A stretch of DNA of 34,629 nt. It comes from a virus. The notes under the pieces were generated by a model. It saw nothing but the letters and a program-made list of their open reading frames with translations, searched no databases and was not told the DNA's origin. The position numbers and the translations under genes were made by a program. Shown here in pieces: positions 1 through 34,629 of the stretch; the first letter of the stretch is position 1; each line of letters begins with the position of its first letter. The DNA is taken from positions 1 to 34,629 of IMG/VR virus record IMGVR_UViG_3300029319_000207. The stretch is one strand, 5' to 3'.

Positions 1-1
1 T

Positions 2-181
2 TATCTAATGAAGGCTAGAGAACAAATAAAGGCTGATTGGGATATAGAACGACCCCAAATGGTGGCCGATCTTTTGGCCCAATGTAGCACCTTACAAATG
101 GAAGCTAGAAGGAGCGGTCAGTATCACATCGCTTTAGGTGCTATAAATACGGCGGCTAAATTAGCGTCTCTTTGCTCATGA
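2..181 (+). CDS. Terminase small subunit, C-terminal part (5' cut by window edge)
   Basis: Open frame entering from the left edge and ending in a TGA that overlaps the ATG of the large terminase gene (ATGA). The visible 59 residues are mostly helical in character (REQIKADWDIERPQMVADLL, then a segment ending NTAAKLASLC). The small terminase subunit recognises phage DNA and loads the large subunit onto it, and it normally sits directly upstream of terL. The call rests on position and helical character; no DNA-binding domain is visible because the N-terminus is missing. Confidence 0.6.
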   Translation, partial: YLMKAREQIKADWDIERPQMVADLLAQCSTLQMEARRSGQYHIALGAINTAAKLASLCS

Positions 182-1518
182 GTATTTTAGAAACCGTAAA
201 GCAAGGGCATATATTACACGGCGAAGGATTATTCGAATTACCAAGCGTTAAAGAGGTGCAAGCAAAAGTTAATAAGGACCTTTTACCGCACCAAGAAAAG
301 TTTTGCTCCGATACTAAACACCGTAAATTAGCTCTAGTATGTGGTTTTGGTGCCGGTAAAACTTACGCCTTAGTTAGTAAAAGCATAATATTAGCTTCGA
401 TGAATGTCGGCTGTATTAGTGCAATATTTGAGCCTACGGCCCCTATGCTACGCGACATTCTTATGCGTACTATGAATGAATTATTAGAGGAGTGGGAAAT
501 ACCTTTTACTTTTAGAGCTAGTCCACTTCCGGAGTACCAACTTCAATTTAAAGAAGGCATTCATACGATTTTATTGCGTACTATTTTGACTTATCAAAGA
601 TTACGAGGGCAAAACTTATGTGCGGTAGGTTTCGACGAAGCCGATACGGTTAACAAACGTGACGCGGAGCAAGCAATGAATATGGCGTTAGCTAGACTTA
701 GATCAGGTAAGGTTCAACAATTTTACGCTACTACTACTCCCGAAGGTCATTCGTGGGCGTTCGACACTTTCGAAAAAAATGCTAAAGCCGATACACGGCT
801 AATAAAAGCTAAGTCGACCGATAATCCATTTTTGCCCGAAGGATTTGTTGATTCTTTACTAGAAAATTATCCTCCCCAACTAATACAGGCCTACCTAAAC
901 GGAAACTTCTGCAACTTAACTACCGGTCAGGTCTACGATAAATTTAATCGAAGCGAACACGTTTTAGCTAACGAGCCTTTTGTAGATGACAACGAGCCTT
1001 TACGAATAGGAATCGACTTTAACATTGGAAATATGAACGCTGTTATCGGCGTAGCGGTTGGGAATAAATTTATGGTTATAGATGAAATCGCTAAAAGTCA
1101 CGACACAGATTCAATCGCTAAAGAAATTAGAGGGCGTTACCCCTTTAACAAAATCTATATATATCCAGACGCTTCGGGCGGAAACCGAAGTACAAATGCT
1201 TCTAAGACCGATATCCAAATTTTAGAAAGTCATGGCTTTATTAATCAAAGTGCTTTATCTAACCCGCCCGTTAGGGATAGGGTAAATAGCGTTCAAGGAA
1301 TGTTTCTAAATGCTAAAGGCGAAAATAGATTAATGATTTCTAAAAAAGCCGTTAAACTTATTGAATGTTTAGAATTGCAAAGTTATAACGAAAGGGGAGA
1401 ACCCGATAAAGATGCGGGTTATGATCACATGAACGACGCTCTAGGATATATAACTTGGCGGTTGTTCAATCCCTTACACATGGGTGCGGGTCGTCGAACC
1501 GGAATTAGGCTTTATTAA
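178..1518 (+). CDS. terL: Terminase large subunit (packaging ATPase and nuclease)
   Basis: Motor that cuts and pumps phage DNA into the prohead through the portal. The 446-residue protein has a Walker A motif GFGAGKT at residues 56-62, a Walker B with catalytic acid at CAVGFDEAD (D153, E154) and a C-terminal RNase H-like nuclease domain starting at RIGIDF (D280), with late acidic residues D416 and D420 in YDHMNDALGY. The ATG at 178 overlaps the stop of the small subunit; a TTG two codons earlier is possible but less likely. The length is slightly short but complete for the family. All key residues are present. Confidence 0.95.
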   Translation: MSILETVKQGHILHGEGLFELPSVKEVQAKVNKDLLPHQEKFCSDTKHRKLALVCGFGAGKTYALVSKSIILASMNVGCISAIFEPTAPMLRDILMRTMNELLEEWEIPFTFRASPLPEYQLQFKEGIHTILLRTILTYQRLRGQNLCAVGFDEADTVNKRDAEQAMNMALARLRSGKVQQFYATTTPEGHSWAFDTFEKNAKADTRLIKAKSTDNPFLPEGFVDSLLENYPPQLIQAYLNGNFCNLTTGQVYDKFNRSEHVLANEPFVDDNEPLRIGIDFNIGNMNAVIGVAVGNKFMVIDEIAKSHDTDSIAKEIRGRYPFNKIYIYPDASGGNRSTNASKTDIQILESHGFINQSALSNPPVRDRVNSVQGMFLNAKGENRLMISKKAVKLIECLELQSYNERGEPDKDAGYDHMNDALGYITWRLFNPLHMGAGRRTGIRLY

Positions 1519-1556
1519 GATTATTGTCTAAAATAAAAACAAACTAAGAGGTCAAA

Positions 1557-2978
1557 GTGTACTCAGGTTACAACCACTATAATAGGCAAACTAATAGACA
1601 AGGTAATGATATAGATGACCCTAATAATACTTGGTATGCTCAGGAACCTCATTGGACATTAATAGAAGATTTACTAGGCGGTACTTATCAAATGCGAAGT
1701 AAGCATAGAAAGTATTTGATGCAAGAACCTAGAGAGCTTGACGAAAGTTACGATAATAGACTCGCCCGTAGTGTTTGCCCTCCTTATTACATCAGATTAG
1801 AACGTATGCTCGCCGGTATGCTAACCCGTAAACCTGTAAGGCTAAACGATACCGCCGATAATATTCGTGAGCAACTTTTTGACATTGATTTACAAGGTAA
1901 TGATTTAAATGTTTGGACCTACGAAACTACTCGAAAAATGATTCGTTACGGCCATATCGGAGTTTTAGTAGATGCCCCCGCTTCGGGTGCCGGCGGTAGA
2001 CCCTATTGGGTAACTTATACGCCGCGTGACATTTTAGGATATAGAACCGATATGATCGACGGCAAAGTAGAACTAACGCAACTACGTCTAAAAGAAAAAG
2101 TTGCCGAACCGGAGGGTCTTTACGGTGAAAAAATAGTAGAGCAAGTTAGGTTACTTACCCCCGATAGTTTTGAAATACACCGTAAAAATAGTAAAGGCGT
2201 ATATGTAAAACATGATGAAGGCCGTATGTCTTTAGGCCGCATACCTTTTTCCGTTGCTTATAGTAACCGACTTAACTTATTAGAAAGTAGACCTCCTATG
2301 TCAGATATAGCCGAACTAAATTTAAAAGCTTATCAAATACAAAGCGATCTCGATAATCAACTACATATAAGTGCCGTTCCTATGTTGGCTTTTTATGGCT
2401 TTCCCCAAAACGCAGAAGAAGTTTCGGCGGGCGTAGGCGAGGCGATAGCTTTCCCTCCCGAAGGTAGAGCGGAATATATTGAACCCGATGGCAAAAGTTA
2501 CGAAGCTCAGTTTAAAAGGTTAGAAAAATTAGAGGGTCAAATAAATGAATTAGGATTAGCGGCAGTATTAGGTCAAAAACTTTCGGCGGAAACGGCGGAG
2601 GCAAAACGTATAGACCGTTCGCAAGGCGACTCGACGATGATGGTCGTGGCCCAACAAGTACAAGATATGATTGATAACTGCCTTAAGTTTCACGGTCAAT
2701 ATTTAAACTCCGAAGCCGGTACTTGTTTTGTTAATAGAGACTTCTTATCGCAACGTTTAGAGCCACAAGAAATACAAGCTTACTTACAGCTATATACTTC
2801 GGGTTCTATTACGCAAAAGACATTATTAGACCAACTTACCGAAGGGGAAGTATTAGGCGATGAATTTGATGTAGAGGAAGAAGTCGAGGCCACTCAAAGT
2901 GGCGGTTTAGTAGAAATGGCTAGACCTACGCCGCAAGCCGAACCCGACGAGCCTACCGAAGAAGATGACGCGGCTTAA
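1557..2978 (+). CDS. Portal protein (DUF4055-like)
   Basis: Forms the ring at one capsid vertex through which DNA is packaged and leaves. The 473-residue protein resembles DUF4055 portal proteins: an N-terminal segment with RSVCPPYYIRLERMLAGM at about residues 73-90, a middle region with YTPRDILGYR, and a helical part with AAVLGQKLSAETAEAKRIDR. The last 30 residues are acidic (EPDEPTEEDDAA), which is common for portals. Start is GTG at 1557, chosen because an AGAGG ribosome site lies 5-6 bases upstream. It sits between terL and the minor head protein, as expected. Confidence 0.9.
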   Translation: MYSGYNHYNRQTNRQGNDIDDPNNTWYAQEPHWTLIEDLLGGTYQMRSKHRKYLMQEPRELDESYDNRLARSVCPPYYIRLERMLAGMLTRKPVRLNDTADNIREQLFDIDLQGNDLNVWTYETTRKMIRYGHIGVLVDAPASGAGGRPYWVTYTPRDILGYRTDMIDGKVELTQLRLKEKVAEPEGLYGEKIVEQVRLLTPDSFEIHRKNSKGVYVKHDEGRMSLGRIPFSVAYSNRLNLLESRPPMSDIAELNLKAYQIQSDLDNQLHISAVPMLAFYGFPQNAEEVSAGVGEAIAFPPEGRAEYIEPDGKSYEAQFKRLEKLEGQINELGLAAVLGQKLSAETAEAKRIDRSQGDSTMMVVAQQVQDMIDNCLKFHGQYLNSEAGTCFVNRDFLSQRLEPQEIQAYLQLYTSGSITQKTLLDQLTEGEVLGDEFDVEEEVEATQSGGLVEMARPTPQAEPDEPTEEDDAA

Positions 2979-2981
2979 AAA

Positions 2982-4157
2982 ATGTCTATTCCGGAAAGTT
3001 TTTATAGAGAGGCTATTGACTTAAATAGATATAGCAACCGGATAGCACGCCGTATTGTAACGAATTACAACGATATAATTTTAGACCTTACTTTTAAATT
3101 AGCGACTATAGACGAAGTTACGTCGCCGGCTACCGTAGCTCGAATTAGAAGTATGCTTTTACAAATGAAAGAAAGTTTGGAGGGTTGGTCAGTAGAAAAT
3201 ACCGCCTATGTAGCAGACCAACTTCAAAGTCTTTCTTTATTTCAAAGCGATTTTGTTCGAAATGAATTACAAAAAGCTTTACCGGTAGGTGCCGCAAACG
3301 TAAATAGCGTTCAAATATCCGGCGACTTTGCCCGCAGCATTGTTTATACAGACCCTACCGAAATAAATGTTTTAACTTTACCTACTTTAGAAAGTCAAGT
3401 TAGACGTACTTTTAATTTAACTGCCGCTAAAGGTTCGGCGATAACTTTACCTAACGGCGAAGTAGTAGAAAAAGCTTTTCGCGGTATAGCCGCTTCGCAA
3501 GCCGAGTTTATATCAAGAGAAATAAGAGTTGGTATTACCGAAGGCGAATCTATTCCTAAAATAGCTAAACGTTTAAGAGGTCGTTTGCAGTTTGGTAAAA
3601 ACCAAGAAATGACTGCAAAAGCTCAAGCTTTAGCGGGTGGAACAGGAATAAGGTTAGCTAATAACCAAGTAAGTACTATCGTAAGAACTTCCGTAAACCA
3701 AGTACAAAATATGGCAAGCCAAGCTGTTTATATGGCTAATCAAGATGTCACTAAAAAATATGAATACGTTGCGATATTAGATGCGAGGACAACGGCTTTA
3801 TGTGGAAGTTTAGACGGTAAGCATTTCGAATATGGTAAAGGACCTATGCCGCCGCAACATTTTAATTGCCGTTCGAGTACAGTACCGGTTATAGATGATG
3901 AAGATTTACGGCGTAGGTTTCCTGATACTAGACCAAGCGAAGTAGGTAGGGTGCCACAAGATGTAAGTTATCCAAACTGGTTAAAAGATAATCCTGATAT
4001 GCAAAGTAAAGCTTTAGGTAATAAAAAAAAGTTTTTTAATTATCTAATAAATTCAAAAAAAGAAAGTCCTCGTAACGCCTTGCGTAAAATAATAAGTGAA
4101 GACGGAACTGAGCTAAGTTTAAGAGAATTAATAGAAAAATATCCAAAAGTCGGATAA
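2982..4157 (+). CDS. Minor head / head morphogenesis protein (phage Mu gpF-like)
   Basis: Minor capsid protein made next to the portal in many siphoviruses, probably acting in early head assembly. The diagnostic part is at about residues 262-300: LDARTTALCGSLDGK followed by PPQHFNCRSS, the Cys/His pattern of the Mu gpF-like domain. The N-terminal two thirds are helical. A tail of about 60 residues (after YPNWLKDNP, rich in Lys) follows the domain. It starts 3 bases after the portal stop. The family is clear; the role of the C-terminal extension is not known. Confidence 0.88.
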   Translation: MSIPESFYREAIDLNRYSNRIARRIVTNYNDIILDLTFKLATIDEVTSPATVARIRSMLLQMKESLEGWSVENTAYVADQLQSLSLFQSDFVRNELQKALPVGAANVNSVQISGDFARSIVYTDPTEINVLTLPTLESQVRRTFNLTAAKGSAITLPNGEVVEKAFRGIAASQAEFISREIRVGITEGESIPKIAKRLRGRLQFGKNQEMTAKAQALAGGTGIRLANNQVSTIVRTSVNQVQNMASQAVYMANQDVTKKYEYVAILDARTTALCGSLDGKHFEYGKGPMPPQHFNCRSSTVPVIDDEDLRRRFPDTRPSEVGRVPQDVSYPNWLKDNPDMQSKALGNKKKFFNYLINSKKESPRNALRKIISEDGTELSLRELIEKYPKVG

Positions 4158-4182
4158 ACTAAACTTAGTTGCTTTACAAACT

Positions 4183-4251
4183 ATGCCTTCACACTACGGA
4201 AAAATGGGTACGACTAAGAAAAAAAAGAAAAAAAAAGGTGGTAAAAAGTAA
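4183..4251 (+). CDS. Tiny lysine-rich protein (22 aa)
   Basis: Reads MPSHYGKMGTT and then a run of lysines with GGKK at the end; more than half the residues are Lys or Gly. The stop TAA shares its last A with the ATG of the next small gene (TAATG), the coupling used throughout this genome, which favours real translation. From memory, peptides starting MPxHYG with a poly-Lys tail occur next to capsid genes of marine phages. Function is unknown; nucleic acid binding or packaging inside the head is possible. Too short to be certain. Confidence 0.5.
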   Translation: MPSHYGKMGTTKKKKKKKGGKK

Positions 4252-4346
4252 TGGCCTCAAAGTTATTTGAAAAGCTCTCAAAAGGCAAGCAAAAACCTAA
4301 AGTAAAAAAAGATGAGCCGAAAACTAAGAAGAGTAGCAAGGGATAA
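4251..4346 (+). CDS. Tiny lysine-rich protein (31 aa)
   Basis: Begins MASKLFEKLSKGKQKP and ends KTKKSSKG; about 13 of 31 residues are lysine. The ATG overlaps the previous stop as TAATG, and the last 35 bases overlap the next gene in another frame. Not recognised. Its basic charge matches all its neighbours between the minor head protein and the scaffold. Confidence 0.45.
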   Translation: MASKLFEKLSKGKQKPKVKKDEPKTKKSSKG

Positions 4347-4545
4347 AAAAACCGGTGTCCCTAAAAAATATCTAAGTGGCTCTAAAAATAGGGCCGCTAA
4401 AGCTGCGGAAATAAAAAAAACCGCCGAACTTTATAAAAAAGGTTTATTTATAGATATAAAAGCCGTACAAAAATCAAGGGTTGAACAAAATGTCAACAAG
4501 ACCAAAAGCAAAACCACTAAACGCAAGCGTCGTAAAAGCACTTAA
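4312..4545 (+). CDS. Small basic head-region protein (77 aa)
   Basis: Strongly basic protein beginning MSRKLRRVARDKKTGVPKKY with SGSKNRAAKAAEIKKTAELY, ending in a Lys/Arg/Thr-rich tail (KTTKRKRRKST). The pattern ARDKKTGxPKKY...EIKKTAxxYKxG is one I associate with small proteins of marine phages; its function is not known. It overlaps the upstream 31-aa gene by 35 bases and the downstream gene by 56 bases, both in other frames. It may be an internal head or DNA-binding protein, judged by charge and location only. Confidence 0.65.
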   Translation: MSRKLRRVARDKKTGVPKKYLSGSKNRAAKAAEIKKTAELYKKGLFIDIKAVQKSRVEQNVNKTKSKTTKRKRRKST

Positions 4546-4741
4546 AAAAAAGGCCGAAGGCACTAAATTTAAGTACGGCGAGTTAGCTGCTGTATATAGA
4601 AAAGGTCAAGGTGCTTATTTAGGCGGTGGCTCTAGGAATGTAAGTATGGCGGCGTGGGCTATGGGTCGTGTTAATAGTTATATGCGTGGCGATAAAGCTA
4701 GAACCGTTGATATGGCTATCTATAAAAGGTATAGAAAATGA
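4490..4741 (+). CDS. Small basic protein with YRKGQGAYL / WAMxRVN domain (83 aa)
   Basis: Single-domain basic protein whose core reads YGELAAVYRKGQGAYLGGGS, then RNVSMAAWAMGRVNSYMRG. The family is shared by marine phages and large viruses; no function is established that I know of. A second copy forms the N-terminal domain of the leftward gene at 26587-27978 (about 29 identities in 51 aligned positions by eye). I chose the ATG at 4490 over a TTG at 4481. It overlaps the previous gene by 56 bases, and its TGA overlaps the next ATG (ATGA). Confidence 0.75.
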   Translation: MSTRPKAKPLNASVVKALKKKAEGTKFKYGELAAVYRKGQGAYLGGGSRNVSMAAWAMGRVNSYMRGDKARTVDMAIYKRYRK

Positions 4742-5019
4742 GTATTAAAAGGGGTGGACATACTTTTGAAGGAGTCGATAAACCTATAAGAACTCCTAAT
4801 CATTCGAGTGGTAAGTCCCACGCCGTAGTAATAAAACAGGGCGACGGTTTTAAATTAATTAGATTTGGTATGCAGGGTGCAAAAACTAAACCGCCCCGTA
4901 AAGGAGAGTCCGATGCCGATAAAGCAAAACGTAAATCTTTTAAAGCTAGACACGCTAAAAATATTGCAAAAGGAAAAACGAGTGCGGCATATTGGGCTAA
5001 TCGTGTAAAGTGGAGTTAA
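4738..5019 (+). CDS. Small basic conserved phage protein (93 aa)
   Basis: Contains PIRTPNHSSGKSHAVVI, IRFGMQGAKTKPP, and RKSFKARHAKNIAKGKTSAA followed by YWANRVKW. I recognise this as a widespread small protein family of marine phages and some large viruses, with a conserved FKARHAKNIAKGKxSAAYWA segment, but without a known function. It is coupled to the preceding gene by ATGA and closes the basic cluster before the scaffold gene. The high Lys/Arg content and location suggest a head-associated or nucleic-acid-binding role (inference). Confidence 0.75.
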   Translation: MSIKRGGHTFEGVDKPIRTPNHSSGKSHAVVIKQGDGFKLIRFGMQGAKTKPPRKGESDADKAKRKSFKARHAKNIAKGKTSAAYWANRVKWS

Positions 5020-5049
5020 TATTTAATTAAATTAGTTTACGACTTTTTT

Positions 5050-5736
5050 ATGTCTGAAGAAAACAAAGAGGTGGCTACGCCCCCAACTAATAATAACGAG
5101 ATCGAACTTCTTAAAGAATCCGTTAAAAAATTAGAAGCTAAAAATTACGAGCTTATAGGTAAATTAAAAAACCAAAAAGAGGAAAAAGCTGTTCCCGACG
5201 ACTACGAAAGTCTGTTAGCGTTTAAACAAAAAAGGGAGCAAGAAGATTTAGAAAAAGCCGGTAAATATGAAGAATCAAAACAGGCTTTAGAACAACAATA
5301 TCGTGACCGGTCCGCCGAAGATAAAAAACGTATCGAAATTTTAGAGGCTAGAAATAAAGAATTAGAACTAATAACCCCCGCTTTACAAGCTTTAAACGAA
5401 ATAACTCACGACCCCGAACTTGTTTTAAATAATTTAGTACCTAAAGAAAAAATACAAATAAAAGACGGGGTGCCGGTAGTCGTTGACGGATATGAACAAT
5501 TGCCGGTTCAAGATTATGTAAAAAATAAATTAGAAAAAGAAAAACCTTATTTACTTAAAAATAAAACTATAAGCGGTGGCGGTGCACCCGTAGCTAGACC
5601 GACCAACGATAATTTTAGTGAAGAAATGCTAAAACCCTTTTTAAAAGAAACCGAAAGTTTAGTTGAACAACGCCAAATTTACCTAAAGGATAAAGAACTT
5701 TGGCAAAAGTTGAGAGATGTTGCGAAATCACGCTAG
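5050..5736 (+). CDS. Capsid scaffolding protein
   Basis: The 228-residue protein is highly charged and mostly coiled coil (about residues 15-110, rich in Glu/Lys/Leu with heptads such as IELLKESVKKLEAKNYELI). It ends in a small basic-acidic helical segment (WQKLRDVAKSR), the usual capsid-binding end of scaffolds. It lies directly before the major capsid gene, where siphoviruses keep the scaffold. No head maturation protease was recognised between portal and capsid, so the head may mature without proteolysis. The call is from composition and order. Confidence 0.8.
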   Translation: MSEENKEVATPPTNNNEIELLKESVKKLEAKNYELIGKLKNQKEEKAVPDDYESLLAFKQKREQEDLEKAGKYEESKQALEQQYRDRSAEDKKRIEILEARNKELELITPALQALNEITHDPELVLNNLVPKEKIQIKDGVPVVVDGYEQLPVQDYVKNKLEKEKPYLLKNKTISGGGAPVARPTNDNFSEEMLKPFLKETESLVEQRQIYLKDKELWQKLRDVAKSR

Positions 5737-5739
5737 TAT
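5710..5739 (+). promoter_or_regulatory. Possible promoter before the capsid gene
   Basis: TTGAGA at 5710-5715 and TAGTAT at 5734-5739 are 18 bases apart and precede a 70-base leader of the major capsid gene. The TAGTAT hexamer also occurs in the intergenic motifs near 25195 and 33752. The -35 part lies inside the scaffold gene. This is only a weak sigma-70-like match; chance is a real alternative in AT-rich DNA. Confidence 0.25.
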
Positions 5740-5809
5740 ATAACAAATGGTAGAGCTACGCCGAGCCAGATAGGGTTACGCCCACACCGTAAATTTATTT
5801 CTTAAAAAC

Positions 5810-6838
5810 ATGGGAGTTTTGAGGAGCGATTTAATCATTCCAGAGATTTTTACTCCGTATGTCATAGAGCAAACAACACAAAGAGATTCATTCCTTGCTA
5901 GTGGTGTGGTCGCTCCTATGGCCGAGTTAAATGCTACTGAGGGTGGTGATTTCGTAAACGTACCTTTTTTCTCTGCGAACCTAACCGGAGACTTTGAGGT
6001 TTTATCTGATTCTAGTTCTTTAACACCTAGTAAAATTACTACCGACAAACAAGTTGGTGTTATTTTGCATCGTGGTAGAGCTTTCGAATCTCGTGACTTA
6101 GCTGCTTTAGCATCGGGTGCCGACCCAATGGCTGCTATTGGTCAAAAAATTGGTGCTTATATAGCTAACCAAAGACAAAAAGATTTACTTGCTTGCCTTG
6201 ACGGAGTATTTGGCTCTATAAACGCTAACGATAGTAACTCTGCTTTCTTCGGTTTAACTATTGACTCCGAATCAGGAGATACACCTACAGGTTTAAGTCC
6301 TAAACACGTTGCTAAAGCACGTTCTATTTTAGGAGATCAAGGCGATAAGCTTACAGCCGTTTGTATGCACAGCAAAGTATATTACGACTTGGTTGAGCGT
6401 AAAATGGTTGATTACGTTTTAGCTTCCGACGGTAACGGCGGTTCAGCTACAGCTAGTGGTGGAACTATCGCACCGGCTTACGGTGGCGACGGTACTGTAC
6501 CTACTTATTGCGGACTTAGAGTAATTGTTTCCGACGACGTTTCTACTACTGGTAGTGGAGCATCTACGGAATACAGCACTTATTTCTTTACGCAAGGTGC
6601 AGTTGCTAGTGGAGAACAGGCCGGCCTAACTACTGAAACAGACAGAGATATTCTGGCTAAATCAGACGCTATGGCGGTTGACCTTCATTATTGTTATCAC
6701 CCCGTAGGTGCTAAATGGGCTGTTACTACAGTTAACCCCAATAGAACTCAATTAGGAACCGTAGCTAACTGGTCGAAAGTTTACGAGACAAAGAACATTG
6801 GTATCGTTAGGGCGACTAACGTTTCCACACAAGATTAG
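5810..6838 (+). CDS. Major capsid protein
   Basis: The 342-residue shell subunit, expected HK97 fold. The N-terminal part SDLIIPEIFTPYVIEQTTQR, the middle segment with EGGDFVNVPFF and LHRGRAFESRDLAALASGAD, the AYIANQRQKDLLACLDG helix, and the late HPVGAKWAVTTVNPNRTQL are typical of coat proteins of this type in marine siphoviruses. It lies between scaffold and decoration genes. The 73-base leader upstream is the longest gap in the head region, in keeping with separate strong expression. No N-terminal delta domain is evident, as expected when a separate scaffold exists. Confidence 0.92.
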   Translation: MGVLRSDLIIPEIFTPYVIEQTTQRDSFLASGVVAPMAELNATEGGDFVNVPFFSANLTGDFEVLSDSSSLTPSKITTDKQVGVILHRGRAFESRDLAALASGADPMAAIGQKIGAYIANQRQKDLLACLDGVFGSINANDSNSAFFGLTIDSESGDTPTGLSPKHVAKARSILGDQGDKLTAVCMHSKVYYDLVERKMVDYVLASDGNGGSATASGGTIAPAYGGDGTVPTYCGLRVIVSDDVSTTGSGASTEYSTYFFTQGAVASGEQAGLTTETDRDILAKSDAMAVDLHYCYHPVGAKWAVTTVNPNRTQLGTVANWSKVYETKNIGIVRATNVSTQD

Positions 6839-6850
6839 AGGTAATTTATT

Positions 6851-7216
6851 ATGCCATCTATTTTCGAAGCCACAGCCGGTAAGCTTATCGGTCCTACTAA
6901 CGGTGGGTCTGTAACTCAAGCTACAAACAAATCTACGGCTGTCACTCTAAACACTGAATCCGGTGTTATTACTACTAATAACGCGGCTTTAGCTGACGCT
7001 GCGGAAGTTACTTTCCAAGTTAATAACGATAAGGTAGCTGCGACCGACGTTCCACAAATTGCTATTGCATCAGGCGGAACTGCGGGAGCCTACTTAGCTA
7101 CGGTTAGTGCTGTAGCGGCAGGTTCTTTTAAGGTTTCCATTTCAAACGTATCTGGTGGAGCTTTATCCGAAGCTATCGTAATTAACTTTGTTGTATCTAA
7201 AGCATCCTCAAGTTAA
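6851..7216 (+). CDS. Putative capsid decoration protein
   Basis: A 121-residue Ala/Ser/Thr/Val-rich beta protein: GGSVTQATNKSTAVTLN, then INxNNAALADAAEVTFQVNN, YLATVSAVAAGSFKVSIS and NVSGGALSEAIVINFVV. The pattern is common just after the capsid gene in marine phages, and by position it is probably an outer capsid decoration protein. A GAGG ribosome site precedes the ATG. Its stop TAA overlaps the next ATG (TAATG). The exact role is inferred from gene order and composition. Confidence 0.65.
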   Translation: MPSIFEATAGKLIGPTNGGSVTQATNKSTAVTLNTESGVITTNNAALADAAEVTFQVNNDKVAATDVPQIAIASGGTAGAYLATVSAVAAGSFKVSISNVSGGALSEAIVINFVVSKASSS

Positions 7217-7365
7217 TGGGTATGTTCGCCTTTAGGCGTATGAGGGAACAAGAAGCTGCCAAAACGGTGGCTTCTAAACCTCCTATAAAAAAAGTAAAAA
7301 CTAAACCTAAAGTAAAAAATGGCAATCTCGATAAACGCGACGGTAGGCAACGCGTCAGCAAATAG
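7216..7365 (+). CDS. Small basic head-region protein (49 aa)
   Basis: Begins MGMFAFRRMREQEAAKTVAS and continues KPPIKKVKTKPKVKNGN, ending in a basic tail. The MFxFRRMREQEAA start followed by a Lys/Pro tail is one I associate with small proteins found between decoration and connector genes in marine phages. It is coupled to the preceding gene by TAATG and its last 47 bases overlap the connector gene in another frame. Function unknown. Confidence 0.6.
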   Translation: MGMFAFRRMREQEAAKTVASKPPIKKVKTKPKVKNGNLDKRDGRQRVSK

Positions 7366-7879
7366 TTACGTTACGTTATCTGAGGCCAACGCTATTGTCG
7401 AAGGCTTGATATTAGATGATGATGTTTCGGCTTGGGACGGGTCAAACACGGATAATAAAAATAGAGCGTTATATACCGCAACGATAAGAATCGACCGTGA
7501 AAGATTTATCGGTGCGAGGGTTACTAACACGCAAGCATTACAGTGGCCTCGTCAGGGGGTAAGAAAACCTGATACTTATATAAATACTTACTCGGTCGGG
7601 TTTCCTTTTCGTATTTCTACAGATTATTTTGCGGAAGATGAGATACCGGAGCAAGTTAAAAAAGCTCAAGTTATATTAGCGGTTTATTTAAACAACAATA
7701 GAGATGGGTTAGGATTATCGGGTCTAGAGGATTACAAAAAAGTAAAACTTGGTAATCTAGACGTAGAGCCTAATTTTTACGGTGCGGTCGGTGCCGATAG
7801 AGTGCCGCCGTTATTCGAAAGGTATTTTACCGGTTTAAGAATTAGCGGTCCAAGTAACATAGCTATTAAAAGGAGTTAA
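7319..7879 (+). CDS. Head-tail connector / adaptor (DnaT-like family)
   Basis: A 186-residue protein with ASANSYVTLSEANAIVEG near the N-terminus and the ALQWPRQGV motif at about residues 75-83, which mark the phage family often annotated as putative DnaT-like ssDNA-binding protein. In phages of this layout it occupies the place of the first head-tail adaptor that docks below the portal. The ATG lies inside the preceding small gene. I favour the connector role because of gene order; the DnaT label probably reflects weak similarity only. Confidence 0.75.
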   Translation: MAISINATVGNASANSYVTLSEANAIVEGLILDDDVSAWDGSNTDNKNRALYTATIRIDRERFIGARVTNTQALQWPRQGVRKPDTYINTYSVGFPFRISTDYFAEDEIPEQVKKAQVILAVYLNNNRDGLGLSGLEDYKKVKLGNLDVEPNFYGAVGADRVPPLFERYFTGLRISGPSNIAIKRS

Positions 7880-7881
7880 TT

Positions 7882-8103
7882 ATGAGCTACTATCCCGCCG
7901 CAAAGATTATTAACGATACAGCCGCCCATACGGGTCGTTTTGGTTGTATAAAAGCTTTGCAAGATTCTGTTATTAATACTTTAGTAGCGGAAAACATATC
8001 GGGCGATCTTACCGGTTTACAGTTTAAAAGTAATACCGCTATAGAAGGAATTATTACGAGCGTAAAATTAGATAGCGGAACCGTAATCGCATATTTAGTC
8101 TAA
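7882..8103 (+). CDS. Small neck-region protein of unknown function (73 aa)
   Basis: Begins MSYYPAAKIINDTAAHTGRF and contains GDLTGLQFKSNTAIEGIITS, ending in DSGTVIAYLV. The start MSYYPxxxxINDTAAHTGxFGCI is a pattern I associate with a small conserved protein in marine phage structural modules. Probably a beta-rich virion protein, but its job is not known. A good AGGAG site lies before the ATG, and the stop overlaps the next ATG. Confidence 0.65.
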   Translation: MSYYPAAKIINDTAAHTGRFGCIKALQDSVINTLVAENISGDLTGLQFKSNTAIEGIITSVKLDSGTVIAYLV

Positions 8104-8459
8104 TGGGTCTTACTTCGGGACTAAGAAAAGTTACTTCGAGGGTAGTTAATAAACTTACCGGCGACGTTACTATACGACAAATAACAAACGGGGCATACGA
8201 TACATCTACCGGAACGGTTAGTGAAAGTAATACCGACGTTACTATTAAAGGTTTAGTTCAAAACGTTAATAATAACGAGGTAAATGATTTAATCCAAGCG
8301 GAAGATAAAAAAGTTACCGTAGCCGCTAAAGATTTAACTTTTACACCTACTCCTAAAGATAAAGTTGTTATTAGTTCCGTCGTATATCAAATAGTAAGAG
8401 TAGTGACCGAAGAGCAAGAAAATACTGCCGTTTATTTTGATTTATTTTTGAGGTCCTAA
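8103..8459 (+). CDS. Head closure / head-tail joining protein
   Basis: A 118-residue beta-rich protein with VTIRQITNGAYDTSTGTVSE at about residues 21-40 and VVISSVVYQIVRVVTEEQEN near the end, the usual layout of head-closure proteins that plug the connector and give the docking face for the tail. It lies in the standard order adaptor - closure - tail completion - terminator. Coupled on both sides by TAATG overlaps. The family level is inferred from order and fold character rather than a named motif. Confidence 0.7.
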   Translation: MGLTSGLRKVTSRVVNKLTGDVTIRQITNGAYDTSTGTVSESNTDVTIKGLVQNVNNNEVNDLIQAEDKKVTVAAKDLTFTPTPKDKVVISSVVYQIVRVVTEEQENTAVYFDLFLRS

Positions 8460-8812
8460 TGGCTAGACAAATAAGGTTAGACCAAATAGATGATGTTATG
8501 GCCGAAGCGGTTCAAAAGCTTGTAGCTAAAGTTACTTTGGATTGGACTAGAAGAGCTAAAAAAGCAACCCCTCAAGATACCGGTAATTTATTTAGAGGTT
8601 GGCAAACCGATATACAAAAATTTAAAGGCACTATTATAAATCCCGTTGAGTATGCCGAGCCCGTTATTTACGGGACTAATTTACCTCCTAGTTGGCAAGG
8701 TAGATATAGAACTAGACGCGGTACTATAAAAGGTTTTCCCGAACTACAAGCAAAGCAACTGACGCAACAATATATACCGCAACAACTTAAAAAAATAATT
8801 AGGGAAAGTTAA
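8459..8812 (+). CDS. Neck / tail completion protein (HK97 gp10-like)
   Basis: A 117-residue protein with the characteristic TPQDTGNLFRGWQTDI segment (residues 39-54), where HK97 gp10-like proteins have a TPxDTGxLRxxW motif, followed by PVEYAEPVIYGTNLPPSWQ, matching the usual VxYAxxVxxGT pattern. These proteins act at the head-tail interface or in tail completion. Location between head closure and tail terminator genes agrees. Confidence 0.8.
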   Translation: MARQIRLDQIDDVMAEAVQKLVAKVTLDWTRRAKKATPQDTGNLFRGWQTDIQKFKGTIINPVEYAEPVIYGTNLPPSWQGRYRTRRGTIKGFPELQAKQLTQQYIPQQLKKIIRES

Positions 8813-9235
8813 ATGTCCGCTACTGATTTAAATACCGTAAGAGCAACTATCGAAGGAAGGTTAGCTACAGAGTTAGCAAGTAGTCCGGCTATTCCGGTTG
8901 TATTTTCTAATATGCCTTTCGATTCTAAAAGCCAAGATAGTTTTGTTCAATGTGAAGTAAGCTTTGGGGGAGGCACTTTAATTTCTATGGGAGATCAAAC
9001 AAATGCCTCTAACTCTATAGTCGGTTTAGTACTTTTAAATGTATTTACTGAAGACGGTATAGGTTCGGGGGCAAATTTTACTATTTGCAAACGTTTAAGG
9101 GACCTTTACAATAGAATTACAGTTTCCGGTGTTATTTTTGACGCGGCGGTTGGACCAGAAATACTTACGGTTGCACCCGAAGGTAAATTTGTTACTCAAC
9201 TCCGAATAACATTTGAAACATTTGAATCACTTTAA
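8813..9235 (+). CDS. Tail terminator protein
   Basis: A 140-residue protein with the pattern RATIEGRLATELASSPAIPV, then SFVQCEVSFGGG and LRDLYNRITVSGVIF, in the manner of DUF4128-type tail terminators that cap the growing tail tube and join it to the head. It starts directly after the preceding stop and is followed by the tube gene after one small ORF, which is the expected order. Confidence 0.78.
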   Translation: MSATDLNTVRATIEGRLATELASSPAIPVVFSNMPFDSKSQDSFVQCEVSFGGGTLISMGDQTNASNSIVGLVLLNVFTEDGIGSGANFTICKRLRDLYNRITVSGVIFDAAVGPEILTVAPEGKFVTQLRITFETFESL

Positions 9236-9237
9236 TT

Positions 9238-9390
9238 ATGGCTAAATTAGAAATAACCGAAGAAATGCTCGACGTCATAGAAGTTGTAAAAGGGACCCGT
9301 GACCCCGCTTATTGGGACGGGCGTTGTAAAAGATACTTCGAAAAACTAAAAAATGAAAAAAAAGATGCAAAAATATCCAAAAAAGGATAA
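9238..9390 (+). CDS. Small hypothetical protein (50 aa)
   Basis: Reads MAKLEITEEMLDVIEVVKGT, then RDPAYWDGRCKRYFEKLK and a lysine-rich end. It fills the gap between the tail terminator and tail tube genes, starts 2 bases after the terminator's stop and has a normal amino acid mix, so it is probably real. Not recognised; no domain is visible. Confidence 0.55.
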   Translation: MAKLEITEEMLDVIEVVKGTRDPAYWDGRCKRYFEKLKNEKKDAKISKKG

Positions 9391-9421
9391 AGTATTAAAT
9401 ATATAAACTACTTAAATCGTT

Positions 9422-9844
9422 ATGGCTGCTATTAGAGGTGACGTCGGAAAAGTAATGTTCGAGAACGCGGGCGGTACCGAAGCCGACGTAGGACAAACTA
9501 GATCATGGTCTTTAACTATAAATAAAGATACACACGAAACAACTAAACAAGGGGACACAGCTAAAACTTTTATAGGCGGACTTATTTCGGGAGAGGGTTC
9601 GGTAGAACTTTTATATAATCCTTCCGAAACTGGTGCGGGCTATACAACTTTTATAGATGACGTATTAACTACCGGCGACCCTGCAGATGCTCTTTTTGAG
9701 TTGTTTCCAGACTCTAATACTTCAGCTAAAAAAATAAGTTTTGCGGGTATTATTACGAGTGCTGAATACGGTGCAACTTTAGGAGAGACACAAGTAATCA
9801 ATGTTTCGTTTATAACATCAGGTGCCATAACCTCAGCTATATAG
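9422..9844 (+). CDS. Major tail tube protein
   Basis: A 140-residue tail tube subunit: GDVGKVMFENAGGTEADVGQ, RSWSLTINKDTHETTKQGD and LISGEGSVELLYNP are the usual beta-strand segments of phage major tail proteins, and a late GETQVINVSFITSG matches the family end. It polymerises around the tape measure to form the tube through which DNA passes. It is followed directly by the G/GT chaperone genes, which confirms the assignment. Confidence 0.88.
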   Translation: MAAIRGDVGKVMFENAGGTEADVGQTRSWSLTINKDTHETTKQGDTAKTFIGGLISGEGSVELLYNPSETGAGYTTFIDDVLTTGDPADALFELFPDSNTSAKKISFAGIITSAEYGATLGETQVINVSFITSGAITSAI

Positions 9845-9872
9845 TAGATTAGGGTAATTAAAAAAATAATTT

Positions 9873-10220
9873 ATGACTAAAAGAGGCATAGACCTACTTA
9901 CGGAAGCCTACGGCGACGTAATGTCTAAAAGACGTAAGTATGAATTAGAAACCCCAAACGGAAGTAAAATAGATTTATATTTTCCGCCCCTTACTAGATA
10001 CGATAGGCAAAAAGCTCAAAAAGCCGCTAATACTGATGACGCTCTTGTCGTTTCTACGCAACTTCTTTGTCAAATGGCCGAAAAAGAAGATGGTACTAAA
10101 TTCTTTTCTATGGCCGACGTTCCCGACTTACAAAGATTATTACCGGAAAAAGTTTTAAACGACGTAGAGCTTTTTTTATTTGAAGTTAAATTAGATTTAG
10201 ATACAGCAAAAAAAGTATAA
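9873..10220 (+). CDS. Tail assembly chaperone, short form (gpG-like)
   Basis: A 115-residue cytoplasmic chaperone that coats the tape measure protein before the tube forms. It begins MTKRGIDLLTEAYGDVMSKR and is mostly helical with KIDLYFPPLTRYDRQKAQ. It lies between tube and tape measure genes, the place of lambda G. The final codons read GCA AAA AAA GTA TAA, so the slippery run sits at the end of the gene (see the frameshift product). The short form is expected to be the major product. Confidence 0.85.
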   Translation: MTKRGIDLLTEAYGDVMSKRRKYELETPNGSKIDLYFPPLTRYDRQKAQKAANTDDALVVSTQLLCQMAEKEDGTKFFSMADVPDLQRLLPEKVLNDVELFLFEVKLDLDTAKKV

Positions 10221-10390
10221 AGAGGAATAACTGGCTTAACTTTGAGTTTTTCCTCGCAACTGAATTAGGTAAGACCGTAGAAGAACTTCGTAAAGATTTA
10301 ACCGAAGAAGAATTTATTTATTGGGCTGCTTATTACGAAAACAAACACGAAAAAGAGAAACTTTTGCGGCAAAGAGCAAAAAACCGGTAA
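9873..10390 (+). CDS. Tail assembly chaperone, long form by -1 frameshift (gpGT-like)
   Basis: If ribosomes slip back one base on A AAA AAA at 10208-10214, translation continues from AGT at 10214 to TAA at 10388-10390. This adds 58 residues: SIKRNNWLNFEFFLATELGK, then LRKDLTEEEFIYWAAYYENK and a basic end. Total about 172 residues. The T part has no useful start codon of its own and carries the tryptophan/tyrosine pattern of T domains, which bind the tail tube protein while G binds the tape measure. This is the known lambda-type G/GT arrangement; here the frameshift is inferred from sequence. Confidence 0.82.
10208..10214 (+). promoter_or_regulatory. -1 ribosomal frameshift slippery site (A7)
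   Basis: Seven A residues in the phase A AAA AAA, followed by G and, one codon later, the TAA of the short chaperone. Both tRNA-Lys codons can re-pair perfectly after a -1 slip. Lambda uses a different heptamer in the same gene position. No clear downstream pseudoknot was seen by eye. Confidence 0.8.
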
Positions 10391-10416
10391 TATATAATTA
10401 ATAATTAATTTAATTA

Positions 10417-12504
10417 GTGGCCGAAAGTATAGTAACCCTAAGAGTAGATACGAGTCAGGCGACTAGAGCTTTAAAGGGTGTCCAGAATCAAACAAATACT
10501 TTACAAAGAGCGTTTGGCGGTTTAAAAACAGCTTTAGTCGGTGTAGGTTTTACGGCTTTAGCTAAACAAACTGTTTTTGCGTCAGCTAATTTTGAAAAAC
10601 TACAAACAAGGCTTAAATTATTAACTGAAGAAAACGGCACGTTTAGAGATAGTTTAAATTTAGCAGCCGAAGCAGAGCGAAAGTTTGGACTTAGTGCTAC
10701 TGACGCTCTAGAAGCGGTAACTAATTTACAAGCACGTTTAGGACCGTTAGGAACCTCTATGGAAGATGTTGCTACGATCTTTAACGGTTTTAATACCGCC
10801 GCAATATTGTCGGGAGCATCTACTCAAGAACAAGCCGGTGCTATGCGGCAGTTAACGCAAGCTTTAGGTTCCGGAGTTTTAAGGGGCGATGAATTTAATA
10901 GTATTGCAGAGCAAATGTCGGTCGTATTAGCACCCGTTGCAGAAATATTAGGAGTAGAAGTCGGGCAACTAAGGGATATGGCGGCTCAAGGAAAAATTAC
11001 CGGCGATGTGATGGTTAAAGCGTTTAAGAAGATAGAAGAAGGCGGTTCGGAAATGTTAAAACAACTTATGGCAGATGACCCGACGATGGTTTTTAAAATA
11101 TTAAATAATGAATTAGAAAAGTTATCTATCGCGGTAGGAGATTTATTAGGACCGGTTGTTTTAGACGCTACGGTAATTTTAACAAGATTTGTCCGAGCGT
11201 TAGCGGACTTTGCAGATTCTGAAGCGGGTCAAGTTACCGCAATAGTTGCGGGTTTGGCTTTAGGTGTAAAAGGTCTTTCGGCCGCTTTTGCTTTAGTAAG
11301 TGCGAAAGTAATTGCTTTAAAAGCTAGTTTTGCGACTATGTCTATGGCGGCTATGGCGGCAAGCGGTAATTTAGGTATGACTACGACTATGGCATTCGCT
11401 ACGGCGGGCGGTTTTGCTAAAGCCACGGCTGCGGCTAATGCTTTTAAAATAGCTTTAGCTAAAACTGGTGTTGGTCTAGCAGTTATAGCTTTTAGTGCTT
11501 TAGCCGTAGAAATAATGAAAACGGTAAATAATCAAAAAGAACTAAATAGATTATTTAAAGAAGGAACTGTACAAGAATTAAAAGTAAAAATAGAGGAAAC
11601 TGAAGATAAAATTGCGGATCTTAATGAAAAAGCTAGCAGATCAAATATTATTTTTGATCTTCTGTCAGATTATTTTGCTCACGGGGCCGGCAGTTCCATG
11701 ATGTTAAATACACAAGCTGAAAATTTGACTAAAACTTTAGATAAATTAAATCAAAGATTAAAAGAAGCTCAAGGGGAAGAAATAACAAAATCTTTCGAGG
11801 CACAGAAAAAAGCTTTAGAAGAACAAGCAACAAAACTTAAAAATAGAAATGAACTTTTATTAGTGGCTAATGAAGAAAAACGTAAAGAGGTCGAGCTAGA
11901 GCAAGAAATAACAGCTATGAGAGAAAAATTTGAAGGTCAACAGGCAGATGAATTAGAACAGTTAATGAGAAATAATTTTGCTTTAGAACAAAAAGCCGAC
12001 AAAATAAAAGAAGCAAACGAGGCCGCTAAAAAACTTGATGAAACCTTCAAAAAAATAGGCGATTCTATAGCTACGGGAGTTTCCGATGCTTTAGTAGATG
12101 CCGTTATGCAAACTAAATCGTTAGCGGAAAGTGCTAGAGCTTTATTAAACGATATAGCTAGACAGTTTTTAAGATTAGGGATCAATACTTTTTTAAGCTC
12201 TACGTTTGGGGGTATTTTTAGTAGCTTAGATACTTTTGCTACCGGTGGCCGACCTACCGTTGGTCAAGCAGCTTTAGTTGGAGAAAAAGGTCCCGAACTT
12301 TTTGTTCCTTCCGTAGCGGGAACAGTTATTCCTAATAATAAACTAGGTGGCGGCGGTGCCGTAACGGTCAACGTCAGCGTAGATGCAACCGGTAGTAATG
12401 TTGAAGGAGATGAAGAAGAGGGTCGTGAATTAGGTCGCCTTATAGCGGCGGCGGTACAATCTGAAATAGTCCAACAAAAACGTGCCGGAGGTTTACTTGC
12501 ATAA
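10417..12504 (+). CDS. Tail tape measure protein
   Basis: A 695-residue protein that sets tail length. The N-terminal 220 residues carry a typical tape measure domain (VTLRVDTSQATRALKGVQNQ; then SATDALEAVTNLQARLGPL, and LRGDEFNSIAEQMSVVLAP). Hydrophobic Ala/Gly-rich segments follow at about 270-365, then long coiled coil to about 560. The C-terminus has FATGGRPTVGQAALVGEKGP followed by ELFVPSVAGTVIPN, as in lambda-like tape measures. Start is GTG without an obvious ribosome site. By the known rule of about 0.15 nm per residue the tail would be near 100 nm. Confidence 0.93.
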   Translation: MAESIVTLRVDTSQATRALKGVQNQTNTLQRAFGGLKTALVGVGFTALAKQTVFASANFEKLQTRLKLLTEENGTFRDSLNLAAEAERKFGLSATDALEAVTNLQARLGPLGTSMEDVATIFNGFNTAAILSGASTQEQAGAMRQLTQALGSGVLRGDEFNSIAEQMSVVLAPVAEILGVEVGQLRDMAAQGKITGDVMVKAFKKIEEGGSEMLKQLMADDPTMVFKILNNELEKLSIAVGDLLGPVVLDATVILTRFVRALADFADSEAGQVTAIVAGLALGVKGLSAAFALVSAKVIALKASFATMSMAAMAASGNLGMTTTMAFATAGGFAKATAAANAFKIALAKTGVGLAVIAFSALAVEIMKTVNNQKELNRLFKEGTVQELKVKIEETEDKIADLNEKASRSNIIFDLLSDYFAHGAGSSMMLNTQAENLTKTLDKLNQRLKEAQGEEITKSFEAQKKALEEQATKLKNRNELLLVANEEKRKEVELEQEITAMREKFEGQQADELEQLMRNNFALEQKADKIKEANEAAKKLDETFKKIGDSIATGVSDALVDAVMQTKSLAESARALLNDIARQFLRLGINTFLSSTFGGIFSSLDTFATGGRPTVGQAALVGEKGPELFVPSVAGTVIPNNKLGGGGAVTVNVSVDATGSNVEGDEEEGRELGRLIAAAVQSEIVQQKRAGGLLA

Positions 12505-12851
12505 TGGCCACTTTTCCTACAATACAACCTACATACGGAACTAGAAAAAATAATGCACCGGTAACTAGGACCGTCAGATTCGCCGACGGTTACGAGCATA
12601 GAATTATGTTTGGATTAGCCCAAAACCAAAACCCAAAAATATTTAATTTAACTTTTAACGTAAGCGAAACAGATGCGGACACTATCGAGACATTTTTAGA
12701 TGCCCGTGCGAACGACCAAGCAAGTTTTGATTTTACTCCGCCGGAAGAACCTAGTGCTATGAAATTTGTTTGTGATAAATGGTCTAAAAATATTTATACA
12801 AATGACCGAGCAACTATAACCGCTACTTTTCGGGAGGTTTTTGAGCCATGA
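12504..12851 (+). CDS. Minor tail protein M-like (distal tail protein)
   Basis: A 115-residue protein with TRTVRFADGYEHRIMFGLAQ in the N-terminal half, FNLTFNVSETDADTIETFLD in the middle and DKWSKN...ATITATFREVFEP at the end, the signature of phage minor tail protein M. It forms a ring at the tail tip. Its ATG overlaps the tape measure stop (TAATG), and its end overlaps the L-like gene by 4 bases. The M-L-K-I-J order seen here is that of lambda. Confidence 0.88.
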   Translation: MATFPTIQPTYGTRKNNAPVTRTVRFADGYEHRIMFGLAQNQNPKIFNLTFNVSETDADTIETFLDARANDQASFDFTPPEEPSAMKFVCDKWSKNIYTNDRATITATFREVFEP

Positions 12852-13840
12852 GTACAGGCCCTATTATTAGCGATTTACAAAAAATCAATCCTTCTTCGAT
12901 AATAGAACTTTTTACTTTAGAAACTACTTTAGCTTTACATGGCTCCGCTCAAACTTATAGGTTTCATAACTGTACAAGTTTAAATAATAGCGGCGATGTC
13001 GTATGGGCCGGAAATACTTATATTAAACTTCCTATTAAAGCCGAAGGTTTTGCGTATCAAAGAGGACAACTACCACGCCCGACTCTTACGGTATCTAATG
13101 CTTTAGGAACTATAACCGCTATTTTATTAAACGTTAACGCCGTTACTGTAGGTAATGATTTGACCGGAGCGACCGTTACGAGAATAAGAACCCTTGCCCG
13201 CTACCTAGATAATATAAATTTTCCGGTAACTACAACTACAAGTACCTCAACCGAAACTATAGCCGACCCCGCTGACGCGGAAACGGTAACTTATACGGTA
13301 ACGGTTGCAAATGTCGGCGGTATAAATATTTTTCTTTTAAACGGTGTTAATAAACCCGTTATAACTATGAAACGTGGGTCTACTTATATATTCAACCAAG
13401 AGGATAATTCTAATAGTGGCCACCCTTTAAGAATTAAATCAGATGCCGGAGGTCAGCAAACAACTACTAACGCCGGTACTGCCGGAAATGCCGGAGCAAC
13501 CGTTACTTATCAACCGGTTTACCCTTCCGCTCCTAGTGATTTGAGATACTATTGCACCGTTCACGGAAATGCTATGGGTAATACTATTACTATGAATAAT
13601 CCAAATACCACAACGTCAACTGTTACCACAACATCTTCCCAACAAGTAAATAATTTAGGAACGCCGGACCCTACGGCAGAGTTTCCACGCGAAATTTATA
13701 AAATAGATAGAAAAGCAAGTGAAAATAGAGAGGTAGTTACTTTTGAACTTGCCGCCGTTTTCGACCTTGCCGGTATAAGAGCTCCAAAAAGACAATGCAC
13801 GAGAGCCGACTTCCCCTCGATAGGAACTTTTATAGCATGA
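12848..13840 (+). CDS. Minor tail protein L-like with inserted cupredoxin-like domain
   Basis: The outer parts are gpL-like: N-terminal NPSSIIELFTLETTLALHG...YRFHNCTSLNNSGDVVWAGN and GFAYQRGQLPRPTLTVSNAL, and C-terminal FPREIYKIDRKASENREVV, TFELAAVFDLAGIRAPKRQC. Between them, about residues 126-278, lies a Thr-rich linker, a beta module and a second Thr-rich linker. The module has GSTYIFNQEDNSNSGHPLR (His192) and YYCTVHGNAMG (Cys236, His239, Met243), the His + Cys-x2-His-x3-Met ligand set of type 1 copper cupredoxins. After PKRQC only 13 residues remain, so the usual Cys-rich C-terminus that holds an iron-sulphur cluster in lambda gpL is absent. Copper binding is inference. Confidence 0.82.
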   Translation: MSTGPIISDLQKINPSSIIELFTLETTLALHGSAQTYRFHNCTSLNNSGDVVWAGNTYIKLPIKAEGFAYQRGQLPRPTLTVSNALGTITAILLNVNAVTVGNDLTGATVTRIRTLARYLDNINFPVTTTTSTSTETIADPADAETVTYTVTVANVGGINIFLLNGVNKPVITMKRGSTYIFNQEDNSNSGHPLRIKSDAGGQQTTTNAGTAGNAGATVTYQPVYPSAPSDLRYYCTVHGNAMGNTITMNNPNTTTSTVTTTSSQQVNNLGTPDPTAEFPREIYKIDRKASENREVVTFELAAVFDLAGIRAPKRQCTRADFPSIGTFIA

Positions 13841-14538
13841 CTTGGAAAGAAGAAGCACTCGCTCATGCGAAAGACCAAGACCCTAAAGAATCTTGCGGCC
13901 TTTTATTAAATATAAGGGGCAAAGAAAAATATTTCCCTTGCGGTAATTTAAGTCAAACCGCTCATCAATGTTTTATCTTAGACCCCGAAGATTATGTAAA
14001 AGGAGATAATTTAGGCGATATTATTGCCATAGTTCACAGCCACCCCGTAACACCGCCCGTTCCGAGTCAAAGCGATAAAGTTGCTTGCGAACAAAGCGGT
14101 TTAAAATGGCATATAGTAAATCCAAAAACAGAAACTTGGGGGAGTTTAGAACCTACCGGATATAAAGCTCCCCTAATAGGTAGAGAGTGGGCGTGGGCGG
14201 TTAATGATTGCTACACGTTAGTAAGGGACTTTTATAAAGAAAAATTAAATATAAATTTAAAAGATTGGGAAAGACCTACTACTTTAGAAGATTTTAATAA
14301 AGACCCTATGTTTGAAAGGTGTGCTTGGAGAACGGGTTTTAGAGAATTAAGACCAGACGAAAAACTAAAATATGGCGATCTTTTATTTATGTCTATTTTA
14401 ACTTCCGGTTTAAATCATGTGGCAATTTTTTTAGACGGCGATGTTTTACATCATTTAACCGATAGACTAAGTTGTATAGAGCCTTACTCGGAGTGGCTTT
14501 TAAAATGTACCGGCAAGAGGTTACGTTATGTTGCGTAA
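13837..14538 (+). CDS. Tail tip assembly peptidase K-like (JAMM + NlpC/P60)
   Basis: A 233-residue two-domain protein. The N-terminal domain is a JAB/MPN metalloprotease with the complete JAMM set: E18, then H67-x-H69-x7-S77-x2-D80 (HSHPVTPPVPSQSD). The C-terminal domain is NlpC/P60 with catalytic Cys125 in WAVNDCYTLVRDFY, His194 in LNHVAIFLDG and a polar residue at H205/H206. Lambda gpK has the same make-up and acts in tail tip assembly, possibly also on peptidoglycan during entry. The ATG at 13837 overlaps the previous TGA; an ATG 14 codons earlier would lie inside the L-like gene and is less likely. Confidence 0.9.
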   Translation: MTWKEEALAHAKDQDPKESCGLLLNIRGKEKYFPCGNLSQTAHQCFILDPEDYVKGDNLGDIIAIVHSHPVTPPVPSQSDKVACEQSGLKWHIVNPKTETWGSLEPTGYKAPLIGREWAWAVNDCYTLVRDFYKEKLNINLKDWERPTTLEDFNKDPMFERCAWRTGFRELRPDEKLKYGDLLFMSILTSGLNHVAIFLDGDVLHHLTDRLSCIEPYSEWLLKCTGKRLRYVA

Positions 14539-15142
14539 AATAAAACTTTACGGAGAGTTAGCCAATTTCGTTGGTCACAAAGAGTTTGAAGTAAAAGTAG
14601 AAACTTTAAGTCAAGCCGTAAGTTTTTTAATTAATAATTTTGCCGGAATAGAAGAATATATGAACCCTAAATATTATCAAGTGAAAGTTGGTAATTATTC
14701 GATAGACGAAACTGAAATACACCACCCTATAGGACAAGAAGATATACATTTTGTACCGGTAATACAAGGTGCCGGTCGGGGTTTAGGAAAAATATTATTA
14801 GGCGGTGCACTAATAGCTTTATCTTTTGGCGTAGGCGGCGTTTTTGCTAATCCGTTGGCTTTTGGTGCTAAAGGTTTTGGATTTGCTTCCGCCGGTTTAG
14901 GAGCTAAGGCCGCTTTTGGTATAGGTGCCGGACTTTTATTATCCGGCGTTAGTGATATGTTATTTCCGGTCCCAAAATTACCGGACTTCAATAGCGAGCA
15001 AGACCCTAGAATATCTTTTAATTTTAGTGGTACACAACAAACTACGAGGGCGGGAACTCCGGTTCCTTTAGTTTACGGAGAAATTTTTACCGGCTCTGTA
15101 GTCATAAGTGGGGCCGTAGATACTGAACAGGTAAGAGCATGA
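14528..15142 (+). CDS. Tail assembly protein I-like
   Basis: A 204-residue protein. The N-terminal 80 residues look like the beta-grasp domain of lambda gpI (MLRKIKLYGELANFVGHKEF, then VETLSQAVSFLINNFAG and DIHFVPVIQGAGRG). Glycine- and alanine-rich hydrophobic segments follow at about residues 85-140 (ILLGGALIALSFGVGGVF and a second one). The C-terminal part ends with RAGTPVPLVYGEIFTGSVVI, common at the I-J junction. It overlaps both neighbours (11 bases with K, 4 with J). Confidence 0.87.
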   Translation: MLRKIKLYGELANFVGHKEFEVKVETLSQAVSFLINNFAGIEEYMNPKYYQVKVGNYSIDETEIHHPIGQEDIHFVPVIQGAGRGLGKILLGGALIALSFGVGGVFANPLAFGAKGFGFASAGLGAKAAFGIGAGLLLSGVSDMLFPVPKLPDFNSEQDPRISFNFSGTQQTTRAGTPVPLVYGEIFTGSVVISGAVDTEQVRA

Positions 15143-18100
15143 CTAAAAAAATTATTAGAGGTTCCGGAGGAGGAGGTTCTCCTCCACCACCACCCCAACC
15201 GACTAGAACACCCGATACTTTACATAGTAGGCAGTTTGCAACTTTCTTAGATTTGATAAGTGAAGGCGAAATCGAAGGTTTTGCATCAGCATCTAAAGAA
15301 GGATTAACTAAGGGAACTACGGCTTATAATAACGCCGCTCTCAAAGATGTTTTTCTTAACGACACGCCCGTTTTAAGGTCAAACGCTAATTCCGCAAGCC
15401 CCGCAGATGTAGATTTTAATTTTAAAGATGTAGATTTTACACCCCGTTTTGGTACAAGTAACCAAACAAAAATAGCGGGTATAGAAAGTAGCTCATCTGT
15501 GACTGGTGTAGGCACTACCGTTACTGTGGCTGCTCCGGTTACTAGACAAATAACTAATAGTAATGTTGACGCGGCAAAAATAACAATAAGTTTTCCGCAA
15601 ATTCAAGAAGCTACCGATAAAGGAGACTTATTAGGTTCTAGTGTTCAATTTAAAATATCGGTGCAATATAATTCGGGGGGTTTTACCGACGTTATTACCG
15701 ATACGGTAACGGGAAGGACCGCAGACGCTTATCAAAGAGATTATCGCGTTAATTTAACCGGTGCTTTTCCGGTAGATATAAGGGTTTCTAGAATTACCCC
15801 CGATAGTACAAATTCATCTTTAATTAATGCTTTTCAGTGGACAAGTATCGCCGAAATAATAGACGACTCTAATACCTACGCTAATAGTGCGTATGCGGCT
15901 ATTAGATTAGATTCTATGCAGTTCGGGTCTATCCCACGTCGTAAATTTAGAGTTAGAGGTATTAAAGTCCGTATTCCGGCGGCGGGAGCAAATGGTTCTG
16001 GTACACCGACGGTCGACGCTACGACCGGAAGAATAGTTTATCCCGACGGCTACGTTTTTAACGGAACTCTCGGTGCGGCGGTATGGACTTCTTGTCCCGC
16101 TATGATTTTATTAGACCTTTTGACTAATAGTCGTTATGGGTTTGGCGACCATATAACCGATAGTAATTTAGATTTATTTTCGTTTGTAACGGCTAGTAAG
16201 TTTGCTAATACTTTAGTTAGCGACGGTTTTGGTGGGCTAGAGGCGAGGTTCTCATGCAACGTAAATATTCAAGGTTCGGGCGAGGCCTTCGACCTTATAA
16301 ATGAATTATCCGGCGTTATGAGATGCATGCCTATATGGACCGCCGGAAGTATAAGCCTTAAACAAGATAGCCCTGCGTCGGCTAGTTATTTATTTAACTT
16401 GAGTAATGTGACGAGCGAGGGGTTTAACTATAGCGGTAGTAGTTTAAAGCAACGACATAGTGTAGTTTCGGTTTCTTATTTTAATATGGATACCCAAGAA
16501 ATAGATTTTGAAGTCGTAGAAGATGCTAACGCTATAGCTAAATTTGGTTCGATAATAAAACAAGTAAAAGCTTTTGCGTGTACTTCTAGAGGTCAAGCGG
16601 CCCGTTTAGGAAAAGCAATATTATTCGCAGAGCAAAATGAATCGGAGGTTGTTACTTTTTCTACTTCTATAGATAGCGGCGTAGTAGTAAGACCGAGTGC
16701 TGTAATAGCTATCGCAGATCCTGTTAGAAGCGGTTTAAGACGCGGGGGTAAGATTGCTTCGGTTACTTCTACGACGGTCCTTACGGTTGATAATTCGGCT
16801 AATACAGACTTACCTACGGCTAATAATCCAGTTTTAAGTGTAATTATGCCCGACGGAACTATAGAAAGTAAAAATATTAGTTCTGTTAGTGGTGCGACGA
16901 TTACAGTTGCATCTGCTTTTTCCCAAACCCCAAACGTAAATGCTAATTGGATTATTTCTAATGATACCGTTGAATCTCAACTTTATAGGGTGATAACGGT
17001 CGAAGAAGTTGACGGAATTAATTATGCAATAACGGCTTTATCTTACGTTAATGAAAAATATGCCTTTATAGAAGACGGAGCGTCTTTACCTACTAGGACC
17101 GTAAGTATATTAAATGAATTAAAAGACCCTCCTAATGCTTTACAAGCCGAAGAAAAATTAGTTGTTATAAATAATCAAGCCGTAAGTAAATTAATTATTA
17201 GTTGGCAACCTATAACTGGCGTAACTCAATATCAAGTTAACTATAGATTTAATAATGGTAATTTTGTTTCTAATACCGTTTCTAGCCCCGATTTCGAAAT
17301 ATTTAATACGTCTATAGGTACTTATGAAATAGAAGTTTTTAGTTTTAATACCGCTTTAGAGTTATCGGCTACTTCTACTAATTTAACTTTTAACGCCGTA
17401 GGAAAAACTGCGGTTCCTAGTAACGTAACCGGTTTAACGGCGGAACCTATTAATGAAAAATTAGTAAGGCTACGTTGGAATTTAGCGACCGATCTGGATG
17501 TGACGCACGGTGGCCGAGTGTATGTAAGGCATTCTCCGCTAACAAATGGCAACGGCACTTTTTCTAATAGCACCGATCTTATAGAAGCTTTAGCCGGTAA
17601 TACTACAACAGCGGAAGTCCCTTATCTAGAAGGCGAATATATTTTAAAATTTCGTGATGATGGTGGAAGATTTAGTGCCGGAGAGACAAGTGTAATTATT
17701 GATTTACCGGATAATTTAGCACCTTTAATTGCCCAAACTAGACGCGAAGATTTAGATAGTCCTAAGTTTCAAGGAACAAAAAATAATGTTGCATTCGACG
17801 CGACTACTAATACTTTAAATTTAGTCGGCGGAGGTAATTTTGATGATATAACCGATTTTGATGCCGTAGGCTCTTTAGATGATTTTGGTGGCATATTACC
17901 TTTAGGAACCTATGATTTTGGAGGAACTGCCGGTGGCGATACTTTAGATTTAGGCGGAGTATTTAGTTTAGATTTAAAACGTCATTTTTTAACCGAAGCT
18001 TTTTATCCTTCCGATTTGTTTGATTCTAGAGGTTTGATAGATGATATAACCGACTTTGACGGTGCTACCGCTACGGAAGTCAACGCCGAAATGTTGGTCC

Positions 18101-18543
18101 GTGTAACGCAAGATAATCCAACTTCTGGTTCGCCTACTTATACAGATTTCCAAACTTTTGCCAACGGTACTTATAAAGGAAGAGGATTTCAATTTAGGGC
18201 AAAACTTACGAGCGATGATACCGCTCAAGATATAAAAGTATCGCAACTAGGTTATACGGCATCTATACAGAGAAGAACAGAACAAGGTAATTTAACGGCA
18301 AGCGGAGCGGGTCAAAAAAATATTACTTTTCAACACCCGTTTTTTGTTGGAACAAGTTCTATTTTAGGTGCCAACAGTAATTTACCTTCGGTTGGTATAA
18401 ACGCACAAAATATGGTTAGTGGAGATTACTTTTTAGTAACCAACGTATCATCTACTGGTTTCACCGTAGAATTTAAAAATAGTTCAAATGCTTCAATAGA
18501 TAGAAATTTTACATATCAAGCTGTCGGTTTTGGTAAAGGCTGA
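15139..18543 (+). CDS. Tail tip host-specificity protein J-like
   Basis: The 1134-residue central tail tip protein that contacts the host. After a Gly/Pro stretch (GSGGGGSPPPPP) comes the J-like core: LHSRQFATFLDLISEGEIEG, FPVDIRVSRITPDS and RRKFRVRGIKVRIP. Two fibronectin III-like segments lie at about residues 670-870. The C-terminal part has DDITDFD twice, at 902-908 and 968-974, and an end (FQFRAKLTSDDTAQDIKVSQ, then a conserved GxxNxTFxHPFF-like region and VSSTGFTVEF) that I associate with marine phage tip proteins. Receptor specificity probably resides in this end and in the fibres that follow. Confidence 0.92.
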   Translation: MTKKIIRGSGGGGSPPPPPQPTRTPDTLHSRQFATFLDLISEGEIEGFASASKEGLTKGTTAYNNAALKDVFLNDTPVLRSNANSASPADVDFNFKDVDFTPRFGTSNQTKIAGIESSSSVTGVGTTVTVAAPVTRQITNSNVDAAKITISFPQIQEATDKGDLLGSSVQFKISVQYNSGGFTDVITDTVTGRTADAYQRDYRVNLTGAFPVDIRVSRITPDSTNSSLINAFQWTSIAEIIDDSNTYANSAYAAIRLDSMQFGSIPRRKFRVRGIKVRIPAAGANGSGTPTVDATTGRIVYPDGYVFNGTLGAAVWTSCPAMILLDLLTNSRYGFGDHITDSNLDLFSFVTASKFANTLVSDGFGGLEARFSCNVNIQGSGEAFDLINELSGVMRCMPIWTAGSISLKQDSPASASYLFNLSNVTSEGFNYSGSSLKQRHSVVSVSYFNMDTQEIDFEVVEDANAIAKFGSIIKQVKAFACTSRGQAARLGKAILFAEQNESEVVTFSTSIDSGVVVRPSAVIAIADPVRSGLRRGGKIASVTSTTVLTVDNSANTDLPTANNPVLSVIMPDGTIESKNISSVSGATITVASAFSQTPNVNANWIISNDTVESQLYRVITVEEVDGINYAITALSYVNEKYAFIEDGASLPTRTVSILNELKDPPNALQAEEKLVVINNQAVSKLIISWQPITGVTQYQVNYRFNNGNFVSNTVSSPDFEIFNTSIGTYEIEVFSFNTALELSATSTNLTFNAVGKTAVPSNVTGLTAEPINEKLVRLRWNLATDLDVTHGGRVYVRHSPLTNGNGTFSNSTDLIEALAGNTTTAEVPYLEGEYILKFRDDGGRFSAGETSVIIDLPDNLAPLIAQTRREDLDSPKFQGTKNNVAFDATTNTLNLVGGGNFDDITDFDAVGSLDDFGGILPLGTYDFGGTAGGDTLDLGGVFSLDLKRHFLTEAFYPSDLFDSRGLIDDITDFDGATATEVNAEMLVRVTQDNPTSGSPTYTDFQTFANGTYKGRGFQFRAKLTSDDTAQDIKVSQLGYTASIQRRTEQGNLTASGAGQKNITFQHPFFVGTSSILGANSNLPSVGINAQNMVSGDYFLVTNVSSTGFTVEFKNSSNASIDRNFTYQAVGFGKG

Positions 18544-18569
18544 TAAAATAAAATAAAACATTCCGTAAA

Positions 18570-19154
18570 ATGGCTGAACACGATTTTATAATTGATAACG
18601 GAACGGGAAGTGCGGTTAGAACTGACTTAAATAATGTTTTACAAGCAATAGCGTCTAATAATAGTAAGTCCGGTGCTTTAACTACTAACTACGCATATCA
18701 ATGGCACGTTGATACATCTGATGGAAACTTAAAAATTAGAAACGCGGCTAATAATGGATATGTAACTATAGGCCCCGTAGCAACTACGGCTTTCGGTTTA
18801 GCACCTTTGACGGGTGGTACTTTTACGGGAAAAGTTATTCATAACTATACATCTAGTTTAACTATCCCAAGCGGTACGACCGCACAAAGAGATGGCTCCC
18901 CTGCCGTAGGAATGTTTCGTCATAATAGTACTTTAAATCAGTTCGAAGGATATAATAACGGTGCGTGGGGTGCTATAGGCGGAGGTGCGGGAGCTACCGG
19001 AGGCGGAACTGACGAAGTTTTCTTTGAGTCTGACCAAACTGCCACTACAAGTTACACCCTTAGTAGCGGAAAACACGCTCACACGGTCAGCCCGACAATA
19101 AATTCCGGTGTCACGATAACCGTGCCAAGCGGAGCGATTTTAGTTATTCTTTAA
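18570..19154 (+). CDS. Tail fibre-like protein
   Basis: A 194-residue protein beginning MAEHDFIIDNGTGSAVRTDL and containing YQWHVDTSDGNLKIRNAAN, PLTGGTFTGKVIHNY, and a C-terminal GKHAHTVSPTINSGVTITVP followed by SGAILVIL. This set of segments is typical of short fibre or tip-attached proteins in marine phages. It lies directly after J. Base use is still that of the structural genes, unlike the genes that follow. Confidence 0.75.
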   Translation: MAEHDFIIDNGTGSAVRTDLNNVLQAIASNNSKSGALTTNYAYQWHVDTSDGNLKIRNAANNGYVTIGPVATTAFGLAPLTGGTFTGKVIHNYTSSLTIPSGTTAQRDGSPAVGMFRHNSTLNQFEGYNNGAWGAIGGGAGATGGGTDEVFFESDQTATTSYTLSSGKHAHTVSPTINSGVTITVPSGAILVIL

Positions 19155-19156
19155 TT

Positions 19157-20053
19157 ATGGCATTAAACATTAACGGCACTACTGGCATTTCTGGGGTTGA
19201 TGGTTCAGCTTCCGCACCGGCAATAACAGGGACGGATAGTAATACAGGAATAAATTTTGCATCTGATACTGTCAATATAAATACAGGTGGATCGACAAGA
19301 GCAACAATTGATAGCAATGGTCGTTTAGGAATTGGGACTACATCGCCTGCAACCGATTTACACGTTTCAGCGGGTAATTCTAGGTCAAGATTTACAGGTA
19401 CCGGCGGTAATGTAAATTACGATATTTTTATGAGTTCAGATAGTGCAACTGTTGGCACACAAAGTAATCACGCCATGAAGTTTATGAGCAATGATAGTGA
19501 ACGTATGCGTCTATTAACTAATGGCAATCTTTTAGTCGGTAGGACTACAGATACAGCTACTGCAAGTAAAATACAAACTAGCTCTCTTGATGTTTATGTA
19601 GGTGGTGATACAACAGGAATAAGTTTTGATAGAACTGATGCTTTCCAAGCGTGGGTTGCAATGAGATTTCGCACTTATGGAAGTCAAAGAGGTTATATAC
19701 AAGTAAATACTGATTCAACCACTTATTCAACATCTTCTGACTATAGGTTAAAAGAAAATGTCGTTTCAATATCAGATGGCATAACTAGACTTAAGCAATT
19801 AAAACCTTATAGATTTAATTTTAAAGAAAATCCAAATAAAACTGTACTTGATGGATTTTTTGCCCATGAAGCAGCAGAAGTAGTGCCAGAGGCTGTTGTT
19901 GGTACTAAAGATGCTGTAGATGATAAAGGTAATATCGAACCTCAAGGAATAGATCAAAGTAAACTTGTTCCTTTACTTACGGCTGCATTACAGGAAGCTA
20001 TTGCTAAAATTGAAGTATTAGAAACAAAAGTTGCTGCATTGGAGGCGGCATAA
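19157..20053 (+). CDS. Tail fibre with self-cleaving S74 chaperone domain
   Basis: A 298-residue protein. The N-terminal 190 residues are beta-repeat-like fibre (STRATIDSNGRLGIGTTSPA, ERMRLLTNGNLLVG). From about residue 193 it carries the intramolecular chaperone of endosialidase (peptidase S74): SSDYRLKENVVSISDGITRL with likely catalytic Ser194 before D195, then LKPYRFNF, DGFFAHEAAEVVPEAVVG and a final coiled coil. This domain trimerises the fibre and then cuts itself off. Codon choice is more ordinary AT-rich than in the upstream tail genes, hinting at separate origin. Confidence 0.88.
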   Translation: MALNINGTTGISGVDGSASAPAITGTDSNTGINFASDTVNINTGGSTRATIDSNGRLGIGTTSPATDLHVSAGNSRSRFTGTGGNVNYDIFMSSDSATVGTQSNHAMKFMSNDSERMRLLTNGNLLVGRTTDTATASKIQTSSLDVYVGGDTTGISFDRTDAFQAWVAMRFRTYGSQRGYIQVNTDSTTYSTSSDYRLKENVVSISDGITRLKQLKPYRFNFKENPNKTVLDGFFAHEAAEVVPEAVVGTKDAVDDKGNIEPQGIDQSKLVPLLTAALQEAIAKIEVLETKVAALEAA

Positions 20054-20665
20054 ATGACAGCAAAGATTAAACTAAACGCGGCATCAGGTGGTGGGTCTTT
20101 CAGCTTACAAGCACCTTCATCATCTAGTAATAATAGGGTTTTTACAATTCCAGACGTAGCAGATGGAACGATTGCTACAACTGCAACTGCAGGTAAAATT
20201 TTACAAGTTGTTCAAGAGCCTCTAACTTATCAAGTTTCTGCATCTGTCGGTGCATCACCTACATTATCAACTGATTTAATTTCTAAAGCTATTACACCAT
20301 CAGCGACAAGTAGTAAAATATTAGTAAGAGCTAGTTTAATAGTAGGTATAAGTGATGATAAACAGGTATTTACACAACTATTTAAAGATGGTTCAGCTAT
20401 TGCTGGAGCAAAAGGAATAACAGGAACTAGCAGGCAAATGATTTCTGGAGGTGTTTATATCACAAGTGTTGGAAGGATTGGAATGATTACACATGAGTTT
20501 TTAGATTCTCCAAACACTACAAGTTCAGTTACTTATAGTTATAGATTTAGTCACGACTCTAATTCATCTAAAACTATCTACCTAAATAAAGATCATACAA
20601 ATAGTGATAATAGTAATTACTCCAGAGGTTATTCAAGTATTACACTTATGGAGGTAGCAGCATGA
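20054..20665 (+). CDS. Tail fibre / tip accessory protein
   Basis: A 203-residue protein. The N-terminus MTAKIKLNAASGGGSFSLQA is a short anchor found in marine phage fibres, followed by NRVFTIPDVADGTIATTATA and a beta-rich domain (SKILVRASLIVGISDDKQVF, SSVTYSYRFSHDSNSS). Probably a second fibre or spike with its own receptor-binding fold. It starts right after the S74 fibre stop and shares that gene's base use. Confidence 0.7.
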   Translation: MTAKIKLNAASGGGSFSLQAPSSSSNNRVFTIPDVADGTIATTATAGKILQVVQEPLTYQVSASVGASPTLSTDLISKAITPSATSSKILVRASLIVGISDDKQVFTQLFKDGSAIAGAKGITGTSRQMISGGVYITSVGRIGMITHEFLDSPNTTSSVTYSYRFSHDSNSSKTIYLNKDHTNSDNSNYSRGYSSITLMEVAA

Positions 20666-20985
20666 GTTTAGATCACGATGCAATAAGAAAAGCATACCCT
20701 AATGCAATAACTATTTTTGATAGTACAGGAGCTTTTGATAAAGATAATAAATCAATTTCTTTAGAGCAAAGCAAAATTGATGCTGCACGAACCACGCTAG
20801 ACGCTGAAGCTGCTGCTGTTAAATACAAAACTGATAGAACAACAAATGGCTCTACAATTTATGCTTCTTTTGGAGATCAACTTGATATGTTGTATGCCGA
20901 TATGCTTGCTGGTAAACTAGATACAACTGGAACGTGGGCTAGCCACATAAAAAACGTCAAGGACTCTAACCCAAAACCTAGTTAA
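20662..20985 (+). CDS. Fibre-associated protein of unknown function (107 aa)
   Basis: Begins MSLDHDAIRKAYPNAITIFD and contains IDAARTTLDAEAAAVKYKTD and GDQLDMLYADMLAGKLDTTG followed by a short Lys-rich end. Similar small proteins sit between fibre genes in marine phages; a role in fibre assembly is plausible but not shown. Coupled to the previous gene by an ATGA overlap. Confidence 0.65.
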   Translation: MSLDHDAIRKAYPNAITIFDSTGAFDKDNKSISLEQSKIDAARTTLDAEAAAVKYKTDRTTNGSTIYASFGDQLDMLYADMLAGKLDTTGTWASHIKNVKDSNPKPS

Positions 20986-20987
20986 TT

Positions 20988-22178
20988 ATGTCAGAGATCA
21001 AGGTAAATTCTATAAAAGGAGTAGGAGCCAGTACTGCTGCTATTACTGTCAACAATTCTGATGGAACGTGTAGTGCCAATATTACTTCTATAAATGGTGG
21101 CAGTATTGGTACGAAGAACTTGATAATTAATGGAGCTATGCAAGTGGCTCAACGTGGAACAAGCGGTAGTACTGCTAATGGCTACCCTAGTATTGATAGA
21201 TTCTACACTTTTAGTTACGGACTTGATGAAACCCCAACAATGTCACAAGGTTCTTTAACAAGTTCAGACACACCTTACAGTTCTGGTTTTAGAAAATATT
21301 TAAGATTTCAAAATGGTAATCAGACAGGTGGTGCTGCAACAGGCGACCAAACACAGTTTAAACAAGCTATTGAAGGTCAAGATGTAGCAAATAGTGGTTG
21401 GAATTATACATCATCTTCAAGTTTTATAACTTTATCATTTTGGATAAGAGCTAGTGTTTCACAAACTTATTATGGTTTTTTAAAAGCAACTGATGGAGGA
21501 AATTATATATATCCTTTTTCAATGGCTTTAACTGCTGATACTTGGACAAAAGTGACAAAAAGTATTGCTGGTAATTCTAATTTACAGATTGATGATGATA
21601 CTGGAAATGGATTGGAATTTGGAATTTATCCCTTTCTTGGTACTAGCTATACAGATAATAGTGTTTCTCTTGATACTTGGGCTGCTTATTCTTCTGGAAC
21701 GACAAGAACACCAGACCATACAACAACATGGTACACAACAAACGATTCAACCATTGATATTACAGGAGTTCAATTAGAAGTAGGCAGCGTGGCAACAGAT
21801 TTTGAGCATAGGTCATTTGCACAAGAATTGTTTCTTTGTCAGAGATATTATGAAGTTTTAGTAAGTGGTAGTGGTAAAACTTGGGGCGGTATTGCTTCAA
21901 TGTATCGTGCTAATGAAACTCATCATCAATGTAATTGGGTAGAAAAAAGGGCTACACCATCACTCGAATTTACTACAGGCACTAACTATTATGCCTTTTA
22001 TGGAAATTTAAGTAATGTAACAGCAAACAGACCTACACAATTACTTTATGCTCATACAAAGGCGGGAGGAATACAGACTGACAGCAGCTATCTCTCTGGA
22101 AATTTATTACAAGGAGGTGCAGCGTTTTCTTACAGTAATAATGCTAGTGCCTTTGTTGCAGTTTCAGCAGAATTATGA
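20988..22178 (+). CDS. Receptor-binding tail fibre with carbohydrate-binding-like domain
   Basis: A 396-residue protein. It starts with a short fibre anchor (MSEIKVNSIKGVGASTAAIT), then NLIINGAMQVAQRGTSG and YPSIDRFYTFSYG, and the jelly-roll-like segment ITLSFWIRASVSQTYYGFL...ITGVQLEVGSVATDFEHRSF followed by ELFLCQRYYE. This arrangement is common in marine phage fibres and resembles a carbohydrate-binding module. The last 110 residues differ from phage to phage and are the probable receptor tip. Confidence 0.8.
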   Translation: MSEIKVNSIKGVGASTAAITVNNSDGTCSANITSINGGSIGTKNLIINGAMQVAQRGTSGSTANGYPSIDRFYTFSYGLDETPTMSQGSLTSSDTPYSSGFRKYLRFQNGNQTGGAATGDQTQFKQAIEGQDVANSGWNYTSSSSFITLSFWIRASVSQTYYGFLKATDGGNYIYPFSMALTADTWTKVTKSIAGNSNLQIDDDTGNGLEFGIYPFLGTSYTDNSVSLDTWAAYSSGTTRTPDHTTTWYTTNDSTIDITGVQLEVGSVATDFEHRSFAQELFLCQRYYEVLVSGSGKTWGGIASMYRANETHHQCNWVEKRATPSLEFTTGTNYYAFYGNLSNVTANRPTQLLYAHTKAGGIQTDSSYLSGNLLQGGAAFSYSNNASAFVAVSAEL

Positions 22179-22339
22179 CTTACAAATTAATTAAAAATTC
22201 TCTTACATCTGTTGTAGATCAAGTAGAGTATTCAGACTCAACAAATCGTGTTAAAATTATTCCTTTTGACGAAGCAAACACCGATTATCAAAAGTATCTT
22301 GAGTGGGCTAAGACCAATACACCCGACCCTGCTGATTAA
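22175..22339 (+). CDS. Small fibre-associated protein (54 aa)
   Basis: Reads MTYKLIKNSLTSVVDQVEYS and ends KYLEWAKTNTPDPAD after IPFDEANTDYQ. The IPFDxANTDYQxYLEW pattern is familiar from the end of tail-fibre cassettes in marine phages, where its role is unknown. Coupled to the large fibre gene by ATGA. It is the last gene with fibre-cassette base use. Confidence 0.65.
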   Translation: MTYKLIKNSLTSVVDQVEYSDSTNRVKIIPFDEANTDYQKYLEWAKTNTPDPAD

Positions 22340-22467
22340 TTAACCTTTTCTTGCATTTGCCTTGTCATTAACCCCATAGTGACGTAAAGAGGGGATAAGG
22401 CTACAATAAGCAGTAATACAAGCACACTTGAAAAAGATAGTGCTTTGAGTATCGCAAACTTTATCAT
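22336..22467 (-). CDS. Possible single-span membrane protein (43 aa)
   Basis: Begins MIKFAILKALSFSSVLVLLL, continues IVALSPLYVTMGLMTRQ and ends with a charged tail. One strong hydrophobic span, with positive charges before it and RQMQEK after it. The frame exactly fills the gap between two rightward genes: its stop overlaps the end of the 54-aa gene and its ATG shares the palindrome TCATGA with the ATG of the next rightward gene. That tiling and the membrane character argue that it is real; the lack of a clear ribosome site argues against. Confidence 0.45.
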   Translation of the reverse strand: MIKFAILKALSFSSVLVLLLIVALSPLYVTMGLMTRQMQEKVN

Positions 22468-22690
22468 GACAAAAATTTCTCAAATATTATCTATTTTAAG
22501 TTTTATAATATCAGCGTCAATGTTAGGAGGGGGATATTTCGGATATAAATACGTCACATCGGAGCAGTTTAAGGCACGAATGATAAATGAAGTACTTTCT
22601 AATCTAAAGCCAACCGTCCCCGACATCATTGACCAAAAAATGCCAAATAAAACAAGTTTGCCTATCCCCGCCCCTTTAAAAACTAATTAA
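22466..22690 (+). CDS. Small membrane protein (74 aa)
   Basis: One membrane span at about residues 5-28 (ILSILSFIISASMLGGGYF) followed by a soluble part with SEQFKARMINEVLSNLKPTV and DIIDQKMPNK. I recall similar short membrane proteins in uncultured marine phages. Holin-like action is possible because of size and place after the fibre genes, but it has only one span and no other support. The ATG at 22466 is preferred over a TTG at 22445. Confidence 0.65.
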   Translation: MTKISQILSILSFIISASMLGGGYFGYKYVTSEQFKARMINEVLSNLKPTVPDIIDQKMPNKTSLPIPAPLKTN

Positions 22691-23335
22691 TTGGAAATAA
22701 AAGATATTTCTATTCCGGATATTTATATACCGGATATAGTTCCTATCTATACGCCCTATATTGATTATTCGGTAAAAAATTTAAATATAGAAGTTATTGG
22801 TTGTACTTACCAACATAGGGATATAAAAAATACCGGTAATAGAAACTTATTATTAGACGACCCTAACGGGGTTTTTACAACGTGCGACTTTCCGTTTCCT
22901 AGTTTTTTTCCTTTAGATTACACGCCGGAAAATTTAATTATGGTCGAGGAACCTTTAACAAACGACCAAACACCTGAAATACCAAAACCGGATATGCCGG
23001 AGATAAACAATGAGGTAAAAAAAGAAGATGAAATAGTAATACCAGAATGTCCCTCTAGTAAAGATTTGCGGCGGGGTGACTTTCGTAACGAAAAAAAATT
23101 AGAGCGTGTTATCGGGCATAAATTATCGGATAATAAGCGTGAATGCATAACTTTGTATGAAAGTGTCGAATGGAAAGACCAGTACATACCCTCCGCACCT
23201 CAATTTGTTGGCGTTTTTAGTCTTGCTTTGGTTGGCTCTTCTGCTCCGCTTATACTTAACGCTGTAAAACCGTTAGTAAAACAAATAATCACTAAAATTA
23301 CTAAGAAAAAAGATAAAATAAATAACGGTAGATAG
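22691..23335 (+). CDS. Proline-rich protein with C-terminal membrane segment (214 aa)
   Basis: TTG start immediately after the previous stop. The first 30 residues are Ile/Pro/Asp-rich (MEIKDISIPDIYIPDIVPIY). Then a conserved-looking part: CTYQHRDIKNTGNRNLLLDD, PNGVFTTCDFPFPSFFPLDY, a Pro/Glu linker, and CPSSKDLRRGDFRN with RVIGHKLSDNKRECITLYES. A hydrophobic stretch near residues 168-190 (VGVFSLALVGSSAPLILNAV) precedes a basic end. I associate this family with marine cyanophages and their relatives; no function is known. Cys pairs may form disulphides. Confidence 0.7.
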   Translation: MEIKDISIPDIYIPDIVPIYTPYIDYSVKNLNIEVIGCTYQHRDIKNTGNRNLLLDDPNGVFTTCDFPFPSFFPLDYTPENLIMVEEPLTNDQTPEIPKPDMPEINNEVKKEDEIVIPECPSSKDLRRGDFRNEKKLERVIGHKLSDNKRECITLYESVEWKDQYIPSAPQFVGVFSLALVGSSAPLILNAVKPLVKQIITKITKKKDKINNGR

Positions 23336-23365
23336 GCTAAAAACCCGTAAGCTTATCTACTTTTT
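23328..23365 (+). terminator. Terminator between convergent operons
   Basis: GTAGATAGGC at 23328-23337 pairs with GCTTATCTAC at 23351-23360 (one G-U pair), and T23338/A23350 can add a pair. The loop is 11-13 bases, and TTTTT follows at 23361-23365. The stem contains the stops of both converging genes. It suits termination of the rightward late transcript; the leftward side has A-rich DNA on the matching flank and so may also terminate. Confidence 0.75.
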
Positions 23366-23854
23366 AATTTCGTGCGTATGAGGCAAAACTTGATTAGGAG
23401 GGATAGTAACTTTAATACCTTCGCAAGTAGTAGCGTATTTACCAACAAACTGAACACCGAGTTTTACTTGCTCCGAGCATAATTTAAGCCTATAAAGCTC
23501 CATTTCCATTTTAGTTTTGGCTATTAAAAGTTTTTGGGCCGCTATATTAACTTCAGTTGCTTCGTGGCATAAGGCCGGTGCTTTACCTAAAGGAATATTT
23601 ATTTGCATACTTATACCGTAATTTAAGTTGTAATTATCTTTTTCAAATCTTGGCGTTTCTTGGTAATATTTTATTTCGCCGGTATTTTCGTCATATATAG
23701 CTTGCCGCGTTACTTTTTCAATAGGCCGGTTAAAACTCCAAGCGTCGGTTAAGTAGGGAGTAATCGTAAGGCTCGGCGAACTACAAACTATCCCTTGCGA
23801 CATCCTAAATTGCGGTGTAGCCGACGGTAAGATCATTTGGGCGTTATTATTCAC
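23357..23854 (-). CDS. Probable exported protein, conserved in marine phages (165 aa from GTG)
   Basis: The first ordinary start is GTG at 23854, but the frame stays open upstream and encodes a signal peptide there (see 23855-23932). The body has TPYLTDAWSFNRPIEKVTRQ, NYNLNYGISMQINIPLGKAP and LCHEATEVNIAAQKLLIAKT, then YRLKLCSEQVKLGVQFVGKY and IPPNQVLPHTHEIKK. Beta-rich with a helical middle; four cysteines fit an exported protein. I recall related proteins from cyanophages; function unknown. It is the last gene of a leftward four-gene operon. Confidence 0.7.
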   Translation of the reverse strand: MNNNAQMILPSATPQFRMSQGIVCSSPSLTITPYLTDAWSFNRPIEKVTRQAIYDENTGEIKYYQETPRFEKDNYNLNYGISMQINIPLGKAPALCHEATEVNIAAQKLLIAKTKMEMELYRLKLCSEQVKLGVQFVGKYATTCEGIKVTIPPNQVLPHTHEIKK

Positions 23855-23932
23855 TACCCCTGTAGATTGCGATTGAGGCGATGCTACGGTCGTATTAGCA
23901 AAAACAGGTTTTACAGGTAATAACAGTAAAAT
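23855..23932 (-). other. In-frame signal peptide upstream of the GTG start, with no normal start codon
   Basis: Reading leftward in frame with the gene above: ATA ATT TTA CTG TTA TTA gives IILLLLPVKPVFANTT, a hydrophobic core with a likely cut after VFA. The upstream gene has a closely similar leader, ILIFLLLPVKVLAVP. No ATG, GTG or TTG exists between an in-frame TAG (23986-23984) and the hydrophobic part. ATT at 23932 overlaps the upstream stop as TAATT, where this genome often has TAATG; ATC at 23971 is another candidate. A base error, a rare start codon or a mutated start could explain it. Confidence 0.55.
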
Positions 23933-24363
23933 TATTGACCAAACGTAGTTGTAGTTTCTGTAGTTGTTGATGTGTTTATAGTCCTAGTTACTGTAGTTAT
24001 AGTATCTAACGATGGCGTAATCAACGTTTCTTGTAGTGAAAAAGCCGCTCCCTGATTGACAATAGACCAACGAGGTATGGCCTCTAAATTAGGGGAAGTC
24101 CAACTAAAATTTACCCCGTTAACGGTTTGTTGGTCCAAAGTTGTAGCGGTAGGGTTTATATAATCCGTATTACTTTTTATATTATGACCGCTTGCACTAT
24201 AGGTATAACCGCTTTTGAACTGGTAGCTAGTTATGGTCTCATTTATAACGCTCTCGCTTGTGCTAGAAGTCGTACTCGAGCCTGATCTGAATTGAGGTAC
24301 AACCGGAACTGCTAAAACTTTTACCGGTAATAGTAAAAATATTAATATCCAATATTTAGTCAA
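23932..24363 (-). CDS. Exported Ser/Thr-rich protein, paralogue A (143 aa)
   Basis: Signal peptide at the N-terminus: MTKYWILIFLLLPVKVLAVP. The mature part is Ser/Thr/Asn-rich and beta-like: SGYTYSASGHNIKSNTDY, VNGVNFSWTSPNLEAIP, NQGAAFSLQETLITPS and a threonine-rich end (STTTETTTTFGQ). It shares the spaced pattern YSxSGxNI ... G-N ... AFSxxE with the next gene upstream, so the two look like diverged duplicates. Probably a periplasmic or outer-surface protein; function unknown. Overlaps the upstream gene by 8 bases. Confidence 0.7.
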   Translation of the reverse strand: MTKYWILIFLLLPVKVLAVPVVPQFRSGSSTTSSTSESVINETITSYQFKSGYTYSASGHNIKSNTDYINPTATTLDQQTVNGVNFSWTSPNLEAIPRWSIVNQGAAFSLQETLITPSLDTITTVTRTINTSTTTETTTTFGQ

Positions 24364-24871
24364 TTGTAATAGTAACTTTAGTCGAGCCTATACAGCTAGT
24401 TCCCGACCCGCCGGCGGTACAAGTGTGAACTCCGGAACTCAATGACGTTAAAGCTAAAGTCCCCGCCGTGCCGCCTGAGCCTACAGTAGTTTGTCCCCCT
24501 AAGTGAGGTAAAGCCGCGATTCCACTACTTGGCGTTATCGCTGAGGGAGACGAATCGCCCATTATTACAGATTCCGTTTTGCTGAAAGCAGAGCCGCTCG
24601 TGGTTACTGTCGTATCGGTTTGAATCATAGCGGGGACACCACTTGTAAGACTTCCTACATTTATCCCACCGATCTTTCCCGATGTAGTTGTATCTCCTAC
24701 AGTTACCGAAGGCGTAATATTATTACCACTTAAGCTATAAGTTGTACCGACTTTATTAGTTACCGAATAAGGCATATCGACCGTTATTTGAGCCGAAGTT
24801 ACAAATTCCTGTTTTATATCGGCAAAAGCCGCCGTAGGTAATAAACAAAAAAGTACTAAAGCTTTCTTCAT
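24356..24871 (-). CDS. Exported Ser/Thr/Gly-rich protein, paralogue B (171 aa)
   Basis: Signal peptide MKKALVLFCLLPTAAFADIK with cut near AFA. The mature part is beta-like: GTTYSLSGNNITPSVTVGDT, IGGINVGSLTSGVPAM, TTSGSAFSKTESVIMGDSS and a glycine-rich end with two cysteines (HTCTAGGSGTSCIG) that could form a disulphide. Shares its spaced pattern with the 143-aa paralogue downstream. Its ATG overlaps the stop of the membrane gene before it (ATGA). Function unknown; an exported virus-encoded surface or envelope protein is the simplest reading. Confidence 0.7.
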   Translation of the reverse strand: MKKALVLFCLLPTAAFADIKQEFVTSAQITVDMPYSVTNKVGTTYSLSGNNITPSVTVGDTTTSGKIGGINVGSLTSGVPAMIQTDTTVTTSGSAFSKTESVIMGDSSPSAITPSSGIAALPHLGGQTTVGSGGTAGTLALTSLSSGVHTCTAGGSGTSCIGSTKVTITID

Positions 24872-25140
24872 TTTTTTACAACTCCAACTTTGGAATCTTT
24901 GTTATCTACTATATTAACATTACCATTTTGTTTCTTTTTGTCCGTAGCCTTTTTGACATTTAGCCCGTAGTTAGACATCACGGCACTTAGCAAGCCGGCG
25001 GCGAACGTGGTATCTATTTGCCTAGTAGGATTAGGATTAAAATAAGACCAAGAAATAACGGCTAAAGACCAAGCCAAAATAACTATTTGAACGGCGTTTC
25101 CTAAAAAACCTATACCGTCTTTTTCTTCTTTATCTTCCAT
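24868..25140 (-). CDS. Small membrane protein, first gene of the exported-protein operon (90 aa)
   Basis: Acidic start (MEDKEEKDGIGFLGNAV), a hydrophobic segment VQIVILAWSLAVISWSYF at about residues 17-34, then NPTRQIDTTFAAGLLSAVMS, a weaker second hydrophobic stretch, and a Lys/Asn-rich tail. The two-segment layout with charged ends would suit a holin-like protein, but I have no firm family. Marine phages carry similar small proteins. The ATG is 6 bases downstream of a TAGGGTAGTAT motif. Confidence 0.65.
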   Translation of the reverse strand: MEDKEEKDGIGFLGNAVQIVILAWSLAVISWSYFNPNPTRQIDTTFAAGLLSAVMSNYGLNVKKATDKKKQNGNVNIVDNKDSKVGVVKK

Positions 25141-25146
25141 AATTAA

Positions 25147-25200
25147 ATACTACCCTACTGGGGAAAAGACAGGATGACCACCGCTTTATTAGGGTAGTAT
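25147..25200. promoter_or_regulatory. Divergent control region with 11-base inverted repeat
   Basis: ATACTACCCTA at 25147-25157 and TAGGGTAGTAT at 25190-25200 are exact inverted copies separated by 32 bases, in the 110-base gap (25141-25250) between the leftward membrane-protein operon and the rightward small genes. Each arm points into one operon. The arm sequence shares GGGTAGTA with motifs at 31574-31597 and 33743-33766. Likely a pair of divergent promoter or operator elements; the long loop makes a terminator unlikely. Confidence 0.6.
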
Positions 25201-25250
25201 ATGCCAAATTTATCAAATAATGATAAGTTAGGAAAGTAACACATAAAATT

Positions 25251-25412
25251 ATGTCTAAATTTCTAATTGGTTTATTTATCAAGTTTGGAAAAAGTGAGAG
25301 TCTACGCAAAGCCGTTTTGACACTTTTAAAAGACTTAGTTTCAAAATCCGACAATGATGTCGACGACGCTATTGTCAAAATGATCGAAGAAAAATTGTTT
25401 CCGGTCAAATGA
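25251..25412 (+). CDS. Small conserved protein (53 aa)
   Basis: Reads MSKFLIGLFIKFGKSESLRK, then AVLTLLKDLVSKSDNDVDDA and ends IVKMIEEKLFPVK. Amphipathic helical. I recall this family (LRKAVLxLLKDLVxxSDNxVDDAIVxxIEEKLFP) from marine phage genomes; function unknown. Its TGA overlaps the next ATG. An AGGAAAG site lies about 14 bases before the ATG. Confidence 0.7.
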   Translation: MSKFLIGLFIKFGKSESLRKAVLTLLKDLVSKSDNDVDDAIVKMIEEKLFPVK

Positions 25413-25681
25413 AAGTTACTAAATTCCTAAACATTGATATTGAACCGGCTCCTGCAGAGTTAGAGCTATCGGTCGAATTACGTTGTAGGGATATTATGGC
25501 TAGTGATGACATCGTAAGTATTAAACGATATTGCACACATTTAGTACGGCATCAAATGAAACAGGATGTTTTTATGGCTTCTATGTTAGGTAGGTTAGTA
25601 GAGCTAGAGGCCCTAAATGCAGTTTTTGAGATGAGAAAAAAACGTTTTAAATTTATTCGTAAGCTTTTTCGAAAGCAATAA
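25409..25681 (+). CDS. Small conserved protein (90 aa), marine phage family
   Basis: Begins MKVTKFLNIDIEPAPAELEL, continues SVELRCRDIMASDDIVSIKR and YCTHLVRHQMKQDVFMASML, then ends in a basic tail. The pattern FxNIxxxPxPAELELxVELRCRD...IKRYCTxLVRHQMxQxVFMA is one I associate with cyanophages, without a known role. Coupled to the 53-aa gene by ATGA. Its last 29 bases overlap the end of the leftward gene 25653-25943. Confidence 0.72.
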   Translation: MKVTKFLNIDIEPAPAELELSVELRCRDIMASDDIVSIKRYCTHLVRHQMKQDVFMASMLGRLVELEALNAVFEMRKKRFKFIRKLFRKQ

Positions 25682-25943
25682 TCTCTTCGTCGGTAAAGTC
25701 TCTAATTAGCATTTTTTCGGTTTTATCTACTTCATAATTAAATTTTAAAACGGCGGTTCTTATATGCTCTGTAACCCAATTACCCTCGCCCGTTACTATT
25801 TGAGCCTTACCTCTTTCATTCATAAAAATGTAGTGATCTTGTCCTTTTAAATGGACCTCTAATAAATTTTTTTCTAATTTTTGTAGCCTTAGTTCTTTTA
25901 GCTTTTTTAGCTTAAAACCCGACGGCGTTTGATCTCTTCTCAT
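25653..25943 (-). CDS. Hypothetical protein (96 aa), last gene of the early operon
   Basis: Begins MRRDQTPSGFKLKKLKELRL, then EVHLKGQDHYIFMNERGKAQ, IVTGEGNWVTEHIRTAVL, and ends DEEIIAFEKAYE. A charged helical start is followed by a small alpha/beta-like part. Not recognised. Its ATG overlaps the stop of the GIY-YIG gene (ATGA), so it is translated with it. It ends inside the convergent 25409-25681 gene with no visible terminator. Confidence 0.65.
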   Translation of the reverse strand: MRRDQTPSGFKLKKLKELRLQKLEKNLLEVHLKGQDHYIFMNERGKAQIVTGEGNWVTEHIRTAVLKFNYEVDKTEKMLIRDFTDEEIIAFEKAYE

Positions 25944-26590
25944 ATTTCTACGTGTATCTTATTACCTAGTTTATTCATTATATATTTTATATCCTCTTCG
26001 GTAAGGTTCTCGAACACTTCATATTTTAAAACTCTTTTATCGGCAAAATGGTGGTGTAATTCTTTTTCTAATTTTCTATAATCTTCTATTTTTGGACTAA
26101 CTGCAAGTATTTCCATTGGCTTTTGATACTTTATACGGCGTTGGATTTGTGCGGCGGAACTAGAACCTATCTTATGAAAATTTTTACTTTTAACAAAATA
26201 AACGTGGCCTTTTCCCTGATTATTTTTAGCTTTACTTTTTACGGGTGGCGACCAACCGTTTTCCCAACCTTCATCTAAAGCTTGCTCGTTCCATACCTCC
26301 TTACCTCTAACGTATCTAACAAAACCTTTTTGGATAAGCCATAATTTTGCTTCGAAGTCGCTACTGATTTCGTATTGCCTTTCGCCGCCAATAAATATAT
26401 CTGTTTCTTTAAAACATAATCCAAACTCTTTATGTATTTCATCTTCGCTCATACCAAAAAATTTCTCGTGTTTTTTTCTAGTATCTTCTTCGTAAATATC
26501 GCCGCAAAATGTTTGTAAGGTCCCGCTCCCCGCAGTAGTAAAATTAATTTTTCCCGTATCATTATTAAAATATAAACGACTTTTACTCAT
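25940..26590 (-). CDS. GIY-YIG type nuclease (T5orf172 / MUG113-like C-terminal domain)
   Basis: A 216-residue protein. The C-terminal domain (about 127-205) has GHVYFVKSKNFHKIGSSSAA, where VYF and KIG take the place of the GIY and YIG strands, then QRRIKYQKPMEILAV and a later LEKELHHHF with the likely metal-binding Glu. This is the layout of T5orf172/MUG113 domains. The N-terminal 125 residues are not recognised and include WNEQALDEGWENGWSPP before the domain. Such proteins may be DNA-binding or nicking. Translationally coupled (ATGA) to the AcrVA2-like gene upstream. Confidence 0.72.
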   Translation of the reverse strand: MSKSRLYFNNDTGKINFTTAGSGTLQTFCGDIYEEDTRKKHEKFFGMSEDEIHKEFGLCFKETDIFIGGERQYEISSDFEAKLWLIQKGFVRYVRGKEVWNEQALDEGWENGWSPPVKSKAKNNQGKGHVYFVKSKNFHKIGSSSAAQIQRRIKYQKPMEILAVSPKIEDYRKLEKELHHHFADKRVLKYEVFENLTEEDIKYIMNKLGNKIHVEI

Positions 26591-27978
26591 CTATTTTTAC
26601 CGCTAACGTAACAAGGCTCAAACCATTTAAGTTTGCGTTGCCTACGTTTAAAACCTTGACAGACCGTATGCCAATGTCCCCTTCGCCAATGAGGTCGTCT
26701 AGGAATACCGGCTTCTTTTACCTCTAACATATCGGTTTTAGGGCGTAACTTTATAACACGCTCGCTAAACTCCTTACCAATCCAAGTAACGGCTCTAGGC
26801 TTAAATTTTCCCGACCTATTCATTTCCCGTTGTATAGGTATAGTTTGGCTTGGTGGTAAATATTCGATAGTTATATCTGGCTCTTGGTTCATAAATAAAA
26901 TTAAATTTACTACTATTAAAAACTGCTGTTGGTAGGTTCTAGGAAGTTCGTCGAACGTATAGTCTTTACTTTTATTTATCCATAACGGGGAGTTTACTGC
27001 CTTAGAAATATTGTTAGTCCTTATAGCGTTAAGGTTATTCCAATTAAAACCAAACATAAAACGCTGTTTACTTTCTTTGCCTAACGCTATGCCTTCGGAC
27101 CTTATAAACCTACTTTTGGTGCTTAGATGGCAAACTACCTCGACATCATTAAGACCGGTTTCGGTATCTATAAACATATAGTTAACTAAATTTATTTCGT
27201 TACTTTGTAAAACAAAAAAGTGGTTATTAATTATTTGGGGGGTTTTTTCTATTTTTAACTCGTGAATAGGAGTATCTAAAAAGGCGGTACTTAGTTCATC
27301 TGTTAAATAATAAGCCGGTGCAGAAAAGACTTGAAATATCTGTTGGGCGTTCCAATTTTTAGAATTAAATATTAAATTAGAAGCTAATTTATGCCACTCG
27401 TAATAACCAACGGGGGATATGTATTTAAAAAGAAAAGCAAGTTCCGTTTCGCTATAGTTTTTGCTTACGGTTATATGAGGAAACTTTCTTTTAATTTCTT
27501 TTGGGGTTTCGTCTTTAGGTTCTTCTTTTGGCTTTTTTTCTAATATTTCATACTTACCGTCGGGTGCTAAAGAAACGGTAACGCCGGAAGGTAAAGTAAG
27601 AATTTGACCTCCCTCTATACCTATAGTTTGCGTTACTTCTTTTATTTTTCCTTCTTCTCCTATAGTCATGTGAGTTTTTACTTTTTCGGTTACTTCTTTC
27701 GGTAAACCTTTTCCATAACGTTCTAAATAATCAAGTTCTTTTTTTTGCCTTTTAGGATTCTTTTTAATATCGGTGTCTATTCCACCTCCCCTTAAAAATT
27801 TATTTACTCTAGCCATAGCCCATTGAGCCATAGATACGTTTCGATTACCTTTAGATAAATAGGCTCCTTGACCTCTTCTATAAACTTCAGCTATTTGAGC
27901 ATAAGTATAAGGACTTTCTTTTGCTTTTCTTTCTAAGGTTCTTTTTAAAGCTCTGTTAAAAGGTTTTTTATGCTCCAT
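26587..27978 (-). CDS. Fusion protein: YRRGQGAYL domain + AcrVA2-like C-terminal domain (463 aa)
   Basis: The N-terminal domain (about 8-62) reads YAQIAEVYRRGQGAYLSKGN and RNVSMAQWAMARVNKFLRGG, a second copy of the small protein at 4490-4741. A charged linker (about 65-165) follows, including a small beta segment with GGQILTLPSGVTVSLAPDGK. The large C-terminal part (about 170-463) ends with RRPHWRRGHWHTVCQGFKRR and LKWFEPCYV. The PHxRxGHWHxxxxG...R..LKWxxPxxV ending is that of the AcrVA2 family; AcrVA2 itself blocks Cas12a production by acting on the nascent protein and its message. Many phages carry relatives with no shown target, so the function here is open. Confidence 0.65.
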   Translation of the reverse strand: MEHKKPFNRALKRTLERKAKESPYTYAQIAEVYRRGQGAYLSKGNRNVSMAQWAMARVNKFLRGGGIDTDIKKNPKRQKKELDYLERYGKGLPKEVTEKVKTHMTIGEEGKIKEVTQTIGIEGGQILTLPSGVTVSLAPDGKYEILEKKPKEEPKDETPKEIKRKFPHITVSKNYSETELAFLFKYISPVGYYEWHKLASNLIFNSKNWNAQQIFQVFSAPAYYLTDELSTAFLDTPIHELKIEKTPQIINNHFFVLQSNEINLVNYMFIDTETGLNDVEVVCHLSTKSRFIRSEGIALGKESKQRFMFGFNWNNLNAIRTNNISKAVNSPLWINKSKDYTFDELPRTYQQQFLIVVNLILFMNQEPDITIEYLPPSQTIPIQREMNRSGKFKPRAVTWIGKEFSERVIKLRPKTDMLEVKEAGIPRRPHWRRGHWHTVCQGFKRRQRKLKWFEPCYVSGKNR

Positions 27979-28315
27979 GACATTCCTCGCAAATAAACTG
28001 CAACGGAGTATCTTTTACTATTGCCGATAAAATTAATATTGCTAAATGCGAAGGCGGTTGTTCATTAGTAAAAGGAAATATTTGTTCTTGACTAAAATGA
28101 ACACCTAAACCGCTAACAATAATAGAATTTTTTATGCGGCAACTTTCGGAATGCTCCGCGATTTTTACTTGCGAAAACATAATCGCTACGCCGTACTCTT
28201 TGTGGTTAACGTAAGTAGCACCGTAATCTTCAAAATTGAGATCAAAACTATCAAGCCCGATAGTTAAATGATCTATAAAAATCTGGGCTTGTAAAGGTAG
28301 TTTGGGTTCTTTCAA
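27968..28315 (-). CDS. Hypothetical protein (115 aa) beside the AcrVA2-like gene
   Basis: Begins MKEPKLPLQAQIFIDHLTIG, with AIMFSQVKIAEHSESCRIKN and GLGVHFSQEQIFPFTNEQPP, then HLAILILSAIVKDTPLQFI and a CEECHGA end. The last motif has Cys and His close together and could bind a metal, though it is very short. Not recognised. It overlaps the AcrVA2-like gene by 11 bases and the upstream gene by ATGA, so the three are probably made together. Confidence 0.65.
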   Translation of the reverse strand: MKEPKLPLQAQIFIDHLTIGLDSFDLNFEDYGATYVNHKEYGVAIMFSQVKIAEHSESCRIKNSIIVSGLGVHFSQEQIFPFTNEQPPSHLAILILSAIVKDTPLQFICEECHGA

Positions 28316-28689
28316 AATGGACTAGCCTCCGTATTATCATCTTCGGGACTTTCTTCTACCTCTACTACTACTTTTCGTGGGTTAATAGTTCCGTATGCAC
28401 CGAAGTCATCTTCATCGTATTTACTAACATTACCGTTGCCGTAAATATATATGCCTTGTACCTCTTCACGTTCGCCGGTACGCATATCAAATACTTTACC
28501 TTTTGCGTGGTTTTCGGGTTTATCGGCCACGTTCATAACGTGTTGAGCAAAGTCTAAAACTGTTTCTAGCGGTATAAATAAACCAATTTTTTTAGTGTAT
28601 TTATGTTTTGTAGGCTCGTAAGTATTATCCGAAACGGTAAAATTTACGGGAACTTGAAACGCGGGTTCAAAATTAGATTGATAAGCCAT
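28312..28689 (-). CDS. Probable single-stranded DNA-binding protein (125 aa)
   Basis: Begins MAYQSNFEPAFQVPVNF, with KYTKKIGLFIPLETVLDFAQ and GIYIYGNGNVSKYDEDDFGA. The last 20 residues are acidic and end in SPF (VEVEESPEDDNTEASPF), like the acidic tail with terminal Phe of bacterial SSB and T7 gp2.5. It lies one gene away from the Rad52-like recombinase and exonuclease. The role is inferred from tail and neighbours; no OB-fold motif can be proved by eye. Confidence 0.55.
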   Translation of the reverse strand: MAYQSNFEPAFQVPVNFTVSDNTYEPTKHKYTKKIGLFIPLETVLDFAQHVMNVADKPENHAKGKVFDMRTGEREEVQGIYIYGNGNVSKYDEDDFGAYGTINPRKVVVEVEESPEDDNTEASPF

Positions 28690-28692
28690 AAT

Positions 28693-28926
28693 TTAAAAAG
28701 AGTTAATAGGTGTAATAGAGTTTGTTTCCTCCCAAGCTAAAACTTGGTGTAATTCATATCGAACGTAAGGTTCGCCGATAGTAGATGCGGTACGCGGGAC
28801 TTCATACCACTTAGGGCCAGTAGGTTCGCCGCGTCTAGTTAAAGTACGCCAACGTTTTACTGTAGCCATACAGACCCCGTATCTTTTACAGAGGTCTTTA
28901 GTAGATAAATAAGCTTGGTCGGTCAT
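28693..28926 (-). CDS. Excisionase-like helix-turn-helix protein (77 aa)
   Basis: The N-terminal 30 residues read YLSTKDLCKRYGVCMATVKR followed by WRTLTRRGEP, the winged helix-turn-helix pattern of MerR/excisionase-like small proteins (LSTxELAxxxGVSxxTVxRW). The rest (VRYELHQVLAWEET) is the usual recognition-wing end. It may control early genes or act in recombination. No integrase was seen in this window, so a true excisionase role is not supported. ATGA overlap with the recombinase gene upstream. Confidence 0.72.
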   Translation of the reverse strand: MTDQAYLSTKDLCKRYGVCMATVKRWRTLTRRGEPTGPKWYEVPRTASTIGEPYVRYELHQVLAWEETNSITPINSF

Positions 28927-29603
28927 TTTAGTTTTACCCTCATTTTTGCAACCGTATTATCTAACTCGGTTTTTTGTTGTTGCGTAAGCTTACCGTCTCT
29001 AAAACGGATAGCTATGTTTTTTTGATGGTCTATTAACTGGTCTACGCTCTTTGCGTTTTCTACGGCGTTTTTAGCTAGTAAAAAAGTATTAACGCTTTGC
29101 GGTTTATTATCGGCAACTTCCGCAACTTGCTCACGTAAAGTTTCTATTACCTCCCCTTTATTTACTTTGGGTTTACCGGTATTAGTTTTCCAACTTTTAT
29201 CTTTACCGTTATAAAGCGATAAGCCAAACTGGTTGCCAAACTGCATAAAGGCTCTTTTACGAGCATCGGTTTCGGCTTCTTTTATAGCCGACTCGTGCTT
29301 TTCGCCTAAACTACCGAAACGCCCATGTCCCGCACCGGTTCCTTCTCTAATAACGTCGCCTATAGTAATTCTAACTTTAGCCGTATAAGAAATACATTTT
29401 TGCTCTTCGGCTACAAGTTTAGTTTCTATAGTTTCGCTAGTCCAACCGTCAAAACCAAATATGCGGTTAGCTTCGTCTATAACGTGCCAACCTTCGACGT
29501 AGGCTAGTTGAAAAGTGCCGGCTTGGTTTCCGTCTCTTTCTTTTACGTTTTTTGCGAGTATAGGTTCTTTTAGTAACTCGACTTGTTCTTTAGTAAATTC
29601 CAT
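28923..29603 (-). CDS. Rad52/22-family single-strand annealing protein
   Basis: A 226-residue recombinase that anneals complementary single strands. The N-terminal 130 residues are the Rad52/Rad22 domain: LAYVEGWHVIDEANRIFGFD with GWTSETIETK, then REGTGAGHGRFGSLGEKHES, AIKEAETDARKRAFMQFGNQ and FGLSLY. The remaining part is helical and Lys/Gln-rich. The ATG at 29603 lies 2 bases after the exonuclease stop; an earlier ATG at 29627 would overlap it. It forms a recombination set with the exonuclease upstream and the probable SSB downstream. Confidence 0.9.
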   Translation of the reverse strand: MEFTKEQVELLKEPILAKNVKERDGNQAGTFQLAYVEGWHVIDEANRIFGFDGWTSETIETKLVAEEQKCISYTAKVRITIGDVIREGTGAGHGRFGSLGEKHESAIKEAETDARKRAFMQFGNQFGLSLYNGKDKSWKTNTGKPKVNKGEVIETLREQVAEVADNKPQSVNTFLLAKNAVENAKSVDQLIDHQKNIAIRFRDGKLTQQQKTELDNTVAKMRVKLK

Positions 29604-29605
29604 AA

Positions 29606-30406
29606 TTAATTTTGTGAATATGCCCAACTAGGTAGGCTTAAAGTTGTAATTTTTTCGGTATAACCACGCCAATAGCTATCGGTATGGCATTGACTTATGA
29701 GTTTTAGAGCATCTTGACGAAGTTTTAAACCCCATTCCAAAGAAGCCTCGTCAAGCTCGGTAACGCTAACGGCAAACGGATATACCTTTTCTACCGCGAT
29801 AAAAATAAATCTCTTAGCACCTACTACTTCTAAATAGTGGGCGGCTTGTAAGTGGTATAAATATCGGGCCACGCTTTTTACAAACGTATTAGGCTCCGCC
29901 CCTCCTTCGCCGGTAGTTTTAAGGTCGATAATAGTATCGCCGTTAATAAAGTCGGTTCTAGCTTTACAAGATAAACCTGTTTCGGGGTCGGTTTTCCAAA
30001 AACTAGCTTCGGCGTGTCCTTTAGATAAAAGTTTTTTTGCTATAGGGTTATTATGTACGGCGTTAGCGACGTTAGATGCAAGCTCGTACTCGGTAGAGGT
30101 TATAGGTTCGATACCTTTAGCCGCCATTTCTTCGGCTTGTATCTTACCGGCTTTAGTAGCTTTACTAAGGCAAACACCGTAAGCTTTTTTTGCTCTATCG
30201 GGTTCTAAAGTAAAGGCGTGACATAGTTCGCCGGCTCTAAAAGCTTTTTTTACGGCGGGTTCGTGGTCTAGTTTTTCTTCCCCATACTTCATCTTGTGAA
30301 ATATTTCGGGACTTTTACCGATAATAGTTTTGCAATCGGTGGCACTATACGCGGGGTCAGCGTGGTAAGTTTCCGCGTCGATAGTGATAGCTTTAGTCTG
30401 TTTCAT
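29606..30406 (-). CDS. RecE-like 5'-3' exonuclease (PD-(D/E)XK)
   Basis: A 266-residue nuclease. It begins ITIDAETYHADPAYSATDCK with LCHAFTLEPDRAKKAYGV, typical of the exodeoxyribonuclease VIII-like family (PDDEXK_1). The active site is ETGLSCKARTDFINGD with TIIDLKTT: the acid of RTDF, and D plus K of DLKTT. A C-terminal YHLQAAHYLEVVGAKRFIFI segment with Gln fits motif IV of this nuclease class. It resects double-stranded ends for the annealing protein encoded next. Confidence 0.9.
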   Translation of the reverse strand: MKQTKAITIDAETYHADPAYSATDCKTIIGKSPEIFHKMKYGEEKLDHEPAVKKAFRAGELCHAFTLEPDRAKKAYGVCLSKATKAGKIQAEEMAAKGIEPITSTEYELASNVANAVHNNPIAKKLLSKGHAEASFWKTDPETGLSCKARTDFINGDTIIDLKTTGEGGAEPNTFVKSVARYLYHLQAAHYLEVVGAKRFIFIAVEKVYPFAVSVTELDEASLEWGLKLRQDALKLISQCHTDSYWRGYTEKITTLSLPSWAYSQN

Positions 30407-30743
30407 TTTGGGGTTTAGTAGTTAATAGTTTTAAGTGGCGGTTAGCCTCCGGCCCTAAGAAGTTAGGCTCTTCTAACTCCTCTAGGCTTTGTAGTTGATG
30501 TCCTCTAATTAGGTCGGTTAGATGGTCATCTAATTTATGTACTAATAGTTGGTTAGCTACTAGCTCGTCTTTTAGATGATCTAACTCTTGCTTTGTATGC
30601 CGAACCCTATCTTCGGTATATTTACATAGCATTATGTTTTTAACGATAGTTTCTCTAAGTAACCTTTTTTCTCTGTACTCGCAGTTAAGTAAGTAAATAA
30701 GGTGCTTAGTTTCGTTTTCGGTAAAAGGCATTGAAAAAGTCAT
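30393..30743 (-). CDS. Coiled-coil hypothetical protein (116 aa)
   Basis: Begins MTFSMPFTENETKHLIYLLN, then a long coiled coil rich in Leu/Lys/Glu (RHTKQELDHLKDELVANQLL, VHKLDDHLTDLIRG) and a tail with EEPNFLGPEANRHLK. Not recognised. The start FTENETKHLIYLL may be a small DNA- or protein-binding helix. It overlaps the exonuclease gene by 14 bases and the upstream gene by ATGA. Confidence 0.65.
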   Translation of the reverse strand: MTFSMPFTENETKHLIYLLNCEYREKRLLRETIVKNIMLCKYTEDRVRHTKQELDHLKDELVANQLLVHKLDDHLTDLIRGHQLQSLEELEEPNFLGPEANRHLKLLTTKPQNETD

Positions 30744-30871
30744 TTATCTAACTCCCTACAAGCGGCCTCTATACCGGCGTTACAATCTGCCATAGTCATT
30801 TGAGTAAGGGTGGAATCGAAGGCGGTAAGTAGTATGCCGCCTACCGCTATGTATAAAAGAAAATGTTTCAT
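30740..30871 (-). CDS. Small membrane or exported protein (43 aa)
   Basis: Reads MKHFLLYIAVGGILLTAFDS then TLTQMTMADCNAGIEAACRE and LDK. The first 18 residues are a hydrophobic helix after a positive start: either a membrane anchor or a signal peptide, with two cysteines in the exported part. The ATG overlaps the previous stop as TAATG and a GGGAGGT site precedes it, which decides the start over longer alternatives. Confidence 0.6.
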   Translation of the reverse strand: MKHFLLYIAVGGILLTAFDSTLTQMTMADCNAGIEAACRELDK

Positions 30872-31131
30872 TAACTTACCTCCCGTAGTAAAGCTTGCCA
30901 AATCGTGCCTACCTCTATTTTTTGTTTGGTAGTAAAAGAATCTGTGTCCCACTCGGTAATAGAAACTTGCCTATCCCAATCGACGGAGCCGTCTTTAAAA
31001 GTAGGGGCGGAAAATAAACTATATTGCATTCTCTTATATTTTTCGCTGTAAGAAGGAATAAGGAAGAAAGTGCAACCAAACATTTCGCAGTTAACGGTGT
31101 TTCCGTATTTAGGGTCGATAATAAAATTCAT
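30871..31131 (-). CDS. Hypothetical protein (86 aa)
   Basis: Begins MNFIIDPKYGNTVNCEMFGC and contains TFFLIPSYSEKYKRMQYSLF, SAPTFKDGSVDWDRQVSITE and an end TIWQALLREVS. Aromatic-rich small alpha/beta-like protein, not recognised. It follows directly on the stop of the coiled-coil gene upstream. Confidence 0.6.
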   Translation of the reverse strand: MNFIIDPKYGNTVNCEMFGCTFFLIPSYSEKYKRMQYSLFSAPTFKDGSVDWDRQVSITEWDTDSFTTKQKIEVGTIWQALLREVS

Positions 31132-31332
31132 TTACTTAGCTCCTGTTTGTAGTTTGTATTTAACAAGTTGGCCTATTTGTCTAGTTAGGCTAAATACCTC
31201 TTTGCGGTGCTTACTGATGTCTTGTAAGTTACCGCTTGCAAAAGCGTGCATATACGCCGTTTGCTTTTCTTCTAGAAGCTTTTTAGCTTCGTCAAGTTGT
31301 TCTTGAATGTTAGTAGTGTCTTTGATGTTCAT
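31132..31332 (-). CDS. Coiled-coil hypothetical protein (66 aa)
   Basis: Reads MNIKDTTNIQEQLDEAKKLL, EEKQTAYMHAFASGNLQDIS, then KHRKEVFSLTRQIGQLVKYK and a short end. Two helices with Glu/Lys/Leu heptads. The ATG at 31332 is preferred to a TTG at 31356, which would run into the upstream gene. Not recognised. Confidence 0.6.
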   Translation of the reverse strand: MNIKDTTNIQEQLDEAKKLLEEKQTAYMHAFASGNLQDISKHRKEVFSLTRQIGQLVKYKLQTGAK

Positions 31333-31345
31333 TGTTTTAAGGGGT

Positions 31346-31525
31346 TTAAAATACAAGTGCCATAACGATGCCGACTACATCGCAAATTTTTTCTTCGGGA
31401 ATAATACCGTTAGGAAAAAGCTTTTTAGCTTCACATTGAATTTGGTATTGTTGGTAAGCGGTAAGCTCGCCGCCAAGCTCGTATTCAATCTCTCTAACTA
31501 GGTCGTGTGCTGTAAAACGTGTCAT
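31346..31525 (-). CDS. Small hypothetical protein (59 aa)
   Basis: Reads MTRFTAHDLVREIEYELGGE, LTAYQQYQIQCEAKKLFPNG, then IIPEEKICDVVGIVMALVF. Normal amino acid mix and sensible helices. It is the first gene after the 88-base gap that contains a GGGGTAGTA motif, so it probably opens a second transcription unit of the leftward operon. Not recognised. Confidence 0.6.
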   Translation of the reverse strand: MTRFTAHDLVREIEYELGGELTAYQQYQIQCEAKKLFPNGIIPEEKICDVVGIVMALVF

Positions 31526-31573
31526 TGAACTCAGGGGGTTGTGCCTCTCGGCTTACCCAAATCATAACAACTA

Positions 31574-31597
31574 ATTAGCCTATTTACTACCCCTATG
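31574..31597 (-). promoter_or_regulatory. Conserved motif CATAGGGGTAGTA / TAGGCTAAT
   Basis: Leftward copy of the motif, in the 88-base gap 31526-31613 between two genes of the leftward operon, starting about 70 bases upstream of the ATG at 31525. Reads CATAGGGGTAGTAAATAGGC followed by TAAT. The same order of blocks (CATA, GGGGTAGTA, AGG-CTAA) occurs rightward at 33743-33766, and a shortened copy leftward at 33691-33708. Probably a promoter or activator site for the genes below. Confidence 0.55.
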
Positions 31598-31613
31598 TTA
31601 CGAGTCCGTAATA

Positions 31614-31943
31614 TTAAAAAGGAAGTGTATTTTGCTTAAAAGTTTCCGGTTCTTCCGGTAAGCTCCAAAGATGCTCTTGTTTACCATACATACCCTTCAT
31701 TTTGACGTTTGTTTTGACTAGCTTCCCTTCGTTACTAAGGTTAGTCATAGCTCGTCTTATAGATGTAAGGGGACATTGAAGTCCGGTCATCTTTAAAACC
31801 ATAGAAGGGCTAAAACGAAGGCGGGGATATTTACCTTCGTAATATTTAAAGCACCTCATAATTTTGGCTTCTTGGCTTTTAGCTTGAGCAATAGACTTAG
31901 ATAACTCGTCTTGGTTTTCGCCGATAGTATTATAGAAAGTCAT
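31614..31943 (-). CDS. Winged-helix DNA-binding protein (109 aa)
   Basis: Contains AKIMRCFKYYEGKYPRLRFS then PSMVLKMTGLQCPLTSIRRA and MTNLSNEGKLVKTNVKMKGM, followed by YGKQEHLWSLPEE. The order helix - MVLKMTGLQCPLTSIRRAMTNL recognition helix - KLVKT and a beta wing is that of small winged-helix regulators in phages. Probably a transcription factor acting on early genes. It ends just before the 88-base gap holding the GGGGTAGTA motif. Confidence 0.72.
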   Translation of the reverse strand: MTFYNTIGENQDELSKSIAQAKSQEAKIMRCFKYYEGKYPRLRFSPSMVLKMTGLQCPLTSIRRAMTNLSNEGKLVKTNVKMKGMYGKQEHLWSLPEEPETFKQNTLPF

Positions 31944-32164
31944 TTTTTAGTAATTTCTTTTATAAGATTAATTTTTTTTTCTAATAGCGGTAATTTTTCG
32001 AGGTTTTTATCTAAAGATTTCTTTCTAGTTCTCCGTTGCATTGGCGAGCCTAATTGCCAATCTTTATGCAACTCTATAAGAGTTTTTGCTTTAAACTTTT
32101 GTTGTTCTAGGTCTTGTAGTTTTTCTAAAAGGATTTCTTTAAGTAAATTATCTATATTTTCCAT
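31940..32164 (-). CDS. Coiled-coil basic protein (74 aa)
   Basis: Reads MENIDNLLKEILLEKLQDLE with QQKFKAKTLIELHKDWQLGS, a basic stretch QRRTRKKSLDKNLEKL and a helical end. Two charged helices joined by a short turn. Not recognised. ATGA overlap with the winged-helix gene downstream suggests the two are made together. Confidence 0.6.
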   Translation of the reverse strand: MENIDNLLKEILLEKLQDLEQQKFKAKTLIELHKDWQLGSPMQRRTRKKSLDKNLEKLPLLEKKINLIKEITKK

Positions 32165-32490
32165 TAATCAATTCCCTTTCTAATTTTTTCTAAAAGCTCT
32201 TTTTCCTTAATAGTTTCGAAACAAATGTCTCTTTCTACCGGTAAGCCGAAAGGTCCTTTTAGTTCTTTGATTTCTTTCATATCAAAAGAGCCAAACTCTT
32301 GTTCGTGACCTTTTACTAAACCCCAAGCTATTTCCGTTTCGGGGTCGTACTCGGCCATAAACCAAGTCCAGTTACTATCGGGTGTAAAAAGCTTAACGTA
32401 AAACACCATTTCTTCTTCGGGGTTTTCGTGAGCGGGTTGGCTATAAAGCTTGGGAAGCTTTTTTAGAAGTTCTTTAGTTAGTAGTTTCAT
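32164..32490 (-). CDS. DUF2958 family protein (108 aa)
   Basis: Clear match to DUF2958: MKLLTKELLKKLPKLYSQ at the start, VFYVKLFTPDSNWTWFMAEY in the middle, then AWGLVKGHEQEFGSFDMKEI and GPFGLPVERDICF. Single-domain protein widespread in mobile elements and phages, without a proven function; often beside antirestriction or plasmid transfer genes. Located in the early-type operon here. Its ATG lies inside the end of the upstream 52-aa gene. Confidence 0.88.
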   Translation of the reverse strand: MKLLTKELLKKLPKLYSQPAHENPEEEMVFYVKLFTPDSNWTWFMAEYDPETEIAWGLVKGHEQEFGSFDMKEIKELKGPFGLPVERDICFETIKEKELLEKIRKGID

Positions 32491-32632
32491 TTTGGGGGTT
32501 GTAAATTGATTTTAAATAAGTAGTTTCGATGTGTTTTTTTTGTAGGAGATACTCGGCGTTGGTCATAGTTTCGTCGAACATATACTGGTCGCTTAACCTA
32601 CCTAACGCCTCGTGGTACTCCTTTTGATTCAT
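32474..32632 (-). CDS. Small hypothetical protein (52 aa)
   Basis: Reads MNQKEYHEALGRLSDQYMFD with ETMTNAEYLLQKKHIETTYL then KSIYNPQNETTN. Amphipathic helices and a GAGGATTATTAG ribosome region before the ATG. Its end overlaps the DUF2958 start by 17 bases in another frame. It fills the gap between two clear genes, so it is probably real. Not recognised. Confidence 0.55.
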   Translation of the reverse strand: MNQKEYHEALGRLSDQYMFDETMTNAEYLLQKKHIETTYLKSIYNPQNETTN

Positions 32633-32634
32633 AA

Positions 32635-32964
32635 CTAATAATCCTCCACTCTATCGTGTATTGCTATAGCCCCATAAAACCGATTACCGGTTAAGTTGTC
32701 CACAGCTTTTGATAATCTACTATCGCTAGATGCGGCGTAGTTTCCTCCAAACATTGTATGCTCGTCTTCGTTCCAAGCCGGCTTTATATGTAAGGAGTTA
32801 AGGTGGCCAACTTTTAGTTTGGCGGCAGGGTATCTAGAGTCGGGTTCGTGGGGTCCCTCTACGTTAGTTAAAGTAAAACCTTCGACGTAAGGAGAGGAAC
32901 TAACCCCTCCGTTTGTGCAATCTGAAAACTGACCGCACTTATAAATGTAAACGTGTAAACCCAT
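32635..32964 (-). CDS. Hypothetical protein (109 aa)
   Basis: Begins MGLHVYIYKCGQFSDCTNGG, with VEGFTLTNVEGPHEPDSRYP, HLNSLHIKPAWNEDEHTMFG then SDSRLSKAVDNLTGNRFYGA and IAIHDRVEDY. The late part (HTMFGGxxxxxSDSRxSxAVxxLTGxxFYGAxAxHDRVE) is a conserved phage pattern I have seen but cannot name. Probably soluble. An AGGAGG site lies before the ATG. Confidence 0.65.
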   Translation of the reverse strand: MGLHVYIYKCGQFSDCTNGGVSSSPYVEGFTLTNVEGPHEPDSRYPAAKLKVGHLNSLHIKPAWNEDEHTMFGGNYAASSDSRLSKAVDNLTGNRFYGAIAIHDRVEDY

Positions 32965-33290
32965 TAGTTTGCCTCCTTTTTGATCGCTTCGGTTAGTTGT
33001 ATGGCGTTTATCTCTTTGCCTAAATCAAGGCTACATAAATCTCTAATCTGCCAGTTTATACTGTCAATTTTAGAAACTATTTCGTTAGTTTCGCTTCTAA
33101 GAAGTTTGCCTTCTCGATGTAAAGCTAACTGTAAAGTTGCCATAACTTCCGGTGCGAGTATTTCACTCGCCTTACCGGTTGTAGCGTGATGTAAGCCGTT
33201 AATTCTTTCGGTTTGGGCTTGAAGAAACTTGTTAAGGTTCTCGGTTTCCCTTTTTAGGTCCCCGAGAAGTGTTTGTAAAGTTGCGGTCAT
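32964..33290 (-). CDS. Coiled-coil hypothetical protein (108 aa)
   Basis: Reads MTATLQTLLGDLKRETENLN, then KFLQAQTERINGLHHATTGK, a middle helix VMATLQLALHREGKLLRSE and an end with INWQIRDLCSLDLGKEINA. Mostly helical with Leu/Glu heptads. Not recognised. It overlaps both neighbours by one base or a few, as in a coupled operon. Confidence 0.62.
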   Translation of the reverse strand: MTATLQTLLGDLKRETENLNKFLQAQTERINGLHHATTGKASEILAPEVMATLQLALHREGKLLRSETNEIVSKIDSINWQIRDLCSLDLGKEINAIQLTEAIKKEAN

Positions 33291-33640
33291 TAGTTTTCCT
33301 CCCTTGCGAAAACGTAACGGCCTGTTCCGTTAGCTATATTTTTTCTAGCTATAAAGTTAATAAAGCCTGTACTTAGGTAGTAAAGATCGGGTCCTTCCAT
33401 AATAGGGTCTCTATGCTCTATATATAAAACGCCTTTTTCATCTAGGCTACTAATTAAACCGGCTATTTGATGTTTGTTAAAGTCGGTTGTTTCTAAAGCT
33501 TGCTCTATAGTAAAGCAACATAAATAAGGGTCGCCGTCGACATTGTCGTAACCTGTTTCTTCAAAAAAGTATTCGAACTTTATACCGCCACATTCGGCTA
33601 GTTTTAGTTCTTTTTCTGTTAGGTCGTAAGTCCTAGTCAT
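33290..33640 (-). CDS. Hypothetical protein, first gene of the leftward early operon (116 aa)
   Basis: Begins MTRTYDLTEKELKLAECGGI and contains KFEYFFEETGYDNVDGDPYL, CCFTIEQALETTDFNKHQIA and GLISSLDEKGVLYIEHRDPI, then LYYLSTGFINFIARK. The helices around ISSLDEKGVLYIE look like part of a winged-helix fold, so a DNA-binding role is possible. It is the first gene downstream of the divergent control region, so it is likely to be expressed early. Confidence 0.68.
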   Translation of the reverse strand: MTRTYDLTEKELKLAECGGIKFEYFFEETGYDNVDGDPYLCCFTIEQALETTDFNKHQIAGLISSLDEKGVLYIEHRDPIMEGPDLYYLSTGFINFIARKNIANGTGRYVFAREEN

Positions 33641-33724
33641 TTTTTAAAAGGGGGTGGCGGGCATCTCTGCCTCGTATGTTCACACTGTATATTAGCCTAA
33701 CTACTATGACCAGTACCCAGTGTG

Positions 33725-33740
33725 CCTGTTTATAAACAGG
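33725..33740. promoter_or_regulatory. Perfect 16-base palindrome, probable operator
   Basis: CCTGTTTATAAACAGG is its own reverse complement over all 16 bases. It ends 2 bases before the rightward motif copy at 33743 and lies 12-20 bases before its TAGTAT, where a bound dimeric regulator would block or help RNA polymerase. Confidence 0.6.
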
Positions 33741-33742
33741 TC

Positions 33743-33766
33743 CATAAGGGGTAGTATTAGGGCTAA
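33743..33766 (+). promoter_or_regulatory. Conserved motif CATAAGGGGTAGTAT / AGGGCTAA, rightward copy
   Basis: Reads CATAAGGGGTAGTATTAGGG followed by CTAA, 60-83 bases upstream of the ATG at 33826. Compare the leftward copy at 31574-31597, which has the same blocks with small spacing changes. TAGTAT inside it (33752-33757) could serve as a -10 element. Confidence 0.55.
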
Positions 33767-33785
33767 AGTAATGTATCATAGATTC

Positions 33786-33799
33786 GAAGCGAGAGCTTC
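33786..33799 (+). promoter_or_regulatory. Hairpin with GNRA loop in the leader of the rightward gene
   Basis: GAAGC GAGA GCTTC: five pairs closed by a GAGA tetraloop, 27-40 bases upstream of the ATG. It would be in the RNA made from the rightward motif. May stabilise the leader; too short for a terminator and no T run follows. Confidence 0.35.
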
Positions 33800-33825
33800 C
33801 CCACGCAACTTGACAACTACATACT

Positions 33826-34170
33826 ATGGAAAAAGCTTTATTAGAGCTTGGAGAGTGCAAAACTCTCAAAGAGGTTGATGCCTTCATTGATAAACACTTT
33901 CCGAAGGGTTTACATGAAGAACTTCATAAACCTAAAGATGAAAAATCTATGTTTTATCCCTCAGGGGCATACATAGGTTTCAATCTTCATCGCTATATTT
34001 ATAACAATAAATTAGCGGCGTTTTGCCACGCGGTTAGAGATAACTTTTGTGGTTACGGAGGTTCCTCTTATTGGACAAGTTTCGACCCTCATGTAAAAGA
34101 CCCAGACCCCGAAGCAACTAAATACTTCGGACAAGAAGTTTGGGAAGTTTACACGGGAACCGGAAACTAA
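33826..34170 (+). CDS. Hypothetical protein, rightward early gene (114 aa)
   Basis: Begins MEKALLELGECKTLKEVDAF with IDKHFPKGLHEELHKPKDEK, then AYIGFNLHRYIYNNKLAAFC and a C-terminal FDPHVKDPDPEATKYFGQEV. A helical N-terminal half is followed by an aromatic- and glycine-rich half. Not recognised. It is alone on its transcript, between the divergent control region and a terminator at 34177, which often marks a small regulator or host-takeover gene (inference). Confidence 0.68.
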   Translation: MEKALLELGECKTLKEVDAFIDKHFPKGLHEELHKPKDEKSMFYPSGAYIGFNLHRYIYNNKLAAFCHAVRDNFCGYGGSSYWTSFDPHVKDPDPEATKYFGQEVWEVYTGTGN

Positions 34171-34176
34171 ACTTAC

Positions 34177-34200
34177 GCCCCCTTCGGGGGGCCTTACTTT
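34177..34200 (+). terminator. Rho-independent terminator with UUCG loop
   Basis: GCCCCC at 34177-34182, loop TTCG, GGGGGC at 34187-34192, then CTTACTTT. The stem of six G-C pairs closed by a C(UUCG)G tetraloop is very stable. It lies 7 bases after the stop at 34170. The T tract is interrupted, so read-through to the last gene is possible. Confidence 0.75.
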
Positions 34201-34213
34201 ATCCCCCTTAACA

Positions 34214-34629
34214 ATGATTGAATTTAATTTTAATGACGGCGGAAGAGCCGATGCCGGTTATAAAGGCATGACAGGCGATTGCGTAACTAGAGCGATAGCT
34301 ATAGCCGCCGAGCTTCCTTATAAAGAAGTTTATAACCGTTTAGCCGAAGGCAACGCAAAACAACGGATAACAAAAAAATCCAGAAAAAGTGCGGGCCAAA
34401 GAACGGCTAGTAAAGGTATTACCGTTCAAAAAAAATGGTTTAAAGACTACATGAAAGAGCTTGGCTTTGAATGGGTCGCAACCATGCAAATCGGTTCAGG
34501 ATGTCAAGTACATTTAGATGAAGATGAACTTCCTAAAGGTAGACTTGTTTGCAACGTGAGCCGGCATAGTTGTGCCGTTATAGACGGTGTTTTAAACGAT
34601 ACCTACGATTGCTCCCGTATGGGTACGCG
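34214..34629 (+). CDS. GDCxTRA family protein, possible cysteine hydrolase (3' cut by window edge)
   Basis: The first 138 residues are visible, running off the right edge. It has YKGMTGDCVTRAIAIAAELP (Cys23), then FKDYMKELGFEWVATMQIGS, GCQVHLDEDELPKGRLVCNV, SRHSCAVIDGVLNDTYD (His118, Asp129 or Asp132). I recognise this conserved phage and plasmid family (GDCxTRA ... GSGCxVHL ... LPxGRL ... SxHxxAVIDGxxxDT). The ordered Cys, His and Asp suggest a papain-like thiol fold, but no activity is established that I know of. The frame is open to the last base. Confidence 0.8.
   Translation, partial: MIEFNFNDGGRADAGYKGMTGDCVTRAIAIAAELPYKEVYNRLAEGNAKQRITKKSRKSAGQRTASKGITVQKKWFKDYMKELGFEWVATMQIGSGCQVHLDEDELPKGRLVCNVSRHSCAVIDGVLNDTYDCSRMGT

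Follow-up and report, generated by a model that had tools for sequence, protein, structure and literature searches.

The window, by which we mean the whole 34,629-base stretch of DNA analysed here (IMG/VR virus record IMGVR_UViG_3300029319_000207, G000 when records are compared), encodes a 463-aa protein in which a small DUF5824-type domain is joined through a linker to a core of the superfamily that holds AcrVA2 and plasmid FinQ (Table 1). We are close to certain of this two-part architecture and of the core's membership in the AcrVA2 superfamily. For the protein as a whole we favour, with a probability of roughly 0.5, an early silencer of modular build that acts on the mRNA of one protein and would carry an exchangeable N-terminal domain for targeting or tethering.

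The reading frame that a preliminary description of this DNA had placed at 26587-27978 begins with ATG and runs without interruption on the minus strand. Its location in an early operon was also confirmed: the operon holds an Exo VIII-like nuclease and a Rad52-type gene, the start and stop codons of the ORF overlap those of its neighbours, and the structural genes lie on the opposite strand. Promoter and terminator scans returned signals no better than those in shuffled sequence, and searches of NCBIfam and PADLOC with the 463-aa ORF gave no match. The T5orf172/GIY-YIG-type gene that follows the ORF has an exchangeable N-terminus of its own (different in L003 and L006), is missing from L004, and in the window has a weak PADLOC match to PDC-S57. 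Another exchange spot lies within the Rad52-type gene at 29301-29500, where DNA identity falls to 60-74% (L005) and 79-83% (L003) between flanks of about 94%.

Table 1. Positions in the window of the fusion gene, its parts and the genes discussed with it
Feature	Position	Strand	Size or basis
Whole ORF, DUF5824-type domain + linker + AcrVA2/FinQ-superfamily core	26587..27978	-	463 aa
N-terminal basic DUF5824-type domain, residues 1-68	27775..27978	-	BLASTP, phrog_28338; paralogue of 4490-4741
Linker, residues 69-171	27466..27774	-	mosaic; part common to DUF5872-type fusions
AcrVA2/FinQ-superfamily core, residues 172-463	26590..27465	-	hhalign, hmmsearch, fold match 7CI1
EPDI motif, residues 366-369	26872..26883	-	common to AcrVA2 (EPDIT)
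C-terminal signature RPHWRRGHWH, residues 428-437	26668..26697	-	kept in marine relatives
Terminal W-x2-P-x2-V, residues 452-458	26605..26625	-	
N-domain exchange segment, replaced in L005	27601..27978	-	DNA identity vs near-identical phage L005
T5orf172/MUG113 (GIY-YIG-like) C-terminal domain gene, next after ORF	25940..26590	-	4-base overlap (ATGA)
Upstream gene	27968..28315	-	overlaps 463-aa ORF start by 11 bases
Rad52/Rad22-type single-strand annealing protein, same operon	28923..29627	-	PF04098 E 2e-31
Exonuclease VIII-like (DUF3799), same operon	29606..30406	-	phrog_412 E 7e-68
Major capsid protein	5810..6838	+	79% identical to Synechococcus cyanophage KBS-S-2A
Stand-alone DUF5824-type protein, head cluster, MuF-like protein/scaffold either side	4490..4741	+	83 aa

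The C-terminal part of about 290 aa belongs to the AcrVA2 superfamily on profile and fold comparison. The protein ends in RPHWRRGHWHTVCQGFKRRQRKLKWFEPCYV, which holds the RPHWRRGHWH stretch and the terminal motif from which the preliminary description had read an AcrVA2-like ending, and the likeness proved to extend over most of the length of the core. When the whole protein was compared with all PDB sequences (phmmer), AcrVA2 (7ci1) was the sole match at E < 10 (1.2e-4, residues 360-459), and an hmmsearch with the clade profile gave 5.5e-6, which we counted for superfamily membership of the core. The protein also matches phrog_6160 (6e-11), a family that takes in AcrVA2 itself (1e-62) and plasmid FinQ (1e-38). 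We built a profile of the AcrVA2 family from 73 proteins of phages, plasmids and IMG/VR; in hhalign its alignment with the marine cores spans 256 columns (98.6%, E 8e-16), and hmmsearch gives E 4.5e-17. The marine-core profile in turn recovers 91 of 91 AcrVA2-family sequences, 77 of them at E < 1e-3, and with it none of the decoys (more than 1,900, reversed or shuffled) did better than 0.57. The AcrVA2-family set was partly gathered by means of a pattern that includes the C-terminal motif, so that motif counts within it are biased; the marine relatives were found without using that motif, and HWRRGHWHT is present in all 37. The signature H-x-R-R-[GA]-H-W-H followed by W..P..[VI] is found in the 463-aa protein, without the usual tryptophan of HWHxxW, which is replaced in the marine clade (HWHTVCQG).

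Identity between the core and AcrVA2 is about 15%. Once the last 60 residues are cut off, the profiles still align collinearly, but the match is weak (hhalign probability 9%, E 0.004), and homology of the putative recognition part therefore rests mainly on fold and collinearity; outside the C-terminal third of the core, the sequence evidence for a relation to AcrVA2 is weak. We dropped a claim of full-length homology from sequence without fold evidence because of this much weaker match.

An AF2 model of residues 160-463, built from 71 sequences (pLDDT 75, pTM 0.77), has AcrVA2 as its top structural matches [7CI1 and 7CI2, Z 8.2 and 8.0, 202-209 residues], although the alignment behind the model included AcrVA2 relatives, which makes this fold test partly circular. 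The match to 7CI1 pairs positions 24-300 of the model with 1-316 of the chain, and the next unrelated chain scores Z 4.3. A full-length model from 11 sequences of the marine clade only, and hence free of AcrVA2, is poor (pLDDT 46); its match to 7CI1 still has Z 5.3 with 154 residues and falls within residues 190-381, ahead of the motif, and polo-box domains tie with 7CI1 in Z on this model, over about 95 residues. A PDB search with the core model by Foldseek alone turned up nothing significant and left AcrVA2 unranked; the fold match surfaced only in a second look with VIA-align. The fold likeness extends beyond the terminal motif in both models, and the doubt that the preliminary description had raised on this point was not borne out.

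The N-domain is of DUF5824 type as judged from its sequence, without being a member under Pfam's rule: the 463-aa protein scores 19.8 and P0002 22.2 against the gathering score of 25 bits for PF19141, a cut-off that the close relative L011 passes with 26.3. Residues 5-64 are identical to the small head-cluster protein of the window at 32 of 60 positions [53%; 46 of 60 similar; BLASTP E 3e-22], a stronger match than the roughly 29 identities in 51 positions first described. Both the fusion N-domain and the stand-alone protein match phrog_28338 (5e-15 and 5e-18), the former with ORF residues 13-80 on positions 17-87 of the 89 in the profile. The N-domain is strongly basic (residues 1-68, pI 10.6), as is the 463-aa protein overall. 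A stand-alone DUF5824-type gene takes the same position in Prochlorococcus phage MED4-184, with terminase and capsid either side, and small phage proteins of DUF5824/phrog_28338 (for example in MED4-184 and pelagiphage HTVC111P) are 45-53% identical to the N-terminal 60-68 aa of the fusion; they differ from it in being stand-alone proteins of 83-90 aa from the head cluster. The gene after the DUF5824 protein varies among close phages, being in the window a phrog_7595 protein with weak similarity to a DNA-pilot head protein (4738-5019) and in the genome of L004 a DUF6321-looking protein (L214 6957-7223). A resemblance of the N-domain to sigma-factor helices, seen in the poor full-length AF2 model, was dropped as a common helical arrangement.

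The fusion recurs in contigs of several other metagenomes (L003, L004, L011-L014, L125), and it is under purifying selection, with dN/dS at 0.03-0.11 (core) and 0.07-0.09 (N-domain). Recurrence and selection together rule out a sequencing or assembly artefact, which had been considered in the preliminary description, and the sharing of the fusion among phages, which was to be checked, turned out to belong to a broader pattern in which N-terminal domains are exchangeable. Among 53 non-redundant core proteins gathered for comparison of architecture, 9 carry a DUF5824-type and 22 a DUF5872-type domain, the latter being over Pfam's cut-off in L133 and in tandem copies in three proteins; a long N-region unrelated to either type is present in L007/L008, and further cores have no N-domain, with L127-L130 as stand-alone cores. 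The linkers are mosaics common to different N-domain types. Between the window and L005, DNA identity is 36-62% over the exchange segment and 86-98% in the blocks either side: the N-domain alone has been swapped between these near-identical phages. The fusion architecture is general and modular.

The type of the fused domain appears to follow the phage's own head-cluster type, a suggestive pattern that rests on the sequences of about two independent lineages. DUF5824 is the type of the fused as well as the stand-alone domain in the window and in G002, and DUF5872 that of both in G014, G015, G016 and G022, the stand-alone gene (53 aa) there directly adjoining the large terminase. Mixed types were absent from the records compared. 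In one record, G007 (43.9 kb, the part read taking in its head genes), the fusion is present but a stand-alone copy is not.

By protein similarity the phage falls among the cyanosiphoviruses that infect Synechococcus and Prochlorococcus: after KBS-S-2A (79%), its capsid protein is 73% identical to that of S-H1 and 71% to that of MED4-184, and its exonuclease is closest to those of cyanophages S-CBS1 and KBS-S-2A. A picocyanobacterial host, marine Synechococcus or Prochlorococcus, is likely, and these are reported to be without CRISPR-Cas (PMC10820777; PMC4223832). In a set of 84,980 species, the HWRRGHWHTV DNA pattern occurs in 18 genome contigs, every one of them cyanobacterial and nearly all with a picocyanobacterial label; the titles name Cyanobium, Synechococcus or Vulcanococcus for the majority, and the others are cyanobacterial MAGs. 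A scan of genome contigs with the marine-core alignment found no relative, so that the fused form is not known from any host genome, and a tblastn search of cultured phages with two relatives as queries was negative. The gene is absent from the early regions read in the cultured cyanosiphoviruses KBS-S-2A, S-H1, MED4-184 and S-CBS1, and since these have Exo and Rad52 genes without an AcrVA2-like gene, it is accessory cargo. In KBS-S-2A, a gene reading like a metallophosphoesterase lies downstream of the same operon. Picocyanobacterial genomes (L223-L244; Cyanobium, Synechococcus, Vulcanococcus) carry 2-3 copies each of an AcrVA2-like gene of about 325 aa, some truncated (L227 1090-2321 is an example), which is possibly a mobile multi-copy cassette; a conserved 85-aa ORF stands directly before it in three loci (L227, L237, L238).

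AcrVA2 binds the nascent N-terminal peptide of Cas12a (LSKT), leading to decay of the Cas12a mRNA, and is the first prokaryotic case described in which a nascent protein is read and its mRNA destroyed (PMC13131331). With FinQ, the F tra operon is expressed at a lower level, an effect put down to Rho-independent termination at multiple sites (PMC8744291). Because each of them acts on one target's message, silencing at the mRNA level is the best inference for the core, and by this analogy we give even odds that the core lowers the expression of one particular protein in that way. On the AcrVA2 model, a nascent N-terminal peptide would be recognised and the mRNA encoding it would decay; the conserved C-terminal H-x-RR-G-HWH region would act as the shared effector, and recognition would fall to the central part of the core. 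The target would be a host or rival phage protein, and as the likely hosts are reported to have no CRISPR, it is very probably other than Cas12a. The basic N-domain may tether or direct the effector to nucleic acid, to the ribosome or to a protein partner, a role that we assign only tentatively, and it would be swapped under diversifying pressure.

Other readings account for part of these observations. The anti-Cas12a function to which the AcrVA2-like ending had first pointed is not supported, the phage grouping with cyanosiphoviruses whose inferred hosts are those reported without CRISPR-Cas; the protein shares a superfamily with AcrVA2, but at this distance it is very improbable that it is an AcrVA2 orthologue with an added domain. 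It is also rather improbable that the core has lost its silencing activity and the protein is a nucleic-acid-binding accessory of the co-transcribed recombination genes: the position beside Exo VIII and Rad52 and the strongly basic character of the whole protein would fit, but the cultured cyanosiphoviruses keep those two genes without it, and the C-terminal signature is strictly kept.

In T4, N-terminal signals target internal proteins to the capsid, and the N-domain could be such a signal, with which the AcrVA2-like part would enter together with the DNA and act at once. Both N-domain families also stand alone in the head or packaging clusters of carrier phages, DUF5824 amid MuF and scaffold and DUF5872 by the terminase, and the fused type is that of the phage's own cluster, without crossovers. 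However, the gene is placed in an early recombination operon on the opposite strand, with overlapping neighbours, G007 has no stand-alone copy to its fusion, and the matching of types comes from only about two lineages; we consider delivery in the virion unlikely. The same correspondence would also fit an N-domain that acts as a recognition arm and pairs with a nascent or mature head-cluster protein, of its own or a co-infecting phage, while the core silences the head operon; FinQ, in the same superfamily, silences a competing plasmid's transfer operon, and near-identical phages do exchange N-domains. This would serve the timing of the phage's own late genes or the exclusion of a rival, as FinQ does to a rival plasmid, but recognition in AcrVA2 sits in the core and not in an added domain, and stand-alone cores exist; we hold it to be quite unlikely. 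We see an equally small chance for a whole class of swap-programmed silencers, in which the core would destroy the target mRNA during translation and the N-domain would recognise head or packaging proteins, whether its own phage's or a rival's; cyanophages would then time their own late genes or exclude competitors by this means. A modular silencer with a tethering or targeting N-domain remains the reading that we prefer.

The superfamily itself is already known. The fused, domain-swapping architecture, the mention of AcrVA2 and FinQ together, and any mention of DUF5824 were not found in the literature searched, which had preprints outside its scope. Relatives in hosts that lack Cas12a are reportedly mentioned in the AcrVA2 preprint, and this aspect may therefore be known already. 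The presence of a clade in phages of likely CRISPR-free hosts suggests that the mechanism is a general weapon of which Cas12a is one target, and the swappable N-domains form a natural series for finding what sets the target or the place of action. How FinQ acts has been an open matter since 1989, and its grouping with AcrVA2 raises the question of whether it works by way of a Tra protein's nascent peptide.

With AcrVA2 (PDB 7CI1/7CI2; Moraxella prophages and relatives), the phage protein shares the superfamily, the signature (R/K)PHxRRGHWH ... W..P..V, EPDIT and the fold of most of the core, but it has 463 aa as against 322, with an extra N-terminal domain and linker, lacks the HWHxxW tryptophan, and comes from a host lineage without CRISPR. 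The finQ gene of plasmid pTW10590_71 (L025) matches phrog_6160 at E 1e-38, and the C-terminus of AcrVA2 matches 539 plasmid records, most of those named among the matches listed being finQ. FinQ, which brings about fertility inhibition by IncI plasmids, has the same C-terminal signature and silences the operon of a rival element (PMC8744291), but it is plasmid-borne, has no N-terminal fusion, is found weakly by the marine-core profile (2e-4), and is described as halting transcription, whereas AcrVA2 triggers decay. ORF43 of Shewanella phage vB_SbaS_Y11, named AcrVA2 (PMC10846135), is also a phage-encoded protein of the AcrVA2 superfamily, but it is single-domain and far closer to AcrVA2, with 61% identity over the C-terminal 107 aa.
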